From positions 3,844,001 through 3,908,000 of the forward strand of contig JAPEUQ010000003.1 of the NCBI GenBank assembly GCA_027946365.1: 64,000 bases of DNA, given 5' to 3'. The position numbers and the translations under genes were made by a program. Shown piece by piece: positions 1 through 64,000 of the stretch. Source of the stretch: Kalmusia sp. IMI 367209. Lineage: Eukaryota; Ascomycota; Dothideomycetes; Pleosporales; Didymosphaeriaceae. Below the pieces are notes generated by a model. That model was not told the DNA's origin and made no database searches. It saw only the letters and a program-made list of their open reading frames with translations. Position 1 is the stretch's first letter. Each line of letters opens with the position of its first letter.

Positions 1-839
1 TATCCGTGTATTTCTTTTCTAGTGATAATATCAGTGTATGGATCCCTAAAGACCCTAGTTAGGTATACTTAGTATTTTATTTTAATGTTATGTAATGAGT
101 ACTTGTTACTAATATATAAGACCTATAAAATTTTTATAATATGCGGGGTGTTTTATATTTACTTAGGAATTATCTTTCTTATTAGATTCTTCTTCTATTA
201 CTATATTATATTCCTGGATCGGGATCTAATATTTTACTAGAATTTAAGACGTATATACTTTATTGACCTATTTAACTTCTCTGGCTACGCTATATTATTC
301 TAAGTTATTAAGGGATTTATCTACTAGATTTTATTTCGTTCTACCCATCTCTAGAAATCCGTGAACTTGGTGTTTCTAGGGTACTTAATTTTCTATTCCT
401 TATATACCTTATGGATGTTCTATTCTAGTGAGGCTCATTTAAAGAATTTCCATTTTTAATTATTTTCTAGAATGACTATAAACCTTAGGGTTAAGCTATC
501 TACTATACTAGTCTAGTAGGCTAGAAGTATTCTACTCCTCTAATTTAAATATTCTTTATAGGGTGTTGTTTCCTTTTTAAGCGATTAGGATAAGTATAAC
601 TTATCTTCTTTTAATTCTTCTTTTAACTCACTTATTTCCTTAAAGTTAGATAGGTTGTTAGGAATTTAGGCGTCTTATTCTTTTCTATTTATAGCAAGAC
701 GTTCTTTAGTCTATTTTAATTAGTATCCTATAACCTCTTTTATACTTTTATGGGCGTTACAGTCGTCCTTAAATACTTAGCCTAATAGATTACCTTATAT
801 TCTAATTTTTAGCTAATTAGTCCTTAAATTTCTTTTAAT

Positions 840-1760
840 TTCTTTCTTCTAGACTTTTGCCGTTGGTGTTTCTTTTATTAGGTAGTTTTTAACTATATGG
901 CCTTTCTTTCCACATCCAAAATATACTCCTTCTTTCCTTAACTAATCCTTTTATAAATCTATCTTTTTATTATTCTAAGGCTTTCTACCTTCCTTATTAG
1001 TATTAAGGATTATTAGATCTTCTACGTTGGAGTTGAGTTTAGATCTTTCTTTACCCCTAGCTATTTTCTTATTAGTTATTCTACTTCTAGAGGTATAATT
1101 TATTATCTACTTAGATAGCTTATTAGATTATTATAGGGAATGTCGTGGGTTTTTCTATATAGATTATCTTATAACGGATATCCCACTTTAGGCCTTTATA
1201 GAACCTAGTTATTAAGGCTTATTCTCCCTAGTTTAATACTGAAGTGGCCAACTATTTAAATATAAATATATATACTACCACTATCTTAATTTAATATAGT
1301 TATAATAATCTTTATTTTATTATTTATTTAGCGTCTATATTACTAAAGGTCCTATAGAGTTTCCATTTAAAGTATTTATAATTTTAAAATATTAGATTAG
1401 TCTCCGTTTTTCTTCCGCTTTCCATATTTATGCGAAAATCTATCAGGAATCTATTAAACTAATTTATAGCTTATCCTATAAAATAGGTAGCTATATAAGC
1501 CACCTTTACTTCTTTAGTCTCTAGGAAGTCGCGGTTCAAATCCAAGTATAGAGATATTAAGGTAAGGAACCCTTTTAGCTTACTTTGGGTTCCGTTAAAT
1601 TTCTTAGATTCTATTAGTTTAAGGGGCGGTTTTAGAGTTATATTTTAATCTTATCTAGTTATTATTTTATTTCTCCTCCTCCTTTCCTTTCTTCTTCTTT
1701 TCCTTAAGCTACTAATAGAGCTTTAATCTATTTAACTATCTCGTTATAGGCTTTTTTTAT
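840..1760 (-). mobile_element. decayed gypsy/Tf1-type retrotransposon Gag (5' part)
   Basis: Reading the minus strand from about 1650 gives a run resembling chromovirus/Tf1 Gag: a Phe-Asn-Gly-Thr box, then LKGFLTLISLYLDLN, then VKVAYIATYFIG, and further on an ALITRFYKGLKWDIR-like stretch, all interrupted by stops. Towards the C-terminal end, at about 891-923, a CCHC zinc-knuckle remnant reads YFGCGKKGHIVKNY, with the first and last Cys mutated to Tyr. Protease and polymerase should follow at lower coordinates, but I could not confirm them. No LTR pair could be delimited. The element is non-functional. Confidence 0.75.
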
Positions 1761-2157
1761 TTCTTACTTTCCTCTCTAAGATGATTAATTTATATTTTCA
1801 TCTAAGTATATTCCGTATCATCTATAGGTGTCACCTTAAGTAATCCTGACGGAGTGGTAGATGCTATTATTAGTAGAGATACAACCTAACGTATTTATAG
1901 TAGGTCCTTAAGATATAATCGTTAAAGTGTAATAGAGTAATTATAAGGCTATCTTAAAGGGGTTAAGTGGGAAATGAGGATATATAGGGTTGTATAGTTA
2001 TAAGGGGTGAACGTCAATTAACTACTATAAGTATTAATTACTAATAAGGTTAATGGTAGTCTTTCATGAGGAACTACTTATAAGAGAACTTAATGGATTA
2101 ACAATGAGGGTTATTAGTAGTCACCTATCATCTCTATATACTACTATCTGAGGTTGG

Positions 2158-2228
2158 CTCTGTGGGCTCTATGGATAGAGCCTACAGAGTTGGTTTCAAT
2201 GGGCTCTATAGATAGAATCTATAGAGTC
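2158..2228. repeat. two adjacent imperfect hairpins
   Basis: Arms 2158-2171 and 2176-2189 are complementary with one mismatch around a four-base loop. A second hairpin follows, with arms 2203-2213 and 2217-2227 and one mismatch. Both share the core GGGCTCTATRGATAGA, so they look like diverged copies. Each mismatch is a transition of the kind RIP makes. They may be terminal inverted repeats of a DNA transposon; the mariner relic starts about 250 bp downstream. Confidence 0.5.
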
Positions 2229-2479
2229 ATTATATGATTACATCATGTGTTTATATTATACTTAGCATCACTTCCGTGATTATAATACCAGTCCTCCTAA
2301 TCCCATTAATCATCACTACTAACGCTGTCATTGTCGTAATTCTATTGCGGCGTAGTAGCCGTAACAGAGATAAGTTACTTATTAAAATTTTTCTATTTTT
2401 TGAAAAAATTATATATATATATTTAATTATTTTATATTTTTATTTTATAATATTATTATATATACTAATATCTATATAG

Positions 2480-2815
2480 GATGGAGTTTTCAACAAGATA
2501 ACTCTAGAATTCATAAAGCTAGACCTATTTTAGCTTGGTTTAAAAGGAATAAAATTAAGCTTTTCCTCACCCACCCTATAGTCCTGATTTAGCTCTATTG
2601 AAAATATATGGAGCTTACTTAAAAATGGTTTAAATAAAGACCTAGGGCCTCTCTAGGAGAAGGAAATAGTCCTAAAGCTATAGAAGCATTTATAGAGACT
2701 ATAAAGAAGAATGGGATTTAATTCCTCAAAAAAGTATAGATAATTATATATTATCTATACCTAAGCGTTGGGAGGCTTGTAAAGAAGCTGAGGATGGTAT
2801 ATAAAATATTAATAA
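2480..2815 (+). mobile_element. decayed Tc1/mariner transposase (C-terminal part)
   Basis: A broken reading shows the second catalytic Asp in a QQDNSRIHKA box, then, after frame changes, PPYSPDLA and IENIW, which carry the family Pro-Asp-Leu box and the third acidic residue (DDE). It ends with SIPKRWEACKEAEDG, matching the Met-Pro-Arg-Arg box near the transposase C-terminus. Stops and frame changes make it a dead relic. The N-terminal half was not recognised upstream. Confidence 0.8.
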
Positions 2816-3235
2816 TATATTTATTATTATTTAATTTTAAAAAACTAAAAATTTTAATTTTCTTTTTAAATAATAATTTAGTGAAATAACCTATAATAAA
2901 ATTTAATATATAAATAGAGCTCTAGGTACTCTATAGTATATATCAAAATAAAAATTTTTAATACATTAATAAAAAGTTATAGATCCTTAAAGTTTTACTT
3001 TTTTATTCTCTATAAATACTATACTAGTACTTTTCTCCCTTACTTACTAAGTAATATTTAGACCCCTATAAGTAATCTTTTATACTTTCTCTATAAATAG
3101 AACTAAATTTTATATTTATAGCTTATATAATGAGTGAGTTATAGTCTTTTAAAAAAGATTAAAAAAAGTATTACTCTTTTTTCGTGTCACCCCACTGTAC
3201 CATTTTTTGCATATGTATATGATAAACGAATAACA

Positions 3236-5417
3236 TCAACTATACGCCCCTGGTGCCCAACTCCTCCGACTCTCCGCATGATCCCTTCCCTGGAAGAAGA
3301 TGTCCACCTGGTTCGGCTCTCCATCCTTGCCCTCCCGGTAGTCATACCGTATTCTCTTCCACAGCAATTTCGGATGATTCTTAATCTCGTCTCCGCTCAA
3401 ATTCATGCCCGTCTTGCCCGGTATCCGATCCATCACCGGCTTCAACAGCATCGCCATGCTCAGGAAACTCTCGTCGCGCACGACCGACTTGTTGCCAAAG
3501 AGCAGGAGGCAGAACAACGCAGCAAGTTGGATAGAGCATATGCCACCCAACAGCCCGAGAATGTACGGCCAGTCGACGTTGAGCTGCTGACCCTGCACAG
3601 GCTGTGAATTCTGGTTTGCGACTTCGTACCGGATGCCGTGGTCGTCGAAAGCGGCGATGGCGCCGATCGTGTATCGCGATAATAAACCCGCAACATCTTT
3701 GGTGTCCACAATCTTATTCGGACTCCACTTACTGCCCCGCAGATAACTCCTCAGCTGCCGGTCGCTCCAGTCCGCTTCAAACCAGCCCGTCCATGCGATC
3801 GAGCCTGCTGCTATCCGTGCGAACTGGTCGTTGCCGTAGATGTGCTTTTTGTCCTCGTCTGACAGGTTCGTGAATTCTGGCGAGTCTCCGTTGACTTTTG
3901 AGACGGTGGAGTTACAGCGGAAGAGGGACGAGGCTTTGATGGTAACGTTGTCGTTCGTTTTCTCTTGATACACGGTGAAGTTCGTGCAGCGGGGACCGCA
4001 GCCTTCGTACGTGGAGCCGATCCAGTTGAGGCAGCCGCCGCCCGTGTAGTCGGGGAGCCAGTAGTAGTCCCAGTCTTTGCCTGGTTCCTATGCCACTGTT
4101 AGACTACGCAAAATACCGAGTAACATGGGGAAAAGGACATACCTTGCCTTCGATGTATATGAAACCGTCACTATTGTACTTCGGTTTATCCTTAATTTCG
4201 AGCTGCTGGCACGACGCACTCGCCTGTATACTTCTCGATGAGACAACGTAGTTCTCAAACTGCTGGCTCGGATTTCGGTTGTAGAAGCGGTATTCATAGA
4301 ACCCTCCACTTTCGTCATGGTATACTGGTGTGCCTGCAAGACTGGAAAGGTCCGTCTGCGAGGTCTCGTTCAGCGGGAACTCCGGGTAAACGATAGCCTC
4401 CATGCCCGCAATCCAAGCTGCCTCCATACTTGTAATGTTTGGCCACCACTTCACATCTCCGGCATTGGAGCTCCACTTATCTAGGCTTGCAACCGTCACA
4501 TTGCCGTGCGTCATGAGCGGGACTGCATCAGAAGGATCTACAGGCCAGAAGAGAGATAAGGCGGCGACGAGGACTTGAGCGGCGATGTTGATCAAGATCC
4601 AGAGCGCACAAGCCGCCCACGTGAGCTTCGTGCCGTCGTCGCGAGCCTCCCTAAACCACGGCAATTTTCGAAGAAGCTTGAACCTCCGGATCCCCGGTAA
4701 TGAAATAATCATTAGTTTTGCGACTTTCGTAAGCGTCTCCAGTCCGAGGATCAGATCGAACACCTCGAGACTGACATATCGCCTAGTCAGTAAATACCAC
4801 CTCAGAATCACCGCGTACCTCTTCAACGAGGAAGCAAGATTCAGACCCAATCCAAGGGACAGCCCGAGCATGATGGCGTTGAAGTACCGCACTTGGACCT
4901 TGCTCAAGATGATCGGTTTGCCGAAGCCTTCGTATGACTTAAGAACCATCCCGATTAGAACGCTGAAGCCGAGCGTGACGAGGAAGCGGTATGCGCCCGT
5001 TTTAAACAAGAACTTGCGCGATTCGTGGTGGTCGTAGTGCTTTGCTGTAGATAACAAAGATCGCGTGTCACTGTCGAAGGTAGATCCATAACCTCCAGCG
5101 CCAAGGTAGCCATAGTCATTTTTGGTCATGCCGGGAGAATCATCATAGCCTGTGTGTAGTGGTTCATCCGGCTCGTGATAAGTGCCTTCTAAGTGTTGCA
5201 GCGCGATATCCGCATCCTCAGTGCGAATTTCAGGAGGGTCGTACGGTCTTTCGAACGCTGTTGTTGCTGCGCTCGGCGGCGAGGATGGCCTCGGAGATCC
5301 AGAGAATGGACTTGGTGGACTTGACGACCTTCTCGCTCCCTCCTCATGATTTGGCGCATTCTGTGTTCTGTCGTCGAGGTTTGCGTTGCTGTCTTTTCTT
5401 GATAGGGCAGAATCCAT
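3236..5417 (-). CDS. fungal multi-pass membrane protein of unknown function
   Basis: Two exons, 5417-4143 and 4087-3236, joined over a 55-bp GT-AG intron (708 aa). The start is the ATG at 5417, before a Ser/Pro/Asp-rich cytosolic tail of about 130 residues. Several hydrophobic helices follow: around AYRFLVTLGFSVLIGMVL, a glycine-rich helix containing IMLGLSLGLGLNLASSL, one with the sequence ILINIAAQVLVAALSLF, and a last one near the C-terminus (YILGLLGGICSIQLAALF). Between the last two lies a large segment with possible N-glycosylation sites and paired cysteines, probably extracellular or lumenal. The architecture is common in uncharacterised Pezizomycotina membrane proteins; I can assign no function. 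The 3' end abuts the AT-rich repeat block, which could put it under RIP leakage or silencing. Confidence 0.8.
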
Positions 5418-7303
5418 GGTCGCAACCTTTAGCGAGATCGCCGAGTGGGGGAAGCTGGGAGTGCCTGAGGACGACAGCAGGCAGGGCCAAATATCTTTTG
5501 AACCCTTATTTCCTAGGGTTCCATACCAGATTACACCGATACAGGAGCAGGTGCAGGCGTATAAGTTGCCTGGAGGGGCGTCTTGCTACAGATGTAGACG
5601 CAGGAGGCGTTGCGAAGCGTTGCTCCCGGTGGCAAGCCAGTTGGGGTCCAAAAGACGCTGTGTTAAGTCAAAGCGCCGAACACAGCGCAACCTCAACAAT
5701 TACGCGTCGTGATCCCAATCTAGCAAAAAAGCGAATGGTTTCGCAAGGCGAAAGCTCTGAGTCAAGTTAGAAATAAGACTGTGATGACAAAAAATTCAGT
5801 GCTGATGATGGTCAACAAGAAGAAGGCAAACGATGCACACGAAACGTGAAACCGTCAACTACACAATGGCGGGCCTAAACTTCGATGATCACCACCCGTG
5901 AGCTCCCCTTCGCTTTCGTTTATCATCGAATGTGCTAAACATATCTCAAGATGGCGCAAACACCTCATCCTCCTTAATCTCCATGGCGGAGCACTCACTC
6001 TAAGGCGTTCTCGACATCATACAATTCGTCCAGAGGGCCTAGCGTTGGAAGGTCACTAAACCGCCTATAGCTTAGCTGGTGGGTCATCTGGGGGCCAAAA
6101 AAGCACTTTGAGGCTCCCGCCTCGCCGTCCTCGGGGAAACAAAAGCGCCGAGTCGATGCATAGTTGCAGAAGCAGGAAGGCATGTAAAGGATGCGGCTCT
6201 GCTGTGTTGATTGACATCGACCGTGTACGCTCCGCGAGTAAGCGTCTTGGTTGGCTATAACCTTCTGGTGTATAAGTTCGCGAGGCGTCAATCTGCTTGT
6301 CGCCCGAAAAGTAAGCGGGCGAATGAGACGGAATAGAAGGCGGTCATGTCGTTCGAACAAGCTCAGCAGGATTTGGAAAGTTGTCAGCGATCTGATCTTT
6401 ATTAAGAACCCTATCAAAATACCATCGCGCCCGTGAACGGAATGCGATGCGTGCGATGATTTCCGTGCTGTTCAGGTCTGGCGAAAAGCCGCGAGGGCAT
6501 GGCGAGAGGGGAAATTGATGCGCCAAGCCCAATCTATTTTTCAGTCCCACTTTTCCGTCAACTTCTTTTTTGTGTCTTTGGCTGTCGCATATTTCTATGA
6601 TTGGTCTCGTAGACACCATCTCGTCAGTCTACTACTAGAAGTAGGTTTTACGAACGCCCCCATGAGCCCTTTACCCACACAGAAATGGATCAAGAGCAGT
6701 GCACGCACGCCCCGATTTCTCACGAAAGCTGCAAGATCTAGCTGATTCGCCGGACAGTATGAACTGTGACACCTTCCATCGTTTAGGACCATCATGTGCC
6801 AGATAACGTTCTGCTCGTTGAACCCAGAGATTCGGAGAGGCAGATTCCAGAAGCTGGAAATACCAGGGACTGTTCGTAAAAATGCAGCCTTGTCACACCA
6901 ATTAACACTCCCGTCAATAACACCACATTGACACCCCGCTTTGAACATCCATTCATGAATTTGCCGCTTGTTGAATAAGCAATAATGGTGTGGCGCATCA
7001 TAAAAAAACAAACATGCCCTATGCATTGTTCCAGTCTCAATCGAGATAATTCTGCATGGCTATCACCGTCGTACAAACGATTAGTGGAGCTGAGTCTTTG
7101 CCTCAAGAGGAATCCAACCTCAGGGTATACTTTGTGCTGCGTGTGGATGCATCTTGCTCTCTTCCCAGCCTTAAGTCTTGCAAGGCTGCCCCCCTCTTTA
7201 CTCTTCATCCAGTCCATATTTACAGTTTTGCTTGCGTCTACTTTGCACTGTTGAGCTGCATTGAATACGTCCCTTGAAAAAGTTGTCCTTTCATTGTCCA
7301 ACC
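5418..7303. other. intergenic, no recognised gene
   Basis: This lies between two divergent genes, the membrane protein (minus) and the P450 (plus). Open frames such as 5995-6417 and 6595-7301 on the minus strand exist, but they overlap each other, show no family resemblance and have no clear intron structure. The 200 bases after 5418 are likely promoter and 5' leader of the membrane protein gene. Confidence 0.5.
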
Positions 7304-9092
7304 ATGGTTGTTATAGCTATTATTGGTGGGCTCGTCGCTGCGTACTTCCTGTACGCGATGTGGCGAGTCGTGTACAACATGTACTTCCATCCGTTGGCCA
7401 AATTTCCTGGCCCGTGGTGGGCCGGCGCTACATCGTACGGAGAAGCCTACTTCGATATGGTCAAAGGCGGTCGGTTCTTTGCAGAGGTCGAAGCTATGCA
7501 TGCGCGCTACGGTAGGTATGAAGGTCGACGGAAGAGCCCCTTGTTGACTACTGTAGGACCGATTGTAAGAGTCACGCCCACCGAGCTATCGATACGCGAC
7601 GCCGAGTTCTACGAGCATATATACGGTGGTGTTAGTGAGTAGCTCTAGGAAAGCATACCAACTTTCAAGGACTGACTAGTGTTTGTGACGGGAAGGTGCT
7701 CGTCGTGACATTGACCCAACCTTTGCAAGGCTGTCGACGGCTCCTACTTCCGTGATTTCCACTGTAAAGCATGATCATCATCGAGTCCGACGAGCGCCAC
7801 TTCTCAATTTCTTCTCAAAACAAGCCGTCATCAGACTAGAGCCTTTCATCTGGTCTAGAGTGACTCTGCTTGTCGACAAGCTCAAGCATGCGCAGAAGAC
7901 TGAAACCGTGATCAACGCTATAGATGCATATGGAGCCCTGACTACGGACGTTATCAGCTACTATGCCTACGGCGAGAGCTTCGATTACCTCGGGAAAGAT
8001 ACCAACCTTGAGTTTAAGAATGACTTCCTTCACGCAATCAGTGGTCTGTGTTTCGTTTCCCCTCTCATGCTACACTTCCCGCTCATAGCAGATACCATGA
8101 AACGTTTGCCAGACTGGTTCCTCCAGGCCACAAGCCCCGGGATCATGTGCATCAATAACCTTCGTCGGTGGTGTGCTGATAATGGTAAGAAAGCTCTACA
8201 AGAGGCCCGGCCCGAAGCAAAGGACCGCGCGCAGGGAAACACGGTACGATTTTCCAAGCTTTACTGGGTCCTGCCATGCCACCGGAGGAAAAGACACTGG
8301 AACGGATGACGGATGAGGGTTTCATTATCATCGGTGCGGGCCTTGAGACGACGTCCCGCTTTTTGACAAACATCACCTGTCACCTTCTTCTTAACCCAGA
8401 TATTGTATCGAAGCTCCAGGCTGAGTTGAAAGTGGCCATGCCTGCGCCGGACGCATGTCCACCTTGCAGTGTCCTCGAGAACCTTCCATATCTGGTATGT
8501 GTCGTCATTCTAGTACTACGTTTGTAGCCTAACTCTCTAGTCTGGTGTCGTCAATGAGGGACTCCGATGCGAGACTTTCCTAGTAACCCGATTTGCGAGG
8601 ACAATTGTAGAGCCTCTTCCGTACAAGGACTTCGTCATCCCCGCTGGTGTGAGTAACCTTGGAACTTGCTTGATCGTAGGTTAATGTGAGACAAAGACCA
8701 GCATCGGCTGCGCGCCGTATCTTCAAAACAACAATGCTGAAGTCTTCCCTGAGCCTGAAAAGTTTAGGCCTGAGCGCTGGATCGAGGCACGCGAACGAGG
8801 CGAGAATCTGACTAAGTATCTGGGTACGTTTGTGAAAGGTGGTCGAATGTGCATCGGTATCAAGTAAGTTTTCTTACCTCAAGCTATCGCCATCACATTC
8901 CATTACTTACCGGTATAAAGCCTTGCGTACACCGAGCTGTACCTTACCGTCGCTGCAATTTTCCGCAACTTCGACATGGAGCTTGTTGACTCTGGATTGG
9001 AGAATATCCTCACGTACCGCGGGTATACTTTCGGATTCACCAAGAATCTCGACTTTGGTATCAAAGTCAAAATCACAAAGGTCCTGGCGTAG
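7304..9092 (+). pseudogene. cytochrome P450 with a single frameshift
   Basis: Exons by eye: 7304-7511, 7557-7634, 7696-8494, 8541-8648, 8697-8863, 8921-9092, all with GT-AG introns. The ATG at 7304 sits in CCAACCATGG and starts an N-terminal membrane anchor (IAIIGGLVAAYFLYAMW) followed by the proline hinge FPGPWW. Downstream are the C-helix HRVRR, I-helix AGLETTS, K-helix EGLR, the PERW box (FRPERW) and the haem-binding loop FVKGGRMCIG with its Cys ligand. About 509 aa once the frame is restored, a normal class II microsomal size. Near 8241-8248 the frame jumps before TIFQALL, equivalent to two extra bases or one missing, with no usable splice sites. All hallmark residues survive, so a recent lesion or an assembly error is likelier than an old pseudogene. 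The substrate is unknown. Confidence 0.85.
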
Positions 9093-10434
9093 TATTGGAA
9101 ACCTGCTGATGCTGTCGTATGTTTTGTTCTCTCGCCTGTGCGATGCTGGTATAATGCCGTTACAGTCCTCAAACTGTCAAGGATGACTCCGATCTTTTGT
9201 TATAGCGACGTCGTTCTCTGAGCTCGAGATTCCATTCATATAGGCAATGTGCTGTTTTACACTAAATTGTCTCGTTCCATCTCGATTGTTAGTGTCTTGT
9301 TCTTCGCTCGTTAATCCATTTGGATTTTAAAAGACATCCCGTGATTTATATGTTTGTTGACGGCAATGCGTAGTGAACTTTCATCTGTAGTGAAATCGGT
9401 TCCGTTATCCCGTGAAGTCTTAGTCGTATTGCCACGGATTGGAACTAGGGTGTCCTCAAAGATCCCTTAGGTTCCAGGTGGGACTCGCAGCTTAGCGAGT
9501 GGAGCAAGAGCTGACGTGGTTGGAGGTATGATAGGAACGATTCACGTCACGGGGGTCATTTAGCAGCGCATTATTAGGAGTAGTCATTGATAGCAAGTCC
9601 AAACGTAGAGGGCGATATGTAAGTTGGAAAGCCAACATAGATGAAGACGAAGGAGAAGAAGAGGGGCGAACGGAATGGAAGGAAAAGTAAAGAAAACCTA
9701 GCTAGCTTCTCGAACCGCCAAATTAGCAGGAGCACTTCAACAGCTACATAGCAACTCATTGCGTCCACATTTTGAGTTATTCCGAAGCCTTATCGTAGTC
9801 CGTGAACAGCTTAAACACGCATATCTAAGTCATGACTGATTTTGAACCTTTGCCCTTCGACATAAATACCTTTGGCCAATACTCTTGCATTATTGATACA
9901 CTGCAACAACACCTCAAAGCGGTATAAGAACGGTATACAAAGTAGGCGGGCAGCGCACCACTCACATTGAAATTTCCGAATCGACGTAGCTGAAGCACCA
10001 ATAACCTGTCTCCAGATGCACATCAGCCTCGTCAAAGCTAACAATGCATCTGCGACCGTTATTCTCAGCAATGCTTAGCCCCGCGCTGAGATTGCGCGCA
10101 TACGGGCTGGTGAGGAGCCGCATACCATGCAAGTGCGCGAGACAACGTAGAAGCGGGCTAATAGGAGCTAGGGACAAGTCAATGAGTGTTAAGAAGCGGA
10201 ATACGCTAATGGGAACGAGGTACGGTGGAGGCGCAGTTAATTTGAGTTCTCTTGAAGGTTCTGAATAAGCCTGATGCTAATCTACAACGCGACTCAATAT
10301 CACAGGGACTGAGCAGAATCTGCCAACCCCACGTTCCGGTTACGAGGGGTTTGATCTAAATGGCTTGCCGCATAGGTCGGAAATTCAGGTGAGCGCTTAA
10401 TTTGAGTACCAATCATTGTGAGCGAGCGATAATT
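9093..10434. other. intergenic, nothing recognised
   Basis: This lies between the convergent 3' ends of the P450 and aldo-keto reductase genes. A purine-rich stretch near 9640-9690 (GA-rich) is the only visible bias. The short open frames show no family features. Confidence 0.5.
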
Positions 10435-11521
10435 CTACTGCTTCTTGCCGTCCAAGTCAGAAAAGAAGTCATAGCCGAAGCTCGCGCTTGAATCGTTGAA
10501 GCGTAGCTTTTTGTCAATGCCATCAATCCTTGCTAAGTCTTCGGCATCTAGATTGAAGTCGCCCTCAAGGTTCTACGTCCGAGATCAGTCTTGAGCATAC
10601 CGTTCCTACATTGGAACATACCTGTTTGATCCTGCTCTCCGTCTTGGACTTCGGAATGACCGAGTGCCCCTTTGCAATGCCCCAGGCTAGCGCGACCTGT
10701 GCACCAGATTTGCCATGCTTATTGCCAATCTCCACCAATACCGGGTCATCCATCAACTTACCGATGCCCTTACCCGCATCGTAGATCTCGTTCTGATTAC
10801 CGAACGGCGAGTACTGCGTGATGTGGATGCCCTTCTCCTTGTGGAAGTTGGCAAAGCTCTGTTGCTGCAGCCACGGATGCATTTCCATCTGATGCGCCGC
10901 GGGAACTACATTAGTCTCCTTTAGCAGCCTCTCAAGCTCCTTCTTACTGAAGTTTGAGATGCCGATTGCCTTGGTCTTGCCGGATTTAAAAGTCTTCTCT
11001 AGCGCTTTGTATGTTTCCACATAGTCGATGTCGGCCGTCTTGGTTTTGCCGTTGCTGTCCTTGGGAAACATGGAGTCGCCTGGAGCGAAAGCACTAGGCC
11101 AATGCATGAGGTAGAGGTCGACGTAGTCGGTCTGCAGATCTTCGAGCGAGGCATCGAGTGCAGCTTCAACGTCATCAGGGTGATGCTTGTTATTCCATAA
11201 CTTGGTAGTTAGGAAGATCTGGTCGCGAGGAATGCCTGACTTCTTGATAGCGTTGCCAACTGCGGCCTCGGTGCCGTAGATACGTGCCGTGTCGATGTGA
11301 CGATAGCCAGCATTAAGAGCAATCGTGACAGCGGGCTCCTGCGCGTCCTTGTCCTGCCAGGTACCGAAGCCTAGCAAGGGCAATTTTGCACCGGTATTCA
11401 GTGTAGTCGTCGTGCCGTTGTGCGCCATTCTGAGATGTGTTCGGGGTTGCAATTGTGCGGTCGTCTGCGTGAGGCGTGCAGTTGCGGTGCGAAGGAAACG
11501 GGGAGCGGTCGAGGTTGGCAT
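10435..11521 (-). CDS. aldo-keto reductase, NADPH-dependent
   Basis: Exons 11521-10622 and 10572-10435, joined over a 49-bp intron (345 aa). This is a classic AKR (beta/alpha)8 barrel: GFGTW near the start, DTARIYG with the catalytic Asp and Tyr, the TTKLWN Lys, the LMHWP His, GISNFS, and the NADPH-binding IPKSKTESRI box. It probably reduces aldehydes or ketones to alcohols. About 31 residues rich in Arg, Thr and Ala precede Met32 (MAHNGTTT); they resemble a mitochondrial presequence, so two forms (mitochondrial from 11521, cytosolic from Met32) are possible. The C-terminus after the intron (NLEGDFNLDAEDLARIDGID) fits the family, which supports the splice. It converges with the P450 gene. Confidence 0.92.
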
Positions 11522-12272
11522 TGTATTTAGACGTCAATGCGGCGAGAGGGTTCGATTAGCAATGGGAAGCCGCGCATCTTTCGTGAAGTCGTCATGGCGA
11601 GATCATGACGTAGCGGACCAGCATGGCCTCGGAAGATGCGCCTTTGCGCGGGGAGGGTGGAAGTAACGCTTGACGGACCCTCATAGCATCCCGGTATAGA
11701 CGCCTGACCACTCATGATTTCCTCAGAGCCAACAGTGACATTGACGGCAAGTGTTGGGGTTGCGAACAGGATAGCTGCGTGCTGACGCGAGCTCACGTGC
11801 GTTCTCCCCTCGCGCTAGTCCTCTTTGGTATGCGTTTGGATCTGTCTTCAGATTTCTATTCATCGCTACATTGTCCAATTGGACGGCCGGGATCTTATCA
11901 ATGAAGATCATTAGACAATCTCGTATCCTGGTGTTGCTTTCTTCCTGTTGTATCCACTATTACTGAACTCCTTACCAATATAGTGCAAATCTTGAAGAAG
12001 GGTGATTATAAGACCTGCTAGCTCTTCTATCAGAGTGCCTTTTTTGTAGCATACGATATACTACCATATTGGATCAATCAAGCATGGAGTAGAGCGCTCG
12101 GCTACCAAGGCAGTTTTGGGGTTTGACCAGTCAGCCTCAGCAGGCACCTCCGCACCGCCACTCAGCCTTGCAGCCATGAACTTTGTGAGCACTGCCCCGC
12201 AGCGAGATCCATATGAGCACCTAGGTAGCGCATCGATGTGATTCTTCCCTGTTGTCCATTCTGCCTTCCAAA
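11522..12272. other. divergent promoter region
   Basis: Shared upstream region of the aldo-keto reductase (minus) and the STAND-like protein (plus). No RNA gene, repeat or further coding exon was recognised. Confidence 0.5.
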
Positions 12273-14069
12273 ATGTCCTTCGGATTCTCACCAACCGATT
12301 TCATAACACTCATCAATCTCACAAGACGAACATATAAAGGATGGAGTGCTGCCTGCGGTGAATACGGAGAAATAAGTAGCACCCTTTTCAGCTTCCAGGT
12401 CGTGCTTAAGCGAGTCCATCGACATGTGGAACAACCTGACGATGAAAGCGCAGCATCATTTCTTCAGGCTCCGGGCACATTGCGCGAGGATTTAGGGACC
12501 ATTCTTCGAACAAGCAACAAGACAATTGGCGAGCTACGAACCATCGTGCAAAAGTACCCTAGCCTCAATACAGATCGCAAATCCAATTGGGAACGCATTC
12601 GCCTTGGCTGCAAGAATCTTGATGGCTTGCAGATTCGGTTGTCGCGCGATCTAAATCTCATCTCAACGCTTCTCTTAGATGAAGTCCTCCAGTCGATAGA
12701 TCTATGTCGACACGATGTCAGCAATATCTCCAACACGATCAAAGGAGGAGTTCCTGTGGCTCTTGAAAATATGGTAGAAAACAAAGCTGCTGATTCAAAG
12801 AGCATGAGTACCGCATTCACAACATATGAACATGACAGCATGGAAGTATGGAGAGAACTCCGGCGTGAGATGATCAGCCTAGGGTTCAAGAGTGACGACG
12901 TCCGTGCCAACAAAGATGGTCTGCTGGCATTTGCGCGCTCTATATCTGGGGATGCGGATGATCAGTCAGGACAAGCAAACATTGTTGCACGTGGATTAGA
13001 CAAAGGATTGCCTCCTTCGAAGACGATGATGAGTCAGGGTGCTACCCTCACTGGCCTAGACCAACCTCAGCCACCTTCAGTTCTTACACCCAAACAGAAG
13101 ACTGCTCCTAGTGTTGAGAGAAAAGCCGTGCCTTTGCGACAAAAATTGAGGAAAGAACAGCGTAGAGTACCGATGAACGACCTGGATCCTGAGATCAACA
13201 ATAACACGCAGTGGGCCCCTATCAACCAATCTGCAAGCCAGCAATCTAGAGTGTTCCAAACGCCACCGGCGCATCAACCGAAAAATCATAAGGAATCTGC
13301 CGAGAAGCGAGCTACCTCAACTGAATACCTTCCGCGAAACAATGGAGGCGTAGGCGGGAGCCCCTTCATTCAAACCGGGAACCCCTACGTTCAACGGTCA
13401 ACAAAAGACAACGTACCATCTGAACATACAGGCGAGAGATACGGAAGAAAAACAGGCCGTGCTGAAGGCCCGATCCTACCAAAAAACCCCGAATGTACAG
13501 TTGAGCAACAGTCCGCTACAAAAAATGTTACGCAGCTGTGTCTGTCCTACACACCGATTTCACTCAAGGAACAATCACCCATGCTCATTCACCTCAATCT
13601 TCCGCTTGGCTGGCAAGTCCATATAGCCCCGAAAACATGGAAAGTGACGTTTCAGGATCTCTTCGCAAACGAAGATGAACCCATGTATCTAGATCTCCCC
13701 CCGAGAGTCCTATCTGATATCACCGCTACACCAGCCGGCTGGGCCAAACAAATTTCGGAACAGGGTCGCTTAAGCTGGCGAACGTGGGATAATGGCAGTG
13801 GTGAGATTTATGTGCGCTACACTTTTCCTTCAACAATAGACGATGAAGTACAGTATCGATTACTTGACAAAAAGTGGGGTAGGACTCACCACGATACGAA
13901 ACACAGTTTGGAAGATGCCAATGGGTGCTTTAGAGTCGATGGAAACTTCTTCATCGACTTTACGATCGAGAATCGGTGCCAAGTTTTGGAGTGGACATGG
14001 GAAATGGAACGGGCTAATCCGCGCTTATTAGATGGACTGAGGGACTGGGCGGCGATGAGGCAGTCATAA
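12273..14069 (+). CDS. SesA/STAND-type N-terminal domain protein, unknown function
   Basis: A single-exon ORF of 598 aa from the ATG at 12273 (MSFGFSPTDF). The first 230 residues are a helical domain of the kind at the N-terminus of fungal NLR/STAND and heterokaryon-incompatibility-related proteins (the MSFGFS-x-x-DF opening is typical), but no NACHT or NB-ARC ATPase follows. The middle (about 240-420) is low-complexity, rich in Pro, Gln, Ser and Asn, and probably disordered. The C-terminus (about 430-598) is a compact domain with several Trp and aromatic residues, around a PLGWQVHIAPKTWKVTF segment, which I do not recognise. It may act in signalling or self-recognition; that is inference only. 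Confidence 0.75.
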   Translation: MSFGFSPTDFITLINLTRRTYKGWSAACGEYGEISSTLFSFQVVLKRVHRHVEQPDDESAASFLQAPGTLREDLGTILRTSNKTIGELRTIVQKYPSLNTDRKSNWERIRLGCKNLDGLQIRLSRDLNLISTLLLDEVLQSIDLCRHDVSNISNTIKGGVPVALENMVENKAADSKSMSTAFTTYEHDSMEVWRELRREMISLGFKSDDVRANKDGLLAFARSISGDADDQSGQANIVARGLDKGLPPSKTMMSQGATLTGLDQPQPPSVLTPKQKTAPSVERKAVPLRQKLRKEQRRVPMNDLDPEINNNTQWAPINQSASQQSRVFQTPPAHQPKNHKESAEKRATSTEYLPRNNGGVGGSPFIQTGNPYVQRSTKDNVPSEHTGERYGRKTGRAEGPILPKNPECTVEQQSATKNVTQLCLSYTPISLKEQSPMLIHLNLPLGWQVHIAPKTWKVTFQDLFANEDEPMYLDLPPRVLSDITATPAGWAKQISEQGRLSWRTWDNGSGEIYVRYTFPSTIDDEVQYRLLDKKWGRTHHDTKHSLEDANGCFRVDGNFFIDFTIENRCQVLEWTWEMERANPRLLDGLRDWAAMRQS

Positions 14070-14798
14070 CTATATGTTGGAGGCTTACGAAAATGACATA
14101 TATCTCCGTTTTTGGTGTGAATAGCGGAAGAAGATAGCTTCAAGGTGCCAGGAGAACAAAAGAAGCATAAAAGAAAGTCCTAGAAATCAAGGGAGAATGT
14201 TGGGAGCAACATTTCCCGAACAACTAGTCCATCATGCCTAAACTTCACGATCTCAGAATTCTGAGAGCTCGACTCTTGTCCATGGTGGAGTAAACGCCAC
14301 TATGAATCGTGTTTGCGCTAGACCGGAAGAGGCTACCCGTCCGCTCCACAAATGTTACCGAGAGGAATGCCCCACCATCCCACCTTGCTAGTCATCGTTC
14401 GTCCTGCAGTTGCGCCCTTGCGGTTCTAAAAAGTCAACAATCATAAGTGGATGGGCGGCTTGAAGAGCGATCGTCCTTTCTACTGTTAAGCTCTCAGATA
14501 TCACCTGGTCACCCATTCCTGGCCATGTGAACTGCTTCAATAAGTCCTCAGTTTGCACGTCTGGAAGTGTAGCGCTAGATTGCTCATATATCGGTTACTA
14601 CAAGCCACCTGGCACTGCGTATGCATATGAGCCGCACTGCATCTGCACCAGGATATTTCAGCGAAGCGACATCCTTGTGCTCCCAATAAAAAGTTCGTCA
14701 TCACCCACATGTCTCTATTTCTTTTCTCACATCCACAGCTACATCCAGCCCCATTACCATACAGCCCACCACTTCCATTTTATATTTGCTCTGTCAAT
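14070..14798. other. intergenic / 5' leader
   Basis: Intergenic DNA followed by a CT-rich leader (14700-14790) before the DUF3605 start. An open frame reaches upstream of the chosen ATG, but its residues do not fit the family. Confidence 0.45.
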
Positions 14799-15495
14799 AT
14801 GGCGTCACATGCAATAGATGTTGAATCGCAACCCCAAACCTTCCAATCAGCATGGACTGCCAACCCTGACCCCACCGCCCTCCCCTTTCCCCGCGACAAC
14901 CCGCCTTTTGCCCTCACTCCAGTTGACTGGCACCAGCTCAGCATCACCGACGCGGAGTTCACCCCGCACACCTGGGAAGACATCCACCACCTCATCAGCA
15001 CGGGCCAGCTCGATGAGCTCAAGCGTTGGCCCTCTTTTCTCAAAGCATACCTCGCATGGACCACACACGTCAAAGCAAAATACGGAAGCGCAACCCAATA
15101 CCTCCTCCAGCAACGTCTATTTTGGGAGCCATTGAATAAAGAAGGCGCTTTTGTGTTCGAGCTCGCAAGCGAAGTGCCGTTTGCAGATGAGAAGGACATC
15201 AAGATCATCAAGAACGATTGGACGTATGCGGTGACGGAGGACATTAGCCATATCGTGGTGTGGAGCAAAAAGCCTTTGCCGGTTGATAGGGCGGGGCGTT
15301 GACGAAGGAGGGAGGGCAATTGTCGAGGCCTTTGTGAAGAGGGAGTTCAGAGGAAAGGCGGGGGAGGAAGTCGAGGGGTCGAAGGTGCAGTGGTTCAAGA
15401 ATACAACGATTCTGCAGAGTGTGAGAGCGCTAGAGCATATTCATGTGTTGGTTAGGGGAGTTGAGGAGGAGGTTCTAAGCCAGTGGAAGAACTAA
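14799..15495 (+). pseudogene. DUF3605 (N-acetylglucosamine-induced protein 1-like), one frameshift
   Basis: The frame from ATG 14799 gives a DUF3605 protein: VDWHQLSITDAEFTPHTWED, a Leu-rich helix, YGSATQYLLQQRLFW, and the conserved NDWTYAV / HIVVWSKKPLP block. It hits a stop at 15300-15302. The family C-terminus (a VEAFVKREF helix, then VQWFKNTTILQSVRALEHIHVLV) continues one base out of register up to 15495. Removing one G from the G4 run at 15293-15296 restores 231 aa. No splice sites explain the shift, so it is either a very recent lesion or a homopolymer assembly error. The family is linked to GlcNAc response in yeasts; its biochemical role is unknown. Confidence 0.85.
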
Positions 15496-15776
15496 GGGGG
15501 TTATGGGAGGTGTAGGCATAGATGTCCGCAGCCGATAGAAAATGAGTTCAAGACGAATGCAAGAGCACGTAGTAACTTATATGGCAAGTACTATGAATGT
15601 GTATAGGAAGATACTTGATTGAAATATCAGTATAACATACATGATGGGCGAAGTGGACTTGATACTTATATGGCTATATTGGATTCTGAAATAGCACCCT
15701 TCAACTAACAAGCTTACTACCTGCAATATAATGACCGTGAATGATCACGCTAGATAATAATAAAGACACCATGCAC

Positions 15777-17507
15777 CTATGCCTTGTTGCTTCCCCTACT
15801 GAGCACCACTAGAGCTGTTGTTAAAATGAGAGTCAGACCGCCCGAAGTGATGATGAGGATATAGCTCTTGGCCATGCTGTGCAAAATTGCGTGAACGACT
15901 TGGTTCCGTGTCTCTTGGTTTAGGTGCTGTAAGTAGTCTTTCCCAACACCGGACACAATACTCAGCAACGGTGCATCTGGAGGTAATATCACAGCTAATG
16001 CGATCTTTGCGCGGTTAAGAAATACCGAGTTGGCGATACTGAGCGTGATGGCTGGCGCTGCAAGCTGGGCCCAAGTGATAAGACCAACAGCTGCTGGAAT
16101 CTGAGCTGAACTCACAGATTCCTGCGCGGCATTGAATGGCATCTGAATATATGCACCAGTGCCGCTCCCGATCAAAATGCTGTAGCCATATATCTTTGCA
16201 GGGGATGTGTGTTCATCGACGGTGTACATAAGTGCTCCGCCAGCGAGGACGAGAGCACCGCCATAGAAGAACCATGGCATCCAGTGGCCGCGTGAGCTAA
16301 CAACTGCACCGCAAACCATCACGGTGCCAACCATGAAAACTATGAATGGGAGTAGGTGAACTCCTGCCATGAGTGGTGACTCATCACGGACGTACTGAAA
16401 GCTTTGCATCAAGGTCAGTCTCGGTTCGAGAGGATAGACTGTGGGAGCTAGCTTACTATAACGGAATAAAGTAACAAGGAAGAAAACAAGACGTTGATGA
16501 GCACGTCTCGTTGAAAAATATTATAAGTACGTTCAGCTTCTTCACCATGGACATTGGGAAAACCGGTTGTTCTACCAACGGCACGAAGACTTGTTGTATG
16601 ACAAAGATGAACAGTAAGACTCCGAACACAATGAACAGAGCGATGATTTGTCCTGAAGGCCAGGGATAGATAAGACCGCCGAAGTTGATGGCTAGTATGA
16701 GGGCAGTTGTGGTACCTGCTAGCAGTATGAAACCAAGCCAGTCAATGTTTAGTAACCGGGCTGCAACGCTCATTCCTGGGCGAGGATCTTTTGACGGAAT
16801 GAGGAATAGATAGACGGGTGCAAATAAGGCGCCGATGAACAGATTGATATAGAACCCAAATCGCCACGTTGCACTTGATTCCGCAAAGGCGCCTCCGATC
16901 ACTGGTCCGAGGACGGTGCCTAAGCCCCACGTAAGGCCAGGAATTCCCATGTATAGAGCGCGTTCTTGTTCAGTTGTGGTGAGCGAGAGTAACGTAAGGA
17001 CACCAGTATACATGCCACTACCGCCAATGCCGCATATTGTTCGCCCAGCGATAAGGCTTTCGATGTCCGGAGCGGCGCCACAAAGCGCTGATCCAGCCTC
17101 GAAGATGATAATGCATGTGATGAATACCAATTTCGCGTCGAATTGGCCATATAGTTGGCCCCTAATTCTAGAGTTACCTTGAGGTGCATGAAAAGATGCA
17201 AAGGACTGTGCAAGGCTTACCATGAGAGAACAGTCGCGGCAGCACCCAGAAAAAATGCTACCGAATTGTATGCAAGTTTTTCGATTGAGTGGAAGTCTCG
17301 AACAAATGTTGCTTGAGTATCGGCCACGATGGTCCCATCCAGTCCCCAAAGGAATGTGACCGAAATCAAAGAAAGAACAACTAGGACCCATCTTACCCCG
17401 TGAACATCGCGAGGGGGTGCAGTATTTGTTGCATCTTCGCTCGATTTAGCATCTTTCGATGAATCCTCATGACTGATAGTGGGTTCCTGGAAGTTTTCCG
17501 TCGACAT
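15777..17507 (-). CDS. DHA2-family MFS drug/toxin exporter
   Basis: Exons 17507-17221, 17161-16457 and 16401-15777, with 59- and 55-bp introns (538 aa). An acidic cytosolic N-terminus of about 45 residues precedes some 14 hydrophobic segments, the DHA2 (H+ antiporter) layout of aflatoxin-efflux and Tri12-like pumps. The second-helix loop reads GQLYGQFDAKL (motif A position) and motif C reads GLGTVLGPVIGGAF. The conserved WRFGFYIN follows. It probably exports a small molecule across the plasma membrane. It is transcribed in the same direction as the NOS-like gene, whose stop is about 1.27 kb upstream of this start, which suggests export of that pathway's product or self-protection. Confidence 0.9.
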
Positions 17508-18780
17508 AACCGGTAAAATATGATAATGTACGACTTTGAGAGGATGACAAGAGATATTCGGACAATGCAAGGTAGGTATTTCAATGATGGGGTTGGGACA
17601 TAGGCGACAGTGTCAAAGCACGTTGCGCAGGTGGGGTCACGATGTAGATCACAAACTATTAGAATCAATCTACTGGGCCGAGAATTCGGCGTTATTCTGG
17701 AACGACAAAGGACCGAATCTTGCTGGTGATCGGGAGGCTTCTGCGATGATCATATGTGATACACTTGGTGATGCTAGCCGCAAACCCCTCCATTGTATGA
17801 AAGAAGCCCAGCCAATTTACAGAATGCACGCAATGTCTCTCTAGGTGAGGGTTTCATCGAAAGTATGGTAAAAATGCAGGATGTTATCTGACAAGAATAT
17901 TTCGCTCGATTAGACTGGACCATTAGAATCTCAAATCTCCTTTTTCGAGGCGTTTTCATGCGCAGATCAATTGCATGGAAATATCTAAAGCTTGATGGGG
18001 CTTGATATGATCTCCAGCGTACTTTCCCTTGCCAAGAGCTTTATTGGTCGCTAGATCTAGTATGATCTCCAAGAGAATTCTAAGAGTACCATTATGCTTC
18101 GAGTGGACTGCAGGTGGCCGAAGTGAGGCGATCCAATCAGATTTAAAGCCGATAGCGCCTGTCCAAATTATTGGAACTCACTTGATACCGCAGAATTTAA
18201 GTTTTGAACTCCCTGCTAGCGCCGAAAGTGAAAACGACATCACCATTTGGAGATGTTGTTCCGCTTTTCATTTTATTCACAGGTCCCAAAAAGCGAGCAC
18301 GCCGATTTATGTTCCTTGATGCCCAATATCTGTATCCAATCTACCGGTAGCCTTAGTCAGATTGAGGCATTTATGCGCTCGCCTAGCTGTAGGTTCGGGC
18401 CGTTCCATAATCCTTGTAGTCAACGTGCCAAAGCACGGAGAAAGCATCAATCTGTATTGCAATGAGCACCGACGGTGACAACTGCGGGATATGACATCCG
18501 CTACGATCAGTGCGATGATGTCAGGGCCGACGATCTCGTGAGCCGGTATGTATGACTTTGTCGCGTTATCAAATACTCATTATTGTTGCATGATACTTAT
18601 GCAAGCCCGTATGCAATATGTGGTACTCAAAGATCTCGTAGATGGCAAACTAAAAGACAATAGAGTGAAAGATGAAATTCGTGTACAATTTAATAAACAT
18701 AATATGGCGAGGAAGCTAAGCTCAACCTACAGCACTGTGCAATGTGGAAACATTAGGAACAATGAATGTAAGCAGGAGCT
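17508..18780. other. intergenic, MFS promoter / NOS 3' side
   Basis: No recognisable coding or RNA gene. The sequence near 18540-18780 becomes AT-richer, consistent with the NOS-like gene's 3' UTR. The short open frames (for example 18029-18319) lack family features. Confidence 0.45.
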
Positions 18781-21700
18781 TTATGCTGCTTGAAATACTT
18801 CCTCGATATACATATCGCCCAATGCCTTCTTTACATCCGTCCCCAGTAAAGCGCTTAGGTTTGATGCAAAGCTTTTCGCGGCTCGTGGGGGGACGCATAC
18901 GAATACGTAGCAGGACTCTTTGATCTTCGAAATAAGCAAGTCTCGGAATTTCGCGTCAAAAACATCGTCTTGCGCACGCCATTTGGATGGATTGCTGGGC
19001 GTCAAGGATAGGGTGTCCACAAGGCTCGAAGCAATCGCACCCTGAAGGGCATTGGAGATTACTCGGGCATCGTCTGCGCGGAATCCTACGAAAAGACTGA
19101 TTGGGCTCGATCCTAAGCTGCCATTGTTTGCAGTGGTGGAACATCCAAGCACTTGACGAGTGCGCTGTTGTAAAACGTATTTGAGAGGGGCGATTCCGGA
19201 TCCAGTGGTAAAGGCAATAATTGATTTCGATGCGTCTTGGACCATAGGAGCTATAGCTGTTCCAGTAAATCGAATGCGCAGCGTCGTTTTCGGTTTTGCA
19301 GAAGAAAGGAATATCGAGCTGAACCGTCCTTGTGGCTGACTTTTGATTAAAAACTCGAGGCTTACTCCACCATTTTTATTCGTATCTGAAGATGCTATTG
19401 AAAAGTTACGAGGTCTGCCGAGTGGCAAAGCGGCACAAATTGTCGAAGGGTCCAATATTGACCTTCTACAATTTCGAATCACTGCAGCAGACTTTATGAG
19501 TGGAGCGTGAAGCAAAGTCTCCTTTTCTTCTTTCGAGATCAAATATCTTGGTACCCAGCGCACATGTGTGAACGGCCGCTGGAGGTCGACAAAGTGCTCT
19601 AAAATCTCGCGGACTGTTCCTTGATATGACTGAATTTTGACTTTCTCGTTTCCAGCTAGCCCGAGATCCTTGAGGACCTTTTTGACGTCTGTTTTCCTGT
19701 TTGGTGTCATAACCTGCACGTGCGAAAACCCGGTGTACTTGGCATTGCCAATGTTCAGCACAAGACGCCGGATGTTTGGTGAAAGTAAAGTACATGACAC
19801 TATGGATGCGTCAGAGAACGTTTCTATGAAAGTAAAATTCTCGGGAGAGGGGTCTGATGTATTGAAATCCAAACTCTCGGGTGAAGAGCCGACTAGGCTC
19901 ATTGAGACATCATTGAGCCATGTCTCCAGTTGACTCCATGGCGGGTTCTCGAGTGCGGTATCGCCTTTGAAGTAGTCCGGAACCAGAAATTGGACCTCTT
20001 GATCGATTAGTAGACCATTTAGCTTCTTTGCAGCCCCGTTGTACGAATCTGAGTAAGTTGAATCACCGTTTCCGAATATAGCGCACCGAAACCCTGCGGA
20101 CATGTTCGCTTTTTCGAGAGATCTTGCAAATTCTTGCCCGTTGGTCGGAATATCGCCATGTCCCGAAGAACTCACGATAAGAAGGATGACGTCTGTACTT
20201 GTCAACTTCTGAAGATAGAGAGAATTTAGCGGCTCGACCGTAGCGACTGAAAACTGCTGCGAGTCCCCCAATCGACGTTTCAGGCAGAACTCGGCTCTTC
20301 GTGCAAGTTTTAGGGCAGTCACACCGGCGCTGCAATAGCAAATATATATCCTTCTCTTTTTTTCTTCCGGGAGAGTAGAATTGATGCTTGATGGCGGACA
20401 AACTTCTTCCTGGAATCCTAATTTGCGCTGCGTTCTTCGCTTCCAGTGTTTGATCGGATCTTGAACGTGTCTTGCAATGAGCGGTTTTGGTTGATAGTTT
20501 GGAGATCCGCCTCGATGCCACAAAGGAATGATAGAGCCCTGCGGAGGAGCAAGCCAGTACGGATCTGCCGGTAGGCGAAACCCGAACTTACGGAAGTGCT
20601 CATCATCAAAGCTGCAGTACATTGCTGAAGCAGTCAGCGTGTCGGATATTCTGACATTCGAATGCTGAAAAGAATAAGATACTGCAAAATTCAGCTCTGA
20701 TTGTGCGTTGGACTGTACATTCTTTAGCCAAAGACACAAAATCAGGTACACAAGTCCGCAGCCGTGAACACCGGCCGGAATGGTTCCAACATCCGGCACA
20801 CAGAGGCAACTCACATTACATATAACCCGGCCTTGGTGTATGTGTACGGTAAGGGAGTCGTTACAACTTACCAGAAGACGGAGTTTTTCTGACTCCTGCA
20901 CTTCGTCCAGTTCTTCTATAGAGCCTACCCATCCTAGGCACTCGACCAGGGATGGTAAGGCGTTATACCTTTGCTGGTCTGCAAGATCACGAACTCCTAT
21001 TTCAGCATCCATAAACCATCCAACGAAAGGAGTTGCTGTATACTGAACACCTCCAACATCGAATCCTAATCGGCTCAAGGCAGGAGCAGGAACCCATTTC
21101 AACCCTAGCTTATCAAAAGCGAGGCTAAATTTTGGGTGTGTTATGTTGACTAGGGGAAATAGATTCTTAGGGAGCTCGGTGATTGCGGGGATGTCATCCT
21201 CAGCCATCGTAACAATAGGAAGGAGGTCCCACTTTGTCCGAAAGACTGGTGGGTTCCATCCTAGCTCGATGATATCTTTAGTAAGCTTTACGTTTAAAGG
21301 ATCACCTAGAATAGTCCCATCGTTTTGTTCGTACTGGGGATCTCAACATCGTGTCTATGACGTGGAGGAATGTACTTACACCTGCAAATGAAAGCAATTG
21401 CATATTCCATATCATAGGGCCTGATCGGCTAATACTGCGAGGGGGGAACACAAAGACTAGACTTGCATTAGAGTCTTGAAGATTCCAATGGAACCAAAAA
21501 AAACCTGACCTGTCGGAAGAATGTCTCCATTATTGAACGCTATCTGAAGCTCATTCACAAGCGCAGTTCCCATTTGCACGCTAGAGCGGATTCCACGTAG
21601 ATCACATAGCCTTCCGAGGTCAGTAATAATTCATGATGATGAGTGTCCCTACGTACCTTAAATCTTCATATTGAGAGCGCATTATACACCTTCTGGAATG

Positions 21701-21979
21701 TTTCCATGCAAGGCGAATTCCGTGTTCGAGTTCGATTCTGGTTTGACACCATCGGCCCCCAGCGCGCTCGTCTTTGGCAAGTGCAGCATTTGGCTCTGTC
21801 GTCATTTCACTGGAGTTCGCCTCAATCTCTTGAAGGACCTCAGTCATCCTGCGTTGAAGCGCGGTATCAGATTCAATAACTCCATCTCGACGTAGCTGCC
21901 GTAAAAAATCTATTGCTTCTTCACGAATGATCGATACAGGTCGATTCTGTCCAACACGCGGCTCTGCAGAATGAATCAT
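18781..21979 (-). CDS. nitric-oxide-synthase-like protein (oxygenase + FMN/FAD/NADPH reductase)
   Basis: Exons by eye: 21979-21657, 21610-21510, 21456-21382, 21341-20872, 20712-18781; phases are consistent and give 966 aa. Residues 75-400 form a NOS oxygenase domain: haem-thiolate box AWKHSRRCIMRSQ (Cys98), PPRS...WNMQLLSFA, LKWVPAPALS, and the substrate/pterin box PFVGWFMDAEIGVRD with Trp275, Glu280 (the arginine-guanidinium Glu of animal NOS) and Arg284, then DPYWLAPPQGSIIP. A short basic linker (WKRRTQRK, 413-420) sits where animal NOS binds calmodulin. A flavodoxin domain (443-590; SSSGHGDIPTNGQEF, FGNGDSTY), an FAD domain (RNFSIASS, 758-765) and an NADPH domain (GSGIAPL, 827-833) follow. 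The NADPH-domain CGD box reads CVP. The start is the first in-frame ATG fitting the family and could lie upstream. Expected reaction: NADPH/O2-dependent oxidation of L-arginine or a related guanidine to give NO and citrulline, probably cytosolic. Confidence 0.9.
20713..20871 (-). other. stopless 159-bp intron in the NOS-like gene
   Basis: The minus strand has a strong donor (CTG|gtaagttg) and an acceptor (gtacag|TCC). Splicing joins LRLL to SNAQSELNFAV, which matches NOS alignment. The segment is a multiple of three with no stop, so an ORF caller reads through and adds 53 residues (VSCNDSLTV...) that fit no NOS. Retention would insert a Cys-rich loop in the haem domain. Confidence 0.7.
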
Positions 21980-22777
21980 ACGACTACCTTCGCAGAACCG
22001 AGCCGTGCATCCTGTAGGTTGAAGAATGGAATAATGAGAAGTGATTGCTTGAACCCCCCTTTACTTCTGCATTCAAAGTTGAAGCATCGTACTTTGGAGT
22101 ATTGTGTGCCATGTCGTGTAGGGGTCAAAACATGAGAAAGCAATTTAAGAATTGGAGTGTTATCGATCGGTGCATATGTTACACGGTAATAGAAAGGATC
22201 AGTCATCGCTGCGAAAGTGCTTTAGTAAGGATCAACTTCTACCTCCTGAGGAGTTTTCCAGTGCCTACACTACCTGTCACATTGGTCTTCCCCAAAGCAG
22301 GCCTGACTTCCGGTGCATTCTGGCATGTCACGCACAGACTCATGCGAATGCCGAGTCACGGCCAGAATGAAGCAGCCCAACGTCCCTGGATCCCACCATC
22401 TTGCATGTCTAGTATTGGGCCAATCTATGCCTTGCACTAGCTTCGGAGAGTACTCCGGTGTAGGGCCGATATCGTTTACGATTCATGTCCGGATGGATGT
22501 TCATCCTGAACTACTGATGCCGATCGTGAAGCGAGTTCGAGGCTTATCGATCGAATGCGAGCGGGCAAACGAACGTCATTCCTGATTATAATTTACAAAT
22601 ACTTTCTATACTTCTGATAGAAGCATATCGACAATTGCGTACGAGCGTAATGAATAGAACATGTGTGAAAATATCGATTGTGATGAGAATTCGCGATGCC
22701 CGCAAGCAACCTCTATCGATAATCTTGACAGCCATAGACAGCCATATGAACAGATGACCATTCAGTAGTAGAGTCAC
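21980..22777. other. intergenic, NOS-like promoter
   Basis: About 800 bp between the copper-oxidase-like stop and the NOS-like start, both on the minus strand. No coding or RNA feature was recognised; it probably holds the NOS-like gene's own promoter. Confidence 0.5.
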
Positions 22778-25045
22778 TCAGTCAAAAATACCTCCGTGTC
22801 CCGGAATCTTGTCAAACTCCACGTGCGGACGCTTCCCGACCCAACCCGGCACATCCGGCCAAGCATCATCGCCCTCATACAATGGCACTTGCATACCTAG
22901 AACGAAATAGCGCACACGGAATACGTGAAACATGGTCATAGCTGACTGAGTGATTTTCCAGCGCAGTGCCATCCATCCACTTGCCGGGAGCTCGTGGAGG
23001 TAGCCGAGCGGAGGATTATCCAAATTGATCGACTTCGGCTGCTTGGCATTCGCTTCGGCGACATCTTTCCACTCAAATTTCGTATCCCCTTTACCTAGTA
23101 AGTATGTTGGATCGTTGTGTTTGTACATAGGTAGGGAGACGGGAAGATCGTTTTCCACGATGATATCGACGACACTTCCCAAAGGCAAGTTTTTGACTGC
23201 TGGATTCGGCCCGGGCATTTCTCGCTTTGGATCGAGAACAAGGGGTTCCATCAGAGCTCGGAAAATCTGCCAAGGAACGCCGTTCAATGAGCAGTTCGTG
23301 ATATACGGATTGTTTGGATCGGGGGCCCCGGTAGCTTTGAAACGTAGCGTGATATCTGCCTTTTGTGGTGGCGCAGACTCAGGGAAAGGTGGTAGAAGAA
23401 TCTTATCCTCAAGTTTGACTCCAGACTTAGGGGATCCATCGAGGTGCATCGAGGAATCTTCTTGTCCTGGTTGCGGCACAGGAACACCAAGAGGCTGATT
23501 GAATCTCCGATGCGGATAACGCAAGATCGCGTATCCTTGAAGTGATTGCAAATCGCTAAGCGCATAGAAGCGGATGGCATAGTCTTTAGGCTCTTGATCG
23601 AGCTTCACCATTACAGTGACGCGTTCGGCATTGAGCACTGTGAGGACCTATCCAGAAGTCAGTGGCAGAATGAAGTTATTTTGAACAAAACCAATACCTT
23701 CACTTCCTGGGCTCGAACGAAGCCACCGTCGTTCGCCACGATCCACATATCATGATCATCAATGGAGACTCTCCATGGATGCTCTAACCCTGGATTGACG
23801 AAGTTCATCATAATCCAGCGACGATTATTCGTGTTGAATACCTCCACGTGTTAGTTATGTTGAGTTAAAGATAGACGAGTAATGCTGGGACCATCCCTGG
23901 TAATATGATCGAGGCTTTCGAGTCTGGTCTTATCTGGGAGTCCCTTGACTACTTCGTTGTGTGACTAAAGAAAAGATTGTACTTACTTTATACTCTGACT
24001 CGGATGGCTTGCATTCACCGTAAGCAACTGCACCTGACGGCTGCTTAACACAGCCGTGTGAATCTACGTCTTTACCGTTGATCTGCAGGATTTCTTTGGG
24101 CCTACAATGCACACGACCCTTTCCTTTGAGGATATTAGCACTGTCCTCATTTGTAAATATCTTCAAACCCTCACCATTAATGAGTACCGATTGAAAACAG
24201 TAAGGGTCATAACCTTCGGCCTGAAGCTGCGCCAGCAATCCAGGCATTTCTCGGTGCTGGTAGTTGTACATAACCACATGCTCTGGGGTCTCTTCAGCTT
24301 CCATCATATCTTGAATGTCGTACTTATTTTTTGACACGAGATGATATGGTCGCTCTCTATTCGGTCGTGGGCGGATCCAAATCGTTCCATAATTTCCGTC
24401 CACCGAGGGAGTCGACGTATGATCTAGATACCACTTGAGTCCCCATTGGCCAGTTGTATTTAGCAAGGCAGTAAAGTTGGCACGCGGAAGGATCGGAATA
24501 AACGTGACCCCTGAAGTCCCGTCATTCCACACCATGCTGTTGCTATGGTGCATACCGACCCTAAAAACCATTAGTAATGCGCTTTTTGAACATTATCAAT
24601 TAGGTCTACATACCAGTGCAGCGATATTGGAAGCCCTAGATCATTTTGGATGTGAACACGGAGCAAATCCCCCTCATTAACGTTCATCGTTGGAAATGGG
24701 GATTCAGAGTTGCCAACAAAGATTGGACGCCAATAGCCCCCATCTAAAAATTGCATCAATTTAGAGCACGACTGAGAAAGGCGGCTATTAGATACCTGGG
24801 TTACGCCATGCTTGGCTGATAGTTAGGTTGTAATCCACTGTTGTTGGAAGACGAGACGCCGACTGTGCTGCGTAGTCCGCATGATTGATGATCTTTTGAG
24901 AAGAGAAAAATCCTCTACGAGAGACATGGGTGACAAGCCAAACGAGTGGAATAATTAAGATCAACGACAAAATCCTCCGTGGCCAAAAGTGTTTGTGGGC
25001 TCCTGCTTCTTGAGCAAGAAGGCTGGTTCGAGTACTTTTCTCCAT
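22778..25045 (-). CDS. membrane-anchored multicopper-oxidase-like protein lacking most Cu ligands
   Basis: Exons 25045-24796, 24743-24614, 24560-23987, 23841-23698, 23647-22778 (655 aa). The start is ATG 25045; an upstream in-frame GTG is not used. A single N-terminal membrane helix (ILSLILIIPLVWLVTHV, about 25-41) replaces a cleaved signal. Three cupredoxin domains follow, with intact scaffold motifs (WNDGTSGVTFIPILPRANFT, YGTIWIRP, SIDDHDMWIVANDGGFV, GKGDTKFEWKDV). Copper sites are degraded: HWHG is H126-W-V128-G; HSH is L172-D-H174; HPxHxH is L538-P-M-Y541-K-H543; HCHxxxH is H607-V608-F609-RVR-Y613. Seven of eleven ligands are replaced, including the type-1 Cys. The frame, introns and scaffold are intact, so this looks like a pseudoenzyme kept for another role rather than a pseudogene. 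It could bind metal, a ligand or its divergent active partner. The intron 23986-23842 (145 bp, CTAAC branch point) is the least certain. Confidence 0.85.
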
Positions 25046-26035
25046 GTTGAACACTGATAGTGACTATCAAGTGAGAAACGTAGGTGTGGTGAGAGCAGAT
25101 GCAGTGATTCAAGCGAAGCAAAGGACTCTGGTCCTTTAGACAGATACGCTAACGTCCGCTTGTTCTCTCAGCAGAATTTGACGTCAGAGAGTATGGTGTG
25201 TCATTGAGTGAGTGTATCAAGATACCGCGAGAATCATCTCCTGTTTCAATCGAAAGTCCGTTCGCCACCTTGATGCCCTATCTATGAACCCAATACAGGG
25301 ACTCTTTGCACCAACACCGGGGGGTCCATAGAATCTGCTGAAATATTCCAGAGCAATGCATTTTGAAGCGACCCCGGCAAATTGGCTCCCTTGCCGATCC
25401 AAGTGTCCGCCGACTGGTATCGGAGGCTTGTAACCTAATAAAAGTGAGGCGAGGCGAGGCCCGGCCCGGAAGTCAAAACTACAACGTTGATATGTGTGGG
25501 TCCACGGCTCGCTTGCCCCAGACTTGGTCTGGATATGGCCGATATAGCACCGACGGGTGCGTGCAGGCCATGAATGCACAACCGAAATGTTGGGTTCTGA
25601 TGGTCTTGACCGGATTTTGAATCAGACCATTTTCTTTGATAAGATACACCGAAGCTTCCCCATTTTATACGGAGGCGTCGGAACGAAGATAAAACGGTTA
25701 GTAGTTGCAGCCACAACTGCAGCAAGCCGGTTCCGCCGGCAGCCCTCTGTCCGCCCACTGCTTTCAAGTATGCACCCGAAGTGGACCAGCTGATCTTTCA
25801 AGATACGTTCCAGACCTGTTGATCGGTCGAGGATGGCGGCTGGAGAGACTGCGATCTTTTCACTTTCAAGAAGGCGTCTTCCTAACCTTCCTTGTCAATT
25901 GAGGGGTGATCTAAGCCGAGTGACTCCGGCAATTTCACCGTGACCTGGCTTTAATCTCGATACCAGCAACGCATTCAACGGCGGTTCGGAGTACACTCCA
26001 AATCATACTGTACATCGAATCTTTGGCAACACAGT
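25046..26035. promoter_or_regulatory. divergent promoter between two copper-oxidase genes
   Basis: About 990 bp separates the head-to-head starts at 25045 (minus) and 26036 (plus). There is no recognisable coding sequence. A CT/AG-rich stretch lies near 25440-25470. Shared regulation of the two oxidases is likely from the arrangement, but no operator motif can be named. Confidence 0.5.
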
Positions 26036-28195
26036 ATGGCTTTCATCAATTTCCTCGCTTTTATTCTTCTGCTCCAAATGGGGATCGCGGGTCAAATCAG
26101 GGAATACCATCTTACTCTGGAAGCGAAATGGCTTTCTCTAGGTAAGTGAAGAGCTTTAGCACGAGGGGGATAGCGCCCAGCCTAGAAAAATTATGCAGCT
26201 ATATTCATGGCTGTCCCCAATCAAACGAACACTCATAAAGGTTACGCTCAATAACTGCATTTGCTGATTATGTGTGCTTATAGATGGGAATTCGCGCCCA
26301 GTGCTCACAATCAATGGTCAAACTCCGGGACCTGCCATCGAAGGAGAGGAGGGGGATACCTTGCGAATCACTGTTACCAACAATATGTTCATTGAAGCAA
26401 CAATGCATTTGTAAGTTATATTAGCTCGGAGGACGCTGATAATTCCTAATAATACACTTAGTCATGGTGTCTTTCAAGTTGATAGGTATTGGAATGATGG
26501 CGTGCCTGGAGTTACGCAGTGGCCAATTGAACCGAGGAATGAATACACCTACGAGTTTACCTTGACCAACCAAACTGGTATCTATTTCTATCATGGTCAT
26601 TTCGGACCAGCGTTCGCTGATGTACGAAGTATCGTTTCTGTAAACGTGGGCGGGAAGCTGATTCGTATCATAGGGACAGCGGGGTCCGTTATGGATTCGG
26701 CCTAAAACCTCACGTCCACGGCCATACGAATTGATATCGACGAAGACATCGGATGTCAAAGCTATTATTGATGCTGAATCCCACCCACATCATATTCTTG
26801 TCAGCGATTGGAATTATGATGGTATGGAAATCCTAACCGTGATGTTCCGAGACGCCGGCATCACTCCCTCCTGTGCCGCTTCTCTCGTTACGAATGGTAA
26901 GGGAAGAATTACCTGTCTCGACCCTGATATAATTAAAAAATACAACAAATACGGACCAAGAGACTCGATGGCATGCCTGATTCCAGAGGGTAAGACTCAG
27001 TTCATGAACGGGAGGGAATGCCGCGACTCCAGTTCAGATCTCGAAGTCATCCAAGTAAAGAAAGGGCAGAAGTATATTTTCTTGAATTTCATTCATCCTG
27101 GAGCTCACCATGAGCTACGTATCTCAGTCGATGAGCACGATATGTGGCTTGTAGCGGCGGATGGTGATTTTGTGAAACCTAAAAAAGTGCAGGTAAATAT
27201 ACAGGTGAAGGCATGAATAGATCCACATAACTAACGATTATTTGAGGCATTCAATCTCAATATGGGCGATCGAATCAGCGTCATTGTACCGCTAGACCAA
27301 AAGCCAGGGGACTATGCAATCCGCATGTCGTCCCTCGCACCAGAACAGATCATACAGGGACTTAGCATCCTTCGTTACTCTGGCCAACCAGACCTTCGTG
27401 ATAAGCATAACGTCATGCTTACCCCTTCAAGCAGGCCACATATTGATCTTGTTGGCGACATGATTTCTACAGGCACGATGATGGACGAGCTCACGGATCT
27501 AGCTCCGTTCCCTGATCGTAGACCACCGGAAAGTTCGGATACAACACTGCGGTTCATGGCGAACATGACTACTCCAAGCACCTGGGTTCTTGCCTCAGAG
27601 CCACACCAAGGCTTCCGACAGCAAATGCCGCCGATCCTTTGGAACAAAGAGTCGCATGGTCCAACAACCTTTTCTGGCCTGAAGAATGGGTCTGTAGTCG
27701 ACATTATATATGAAAATGCGGCTCATGCTATGCACCCCTTCCACAAGGTAATGAGAATTGTCCCGCTTGAGTTTATAGGCTAAACAGTGCAGCATAACCA
27801 CAAGGCCTTCATCATTGGACGTGGCGAGGGATACTTCAAATGGCCCGACGTGGCCACGGCCTTGAAAGAGGCTCCGGAAAGTTTCAACATGATAGACCCT
27901 CCCCTTCGTGATGGCGCCAGGTTAGCTGCTGGGCCCGGATCGTGGACAGTCATTCGCTATACCATTACATTTCCTGCGTTGAGTATGTTGCATTGTCATC
28001 GCATCGCACATTTTGCGGTAAGTCATACTCATCATGTCTTTCGACTAAGGATTTTTGCTGACCTTGATATCAAAGGGCGGCCAACAAATTGTTCTTATAG
28101 AAGGTGGTGATGCTATGCCTCCTGCGCCCGATTATATCAAAAATCTTACGCATTCCGAGTTCGTGCCTCCTCTGCGTTACGGGCCATTGGATTGA
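26036..28195 (+). CDS. secreted multicopper oxidase (ascorbate-oxidase/laccase type)
   Basis: Exons 26036-26141, 26284-26410, 26462-26621, 26674-27192, 27247-27747, 27793-28017, 28076-28195 (585 aa). A signal peptide (MAFINFLAFILLLQMGIAGQ, cleavage near 19/20) directs secretion. Three cupredoxin domains carry all ligands: H77-F-H79-G, H122-G-H124, H467-P-F-H470-K-H472 and H538-C539-H540-RIA-H544. The type-1 axial position is Gln549, where many laccases have Leu, Phe or Met. HNHKAFIIGRGEGYFKWPDV and RYGPLD ends are typical of fungal oxidases related to conidial-pigment and AO-like enzymes. It should couple one-electron oxidation of phenolics or similar substrates to O2 reduction outside the cell. 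It is divergent from the ligand-poor paralogue, and the two align throughout. Confidence 0.9.
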
Positions 28196-31100
28196 AAAGA
28201 AAAACCCGTGTACTCGTAAGAATGTAGTTCTATGCAGCACTTACTTTGCTGTGGCTATAGCCCGTGATTGGTTTGTGTTCTGGACTTGACACCTCATTTC
28301 GTCATTCCTTACGAAGTGAGATATATTTATGTATTCTCAGTGGTGCTTCGAATACATGGCCCTCTGTGCTTGACCTTGTCAATATTATTCGCAGTATTGC
28401 TTTAACTTTAGGATGTTTCTCTTGCAGTCGTAGTAGCGCCTTTCAACATTCGAATGCGCTATCAAGAAAGCACAAATGTGTGAATGAAATATTTGGCTAG
28501 CTTCCTAGAGAACTTTGAAGAATTTCCTTTGCCGTCAGACCTCAAATAGCAAAGATGGCTGACGAGATCGGGCAAGATTGACAAACCAAAATTTGCCGAT
28601 ATAAAGCAGTGAATAGATCTACGCCGTGACTTTGGTCATTTACAAACTCAAGACAAGTAAAAAGAAGCTTAAGTCTGGAAGCATTACGGGCAAGGGAGAA
28701 GATTGTGTCTAGAAGACGTCAAAGAGCGAGCGGTGACTCTGAGCGCAAGAATACAATAAACTACAAGCGCCAGCAGAAAGCGCTTGGCAGCATTAGCTAC
28801 GAGACGTCTATTGCGAAGGAGTAATAGCAAGGAACGTGTGCTCATCAACTTGAAGGCTCGATTCATTGAGCTTAAATGGCACTAGGACCGTTCTATTAGT
28901 AGTGTGTGGCTTTAAGAAGACAATTGTTCAATCTACGGTAGAACTGCTTTTACAATACTCGGACATTGCGTCCATGAATGGGTTGTGCCCCAAATCGGTA
29001 TCGACTTTAAGCCACAGTCCGATGGCTTTCTATGACGCTGAATCTAGCAGTATGATGTGTAATATGCAGCTGTTCTGATCGGATCATGCGCTCTTTGAAA
29101 CATGCGCTTGGTCCGTGATACTTTTCTCTTAGTTGCAGGGTACAAAGTCAGTAATGTCTTCCGGGCTTGGTGGCTTTGTGCTTCCTATACAGATATTCAT
29201 CAGAACGTGTTTCGAGGTACTAATCGTAATGTAGACATCTCTCGGGACTTATTATCTGGTTCCCTAGCGTATGATCGATGCTACTTTGATTGCTTGAAGC
29301 TTACACAACCTCAACCTTGATTCAGTGTGCATGCCCCGGTTTGAAACCTTGTAGATGTTATTTACTCTCGTCCTTCCATACGACATATTTAAATCCAGGA
29401 AACAGCTCTTGTAGAATGCTCTCATGCTTATCGTTTGAAATGTCAATTTTTTTCCAGTATAACTTCCAAGCGCAAATTTTTGGGCAAAAATAAATCGTAA
29501 ACCTGGTCGAATTGCATGAAATGAGCGCCCGTCTCTTCTTTCTCCTGTGTCTCTTTTGGTATTCTCACAGCATCGAGCTGGGCTTCTCAGCGGGCTTCAC
29601 CGTCTTCGAAAAAGGCGTTAAGCTGCATTTATTATTGTCCTGCACTGGTTCAATGTGGTATCGACGTAATACTTCGATGAGTGAACAGTTTCTATGCAGG
29701 TTTGCTGACTCGCGCCTTGCTGATATAATGGTGAAGAATCGGCACCACACACCCACCGCAAGCACATATACAAATGTGTGAACCCTAACAAAATTGCCGG
29801 TGATCGAGAGTGGAGTGCCTTTACAACCTGGAAAAGATGGACAAGTGGGAGTAGCCATGGCGTTGAATCGGGCCGCATGAATCCTTTGTCGCTACCACTC
29901 TTAGGCAAATGTAAATCACAGTTAGGTCTACGGCTTGTTATGGGCTTCTAGACCCCCCTTTTATGTGACTCATAAGCATTTCGAAGAACTATTCGGTCTC
30001 TAAGCCCCTAGAACCGCACGGAATGTCATGTTCAGCAGCGTTTGCTGCGTTGCCTAGCTCCGTTGGTTGCTCTCACCCTATTCGCATCTCTGACTAGTCA
30101 TTTCTGTCAAACACAATCACCTTACAGATGGAAAGACGAGCCTCGGACACAGTTCTTTCCTGTACCGGTCTCTGAATGTGCTTAGCTTTGAAGAATCTCG
30201 CCGAATCACGCCGCCTGACTCACCGTACAAACCGACCAAGAACGAAATTAGCACTAAAAATCAAGTAGATACACACGCGTCGCAGCCGATGATAAATGCA
30301 CATAAATGAGACAACTTGTTATCGCCGAAGCCCCAGGAGTTTAGCACCGAGTCACCTTTATTGATATATGTTGACCCGATATGGATTCTTGCTGCCTCGT
30401 TGTGCTGGCACCTGTCGGGGTCATTGAACCCTAGACTGTCTGTGGGTGTATAGTATGTGAAATGTGTGGACAGCCATAGCGCATAGCGTTATGTATGGGT
30501 CGTATACGTAGTACTTAAAAGCGGACCTGTGGTCTTCAGCACGGAGAACGGCATCAAGTTTCCTCTCGCAATTTCGACTCAATTGTTCAATCCAGCATCG
30601 CCCTGATAACTCTCATGTTTGCCATTGAAAAGACTCCCCAAGCTAAAATGCCTCACTATCATGCACGCTATGATTATCATCCTTGTTGCCATCTGTGACA
30701 TATCTTTCGGTGAATCTCATCTCAACAAATGTGATCGAATCACTCCTGATCTGAATTAGATTGATGCTGAAGTTTTCAGGAGCAAACCATGGTATTGAGG
30801 TCCGTCACGACAGTGATGAACAGATTTGATACCCTAGGTACCCCGATGTTGGACTGTACAACGAGCTTGGTTGAGATTGATTTTTAATCCTAATCGCTAT
30901 TGAGCAAGTTTCCGGCATCGAGTGACACTCGCTAGGTAGTGAGTGATATCTCTTTGTGGCAGTCCTAAGGAGACTATATTTATTTTTTTTCACTCTCTAT
31001 AACGTTTTGCTTGGATCTTTGAATCGAAATCGAACGTTATACCCTTTCTCCTTTCACCTAATCAATGACAATGTTTCTTGACTCGTTGCTCTATTTGCGT

Positions 31101-32059
31101 ATGTATGTGATACCGAATTAGCGGCTGAAGAAACTCTAATTCGTACTTTTCGAGTCGTAGACTAGCGTCGTACATGACAGAAATGGGCCAAAATTACAAT
31201 CGATGTGTACAGCAACAGTCATGTCCTAACCTGCGAGGTCTGTACCCCAGACGAGCTGGTATGTACTCCGTGAATATGAATTATAAAGACGTTTCCGAAA
31301 AAGATCCGAACACATGGAACAACGAACTACATATAATGGACGTCTTGTTCGCCTGAGAAGCCCAGGGCGTATGTCTCCATGATGCGGGTCGATATTGTTC
31401 GGCTCTTGGGTCTAACTAGATCAGTACTTGTGTTTATGATGCAAGCGGGATCCGAACTCATACCCTATCTACCCGTCCCTGATTTGTATCCGATAGATGC
31501 ACCTCTTGGAGGTAATAGTGGCTTACACCGCTTTCAAACTAGCTAGTCGGTAATGTGCCGAGCTAAGTGTGAGTTGTAAATGCCAAGAATTTTTAAAAAA
31601 AATTTATCCCGTATGACTGTATTAATTGCAGCTAGTGTCATTATTAGCAGCGATATACAGTGAATTGAGTGTCATAGCATGATACTCTTTATGAAATTCA
31701 GAAAGCCTACATTCTCATTCCGAGGAACTGTCACTGAAGCCATGTCAACGGCCTAGCAAATATCCTTCTTCCAACCTTTCCCTTTACCATGATTACCTAT
31801 AATCGAACGATCTATAACAGCTTTATTATCAACAGAAGCCTCCGGACAGGTCCGCTTTTCTACCTCTCGACGTTGAGAAAGCGCGGCATGCGGCTCATGA
31901 AGTAGCTTATACAATTTACTATTTGCTTAGTAGGTCCATTGTTCATGTCATGAATGCCCACATACAGGCCCATAGTTTAGTCGACCTGCTCAGCTTCACT
32001 TTCCAAACTGATATGTGATAAGACTATGAGAATGATGGTTTCTACAATTCATACATAGG
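28196..32059. other. gene-poor DNA, no recognised gene
   Basis: Nearly 4 kb with only short, unrelated open frames. I looked for conserved boxes on both strands and saw none convincing. The end (31700-32060) may include an unreadable N-terminal part of the O-methyltransferase relic. Confidence 0.5.
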
Positions 32060-33045
32060 CACCAAATAGGCTATGACCGCCTCTGGGGTAACCGGATCAT
32101 CTTCAAAGCGATCGCGGAAACCACGAAGTTCGATGAAGACGATGTAAAAAGGATGATTCGCCTAGCTATGACCGAGCATCTCTTTACAGAGCCCAAGAAT
32201 AGCATTATGATTAATACAGCACCTTCATATATCTTGCGCGTAGCCACTTGCTTTCAGCGGATCTGGATGAGCACTCAAGAAATATGGCCTCTAATGATAC
32301 ATATTTTTTATGTGATGGAGAAGGCTCCCTTGTAGCCTGCATACGCGCTGGTACACAGGCTTAGGGTCAATAATTTCAAAGTCTGGGAACACAGGACGCA
32401 TCAACCATTTTCCAATGCCATGGCTTTTATCCATGAGTTTTCTCGACCCTCTTCTGTCGCTATCCTGGCAGGAGTCAAAGGGTTGTTTGTCGATGTAGGC
32501 GGATCCGGAGGCCATGCGAGTATTGAATTAGCACGTCAATATCCGCGATGGAAGTTCATCGTGCAAGATTAGCAACAGACTGTGAGTGTGGCGCGAGAAG
32601 AGTTATCACCAGACGTAAAGGACCATGTCACATTCGAGGTGCACGACTTCCGGATTTGAAAGCCTGTAAAGCACGCCGATATATACTTCTTCAAAAGGAC
32701 TCTTCATGGCTGGAGCGACAAGTACGCGGACAAGATACTGCGTGCTCTCATCCCTGCACCCAAGTCGGGGTCAAGACTTATAATTGCTGCTTTATACAGA
32801 CCACCGAAAGGATCAATCAGCCATTATGAGGAACATTGGTTTAGGTCAGTTGGGTTCACATGATCTACACGAACACTGATATGAGTAGGGCTATCGATAT
32901 CATGATGAAGTGTTGCAACAACACCAAAGAGCGAGATAGTGATGATTCGGTCTCGTTGCTCGGGAAAGCTAATGCGGGATTCCATTCTTTGGGAGTAAGG
33001 AAGCCGCCGACAGGTAGTTTATTGATATTTTTCAATGGCTGGCGG
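32060..33045 (+). pseudogene. decayed fungal O-methyltransferase
   Basis: Broken readings in three frames align end to end with SAM-dependent O-methyltransferases of secondary-metabolite clusters. In order: KFDEDDVKRMIRLAMTEHLF with EPKNS, the glycine-rich SAM loop FVDVGGSGGHASIELARQYP, FEVHDF, ADIYFFKRTLHGWSDKYADK, ALIPAPKSGSRLII, and the tail GKANAGFHSLGVRKP. Stops and frame changes separate these blocks, and several stops look like C-to-T changes. It cannot encode an enzyme. It may be the last trace of a metabolite cluster next to the NOS/oxidase block. Confidence 0.85.
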
Positions 33046-33719
33046 TCAGGTTCAACTATTTTATCAATACAAAACACTGAATTTCGATAAGAGAACACTT
33101 GTTCAATATTTATTAAGCAAGAGGATATGAAGTTACAGTCTGAACCTGGCTCTAACAAAACATCGCTTGTAGACATCGCGTTCCTATAAGATCAATCATA
33201 AGAGCGGATTTTCAAGAACTTTATAGCTTGATTTAGATTTTGGATGCAAGTAGAATATACTTTGTTAATAGTGGCAATGCACTATCAAAGCGGGTTTGAT
33301 GACCGTAGGGCAGACTGAAAAACCCTCCTTCGCATGTTACATAGCAGGCAAAAGCGGGAAAAATGTTAATATTCGAGTCCAAATATCAGTTTCGAAGCTC
33401 GTTGCGCTCGCGAGTCCAGTGTAATGGTTCGATATATACGGTACATTGATTTATTCTTGTGATTGAGCCAGTCGTGGAAAACGGAATCGACTTGATCGGA
33501 CTTCGCGCAAGAACTATAGACGGTGGTCGAATGCGATATAGGCAGGAACGGTCGAGCCACGTTGTTCGGCTCATTGATCCAAGTGCGTCTCGGATACGTA
33601 AAAGAAATAAATAATCCCGAGAGCGTAACAATAGGGTCAACCTTAGATACACCGCCAGTCCTTCTTCTTCTATCTCGTAGCCTCATAATTTGGCATACTA
33701 CCATTTGCATCTATACGTT
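33046..33719. other. intergenic between two relics
   Basis: No recognised feature. Open frames on both strands here overlap one another and lack family boxes. Confidence 0.4.
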
Positions 33720-34640
33720 CAGTACGAATCCACCGCATCTGCCTCTTCCACCCATTGATGACAATGTCAACTACGGCAAAAACCTGAACATCACCGTATT
33801 GTTCTCGACGGCAGTATCAACACTCTTTCATCTTGCTCGACTGTTCTCCCGCAAACTCCACACACGTAATCTTGATTGGGACAATCTCGTATTGGGTACC
33901 CTAGTGGTATACATATGACATTCGTCTCGATCAACTTATTACAAGAGCTGATTTTCCAGGTATCTACTTATCCGCAAGGTACCACGCTAGCAATAACCAT
34001 ACACTATGGTCTCGAAAGCCATCGATAATATCTCCTAGTGTTAGATTCAACAAAGATATTAAAGTAATCAAGTGCAGACCTGGGGAAACCCTTTCCTATG
34101 ATAATAGTCACAGTTCCTAAGATTCCATAACTACGCTCCTTGTAATGATCTTCTTTCACGGAAAATTAGGCTTTGCCTATCTTTGGACACTAAATGCTCT
34201 TTTCGAAGCACTTACTATCGTATGCATCATCACTGCCTTCTTGCAATGTACTTCAATATCTACCTGGTGGACTAACCATGGTGGCACGTGCTGGGATAGA
34301 CGAGTTAACGGGAGCTTGGGCGTAGCACAAAGGGTTGCGTTGACTAACCCTTGCGATTCCCAAAGCTCGTCAAGCCTACACTTACTAGCGTTGTTCGCAT
34401 TCGCCGATTTCTCCCTCGCACTTTACCTCATCACGGTTCCATGGAATGTAGATCGGTCTTTTTTACTTTGCTCGGTTTCGCTTGCATGTAAGTTGAAATC
34501 TCTTTACTGCCACTATCGCGTACTTCTTTGTCATCTCGGCTAACCTAGGTAAAAAGTGCCGGCATCACTGCAGTGTGTGCACAGACAAAACGTCCACGCA
34601 AGCCACCGGAAACGACGCAACCTAGGCCATATGAGCATTC
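33720..34640 (+). pseudogene. decayed Pth11-like (rhodopsin-fold) membrane receptor
   Basis: Pieces of a fungal seven-helix Pth11/rhodopsin-like protein in changed frames: the opening NPPHLPLPPIDDNVNYGKN and LARLFSRKLHTRNLDWDN; then LGFAYLWTLNALFEALTIV, a CWDRRVNGSLGVAQ loop, AFADFSLALYLITVPWNV, and finally ATGNDAT with stops where Tyr and Trp are expected. The start codon and helices between 33920 and 34140 are missing or scrambled. Such receptors sense surface cues in plant-associated fungi. This copy is dead. Confidence 0.75.
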
Positions 34641-35221
34641 GTACTATGAATCGGTATGAAAGGCTGCGTGCTCATTGACTGCGTTTTCATTCCTAGCCTG
34701 AGGCCTCTGGGAGGAATTTTTCAGGTCGACTTTCCCCACTCTTTTCAGCAAGAAAAAGACGAGCAGCCCGGAAAATGACTTCTATGCGATGGAGGCTTGC
34801 AAAGAGAGACATTTCTTCAAAATTCTGGCAATTGAGGATGTAAGTCATAGTCAAGCAAGCTTGGATAGAGAGTTTGGTATGACAGCAGATACGCAAACAC
34901 GAAATCCAGTGAGACATTTATGGACATGTGGTTTCTAGTTAAAAAAGAAAACTCAGCGCTGGGGAGACCGCAGCATTATGGAAGCACGTTGGGATAACGA
35001 CCAGCTTGGGCTGTTCTGTCTTTAAATTGTGTCCACCACTAGGATTAGCCTTGGCATATCGGTTAACAGACATGACTTTAAATTTCCCAGTGTATCGTAA
35101 CACTTGACGCCACTCGCTCGCACAGCCCTGCTTTACACGTGGGAAATACCGAATTCTATTAGTCATGGGTATCGTCGACTACGTGAAAGACTAACACAAA
35201 CACTCTCTATGATTCGTAGCC
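34641..35221. other. intergenic, nothing recognised
   Basis: This lies between the receptor relic and the 3' end of the GT8 gene. No coding or RNA feature was seen. Confidence 0.45.
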
Positions 35222-36526
35222 CTACGCTACACCATCGGACGCTCTTAGTCCCCTAAAGTCGTCGCCCATGTAAAATTGCGTCATCTCAATCCACACTTCC
35301 CCCCATTCCCTCCTAAACCACGCCCTCTCGTCACTCCAAAGCTTCTCATGCACCACCTTCAGTTTCCCTTCTTCATCCTCTTGCGGAAAGGCTGCGCCCC
35401 ACTCCCTGTCCAGCGTCGTCGCTGGAAACGCTCCATTGATACTAAACTGCCAGTTCAGAAACGCTTGCTCCGCCATTGTGACGTCGTACTTGTCGAAGTT
35501 TAGGTAATTCTGAAGTAGGCGCTGGTGCATGAGTGTGGACGGCGAAAACACCATGCTACCGACGTTGATGTTGATGTTGGTGGGGTCGCCCGGGTTTTGC
35601 GGGACGCCGGCGAAGACGTAGGGCTCGCATGTGGATGTGCCATCGAGGAAGTGGTCTTCGGGGGCGAGTTTGGACTCGATACAGGTCTTTTGGGGTGCGA
35701 GGTCGAACATAGCGTCGATATTGTTGACAGGAAATGCATCGGCGTCTAAGAAGAGGATTTTGAAGAAGTCGGTCTCTTTCCACATGTTAAGTTTCGCGAA
35801 GAGGTCTTTCCAGCGGTGTTGGATGCCTTCGACGTTCGGGTTCCATTCTAAGGGTGCGAGCTCGCGCACTATGGCGCCGGCGCCGGTGAGAAGTTGGCGC
35901 TGCTCGGCTGTAACGAAGTCGCCAACGAAGACGACGAAGGCGTACTTTTCTGTGCGCGATCTAGGAGACCACAAAACACGGTAGATAAGCGAATGAACAG
36001 CCATGTAGTATGGATCTTTCAGTGAAGGATTACGTGTCGCCATGAATGTGGCGTACACGTTGCTCGCGGGCCCATTTGGGTCGTAGTTGTGAGCTTTGTT
36101 GTTGCTGAAACTCTTCAGAGAATCAACAGGCAGTTCGAGATCAAGATCTTGCTGGAATGAGAATTCAGGTTGAAACGCTACTGGAGCTTGATCGGGTACT
36201 GGGGGTAGCTGTGCATCATCTGATGGCGGCAGACCAGAGAGGTCGCTGGCCGGTGTAGGAGGCGTCTCTTCTTGTGGTGTGTCTCCATTCGGAAGCACTG
36301 GAGGTGGTTGCACCTCTATTTCTGGAGGTTTTTGCGTAAACTCGGAGTTGCCCAAGCTCGCAGAGGATTGTTGTGAAGCGGCGTTGCCAAATTCATCGTC
36401 TACTGACTCTTGGAAAGGTACACCGAATTGGTAGGCATCTGGTAACTTATCCTGCTGTTGCGCAACGAAGTAGACAATGGTGACGAGTATGAGTGTCGCT
36501 GTCGCGACATTGCGCCATCGTCTCAT
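35222..36526 (-). CDS. GT8-family glycosyltransferase (glycogenin-like), type II membrane
   Basis: A single exon, 434 aa from ATG 36526. A short cytosolic end and one helix (VATATLILVTIVYFVA) anchor it, probably in the Golgi. A Pro/Gln/Glu-rich stem of about 130 residues is followed by a nucleotide-sugar transferase domain with NVYATFMAT, AFVVFVGDFV, the metal/UDP-sugar DxD box ILFLDADAF, and INVGSMVFSPS. This is the layout of fungal GT8 proteins related to glycogenin and GlcNAc transferases. The sugar donor cannot be read from sequence. It lies next to an acyltransferase and a GT32 enzyme, suggesting a shared glycan or glycolipid pathway. Confidence 0.88.
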   Translation of the reverse strand: MRRWRNVATATLILVTIVYFVAQQQDKLPDAYQFGVPFQESVDDEFGNAASQQSSASLGNSEFTQKPPEIEVQPPPVLPNGDTPQEETPPTPASDLSGLPPSDDAQLPPVPDQAPVAFQPEFSFQQDLDLELPVDSLKSFSNNKAHNYDPNGPASNVYATFMATRNPSLKDPYYMAVHSLIYRVLWSPRSRTEKYAFVVFVGDFVTAEQRQLLTGAGAIVRELAPLEWNPNVEGIQHRWKDLFAKLNMWKETDFFKILFLDADAFPVNNIDAMFDLAPQKTCIESKLAPEDHFLDGTSTCEPYVFAGVPQNPGDPTNININVGSMVFSPSTLMHQRLLQNYLNFDKYDVTMAEQAFLNWQFSINGAFPATTLDREWGAAFPQEDEEGKLKVVHEKLWSDERAWFRREWGEVWIEMTQFYMGDDFRGLRASDGVA

Positions 36527-37248
36527 GTTGATGAGGCACTGAAAAGAATGACAGAGCTGGCAATGACTTCGGTGTTCGTGACGTACGGAGCACGGGGCTC
36601 AAGCGTGAAGTCAATCCCTGCAGAAACTATCTCTCAACCTTCTATGAGTGACAGGGTGTATGGTGCTGCATACCAGATGGGAATTGATATCAACAGTTTT
36701 CGAGGAACAGACGGGACAACTTCTCGATAGCATGCACATGAAAAGATGTGCAGGTACAGCCCGAAGTGCGATAAGCACACGGTGGACAGTCATGCGTGGT
36801 GACGATCGTACGATAGTATACGACAGCCCCGAGTGGACCAGCCTCGTATTTGCTGAGATTATGGGTATCAAGCGGACCTGAATATCGAAATCTTGCATCC
36901 GTCTGTCGACATGGGAGGTCTTTTTTGGCGGCCAATTGATGAGTGCTGATCCGGCGGCGTAGTGCCAGGGCCCGTGAACCTACCCCGCCAACGGGTCACC
37001 CCCATGGGGCCGTTAGCGCCGGACGCAGCTCCGTTTCCAGATGGTCAATAATCCTCCCCCATGTTGGTGGCAGGGTTGAGAGTTCTCTTCGAGGCTGCAC
37101 ACATGGGGCGTCCAGCTCGTTTTCTCTTCTCCGAGGTACATGTGAAGTGGCGGGACACGAACGGCATGACGATACCTGCGAAATCGGAAATCAAACTTGC
37201 GAAGATCGTAATTGATGTCATTCTACGGCGCCATTCGCGCGACTGGGA
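36527..37248. other. intergenic
   Basis: This holds the GT8 promoter and the acyltransferase 3' side, both genes being on the minus strand. No other feature was recognised. Confidence 0.45.
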
Positions 37249-38731
37249 CTAAGCTATTGGTTTCGGCGAAGAGGGAGGTCCCAGTGATTTGCTGTAGAGC
37301 CAATTGGCAAACTTGACGCTGGGCTCGTCGAACAGCTTGGTCACCACCTCGGCTGCCCACAGCGTCGCAGGTAGAATGATCAACTGTGGAGCCCAGAAGG
37401 CGAGTTCCAGTCCCATCGGCCCTTTCTTGGACAGAGGGAATTTGTCGACCCACTCGGGAATATGCTCTTTGTGTTCGGCTCTCGGAAAACCGACTGCTGC
37501 GTAGAGGCGGTCGCCCAGCAGCCATATGAGTGGGCCATGGACCAGGTACAGCGCGAATGAGACGCGGCCGAGGTACTGACAGAAGCGCGTCTCGAAGAAC
37601 TGCCTCAGCCACGGAAGACGAGGTATAGATGCGACGGTGAAGATAGCGGCCCAGAACAGATAGAACCATTTGGCATCGTAGACTGCCTGAGGCTTCAGGT
37701 GAGAAAGCCAGATCCAACCGGGTGATCTTTTCAAGATGCCCATGTAATCGTCTCCATCGCAAGAAGGCACTCCTCCGAGGTACATTGCAAGAACGAAAAG
37801 ATGGAAGAAGATCAACTCTTTGAAGTTCTCAAGCGTCGAGAAGATGCGTGGCAATTTTTCGTTGAGGGCAAGTATTTCCAGTTCGCAGAGCAGCATTCCA
37901 GCCATGAACAAGGCGCCATACCAGCCGTCGACAATGTAAAGGAAGTAGTATATGAGGCCGACCTCAATCCATAGCCTAGCGTTCCTAGTGCATTTGGAAA
38001 GGGCGGACAGTGCCGTATAGATGATGATAGATCCTTTGAACTCAATCGGAATTGACCATGAGTGTGGATGGAACAGCAGGGGAAATTCGTACATGTTTCC
38101 GGTAAGGAATACGAAGCTGTAATTTTTGAAGGTTGTGTAGTAGGACCAGAGATCTTCACGGAATGTCTCCTTTTTGTCTCCGTACGCGACGTAGATTCCG
38201 GGGTAATGTCGTATAATCAGACACACAAGACTGACCGCGATGACCGGTATGTAGAGTCGAAGCCAGCGTCGGAAAAGGGCGGATCCAACACTTTCCATTG
38301 CGCTTTGATGTTGGCCTTTGTGGATCAAGCCTAATGATTTTACCGAGAGCACATAACCCGAGATGACAAAAAAGATAGCCACGGCAAAGTGGCCGCCAGA
38401 AAAGAAGTGTCGTACGAAGGGCAAAGCAGCAAAATAATGTCGGCCTTCGTAGCCAAACACATTTTCGTAGATGATGTTCCCGTGGAGTCCGTGCGACCAC
38501 AGTTGATTGTGGTGGATATACACAATGAAAGCCGCGAACCCTCTCAGGCCATCGAGCCAGGCGGTCGGTCTTAAGCGCTTCTTTGGGCTTCCCAGGGCGA
38601 ACGTTCAGGAATTCAGGCCGCACGATATCGAGGCTCCATCTTGTTGATCGCACCGATTTCCACGTCGAGGAATTCAGAGGCACTTCTTGCATGCGATCCT
38701 GGTCTAAGAGACCTTCGTATTTGGCTGGCAT
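37249..38731 (-). pseudogene. acyltransferase-3 family membrane protein, one frameshift
   Basis: From ATG 38731 the frame reads MPAKYEGLLD and ends a first segment WSLDIVRPEFLNVRPGKPK. The continuing family sequence (KRLRPTAWLDGLRGFAAFIV, then HFFSGGHFAVAIFFVISGYV) is one base out of register. Dropping one C from the CCC run near 38589 joins them and gives 493 aa, a normal size. There are no splice sites at the join. About ten membrane helices and the LDGLRGFAA / FFVISGY boxes define the acyl_transf_3 family, which transfers acyl groups to membrane-proximal sugars. The last part is IWLLGDRLYAAVGFPRAEH and a Pro-rich tail. It is probably functional apart from a sequence error, and sits between GT8 and GT32 genes. 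Confidence 0.87.
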
Positions 38732-39551
38732 CGCGCGCAATTGCGGAAAAAAGAGAATGAGAAAACACAGTGGATGTGGGTAACAGTGCACAGTGAGAGT
38801 CGACGCTTTGAAAGAGCAAACGTTGGTAAGATTGAGAATGACTTGAACATGTTCCCACAGCTTTGATGATTCGACGCACGTGCTTCTTTGCGTGACACCG
38901 GAGCATGAACTTCATACCGAGGAGCCCCAAAAGCGGGTTGTTGTCAGTGGTTGATGTTGATTGGCTAACGCTAGTGTAACTGCAGGGGTGAGGCGCATAT
39001 GCGGGGATAAAGTTAATTTAGTTTGCCAACAAGCAGTCAAGATCAGCGAACAACTCGCCTCGGATTTCACATGCAGCACACGGACTCACAGTTCATCCAT
39101 GCATGTGAGTGGTTTGTCAAGCCGGTCCCTGGCAGAAGCCGCGACTGCACGTTGATGCGACCCGTAAACGGTGGAGTGGCGGCATGCAGTCGCGGAGGCT
39201 ACCCGTGTAAGCTTTAGCTTGGCGAATACGCTATCCACCTTCGCCATTTCTGCCGATGAGGCCTGCAGGCTTTGAGTATGCACATGCAGTGCTTAATGTT
39301 CTCCCCGGTCACACGAGACATCGACCTGCCTTTCACGTACATGCCGAATGTATATCGCTCCTTTGTTGGCTTTTCAAGCCGACGTCATGTCGGCGACTGG
39401 CCGAGGCTGTCGGTCTCTAGCTGTGGATCATGCTGACTAGGGGCTGTGGAGATGAAGCTTGGGTACCAGGGAGCTCGCTTTTGACTTCCCCATAGCTCCC
39501 CTGTGCGGTTGGCAAAAAGGCTCGCAGCTGCAATTTCCCATTGATATCAGC
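38732..39551. promoter_or_regulatory. divergent promoter, acyltransferase / GT32
   Basis: Upstream region shared by the minus-strand acyltransferase and the plus-strand GT32 gene. No motif can be named. An open frame from 39459 extends the GT32 ORF upstream, but only from a TTG. Confidence 0.45.
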
Positions 39552-40835
39552 ATGCGCACGCGGTCATTTAGACCTCCACCGCTGAAGCTCCATCTTAACA
39601 CCAAGATGCCCGTACACTCGCCAATTGCCTCCCACTTCAGGAGTAGACTGACTACTCAAGTTCGAAGAGTGCTGCCAGCATATCTTGCTCTTTTGTTCCT
39701 TATCCTCTTCTTCGCCAACACCCACTTCTTCACTGCACCCATTCGAGCTGCACACAAGTACAGGCGGGAACTGAAGTACCAACAGCCTTTGCAAACATCG
39801 ACCACTACCATTCCGAAGAAGATTTGGCAGACGTGGAAACAAGGTCCACTCACATTTGAACAAAGAGACTCGGATACAGCAAAGACATGGCCGGCGAAGA
39901 ATCCCAATTACCGGTATGAGGTGCTGACAGATGACAATGCCCTTGAATATGTCGAGGAGCACTACGGCGTGCACGGTTTCAACCGACCAGACATAATCAA
40001 TCTCTATCGGGAGCTTAACATTACCATCATACGAGCCGACCTCCTCCGATACCTAATCATGTACGCTGAAGGAGGAGTATATGCGGACATCGATGTGGAA
40101 TGCTTACGACCAGTGAATCGGTTCATCCCCGAACGTTATAACGAGCTGGAAGTCGACATGATCATTGGTGTTGAGATTGACGAGCCAGCATTCGCAGCCC
40201 ACCCAGTACTGGGATCTAAGTGCAAGTCCTTCTGCCAATGGACATTCGCAGCCAAGCCTCGCCTACCTGTCATGATGAGGTTGATTGAAAACATCCAGGA
40301 GTGGATCCATGGCTTGGCTAAGAAGAAGGGCGTTCCCGTTGGACAGCTCGAGCTTGATTTCAACGAGGTTATCAGCGGAACGGGCCCGTCGGCTTTCACT
40401 GACGCCGTGCTCGCGCAAATGTCAGCGCAGAATGGTGGGAAAGAAGTCACGTGGGATCCTTTCCACAATCTTGCGGAATCGAGACTTGTCAATGGCATAC
40501 TAGTGCTCAACGTCGAAGCTTTCGCTGCAGGCCAAGGACATTCCGACTCCGGCAATCATGATTCAAGAGGCGCATTGGTCAAGCACCATTATCACGCGTC
40601 GGGTTGGCCGTCGCTTCATCCGCGTCGCAATCATCCCATGTACGGCGAGGTTGAGAAGTGTAATTGGAAACCTGATTGTGTTGCGGAATGGGTGAGTTTC
40701 TTCCTACACAGTGCCGTCAATCATGAATTGCATGCTGATCGTAGACAGGATAAGAACGTGGCGGAGTGGGACACTCTGCCCAAGGAGGAGCAAGAGAAAC
40801 GTCTTGCGAGCAAACCAGCAATAACGCGACCGTGA
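39552..40835 (+). CDS. GT32 (OCH1/DXD-type) glycosyltransferase, type II membrane
   Basis: The start is most likely ATG 39552 (MRTRSFRPP) or 39606 (MPVHSPIASHF); both precede one anchor helix (AYLALLFLILFFANTHFF). The lumenal domain has IPKKIWQTWK, WPAKNPNYRYEVLTDD, IRADLLRYLIMYAEGGVYAD followed by IDVEC (the DxD metal site of OCH1-type GT32 enzymes), and SGTGPSAFTDAV. Near the end a 57-bp in-frame stretch, 40692-40748 (donor gtgagt, acceptor gacag), looks like a stopless intron; splicing joins CVAEW to DKNVAEW. Length is 427 aa with the stretch read through, 408 aa spliced. It probably acts in the Golgi on an N- or O-glycan or glycolipid. It is head-to-head with the acyltransferase. Confidence 0.87.
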   Translation: MRTRSFRPPPLKLHLNTKMPVHSPIASHFRSRLTTQVRRVLPAYLALLFLILFFANTHFFTAPIRAAHKYRRELKYQQPLQTSTTTIPKKIWQTWKQGPLTFEQRDSDTAKTWPAKNPNYRYEVLTDDNALEYVEEHYGVHGFNRPDIINLYRELNITIIRADLLRYLIMYAEGGVYADIDVECLRPVNRFIPERYNELEVDMIIGVEIDEPAFAAHPVLGSKCKSFCQWTFAAKPRLPVMMRLIENIQEWIHGLAKKKGVPVGQLELDFNEVISGTGPSAFTDAVLAQMSAQNGGKEVTWDPFHNLAESRLVNGILVLNVEAFAAGQGHSDSGNHDSRGALVKHHYHASGWPSLHPRRNHPMYGEVEKCNWKPDCVAEWVSFFLHSAVNHELHADRRQDKNVAEWDTLPKEEQEKRLASKPAITRP

Positions 40836-43748
40836 TGAATGATCATCTTTCTTATATCGGACCACAAGATTCCAACAGAAACACATTCCTTGGCTAAAGA
40901 CGTCTTGCTTAGAATCGGTTGGAGCCTTCATTCGAAGCAATCGAGTTATGACAGTCGAACGTGTGGTAGAGCAGCTCTTTAGAATGGCGCCATCGAAGGG
41001 ATTGGCGTCGCCGCATAGTTGTGTAATAGATCTGGTTGCCCCGTGGAGGCACTAGAAAGGGCACCGGCTGTGTCCGGAGGGTGGTGGCTTGGAGTTCGGG
41101 CGTTCTAGGCGCAGCCTACGGGGTCATAATACCCACACATAGACTCCGAAGGAATACAAATGCTTTTTTGATAGCCTCTGAGATGCAATGTGGCATCCTG
41201 AAACAGGAGAGTGGGGGCGTGGTCATTCCGTACCGTTCCGAAGGAAAGAGAACGCGATGCTTACCTACGCTTCGCTCTTCATTTGATTGGCTGCGTATTT
41301 CCCTCACCTCGTTTGACCGCTCCATCCTCTCACGCCTTCAATCTCCTAGCTGATCGGGCCATAGTCATATAACCTGAAAGCGGAACCTAAAGCTTTTGCA
41401 GGCAGCAAATAAGCAAGCATGAAATCATTGTTATAAGAGGCTTGAAAGGAGTCTACAATACCTATAGAGATGTTCCATCTGGTTCTGTTTATGTATTTGC
41501 CATGGATAAGACGTTCCACCATATAGCCTCCGTTATCCAAGAGTGAAGCTATCCGCATGCATTATGTATAACCATTGGATATTTGGCCTTTCTGATCTAT
41601 GGATATTGTCAGGTCTCGATTTCATTGATACATACCGAGACCACAAAGCCCTGGGAAACAACCATAGTTGTGCTATTCTCAACAAGTATGGTCAACTCGC
41701 CCGTGTTATGATCGAACCAAGTTAAAAGATAAGCAAACGAGTTATAAGTATGTCAGATTTCCTCATATAGTAGTCGCTGATCTATAAAATGGCATCTGCG
41801 GCTTCTAAGACTTACTTGACCCCGTGTCGCGTTTTTCGCCTTGATGAAGGCCGCCATATCGTAGAGTCTGCTCACCAAACCTAATTCAATCATCAGTCTC
41901 TAGAAAATTCATAGGTTGTGTTTTCAGGATCGGAATATCGAACCTGGTAGCTTACGTGAGCTTGCTCGTAGGCAATATCAGTCGATCAACCGACTCACAC
42001 CGGCATTCTCTTCAAAAGAATGACGTTTAAGACCCGGTCGATTTCAGTCGCCGAAGTGAGCGGGCGATCGATCGTAGTTGTAACAGCCATGATATGCTTC
42101 GTCGTCTTCTTCTACATGTCCAGCCTTCCGTCTCCAAGCGAATGATGCATGATAGACTTATTGTGGACCGCGCTCACAGTCTGGTATTCCACGAGATGGC
42201 AGATAGACACAAGTTATTGGAGTGTCTTGCCACACCACAGTGGACCGAAAGTTTGTCTAGCCCGAACATAGTGACACAGTCTGCACCACCTTTGACCCCT
42301 GCGGAGTGGCGTGCTGGATATGATACAATGAGATCGTTGATTTCTTTCCACTCGATATCGTCAACGATCACCAGGTCAATGAAAGTGAGCTTGTGATCTA
42401 TCGGTCAAATCAGCTAGCGGACAATTCTGGGGGATTGATGAGTATTGTACCTTCTAGAATGGATCGAATCCCTAGCTCATGAAGTATTCTGAACAGATAT
42501 CCATGAGATTATTTTGAGATACAGTAATACATGGGGATTGTTTATTACAGTTCGAATTGAAGGGACCAAGATATCTTCAAAATATGTTGTTTTCTGCCTC
42601 TGTCATTATATAGAATTCTTATATATATGATTTAGATGGACTTGTGCAAGATAATGATGTACGCTAGTGTTCTTCTTATTACGATAACCGATTCTATGCC
42701 TTACTTCTTCAACGCTTCTGTACGCAATTTTTGGACGCCACAAACAGTGACTTTTTCTCTTTAGAGCTAAGGCTGAAAGGTTGAATTGATTCTCCTTCTA
42801 TCGCTCTTGAAATGAGTAAGTATTGTAATGCTGCGTTACTGTACGGCTTTAAAAGAGAAAGCGTCCGAGCTGCACAGCCAGCAGATCAGCTCAGAGCGTG
42901 ATGATGAGGGGTTGACCTCGATTGCTCGGGCGAGCTAATCTGCGGCTCTACGGAAAGGACCTCATGTAACTGGGGCGTAGAGTAATGCTTTCATAGAGTA
43001 ACACCTCCCCGCTGTGTTCATAGATGGGAATATCCGATGCTGGTATATACATGTGGTATTTATTCGCCTTCCGAATTTCGCAATCGCGTGTCGACTTGAC
43101 ACTGGCATTACAGTCTCAGTGATCGCCACTAGGAATTGCTAATAATTTAATAGCCTGTGCTAAATTCTAAATGAGAATTAATCGACATGAAAAGGGAGAT
43201 ACATGCGTTTAAACTATTGAAAATACTTGTTTACTTAATCACATCACTGCCATTTGATTGGCTGTGATGGAATGCAAATCAATCCTCCAGTGGCCGCTCC
43301 CTTCCCTATCAACACTCGATCTCTCCCGCACAGCAGCGCATTACACATTTGCGACCCTTGCAACCCAAATTTACTTATGGCTTACGTGTTTTAATTTTCG
43401 ATATCGCACGAAAGAGCTAGACTGTGCTCCTGGGTGAGGGAGACATCTCGGAAACATTCCAATCCCTCCTCGCTCACTCGGAGTAGCACAATGGCAGTGC
43501 ATCGTAAATTGGTAGTTATCTAGCTCGTTTCAAAGGCATATTCTTAATATATGGAGGCCAAATCGGAACTAGCTGCATTTCATGAAGGCGTGGCGTCTTT
43601 GTGCTAACAACTATCACACATTGTTTACCTCCCGTACGCACGCCCTAGTGCTGCTATCCTCTCGGAGTCTTTCTTGGAGGCCCCACAATCTCACTGCTTC
43701 AAACAACCATCTGGAAGCATATAAATATATCTTTAGTCTTCACGAGTA
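40836..43748. other. gene-poor DNA, no recognised gene
   Basis: Nearly 3 kb with small open frames only. A readable stretch on the plus strand, 42080-42400 (LVFHEMADRHKLLECLATP...), looks protein-like and may be a gene relic, but I cannot name a family. AT-rich patches lie near 42540-42660 and 43140-43250. The last part is the promoter of the flavoprotein gene. Confidence 0.45.
43720..43727 (+). promoter_or_regulatory. TATA box (TATAAATA)
   Basis: It is only 22-29 bases before the first ATG of the flavoprotein ORF (43749). Transcription would then start near or after that ATG, which argues for a downstream start codon. Confidence 0.5.
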
Positions 43749-44906
43749 ATGTTAAACGACATACCGTTTTTCATCGATATGGTCTCTGCCTCCCCTGAAG
43801 TCTTTTCACTAGCATCTCATACTTCGCAATCAAGAGTGCTCAGCTTTACGACGAGAATGTTGCCTCAACCTCAAATGGTTGATGGCCTCATCAGTGGCGG
43901 CGGTCCTGCCGGGCTCGCCGCCTGCCTAGTGTACGCCCGCACCCGCACTACCGCCATAGTCTTCGACTCGTCCAATTACCGTAATGAGGGCATCACCCAC
44001 ATGCATACCGTTCCCTCGAGGGATCATATCGACCCCTATGAGTTCCGAAATCTGGCCCGCGAACAAGTGCAATCCCGCTATCCCACCGTGTGGTTCGAAA
44101 AGGTCACCATTACTCGAGCAGTCAAGAAGCTTGTCGGCAAGGACAAGTATGACGGGTTCGAGGTTACAGATAGCGACGGGAAAACATATCAAGGCAAAAA
44201 ATTGATTCTTGCGACGGGAAGCAAGGATATATTTCCCGACATTCCAGGATTTGCAGAGAATTGGCCACAACATATTTACCAATGTCTCGCATGCGATGGG
44301 TTTGAGCAGCGTGGTACTGCGATCGGTCTACTAGATTGCAGCCCAAAAACAGCGCACTTCGTCAACATGGCGCTTAAATTCGACTCACGAATTACGGTAC
44401 TAGCAAATGGCCCAGTGCCGGATGATCCGGCTGTCAAACAGCAGATGCGCATTTGTGAAGCTTGGGGGGCGAAGATTGATCTGAGGAAGATTAAGCGGCT
44501 AATAAATAACGGGCCTACGTACAAGGATGGGGTTACAGTCGAGTTTGAAGAAGGCGAGTCGCTCACCTTGGGCTTCATCGCGCACAAGTCGGCGACGGTG
44601 AACAGGTCGCAGGACCTGATCGATCAGCTTGGGGTGGAGTGTGTGGAACCAGCCATGGGTGGCCATATCAGGATAATCAATCCTATGTTCAACTCGACGA
44701 GCGTAAAGGGTGTGTTCACTGGTGGAGATACTATGGTTCCGATGAAGCAGGTCACTATTGCGATGGCGGATGGCTTGAAGGCTGCGGCAGGAGCTGGAAT
44801 GGAAACAGCGGCGGAAAGAGAACTGGCGACATTGAAGGCGCTAGAAGAGGTAGATCTTGGCGGAGAGAGGAATGGATGCGTTATAGAAGGTCCCAAAGTA
44901 GATTGA
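43749..44906 (+). CDS. thioredoxin-reductase-like FAD oxidoreductase
   Basis: Single exon, up to 385 aa. FAD Rossmann box DGLISGGGPAGLAA, then ILATGSKDIFPDIPGF, the redox pair in CLACDGFE (Cys-x-x-Cys), and the C-terminal FAD box VKGVFTGGD followed by a helix with MADGLKAAAGAGMETA. This matches the small fungal TrxR/GliT-like group, which forms or reduces disulfides, often on sulfur-containing metabolites. A typical NADPH GxGxxA motif is not obvious: GLLDCSPKTAHF sits there, so NADPH use is uncertain. Translation may start at Met11 (43779), Met36 (43857) or Met43 (43875) instead of 43749, because the TATA box is very near. There are no co-oriented neighbours, so no cluster role is evident. 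Confidence 0.85.
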   Translation: MLNDIPFFIDMVSASPEVFSLASHTSQSRVLSFTTRMLPQPQMVDGLISGGGPAGLAACLVYARTRTTAIVFDSSNYRNEGITHMHTVPSRDHIDPYEFRNLAREQVQSRYPTVWFEKVTITRAVKKLVGKDKYDGFEVTDSDGKTYQGKKLILATGSKDIFPDIPGFAENWPQHIYQCLACDGFEQRGTAIGLLDCSPKTAHFVNMALKFDSRITVLANGPVPDDPAVKQQMRICEAWGAKIDLRKIKRLINNGPTYKDGVTVEFEEGESLTLGFIAHKSATVNRSQDLIDQLGVECVEPAMGGHIRIINPMFNSTSVKGVFTGGDTMVPMKQVTIAMADGLKAAAGAGMETAAERELATLKALEEVDLGGERNGCVIEGPKVD

Positions 44907-45273
44907 ATATTGAGTAGTGGAGACTGAAGTGGGCAGACTAGGTTAGCTGAATGAAAATTTCCCCTCCTCTAGCGCCCGCCCGCCACCCCCTTCCTTCTTC
45001 GGCTGGAAATTTGGAGCTTCTATTGATGCAGAGTAGCGCATTTTAGGAGGTAGCGGTGGTTGTTACAAAAAAATTGTGGATGACCAAAGTCACGTTTGAC
45101 TATATCCCAGGACAGACTAAGATCGAGGGCAATAAACAGCGCACAGACTAGCGATACTAGCGAAGAGGCTGAAGAGTGAAGTGGATCCTACAATGCCTCG
45201 AGCGACACACTTTAAAAAGGTTAGAAATGAAGAGTGGAACGCTTTTAGCAAGCAGGAAGTTGTCTGAGTTCAC
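44907..45273. other. intergenic
   Basis: The 3' region of the flavoprotein gene. No feature was recognised. Confidence 0.4.
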
Positions 45274-46095
45274 TTGTTTCATTATGCACTTCGTTTGGCC
45301 AGATCAGCAGGGAGATTCCAACAATGCAATGAGATAGACGCAATTCTTAGGATTACAGATAATCATCAGCAAAAACAGAATGGCTTGTCAAGCAAGATGG
45401 ATGACACGAAAGACGAGCTTGGTGATAAGAGCTCCGCTGCAACATCTTCTCTACAACAGGGCATAGAAGAGGTCACCCGCGAAACTAATGATGTCAAGAA
45501 CATTTTTGTATCACTAACGGTAAGATTCGCATTATGTCAAGCATTGCTCGTGAGCTTGAAGACTGTATGCTCTGAGATGTTAGTTATTCTACAAAAGCTT
45601 CCAGCGGATCTGCTGTCTGCGTTACGTGATATTCAACAAACTAGAAAATTCATGCGCTATTTTTGAAGACAGCAAACAGAATACCAGCATCACCTACTAA
45701 GCTTCTTGGTTTAAACATCTGATTTGAAGATGCAGTAGGCAAGATTTGGGAGCTAGCGTTCGTTTTTTGAAACATTGCGAGGTATGAATTTCTGTGCTAA
45801 AGATAACACAATCTTAGCATATCTTACTATAACAATTTACTATGTAGATCTTCGAGACTATACTTTGCTGTAAGATTAAAGGCAAGCCCGGGGAGAGGAG
45901 AATCCTAAGTGACCACTTCATCATTCTGAACACGAAGATACCTGGTGAGGTGATCTTCAAAGACGATTAAGACCAAGTCATTAGCCCTAGTTCTCACCTT
46001 CACATATTCATCGTACTTGGCCGTTTTTACAGCAATGACTCCAACTTTCCTAGGCCTAGATATAGGCCTAGATATAAAGGAGCTGCAATTCGTAC
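45274..46095 (+). pseudogene. decayed fungal coiled-coil / ubiquitin-like-domain protein
   Basis: The first part reads as a helical segment ending ILQKLPADLLSALRDIQQTR with a stop at about 45664. A later frame continues IFETILCCKIKGKPGERRI, HFIILNTKIPGEVIFKDD, a stop where Trp is expected, and SPSSHLHIFIVLGRF. This resembles a common fungal protein type with an N-terminal helical domain and a C-terminal ubiquitin-like-fold domain of unknown role; the family call is from memory of the pattern. A 12-base unit (aggcctagatat) is duplicated at about 46052-46075. Function is lost or doubtful. Confidence 0.5.
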
Positions 46096-47130
46096 GTAAA
46101 TTGGATTACCTACAAAAGACTATCCTGTGAAATAGTCATTTCTCTTCCAACAAGGAAAGACCGAGCCAATCACAAATAGCGAAAAAATATGGATCACAGT
46201 CCATCCGCAAGGCAAACGAGCAATCCCACCCTCTTGTTGGCGATGCTGAGGATTTCGCATGGAGAGATATCACTGTGCTTGCCCACCCGCAATCCTAGAA
46301 AACGCAGGAGAAGCTCCGATCTAGTATCTCCAAAGAAGGTTTGTGAAGTGACGACTAGGGACTTGCAAAACTACTTCAGCTTTGAGGAGCACGTCTTTGA
46401 GATAAGGAGATGTATGGCACAACAAACCACTGTGAAGCTGACCGGAAAGATTAACCACCAATCCCATTCTAAAAGGGTCAGACCACTCTTTTGAAGACTT
46501 AGAGACCCTCGCGAGACGCACAACCCGCAAATGACTTCACGAACGCGTATACATCTACCACGCAGTCCTCATCCCGCGCGGCGACACCGAAGGCCAATCC
46601 CCGCTCTTTCAACCTTCACATATCAAATTAAACAGACATGCAAGTTGGACTAAAGTTAATGATACTCTTGATTACCTTGGAACAGTACTATCGGGAGATG
46701 AACACGTGCCTGTCTGAAAGCGATACGTGCAACTAGCACGAGGCCACTTTCGGCGGATTATGGAAACTCCCCTAATCGTAGTTCTTCCTCAAGCAAGACT
46801 TTGAGAACATTGATCTTAGAGACCCCCATCATGACTTGAACGACTGGATGGAACCGAAATTCTATGCCGTATGGAAAGAGGCCGAGTTCAATGGAGTGCC
46901 CGGATCGTGGTCGTCGGATGGCTCCGATACCCCACGGTACGTGAGTTTAGAACCGGTGTTGTTTGGGCTAGAAGAAACTACCTGGAACTGTAAAGACATC
47001 AAGGTCTGGTCTGAGAGAAACGAGTATGCGCATGTAGATGAAGATGCGAGCGAAAAACCGCACAAAGTCTGTCTTGGTGACATGATGTGGGAACAAATTT
47101 GAGGATGACTTTGGGCAAAGGAAATAGAAG
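46096..47130 (+). pseudogene. broken hypothetical protein, family unknown
   Basis: Protein-like readings in changing frames on the plus strand: 46189-46494, then around 46600-46700 (IKLNRHASWTKVNDTLDYLG and GDEHVPV), then 46800-47100 (FENIDLRDPHHDLNDWMEPK, ending WEQI at 47102). They read like consecutive parts of one ancestral protein with several frame breaks. I do not recognise the family. Splicing could rescue part of it, but no consistent set of exons emerged. Confidence 0.4.
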
Positions 47131-47163
47131 AAGAAGAAGAAGAAGAAGAAGAAGAAGAAGAAG
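47127..47163 (+). repeat. (GAA)n microsatellite
   Basis: An uninterrupted GAA trinucleotide run of about twelve units, just after the last open stretch of the broken hypothetical protein. Confidence 0.95.
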
Positions 47164-47476
47164 CCAGACATGGATGAGCTAGTGGCTGGGGTAATTCGCA
47201 TGAGAAGGCGTGGCGCCAGTCCGGGTATCATAATTACCCTGGCTAACGAGGCTGTTTGACCTTAGAGCCCGGCTTCCGCTAGGTCATTTCCACTGTTTCC
47301 GCCTCACAGCTTTCTGAACGCTGATCTCGCAAGATACGTTAAGCTCCTTCCTATAGACTGGCTTTCCTGGTTCTAGACGAATTTGACCCCTTAAAGATCA
47401 TAGCAGCATCGTAACAATGAATATGTATATATTCTTCCAAATGTAATGGAAGATAAGAATAAGATAGTACTACAAA

Positions 47477-49374
<1,898 letters not shown>

Positions 49375-50346
49375 TCAAAAAATTGACCCCAAAACCCTCT
49401 GAACGTCCTGTCCAGGCTCCGATATCTTGTCCGCCTTCGTCCGCATCTCCTTCTGTTGAAATTTGGACCTCCTGTCCTTCTTCGGCTTCTGCGACGCTTC
49501 AGCATCAACTCCTGCAACTCCATCATCTTGTTCATCGACGAGCTGTCCCTTTTCTCTTCTCTTTGCCTCAATTCCCCCGATCATCTTACCCCTCTCTATG
49601 TTCTCCAAGAACCTCTCATTCTCCTTCTTACCCTTCGCAATCTCTACCCTCAAACGAGCCGCCCGCTCTGCGTTCTCATTCTGAATCTGCTCAACCAAAT
49701 GCGCCCACTTAACTCCGCTCAGATACCTCACATTCCAAACTTCATCGTGCCACCGACCGCGCTTCTTGCCTCCCATAGTCTGTGCGTTCAGATTCTCCGC
49801 GACGAACTTGGCGTCTTTCTTTGACATGAATTCAACCCAGCCGTCAAGGTAGAGTTTACGTCGGGTGCCACCGCCGCGTAGGCGTTGCTGTCGTGTCGTG
49901 GTGGACTCGGGGGTTAAGAAGATGCGGCCGACGGTACCATACGGGGTTAGAAGCGAGCGGAGGACGTTGGGCTTCATGAAAGGCGGGATTCGAGAGAGGT
50001 ATATGACGCCGGATTTATCCTTCTTGGGGGCAGAGGGGGGCGAGAGGGGCTTCCCTAGCTTGCCAGACTTCAGTTTCAGGTCTATTGGGAGGGTTGCGGC
50101 GAGCTTTTCGAGGTGCGCCAGTTCGGCGGCGGGGGAGTCGAAGGTTTCTCGAACCGGGCCGTCTTGCTCTTCGTCATCATCGTCAAAGTCGCCTGCAGCG
50201 TCTTCGGAGTCGGATTCATGATCTATTTTCCGTCGCTTGGTAGATTTCAGCATACGCGATCGGCTTTCATCTTCGGATTCAAAGTCACGCTCCTCGTCGT
50301 CGCTCTCGTCGGCGTCGAGCCATTCGTTCCGTTTTCGTGTGGCCAT
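49375..50346 (-). CDS. ESF2: 18S rRNA processing factor ESF2/ABT1
   Basis: A single exon, 323 aa from ATG 50346. An acidic N-terminus (ESDDEERDFESEDESRSR) precedes an RRM-like domain with SGVIYLSRIPPFMKPNVLR, LLTPYGTVGRIFL, and GWVEFMSKKDAKFVAENLN followed by WHDEVWNVRYLSGVKWAHL, the ABT1/ESF2 signature. A basic coiled C-terminus (AERAARLRVEIAKGKKENER) follows. In yeast Esf2 works with the DEAD-box protein Dbp8 in the small-subunit processome, in the nucleolus. It is divergent from CWC25 with 330 bp between starts. Confidence 0.93.
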   Translation of the reverse strand: MATRKRNEWLDADESDDEERDFESEDESRSRMLKSTKRRKIDHESDSEDAAGDFDDDDEEQDGPVRETFDSPAAELAHLEKLAATLPIDLKLKSGKLGKPLSPPSAPKKDKSGVIYLSRIPPFMKPNVLRSLLTPYGTVGRIFLTPESTTTRQQRLRGGGTRRKLYLDGWVEFMSKKDAKFVAENLNAQTMGGKKRGRWHDEVWNVRYLSGVKWAHLVEQIQNENAERAARLRVEIAKGKKENERFLENIERGKMIGGIEAKRREKGQLVDEQDDGVAGVDAEASQKPKKDRRSKFQQKEMRTKADKISEPGQDVQRVLGSIF

Positions 50347-50676
50347 CGTATGTACGTCGAAAAACCCTCCTCGTCCTAAATTGAGCTCCTTGAGTGATGC
50401 GATCTTTTTCGAGGTAATACCTTGCGTACACGTAGTGTGGTCCCTTCAGACGTAATCGCTTTGGCGTTGTCCACTTCGAGAAGCTTTTGGTTGCGGAGCT
50501 GCGGAGGTGTAAATTTTAGCGGGGCGAGGCTTGGCGGGGAGGCTGGCATTCTGGTGGCGGCTATCTGCCTTCACATTTCTACCGAATCCATTTCAACGAC
50601 CTTCACCCATAAGTCTACTCAACCTCTCTATTCCACACATAACAAACCCCCCCGAGGTAGTGCACCTCTTGCCATC
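50347..50676. promoter_or_regulatory. bidirectional promoter ESF2/CWC25
   Basis: 330 bp between the two divergent start codons, with a CT-rich leader (50600-50650) before CWC25. No operator motif was identified. Confidence 0.6.
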
Positions 50677-51921
50677 ATGGGTGGTGATCTTAACACCAAG
50701 AAATCGTGGCATCCTCATTTGCGCAAGAATCAAGAGCGAGTTTGGAAAGAAGAAAAGAATGCCCTGGAAGAGCGCAAGCTCATCGAGAAGCTCCGCAAGG
50801 AACGCGAGGAGGAGAGACAGATCGAAGAGCTACAGCGCCTACAGGAATCCGCAGGAGGCAAAGTTGCTACCAAACGCGTCGACTGGATGTACGCTGGCCC
50901 AAACGGCGATGGCGCTGGGGTCTCCGAAGAGCGCGAAGGATATCTCTTGGGCAAGCGCCGCATCGATGGCCTGTTGAAAGGCAGCGACACGCAGGGTCTG
51001 CAGAAAGGCGCGGCGGTCGGCATCGACGCCGTGGGCAGTGCGAATGCAAATTCCGCGAGGGACACACAGAAGAAAGTGCTGGAGGACCCGCTGCTCATGA
51101 TCCAGAAGCAAAAGATGGAGATGCAGCTCAAGGCTATGAAGGACGCGCAGAAGGAGAAGCAATATGAGGAGAAGCGTGCAAAGGAGAAAGAGCGTGAGAG
51201 GAAGCATAGACATCGACATAGCCGTCGTGATCGGTCGCGGTCAGCGGACGACCGCGACGACCGGGATAAGCGGCGCCACAGTCATCGCGATCGTTCACCT
51301 TCAGCTTCTATAGATCGAGATGATCGTGGCAGGCGGCATCGGAATCACCGCCAGGACGATAGGGACGAGCGTCGCCACGACGGTCGGGCTGAGCACCGTC
51401 GACGGTCACAATCACGCTCGCTGCGCCGCCGAGAGGAGCGAGACAGGCCCCGCCACCGTTCGCGCTCGAGGTCGCCCTATCGCAAGAACCACCGCGATGA
51501 CTATCGCGAACGTGACACCTATCGTCGGCGTGACGTAACACCTCCCCTCAAAGATGAGCCTATACGAGACAGCCACTCCGGGCGAGAAAGCTCCGGTCGA
51601 CGAGATCCACCTCTGCGCAAAGAGAATAACTATCGAGAGCGAGACAACGATCGTCGGCGAGATCCAACACCTCCACCGAAACCAGACATCGCAGCGCGCC
51701 TAGCAGAAATGCAGACCGCAGCGTCTACGCTCGAAGAGCAGCGTCTTGAGCGCGTGCGTTTGCGCGAGGCCGAAGATGCTGCTGAAGAGGCGAGGCATAA
51801 GAGCAATGGAGATGGCGGACAGAAGTTCATGTCTGGTGTCAGGAGCAAGGCATCCCAGTTGGATTTGGGCGATGCTATTGCGCGAGGAAGGTCAGGGTTT
51901 AGGAGGGAAGTAGATGCGTGA
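50677..51921 (+). CDS. CWC25: pre-mRNA splicing factor CWC25
   Basis: A single exon, 414 aa. ATG 50677 opens the conserved N-terminus [20 protein letters not shown] with a VW box. A long ORF extends upstream, but its sequence does not fit the family. A coiled, charged helix ([20 protein letters not shown]) leads to VDWMYAGP and YLLGKRRID, the Cwc25 core. The second half is an Arg/Asp/Ser/His-rich repeat region (RD, RS and RH dipeptides), typical of metazoan and filamentous fungal forms. Cwc25 acts in the activated spliceosome to promote the first transesterification. Nuclear. Confidence 0.94.
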
Positions 51922-52292
51922 GAAAACTGTAGCTTTGATAGATTGATGGGGGCGACCTAGGGTGGATAGCATAATTTGAGATACCCAATGAGGAGTATAG
52001 GATGGGTCAAGTAGGGTTACCACGCTATTACTATCGTTACAAACGTCTCACTTTGTTTCTGCATTATTGCCGCCCTTAGTACATTTGACAGCTTCATCAT
52101 CCACTGCCTTGTCATGTAGAGGGCAGGAGCTGAGACCGCAAAACAAGTTACTCGCTTTGGTCTGGCTTAGTTAAGTAAACGATATGCAATGCTATATTTG
52201 CCCATCCAATGCTATACAAACACCCCCATGATCAAGTCAAATCCCAACGCCTAAACTACCAGGGTATAATGCGTCCCCCCTTCTTAGCACTC
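51922..52292. other. intergenic, convergent 3' ends
   Basis: This lies between the ends of CWC25 (plus) and SYF2 (minus), with shared 3' UTR space. No other feature was recognised. Confidence 0.5.
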
Positions 52293-53177
52293 TTAGATAG
52301 CCGTTCCCCGCTCAAAGCTCTCCCGTATCTCCGTCGTATACCGGTTATAGAACCGGCCCAACTTTTCGTTGAACTGCTTATTCTTCTGGTTGATATACGT
52401 GACATCACCACCATCGTCGTCATTGATGCCCCGCGCAGCCCTAGCCTTCAACCTTGCCCTCTCGCCCTTCTCCAGATCCTCAACTAGCTTATCTACCGCC
52501 TCCTTTGACGGCTTATGATCATGCCCATACAATTCCTCAACAGGCGTGTTCACCCTCCCCTCCGAGTCCACCGTGAAAACTTCCCCATTCTCTTCCACAA
52601 GCCGCAACAGCCCCATTCTAACCTGTCTCTGCAGCCTCTCGCCCTTCTCTGCAGCATACCTCTCCACATCCACCTTCCCCTCGGTCCCATACATCTGCTT
52701 CACCTGCCTCTTATACACCTTATTCGCTTCGCCCCTGTAATCGGCAAACGCGACATTGTCTCTGTTTCGCGACTTCTTGGCTTGCCGCTTGTCCCACGAC
52801 TCGCTTTCTTCGACCGTATAGTCCCAGTTGCGCTTGCGCTCGAAGTCGGGGTCCGAAGATTTGAGCAGCTTGTACGAGGCGCGCTCGTTGGCGGAGGCGA
52901 GTTTCGAGAGTTGGGCAAGGCGTTGCGGGCGGTCTTCTGAGGCGCGGAGCTCCGCTTCTGTGGCAAGGCGACCGGTCTCTTTGGCGGTTTGGAGGGTTTT
53001 AAAGCGCGCTATTCGGGCGGCGAGGGCAGCTTTCGGGTCGGTGGTAGTGGTAGTGGTAGTGGAGTCGGCGGAGGGTGTATCGTTGGTAGTGGGTGCCGTG
53101 GAAGAAGCCGGACCAGAGTGTTTTGGTGATTCTGGCATGTCGGAGATTCCGTTGTCCGGTTCGTGTGGTGAGGCCAT
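52293..53177 (-). CDS. SYF2: pre-mRNA splicing factor SYF2
   Basis: A single exon. ATG 53177 gives 294 aa (MASPHEPDNG); ATG 53258 would add 27 residues that fit the family less well. A disordered Ser/Thr-rich start (with a TTTTTTT run) is followed by the SYF2 domain: ALAARIARFKTLQ, ASYKLLKSSDPDFERKRNWD then YTVEESE, DNVAFADYRGEANKVYKRQ, and INQKNKQFNEKLGRFYNRYT. Syf2 belongs to the Prp19-associated (NTC) complex and works in splicing and cell-cycle progression, in the nucleus. With CWC25 next door, two NTC-linked factors lie side by side. Confidence 0.94.
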   Translation of the reverse strand: MASPHEPDNGISDMPESPKHSGPASSTAPTTNDTPSADSTTTTTTTDPKAALAARIARFKTLQTAKETGRLATEAELRASEDRPQRLAQLSKLASANERASYKLLKSSDPDFERKRNWDYTVEESESWDKRQAKKSRNRDNVAFADYRGEANKVYKRQVKQMYGTEGKVDVERYAAEKGERLQRQVRMGLLRLVEENGEVFTVDSEGRVNTPVEELYGHDHKPSKEAVDKLVEDLEKGERARLKARAARGINDDDGGDVTYINQKNKQFNEKLGRFYNRYTTEIRESFERGTAI

Positions 53178-53258
53178 AGCGAGGGCGTTTTGTCCGTTGT
53201 ATGAGTCTGTGGTTGGCAGTTTGAGAAAATGTTGTGGATGTTGCACATGCCAAGACAT

Positions 53259-55226
53259 CCGGCGCTAGTGCACTTTAGGATGGGTGCATCGCACGGCTAG
53301 CATCTTTTCTCAATTCAGTCGTCCCTCTGATGAATGTTCTCGTTACGTGTCTGGTCTGCTCACGTGAGCCACGAAAAATGCTGCTATTCAGCATTTTTAA
53401 TTCACGAATAGAACCCGTACAGCCTCCAATGAGGGTTATTCAGTAGGCGTCTCGGAGTTTACATCACTAGGACGCTATTCGCTGGGATGCTATTCGCGGG
53501 GTCCCCTTTGGTGAACCCTCATGATAGCGCCTACCCTACACAACATCCTGCCCAGTATGGAAACCACACCGTGTCAAGATGCATGACACAGTTGTAAGAC
53601 ATAATTCGCAACGAGTCATATGTGGAGCACGGGCGCCGACCTTGGAGGTACCTGGAAGGAGTCCCACTGGACGAATATTATGACAGGGAGCAGATGCTCG
53701 AGGGGAAATACAAAGGTATGTTTCCCAATTTTTGCGTTTCATGCCCATTTCACCTAGGATTCATGATGCATATGATGACAGCGTGCATTTTCATGTCCGG
53801 AAACTCCAACCCACAACCCTGACAATAATTGGTTCATGTATCATGAAGCCCGGAACAACTCCGAGTATTTCGACACTTCTAACCCCATCATAGCTGTTAG
53901 TACGCAGTATTCCGGCCGCTGTCTGCGCCGATACCAGCGCATGGGTTTCTCAATTCTTGGGCCACAGAAATACAGAACTCCCCTCCCAATACAACTTCGA
54001 ATTCCGAATTTGGGGCCGCGTTGACAGAGAAGCATAATCTCAGCCACATGCTCTTGGTCGAAGATTTCTGTACCGTTAGTCTTGGATAATCTAGGATCTA
54101 TCTGCTTATTCAACTATCAAGTTCATCAAACTAAACCAACGTAAAGGCAGCACATGGATGGCCACAAGCGAACCTCGGCGCTATCTATGAGAATAAGAAC
54201 GCTATGCTAAAGTCGTTTAAGATTATCAATCTCCGTAAGACCTTCCTAGGCGAGCTAGAAGCTTGCGAGGCTACGCGTGCACAGTGGATACCCGAGATCG
54301 TGGCACTGTTGGCCGTACTGCTGTAAGCGAAGAGCAGTTGACAGATTGAAGACAGGTAGCGATGAGCTTCACTATATATGAGATTCGCAACACGAGAGAA
54401 ATCGCAAAAAGACAATTGCGTCAGTGCTAGAATCGGAATGTTCTTTCTCAAATCATGTTGTATCTATGATGTCCTTTGGGTCTCTGCCGAGACCGCTTCA
54501 AGGTATAAAGATGGCCAATTATATCCAAACGGCCAAAAGCAGTATCGCGGCTTGCACTCAAATGCGCATGGGCAATATATCCAATAGACATGAATTGGGG
54601 CGATAATTTACGACCATACCTAAAGACATGAGCATGAGCGATTTCCCAAACATGGTCAACGCTCCCACCTCAAAAAGTGGGCCTAGAAGAAGCTCGATGG
54701 CGTCTAGCAATAACACTAATCTAGCCGGCGAATAGAGCCCAGTCAATGACGGCTTGAATATGTTCAGTAGCTTCGATGCAGTCTTTGAGGCGAGCATGAC
54801 CGACGACTTTTATGAACACCATGGCTCACCAACCCGTGGCTAACGCATCTAAGGCCAAAATTCCAATGACCAACAAAGTACCCATGGCTGACGACTCGAT
54901 GCCATCCTCTCACACCTCATTCACGATGGCCTAGTTCTTGCCCGAAGATTTGGAAGAAGCATGATGTTTTGTTAGCGTTGTCGTAACATGAACACACTCT
55001 ACGGAGACAGTACCCTAGTCCTCCATTTGATTTGTTGGTGCTGTAAGGTCGCGGGATTGGCCTTGGAGAGTGTCTATGGATCCTTGTTTCCTCATGTCTT
55101 TTGTCGTTTCAGACTACATTTCACAGAGGCTGAGGTACTATCCAGTCGGAAATAGCCTGCTCCAACAAATAATTAACACTTCATCGAAGTTTTAGTCTAC
55201 TATTACGGAATTGTACATACCCTTGT
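53259..55226. other. decayed or gene-poor DNA
   Basis: Protein-like readings with stops and frame changes occur at 54150-54960 on the plus strand, for example NAMLKSFKIINLRKTFLGEL and, later, MAHQPVANASKAKIPMTNKV. They look like a broken gene of unknown family. Near 53340-53530 three variants of a GCTATTC / TATTCG word recur. No RNA gene was seen. Confidence 0.4.
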
Positions 55227-56331
55227 CTAATTGATAATCGGGGCCTGACTATCCTGCCTCTCAATCGAATAGCCTTCCCTCACGGCACTCGCGTGGGCAC
55301 TATTTAAGTTCCCTAGCTCAACCCCAGCATCTTCCCCCTCGCCTCTTGCAGTCCTCTCAGTAGACCCTATGGTCGAACCAGTCAGTCTGCTCCACCAGCT
55401 CCCTTTCTTGCTATGTGCCGAACCAGCCAACGTCGTTTGTCCACCGCTTTCTACTGTCCCTTGTCCTCCAATACTTGACCCCCTTCCCGCCTCCACACTT
55501 TTGATAAGCCGATTGAACACTACAAATTCAACCCTGAGCTTGACACCATACACACATGGCTTGAAAGCACCCTGCAGTTAAAACAGGTCAGCGTACTGGA
55601 TGCCTAGAAGTGCGGCGTCAAGCACAATGACGAGAATGTTGGTATGAATCAGCTGCCACAGTAACGTGCGTTTATCGCGGGATGTTTTACGACGCGCGTC
55701 GAAGGATCGTTGGAGTAGATTGGCATCGCGCAGAAAGTGCTGCGTTTGATAGATGTATAGCACTGAAAGAGCAGTCTCTTGAGCGAAGAACACGGTGGTT
55801 TGGAGGCGATCCCAGACGCGATTTACGGCGGGAAGATCTACAATACATTTAGATTCGGTTCCGGAATTACTGCAAAATTTGCTCACGGGAATTGATCGTG
55901 GAAGCTTGCTAATCCCTGTGAGCATGCCAGCCTTTCTAGGACAAGACAAATACATCCCTTGCGGAGTGTTTTTCACAGGAGCATGGAACGGTTGACTTAC
56001 AGCCAGGATACCTAAAGCTAATGTTGGAATAGAGAAGACGACCGAATTGAACGATAGGATGACAGCGACCCATCGGAGAACGCGCTCCTTGTTGCGCCTG
56101 TATAGTAGGGAAAGCTTTAATCAGCACCGAGTTGACGAAGAGGAATGGTTGTGGAAAACCGACATAATGAGATGCAACCTCGAGTATAGTACCCAACTTT
56201 GTGGAACGACCATAATCAACCAGGTCAGATAAATCATGGTGATAGAGGCTCCGAGGTTCGTCCATACGCCAAAATCAGCGAGTATAATGAACAGTGGCTG
56301 TAGGATGACATCCCAAGAACACAAGGCACAT
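55227..56331 (-). pseudogene. DUF7703-like membrane protein, 5'-truncated with an in-frame stop
   Basis: Minus-strand pieces align in order with the DUF7703 fungal membrane family: ILQPLFIILADFGVW, LTWLIMVVPQSWVLYSRLHL, then after a probable intron NKERVLRWVAVILSF, TVFFAQETALSVLYIYQTQ, LLWQLIHTNILVIVLDAALL and IQYADLF. A TAA at 55578-55580 then interrupts the family reading YADLF-x-LQGAFKPC and VYGVKLRVEFVVFNRL, which continues in the same frame to 55227. Upstream of about 56331 the expected first helices are missing. With a lost N-terminus and a nonsense codon, it is probably dead. The Ser/Gly-rich tail is typical of the family. Confidence 0.65.
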
Positions 56332-56838
56332 GACCACTATAAATAAAAATAATATTTTAAATACTATTAAACAACAAGTAGTTAGTGGTGTAAGAGATGC
56401 CCGCGAACGCAGCCATTGTCATAGACATTGGCAAGTCTTGCTTGATGTTGGGAATATTGGAACCCATGACGATAGTCAAAAGTATACGACTAGCCGAAAA
56501 TGAAGAAATAGCGAAGGAGTTCTCGCCCGCGGTAGACGAAAAGGGAGCATTTTTTAACGTATGGGCTGCGCTTTGTCTGATAAGCTATGATACGCACCGA
56601 AAGCTGCCACACCGATTGGAAGACTATTCATCTACTTTAGGACACCCCGAAGAGCTGAAAGGTTGCTTCACCGGAGTTTGGACAATGATCTTCATTTGGT
56701 CTGCATAATCCGATTGGTTGTGCCACGTATAGCTCCTTGTTAGTGGTCAGCCTCGCGTCCCCTCATGCCACCCCCGACTTTGACGTGTACAACGATTATC
56801 GCACCCGTACCTAATTTAGGCAGTCTTTCGAAAACTGA
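56332..56838. other. intergenic, no recognised gene
   Basis: An open frame, 56397-56708 on the plus strand, has no family features. An AT-rich patch lies at 56335-56380. Confidence 0.4.
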
Positions 56839-57362
56839 TTAGATACCTCGTGGCTCCCAGCCTTCTTTCGCCATGTCGAAGCTCTCCATGGTGAAAGCGG
56901 GAGCCACAGTGCATCCAACGAGCGTCCAGTCACCCAAACTCTGCGCATGCTGCCATTCACCTCGCTGAACAACAATCTGGGGTCGTTGTCCCTGCATCCA
57001 GGAGTCAGCGATGCTCCTCACCAACGGAGATGTAAAGTGTCGCCACCCACAACCGAAAGATCGATACCTAGGACAAGGTCGCGAATGGGCTTTCCGTCGT
57101 CCCAGGATAGCGATAGCTGTAACGGGGCACCTGCGTAATAGTGCCAAACCTCCACTGCATCGGTAACGCGGTGCCAATGCGAGAGACCGGTGCTGCCCTC
57201 AAGGAGATAGTAGATCTGGGTGCTGTGTGCGCGACCCGCTGAGTCGGTTGCTGGGTCGCGGAATGTCTCAATGAAGAAGCCTTTCTCGGGGTGAGGCTTC
57301 AAATTCAGTTCCTTGATGACATCTTGTGCCGATTTTCCGGTTATGTGTGGTGTGTGTGCCAT
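56839..57362 (-). CDS. DUF985 cupin-family protein (cytosolic)
   Basis: Exons 57362-57051 and 56991-56839, joined over a 59-bp intron with a gtgggt donor (154 aa). The small beta-barrel has the family boxes IKELNLKPHPEKGFFIETFR, STQIYYLLEG, SHWHRVTDAVEVWHYYAGAP (putative metal-binding His and Glu), and after the intron RPQIVVQRGEWQHAQSLGDW and CTVAPAFTMESFDMA. There is no signal peptide. Members of the cupin_5/DUF985 family are uncharacterised or weakly linked to sugar or metabolite binding; no reaction can be assigned. It has a divergent, secreted paralogue about 415 bp away. Confidence 0.88.
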
Positions 57363-57776
57363 TGTGGCCGTTCTAATCGTGTCAATATCGCGAGTAAGGA
57401 TACTGTAGTATGCGTGGACGAGTACGGGACTGGTGAGCTCTGACGCAGTGGTTGATAAGTCTCAAGAGAAAGACGGTGAAGAGAAATTGATTACAGCTTA
57501 GATATACTGTTGTTGGACAAAGGTAGCTACGTTAACGTCAGCGCCATCCAATTCGCCAGGCACGACTGAACCTAGGTGGAAAGTGGGGCTTGTTGGCCGC
57601 TCGTATCCGCGCCCATCCAATTGATGCCGCTTACGTCATCGGTACTAGTCTACACTCGTCCGAGGGGACATTTACACCTGAGATGGTCATACGCCGCCTT
57701 TTGTGCACTACATTTGAGTCATTACGCCCAAGCAGAGGCATTATTTCATCTTGCAACGTCCCTGCACAGACAAAAA

Positions 57777-58380
57777 ATGCGGATCGTACGATTCTACACG
57801 CAGCTGTGGACGACACTGTTACTCTTGTTCAGTGCCTGCGTTCTCGCTAGTACAATCAACATCAACGACCGCTCCGCACAGGAAGTGGTGGAGAAGCTCA
57901 ACATGACAGCCAACGTCGAGAAGGGCTATTTCGTGCAGACTTACGTGGATGATTACCGATTTCCCTGCTTAAATCGCTCTGCTAGTACGGCAATTTACTA
58001 TCTCCTCGAGGGCTCCGCTGGGGACTCAGCCTGGCATCGCCTCGACGCGGTAGAAGTGTGGCACTACTACGCCGGAGCACCACTAGTACTGTCACTATCG
58101 TACGATGATGGAGAACCTTGGCGTAATATAACGCTCGGCCCAGACGTCTTTTACAACGAGCAGCCGCAAGCGGTTATCGCGAAGGAGGAGTAGCAGAGCG
58201 CGAGGAGTCTAGGCAATTGGACGCTGGTTGGGACGACTGGTCCAACGATTCCTTCCTCATACCAGTCATTCTCTAAACCTTATGTATATGCTGACCCAGT
58301 GTTCAGTTGCACCAGGATTCGTCTCAGAGGAGCTGGCGCCCGATGGATGGCAGCCCTTGGGGTGGGGGGTCCCGTGCTAA
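57777..58380 (+). pseudogene. secreted DUF985 cupin paralogue with premature TAG
   Basis: ATG 57777 starts a signal peptide (LWTTLLLLFSACVLAS) and a DUF985 domain: VVEKLNMTANVEKGYFVQTY, AIYYLLEGSAGDSAWHRLDA then VEVWHYYAGAP. N-glycosylation sequons (NMT, NRS, NIT) fit secretion. A TAG at 58191-58193 falls exactly at the Trp of the family box (E-W-Q-H-A in the neighbour), and the frame continues QSARSLGNWTLVGTT, then over a 67-bp intron (58240-58306) to VAPGFVSEELAPDGWQP and a proper stop at 58378-58380. Read through, it would be 179 residues. One TGG-to-TAG change therefore truncates an otherwise intact gene. It is divergent from the cytosolic copy. Confidence 0.85.
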
Positions 58381-58599
58381 CTATACCCCAGCTTTGCTTC
58401 ATCGCAGAATCTTCGAACATGGAGATTCTCTTCCGTGTATCGCTGATGTTCTGTTTTTTTGTTCTTAATTTCCGCACTGTCATCATCACGCGACCATTGT
58501 ATTGCCACCCATTATCTGTATAACCAGGAACGGCGCTAGGCATTGCATTCCCAACACTATACAAATCTCACAAGCATTTAAAACTACATGGGTAGTACA

Positions 58600-59410
58600 T
58601 GCTGGGGATAGAAGAATTGCGCAAGCAATATGGCCCTGTGGTGCGCTGTAGAACTAACTATCTGCACGTTAATGATCCCGACAATTACTTGGAAATCACA
58701 AAGGTAGAGTCGTGATTCCATGAAGATCCCAAATTTCATGACCGCGTCTTTTTCGAAACACCTCTGTCGATTTCCTGGATCCATATCAACATTGCACGAG
58801 GCATTTGGTTCTGCTCAATCTCGTGAACGAATCATATTGATGAATCGTCACAGAGACAACAAAAGCCATCTCGAGGCAACAAGATGCTCGTTGAGGCATC
58901 TAAACTAGAATTATCATGGATGTCCTCTCTCTAACTCCAGTCTTTTTACAATAGTGAGATCACTGCTCGTTCTTGAAATATCGAAATCATTGTCAGATTT
59001 CAGTGAAAAAACCACTGATCGATTAGCTAAAGCTGACTGATTATCCGTTTTGTACCTGGCCAAAGCTGCGTTATCTCTAAAGTATATTCATCATCTGGCA
59101 AATCTTGTCGAGCAAAGGTCTCAAAATTCATGGATCGATCTGAAAGGCTTTGTCCGATGGAACGCCTGTCAACATCCACAGAGGCATAATACTGCTTGAT
59201 ATAGACATGATTGCAAGATTTTGGCTTTCTGCTTTGCTGCGGATGTTCGGATCTTGTTCACCCGCCAAGGATGCTGATGATGAAGCGATTGGCAAAGTTA
59301 TTCATTCGTGACTACCTTCAAAACAAGAAAGAGCTAAAAGCATACGAAGAAATTAGTCGAAGAGTAGTCGTTATCGATGCTCTCATCACATTGCCATACC
59401 GGAAGTGACC
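58600..59410 (+). pseudogene. heavily decayed cytochrome P450 fragment
   Basis: The opening reads IEELRKQYGPVVRCRTNYLH with VNDPDNYLEI, the N-terminal beta-1 region of fungal P450s, then DPKFHDRVFF and, in another frame, a degraded HRxRR-like region (DPYQHCTRHLVLLNLVNE). After many stops, LLDIDMIARFWLSALL near 59190 may be a later piece. No haem loop was found. It is an old relic, unlike the nearly intact P450 at 7.3 kb. Confidence 0.55.
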
Positions 59411-60181
59411 GCCTATTCTACTCGACTTATCTCCGAAAAGGTGCCATTGATCCCTTCTCCTACAGTTAGTTGATCATGCGATGCTAATTATGTAATTAAA
59501 TTAATCGTAACGGTAGATTTCGCGGAACTACTTTAAAAGAAGCCTATCACGTTCCTATCGAAGACCAAAATCGAGTGTGCATTGCCTCTGATGCCATGCC
59601 ATGAGACGTCTTCTTTGCTTGCATTTCGGGTTATGACCGACCGATGAAAGCAGGGGTTTTTTGTAACAATACTACACTTTGCAACTTGCTGTATAAATGA
59701 AACTACTATCTAAACCTTTTTTTTGCTACAAGCTGGCTCTATACGTCAATGCTATACAGGCGAGATCGGACCGGAATAAGCACGCTTAATAGTCACGTGG
59801 TGGCGTGCAGATAACATAAGGGCGTGCACAGCACGTCATATACATGTAGCATTCGTGCTCATCCAACAGTAGATAACTGCGATAGTGCTGGAGTTAGTTA
59901 AAATGTTCTTTCTCAATCATGTTGTTATATCTATGATGTCTTTTAGGTCTCTATCGAGGCCGGAAGCAAGGATTAAATTAGGCAGCAGCCCATCCTCCAC
60001 GTGCAAACATAATATAAGCGACCCCACTAAAATCAAGGGCGTTCGCCCTTGAACTTCGCATTGAATCATCACCTTCCGGCTCGACAGCTGTGGTACAGAC
60101 TTAAACGAAGCTGCTTCGCTAGTGATTGTCCTAGTTATCTTCCTTTTGGGCGTTACAGATAAGGCACTTGACACATTGTAA
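59411..60181. other. intergenic, nothing recognised
   Basis: AT-rich in part (59480-59720). A phrase at 59905-59955 (AATGTTCTTTCTCAAtCATGTTGTTATATCTATGATGTC) nearly repeats 54436-54476, so a short dispersed repeat may link this stretch with the decayed block at 54.4 kb. Confidence 0.45.
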
Positions 60182-61675
60182 ATGAACATGTTAAGCAGAA
60201 CTCGTGCTCGTGCGCCTCCTCCTCTACCGCCGCGTAAACCGTCAAATCTGAAAACGGCACACGATAGCCGGGTGAGCCATTATATATTCCACGATAACGC
60301 AATGTAGATTGATAGATTATAGCGAGCCAAGTATAGCTGTAGCTGCGGAAACAAACATGAGGCAAACGCTTGCACCTGCTACGCATGTAAAAGTGCTCTG
60401 CGGAATGACAACTCCCCTTGCAGCTACTATGGTCACTGTGTTGAGCCACTTGCATGGAACATTGAAAATGAGCCAGTCCTGAACCAGGCTTATTGTCCGC
60501 TCTACTCCGTTGTCCCAAAAGAGATTCGCGACTTGATCTTCGAATATGCTCTCACTGATTCCAAGGCGGACTCGTTCCAAAGTTTAATGTTTCGAAATGC
60601 TGCGCGTCTCAGGATGATACCAAATAAATCTCGGCTGAACGATATTGCAACTAATCTACTGCGCACATGTCGAGCCATTTACCACGAGACGTGGACGCTG
60701 CCACTCTCTCTCAACCCATATATAGTTTACGATTTGCAAAACCCTGCATCAAGAGGCATGAAGCTCTCAGAATTGTATCCCTGGCAGCTAGCGTTGATTC
60801 AAAGGTTGGACATTACACTTCAACAGGCCTTTCTTGAGAGTAAGACATTTCGGAACTCGTTATACAGCTATCTCCATTGTGCACAACTCTGGCAGCCGGA
60901 AGCTCGACATCGAGGCGCTTATATAGCTCCAAGAAGATACAAATTCGACGGCGAGGCACGAAAGCTGATGGACTCTGCGGATGATCTCTTGAACATCTCT
61001 CCTGCCACCCCTAAATCTGTTGACGACTTTTGCTTTCTCCACGCTGAATCAGAGCAGAACCGGCATTTTCTTTCATACATCCTAGGCGACGATATGTTTA
61101 TGCTTTATCAGAAAGCTTGCCCACCACCTTGGTCTTCTGCTATGCGTGTTGCCCGTGCTCGGCCTATCATCCACCTCACGCTGCGCATCCAACACTCTGA
61201 CTGGTGGACTTGGACCGATTCCCCAACTAGCTCTGATTCATTACACCATCTAGGTCTCGAACCTACCATTGGAAATGGAAGTGTACTGATGCGACCGACA
61301 TCAGACCGTATGCGGGAACTCGCGAACACTCGTCGATCGGCCAACTATACAGACTTCTTCGCAGGCGAGGAATCGGACGCAAGCCAAGGATGGGCCGCGA
61401 CAATCGGAAGATTACCTGACTTGAGGTATCTTGAGCTCGTGTTAGAAAGTTTCACGGAAAAAAGAGCTCAACTTGATCAGGTGATCGAAGCTGCGAAGAC
61501 TTGGAGGTTCCCCATCGCGAACACGCCATATGAGTTGACCTGGGACGGACAGGTTGATCGAAGTAGCTGGAGTGTGCAGACTAGTAGATCGACAGGCGCT
61601 GGGCAAAGCTGGCATCACAACTGTAATGCCTTTGATGTTCGGACCATACGATTCTTCAGAACGTGGACTACTTGA
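60182..61675 (+). CDS. Cys-rich 2EXR/F-box-like fungal protein
   Basis: Exon 1, 60182-60271 (MNMLSRTRARAPPPLPPRKP...), joins in phase 0 over a 51-bp intron to exon 2, 60323-61675 (480 aa). Exon 2 has no ATG in its opening, and the upstream exon supplies one. Residues 34-65 hold a Cys/His cluster (SCSCGNKHEANACTCYAC, SPCSYYGHC) that could bind zinc. Next comes the motif CPLYSVVPKEIRDLIFEYAL, the 2EXR/F-box-like opening found in many fungal proteins, then LLRTCRAIYHETWTLPL. The rest (about 120-480) is the uncharacterised body of this protein type. An adaptor role in ubiquitin ligases has been proposed for such domains, but no partner is visible here. Confidence 0.75.
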
Positions 61676-62317
61676 AAATCGGTCTTTTAGGACAACAAAC
61701 AGCTAATCAAGACTCTTGCGGTAACGAAGGATCTAGAAAACCACGAAGGACCTGGAAACAGCCATAGTATTCCTTGAAGTCTACTAACTTTGCACTCATA
61801 AAGATAGTAAAAGGGGAATGTATCAGATGTGCCGGCGTAAGGATAAGGTAGGCTCGACAATGAATAGGGAGCTGATGGAGACGTATGGGTTATGAAGGAC
61901 GTCAAGGCTATCAACATGTGACTCGCAGTCGGTTTATGGATTTTTTTAAGCTCATCGGTCCTCTGATCTCAACCCCCTCGCGGTATGGTCACCCGAGTGA
62001 AGCTACATTACACTAAATATCTACATTTGCCCAGAATCGGCAGGGCTCTGCTGCTCTTTATTCCCATACCCGAAGACACATGGGAAGCTGAAAAAAATTC
62101 CGACGGTGGAGAAACCGCGACTACCGGGAAAGTGAAGGATCTTTCTCCTCTTCCAAAGCTGTGGTCCATTATGGATTACTTGCATCTTGATTGGGCTTGA
62201 GTAGAATGTATTTTCAAGGTTGCAAATGAGGACAGGAATTGAGAAATCAATAGTCTTAGATACTGATAAACTTTGAGTACTAATTACTAAGAAACTTTCA
62301 ATAATACTAAAGTACCA
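61676..62317. other. intergenic, convergent 3' ends
   Basis: This lies between two convergent genes. A small open frame, 61985-62200, has no family features. Confidence 0.45.
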
Positions 62318-64000
62318 TTAGTCCTCAATCATCCGTTCTCTTCTACTCACCGCTTTCCTGCCATTGTCTGGAAACTTTGTCTTCCCCTTATCTCTGTTCT
62401 CCTCCGCCGCTATGAGGAAATACTCTTGAAATTTCATCACCTCATCCGCTACCTGGTCTACGTGTTCAAATCGCAATCCTCCTCCACTCTTTCTCTTTGC
62501 CAATGCCAGCCTCTGGGCGATCGTCAACACGTTGCGGATCTCGCGGCCATTCAGTTCCCATTCGCTTATTGTTTCGATATTGTCGAGAAGTTCATCCTTG
62601 CCAATGGACTCGGTATCATCGAGACGCTCGATAAACGCTTTCCATATAGCCCGACGAGTATTCGTGCCTAGAGGATTAAACTTGATCGCAATGTGAATGC
62701 GTGACTGGAACGCCGTATCCATTGTGCTGAGACGGTTCGTTGTAAGGAATAAGATGCCTTCATAGTATTCCAGCATACGCAGGAAGACGGAAACAATGCC
62801 GTTACGTTTGAAGTCTTCAAAGGACCGCTTTTCAAGGATCACGTCTGCTTCGTCGAGCAGCAGCACTGCATCCCATCGTGCGGCGGAGACGAATACGTTT
62901 TGCAAGCGTGCGGCCACCTTGTCCTCGGCAGTGAGCTCGCCGATATTGATGGAGTAGAGTGGTTTGTGAGTGTACTCTGCAACAGATTCTGTGTCATGGA
63001 TGTCAGTGTGTCCATGACTCGGTTCTGGCTACAGAGTATTGCTCACCAGCGGTCAGCGTCTTGCCCACGCCTGGCGGACCGTGTAGCAATATTACAAGAC
63101 CCTAAGGTGGTCAGCCAGTGCCACAGTTCGAAAATGCGTGAGCTTGCCTTTCCCTTTCCTCGGATGACGTCTGTCACGATCTTGCCTTTGTTGCCGCGAT
63201 GCTGCTCAACAAGGCTACGAAGCATCTGCTTATACTGCTTATCCATGACTAGATGATTAAAAGCGGACGTTGCCCAGTCTACTTCTTTCAAATGCTGAAC
63301 CGAGACCACATACCATGTGTTGGTAGCAAGCGTAAAGCAATTGATCAATGATGGGCACAGCTGTGCTTGCAGCTTCGTGAACGGCTTCTCAGGTGGATGC
63401 CAATCGTACTCCATGTGGACACTGTCGTAACCACCGCCTTTGATGTTATGTTCTTTTTCAAACAAAGAGGTCAGCATATCCATTAGTGGACCCATATTAT
63501 CCTCTACAGCTTTCAAAGTTTTATCACGCCCAAAGTTGGCGATGCCGTCATGGTCAACGATTACCCGCTCGTTCAGCTAGATAATCAGTCAGTACACTAT
63601 CGCAAATACTCGTCCTAAAACTAGTCTATGGCCTGTGGAGACTTACGCTTGTGCGCTCTTCTTCGACCTTCGTCCGACCAAATGAGTGATTGAGCTCTCT
63701 CGCTGGACCTTCATGATGCTTAGAGATGGGCTCTTGAGATATCAGTTGCGCCCATGTTAGGCCCCTATGCTCTAATTTGTCGAGTAGCTCGTGTTGCGAC
63801 TCAGTATTGCCGTCCCCGTAGTATTTGATCGGGTAGATCTTAAATGACGAAACCGCGCGTGTGCCGGCAAAGACATTAATGGTGAAAGTCTTAACTTCCC
63901 GGGAGAAGACCTTGCTAGAGCCTTTCCACGTCACAGTCCATGCATCGATTACGAAGCGCTCTGAGGCACCAGCGGAGGCAGCACCTCCTCTCGAAAGGAG
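62318..64000 (-). CDS. AAA+ ATPase with DUF7025-like N-region (5' end off the window)
   Basis: Partial: the 5' end lies beyond 64000. Exons >64000-63647, 63576-63148, 63101-63047, 62988-62318; the intron 63102-63147 is GC-AG (AAG|gcaagc). The N-terminal part (IDAWTVTWKGSSKVFSREVK, YYGDGNTESQHELLDKLEHR, HMEYDWHPPEKPF) matches the region before fungal AAA ATPases annotated DUF7025. The ATPase has Walker A GPPGVGKT, Walker B LLLDEADV, a sensor-1-like LFLTTNRL, and the arginine-finger segment FQSRIHIAIKFNPLG. The C-terminus is Lys/Arg-rich. This fungal group has no fixed function; the homology is to Bcs1/proteasome-type AAA unfoldases. The exon joins preserve the frame throughout. Confidence 0.88.

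Follow-up and report, generated by a model that had tools for sequence, protein, structure and literature searches.

In a 64,000-nucleotide window of the Kalmusia sp. IMI 367209 genome (contig JAPEUQ010000003.1, positions 3,844,001 to 3,908,000), a fungal-type nitric oxide synthase (NOS) gene lies beside two multicopper oxidase genes, MCO1 and MCO2, and we consider it probable, at about 0.8, that it encodes such an enzyme and is part of a gene group that recurs in several ascomycetes; the enzyme would supply nitric oxide (NO) to the MCO pair. The haem-thiolate oxygenase would oxidize L-arginine to citrulline and NO, with electrons passing from NADPH through FAD and FMN to the oxygenase within a single chain, and the enzyme would probably be independent of Ca2+ and use tetrahydrofolate rather than tetrahydrobiopterin. 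MCO2 would be secreted, MCO1 would probably be membrane-anchored and lack working copper sites, and the NO would feed the extracellular work of the pair.

The NOS gene (18781..21979, minus strand) is real, as judged from a homologue-guided splice model of 964 aa, with five exons (21979-21657, 21610-21510, 21456-21380, 21333-20872 and 20712-18781), GT..AG introns of 46, 53, 46 and 159 nt, and no internal stops. Exon junctions were picked for agreement with homologues, and the resulting protein is slightly shorter than the 966 aa given in an earlier note on this DNA. A first model of 955 aa, which served as the query for the homologue search and the initial Pfam and PDB searches, was dropped in its favor; relative to it, an alternative intron 2 acceptor brings back VFVFPPRSISRS and an alternative intron 4 acceptor yields LLSNAQ. 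The closest database protein, P0001 (N0V90_004026, 788 aa, on a 3,992,429-base contig), is the product of the same gene from Kalmusia, a genus of the Pleosporales. This public protein begins with METFFRQYEQNDG, skips SNAQSELNFAVSYSFQ and lacks exons 1-3 of the 964-aa model, the haem cysteine included, so the earlier remark that gene callers miss the 5' exons holds. Across 18781-25045 on the minus strand, the public Kalmusia records for both NOS (788 aa) and MCO1 (376 aa) are shorter or mis-spliced relative to the present models.

The oxygenase domain, with its haem-thiolate cysteine and substrate glutamate, is present. PF02898 matches exon by exon precisely where an NOS-like gene had been proposed, and on the spliced 955-aa protein it covers residues 45-381 with 260.8 bits against a cut-off of 22.7 (E=2.4e-77). 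A scan of the whole genome (42.8 Mb, 30 contigs) at E<=0.001 returned three PF02898 matches, all from this single locus, and no second locus. We aligned 100 homologues, namely those of 940-1250 aa among the best 120 of 300 matches at E<=0.001 (7996 candidates scored). The haem ligand stands at Cys98 as first claimed, while Trp275, Glu280 and Arg284 are renumbered Trp273, Glu278 and Arg282. Trp92, Cys98, Glu278, Trp374 and Trp386 are each found in 100/100 homologues, Arg282 in 99/100 and Trp273 in 98/100. The residue aligned with the first tryptophan of the animal ADWxW motif is proline in 97/100.

Fusion of this domain to FMN, FAD and NADPH modules, also proposed in the earlier note, is supported by Pfam and by a structure model of the reductase. 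Flavodoxin_1 matches residues 436-556 of the 955-aa model (41.6 bits, cut-off 25, E=1.7e-10) and is found in 36 of 37 homologues at E<=0.01, establishing a fused FMN module. FAD_binding_1 and FAD_binding_6 fall under their Pfam cut-offs and NAD_binding_1 gives no Pfam match in the protein, which we judged too weak to serve as the sole proof of a reductase. Because structure lists for the whole protein were filled by the oxygenase domain, the reductase was modelled separately and this structure was used instead; when just the reductase was searched by sequence against the PDB, mainly the FMN part was reached. The fused FAD/NADPH module is present, and the reductase retains diverged FAD and NADPH modules, against one published statement. 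Arg756 is conserved in 96/100 homologues and Ser759, Gly825 and Gly827 in 100/100. Other diflavin reductases carry a T-x-T-G FMN loop; the corresponding loop of the Kalmusia enzyme is YCSAGVT, with the pattern Y-C-S-x-G. By eye we recognized no calmodulin-binding helix in the linker between the two halves, so the enzyme is probably Ca2+-independent. The structure model of the homologue P0002 has pLDDT <50 across its linker (501-522). Against this by-eye reading stands the strong calmodulin site predicted for a Macrophomina oxygenase ORF, according to the available text of PMC4160249.

The gene had been described as complete, which needs correction, since a conserved in-frame stretch continues 5' of the chosen ATG. 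This stretch, RGVQAITSHYSILQPTGCTARFCEGSR, occupies 21980..22060 on the minus strand, abuts the modelled ATG and aligns with the N-termini of other NOSs. It contains a CxxxxC motif with cysteine codons at 22009-22007 and 21994-21992 (counted by eye), whose two columns hold cysteine in 94/100 and 93/100 homologues and a gap in six. In a phmmer search the stretch aligns with neuronal NOS (8t1j) at an offset of 309, which would place the cysteines, if the alignment is gap-free, at positions 326 and 331, which we take to be zinc ligands of that enzyme; the match is weak (E=0.0095) when the query is cut down to the stretch plus the first 139 residues. The RGVQAITSHYSILQPTGCTARFCEGSR stretch probably belongs to the true first coding region. 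Since it aligns with NOS N-termini and the frame offers no in-frame ATG between the modelled start and the upstream stop, the true start probably lies further 5', reached through an upstream exon or by another explanation; of several candidate exons weighed by eye, none was convincing. A different reading frame (MAHNTPKYDAS..., 21980-22111, minus strand) starts with an ATG and lies immediately 5' of the one that encodes the conserved CxxxxC.

With respect to cofactor supply, the genome search found GTP cyclohydrolase I, FolB and DHFR and no candidate for 6-pyruvoyltetrahydropterin synthase (PTPS, PF01242), a result that a gene in very small exons could escape. FolB shares the T-fold with PTPS. 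The corresponding search for sepiapterin reductase was uninformative (55 matches, none above the cut-off). As PTPS was not found and the folate enzymes were, tetrahydrofolate is probably the likelier cofactor, and there is precedent for folate use in Bacillus subtilis NOS, whose structure contains tetrahydrofolate according to the title of 1m7v. The genome also encodes a flavohaemoglobin (457 bits, cut-off 432), the usual enzyme for NO detoxification.

This type of enzyme is already known from many fungi. The earlier note called fungal NOS genes sparse, a view shared by the available text of a review in which they are seldom present in fungal genomes (PMC10889981); this does not fit our search, in which 100 of the best 120 of 300 matches are full-size proteins with the conserved motifs and every organism-named row is a fungus. 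Many UniRef entries from Colletotrichum, Aspergillus, Neofusicoccum, Collybia and others are labelled 'nitric-oxide synthase (NADPH)', and these share with the Kalmusia protein the domain order and the haem, arginine, RxFS, GxGxAP and C-terminal motifs at 35-48% identity over the whole query (own record excluded), differing in that the public record of the Kalmusia copy is mis-spliced. Kalmusia NOS and P0002 are 49% identical over 985 columns. The same note's phrase 'barely characterised' applies only in part, as the available text of PMC10831120 states that a fungal NOS contributes to the formation of 2-azahypoxanthine; the title of the reference cited there places this in Lepista sordida. 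In the taxonomy this species is Collybia sordida, and its homologue P0062, which may differ from the protein behind that statement, is 40% identical to Kalmusia NOS.

A tree was built of 42 rows, namely Kalmusia NOS and 41 homologues taken from the 120; in it, Kalmusia groups with Venturia (94/89) within seven Dothideomycetes (87/85), neither fork being starred; the smallest starred set that includes it comprises nine Dothideomycetes and seven Sordariomycetes (95/89). This topology would suit vertical descent with losses, short of proof. No other Pleosporales appear by name among the best 120 homologues; Shiraia is, we assume, also a member of this order. The available text of PMC10889981 names NOS genes in Shiraia. 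Compared with animal nNOS, iNOS and eNOS, the Kalmusia enzyme has no calmodulin helix recognized by eye, carries proline for one tryptophan of the pterin region, and has what we take to be a short C-terminus. When the P0002 model was compared at full length by Foldseek, the top match was Synechococcus syNOS (9q05; E 9.9e-53, 1065 columns), with a TM of 0.31 that is low because the domain arrangement differs. SyNOS also has a globin domain, per the available text of PMC7400543, and in this it differs from Kalmusia NOS.

The two oxidase genes flank the 5' side of NOS, MCO1 at 22778..25045 on the minus strand (655 aa model) and MCO2 at 26036..28195 on the plus strand (585 aa model, one among 72 possible splicings), each identified from Pfam pieces, a splice model and a ligand alignment, with ends read by eye. 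They are paralogues with 33% identity over 589 columns. On the copper-ligand roles that we assume for the aligned positions, MCO2 keeps 11/11 ligands of the T1, T2 and T3 sites, while MCO1 has lost 7/11, including the T1 cysteine and both T1 histidines. The T1 cysteine is valine in MCO1, and in its 25 relatives (P0121-P0146 minus the Kalmusia record) it is serine in nine, alanine in eight, valine in seven and a gap in one. Of the six other lost positions, four lack histidine in 25/25 relatives and a fifth in 24/24; the T1 His10 column holds a single histidine. By comparison, 55 of 58 MCO2 relatives scanned, from the best 120, keep the T1 cysteine. Several MCO2 relatives are named as Abr2/TilA-like oxidases, from which MCO1 differs in lacking the T1 cysteine and both T1 histidines.

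MCO1 is conserved about as well as MCO2: identity to the Kalmusia proteins is 58-69% for MCO1 and 42-49% for NOS across seven genera, and 59-71% for MCO2 across the five genera with a row. The MCO1 relatives may constitute a pseudoenzyme family, and conservation on a par with the intact partner, in a protein whose copper sites do not work, suggests that it serves as a scaffold or chaperone. MCO1 and all five relatives inspected carry an N-terminal hydrophobic segment from residue 24-34, which suggests a membrane anchor. In MCO2 and two of three relatives inspected, the sequence opens with a hydrophobic segment, as would fit a signal peptide; the third record starts further in. No Kalmusia record for MCO2 is among the matches listed. 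P0167, a protein of Didymosphaeria variabile, shares 82% identity with MCO2 across 68% of MCO2; no MCO1 or NOS from this species is among the matches listed.

Physical linkage of NOS with MCO1 or MCO2 recurs, although not universally, in independent genomes, as assessed from locus tags and identical longest-contig values. NOS and MCO1 tags are one or two apart in Kalmusia (N0V90_004026/004027), GTA08_BOTSDO05762/05764 and Q9160_007707/007709, as are NOS and MCO2 in M1822_004064/004063. We compared the contig values of 120 NOS, 26 MCO1 and 74 MCO2 rows. The eight furthest relatives among 34 MCO1 rows had been excluded, as had, among 120 MCO2 rows, the 45 furthest and one that lacked a value. 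NOS and MCO1 share 60244 (Teratosphaeria nubilosa), 86933 (Pyrenula), 3306877 (Dothistroma, where the shared scaffold spans 3.3 Mb) and 3992429 (Kalmusia); NOS and MCO2 share 34402, 200289, 60244 and 473938 (Bathelium); MCO1 and MCO2 share 60244, 340543, 369254, 672349, 5623950 and 5700105. In a rough control with values perturbed by <=3%, coincidences numbered 0.0085, 0.013 and 0.002 per trial. In the GTA08 pair the tags are close but the longest contigs differ (384,945 against 340,543), each row representing a protein cluster, and in Cercospora beticola the contigs differ for all three genes (NOS 2,471,293; MCO1 4,173,231; MCO2 4,172,263). From these shared contigs and near tags, the earlier suggestion of a new genomic context for fungal NOS gains support, and we read NOS, MCO and pseudo-MCO as a putative conserved module of several ascomycetes.

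The exporter that was also said to accompany the oxidases is a TRI12-like MFS transporter at 15777..17507 on the minus strand (MFS_1 E=1.5e-19, TRI12 E=8e-8; one ORF, ends by eye), and the window holds both a transporter and two MCO genes beside NOS. Separately, 35225-40832 contains a GT8-like glycosyltransferase (minus strand, under the Pfam cut-off), an acyltransferase 3 (minus) and a DXD glycosyltransferase (plus), mutually close. In bacterial clusters (TxtD/TxtE, RufN/RufO, Laj3/Laj2; available text of PMC10831120), an NOS gene likewise adjoins that of an oxidative enzyme, but there the partner is a P450, whereas in Kalmusia it is a multicopper oxidase accompanied by a copper-less paralogue, and, in contrast to those clusters, a Pfam scan of 26 ORF stretches of the window gave no PKS or NRPS match. 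A comparable pairing of a laccase with a non-laccase helper is seen in the laccase-fasciclin pairs of naphthopyranone dimerization (available text of PMC13207265), although the possible helper in Kalmusia has the MCO fold itself. Among the titles and abstract openings listed from open-licence literature, there was no fungal NOS/MCO cluster or copper-less MCO family.

That the Kalmusia protein makes NO would follow from its family membership, and that the NO serves the MCO pair we infer from gene position and conservation. At appreciably less than even odds, an active NOS could instead act in signalling alone, its nearness to the MCO genes being ancestral synteny with no common pathway, an account that overlaps the favored one save for this final inference. 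It is in keeping with the absence of an MCO1 homologue, among the 34 MCO1 rows, from NOS-bearing Aspergillus, Ophiocordyceps and Lecanoromycete lichens, and with the absence of NOS, among the best 120 matches, from Xylaria, Elsinoe and Lasiodiplodia, which have MCO1 and MCO2 on one contig. NO is moreover described as a fungal signal in the available text of PMC10889981, and in that of PMC13070100 NO signalling in Shiraia lifts expression of the hypocrellin cluster, for which a figure legend includes an MCO. Against this account, several genera show linkage through a shared contig or close tags, and a presumably inactive MCO is conserved.

The diverged FMN loop and pterin site raise the distinctly unlikely prospect that this NOS-like protein has ceased to make NO and is, for example, an uncoupled source of superoxide. 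The replacement of TxTG by YCSxG, the pterin-region proline in 97/100 homologues and the lack of a PTPS match would fit such a protein, but the haem and arginine residues persist in 98-100/100 homologues and a fungal NOS is said, in the available text of PMC10831120, to contribute to 2-azahypoxanthine formation. Hardly credible is a pseudogene or chance frame, for which one could cite the unsettled 5' end and the shortened public record, given that 964 aa stay open over five exons with conserved motifs and 49% identity to P0002 over 985 columns.

A bolder, and in our estimation unlikely, extension of NO supply to the MCO pair is an ascomycete NO-using module in which NO from a cytosolic NOS would cross the membrane to secreted MCO2, while membrane-anchored, copper-less MCO1 would hold or steer MCO2. 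Phenolic radicals generated by MCO2 might then couple with NO, or MCO2 might oxidize NO itself, to give a pigment or metabolite in nitrosated or nitrated form. If true, the bacterial NOS/P450 pairs that carry out nitration would have a counterpart in eukaryotes. Many fungal NOS entries are based on activity or inhibitor tests, as the available text of PMC10889981 indicates. The corrected gene model, the corrected domain picture and the linked partner pair make NO use in fungi directly testable, and the cofactor question raised by the unmatched PTPS is open to test as well. An NOS gene near a copper oxidase and its copper-less relative hints at a use of NO that is as yet uncharacterized.
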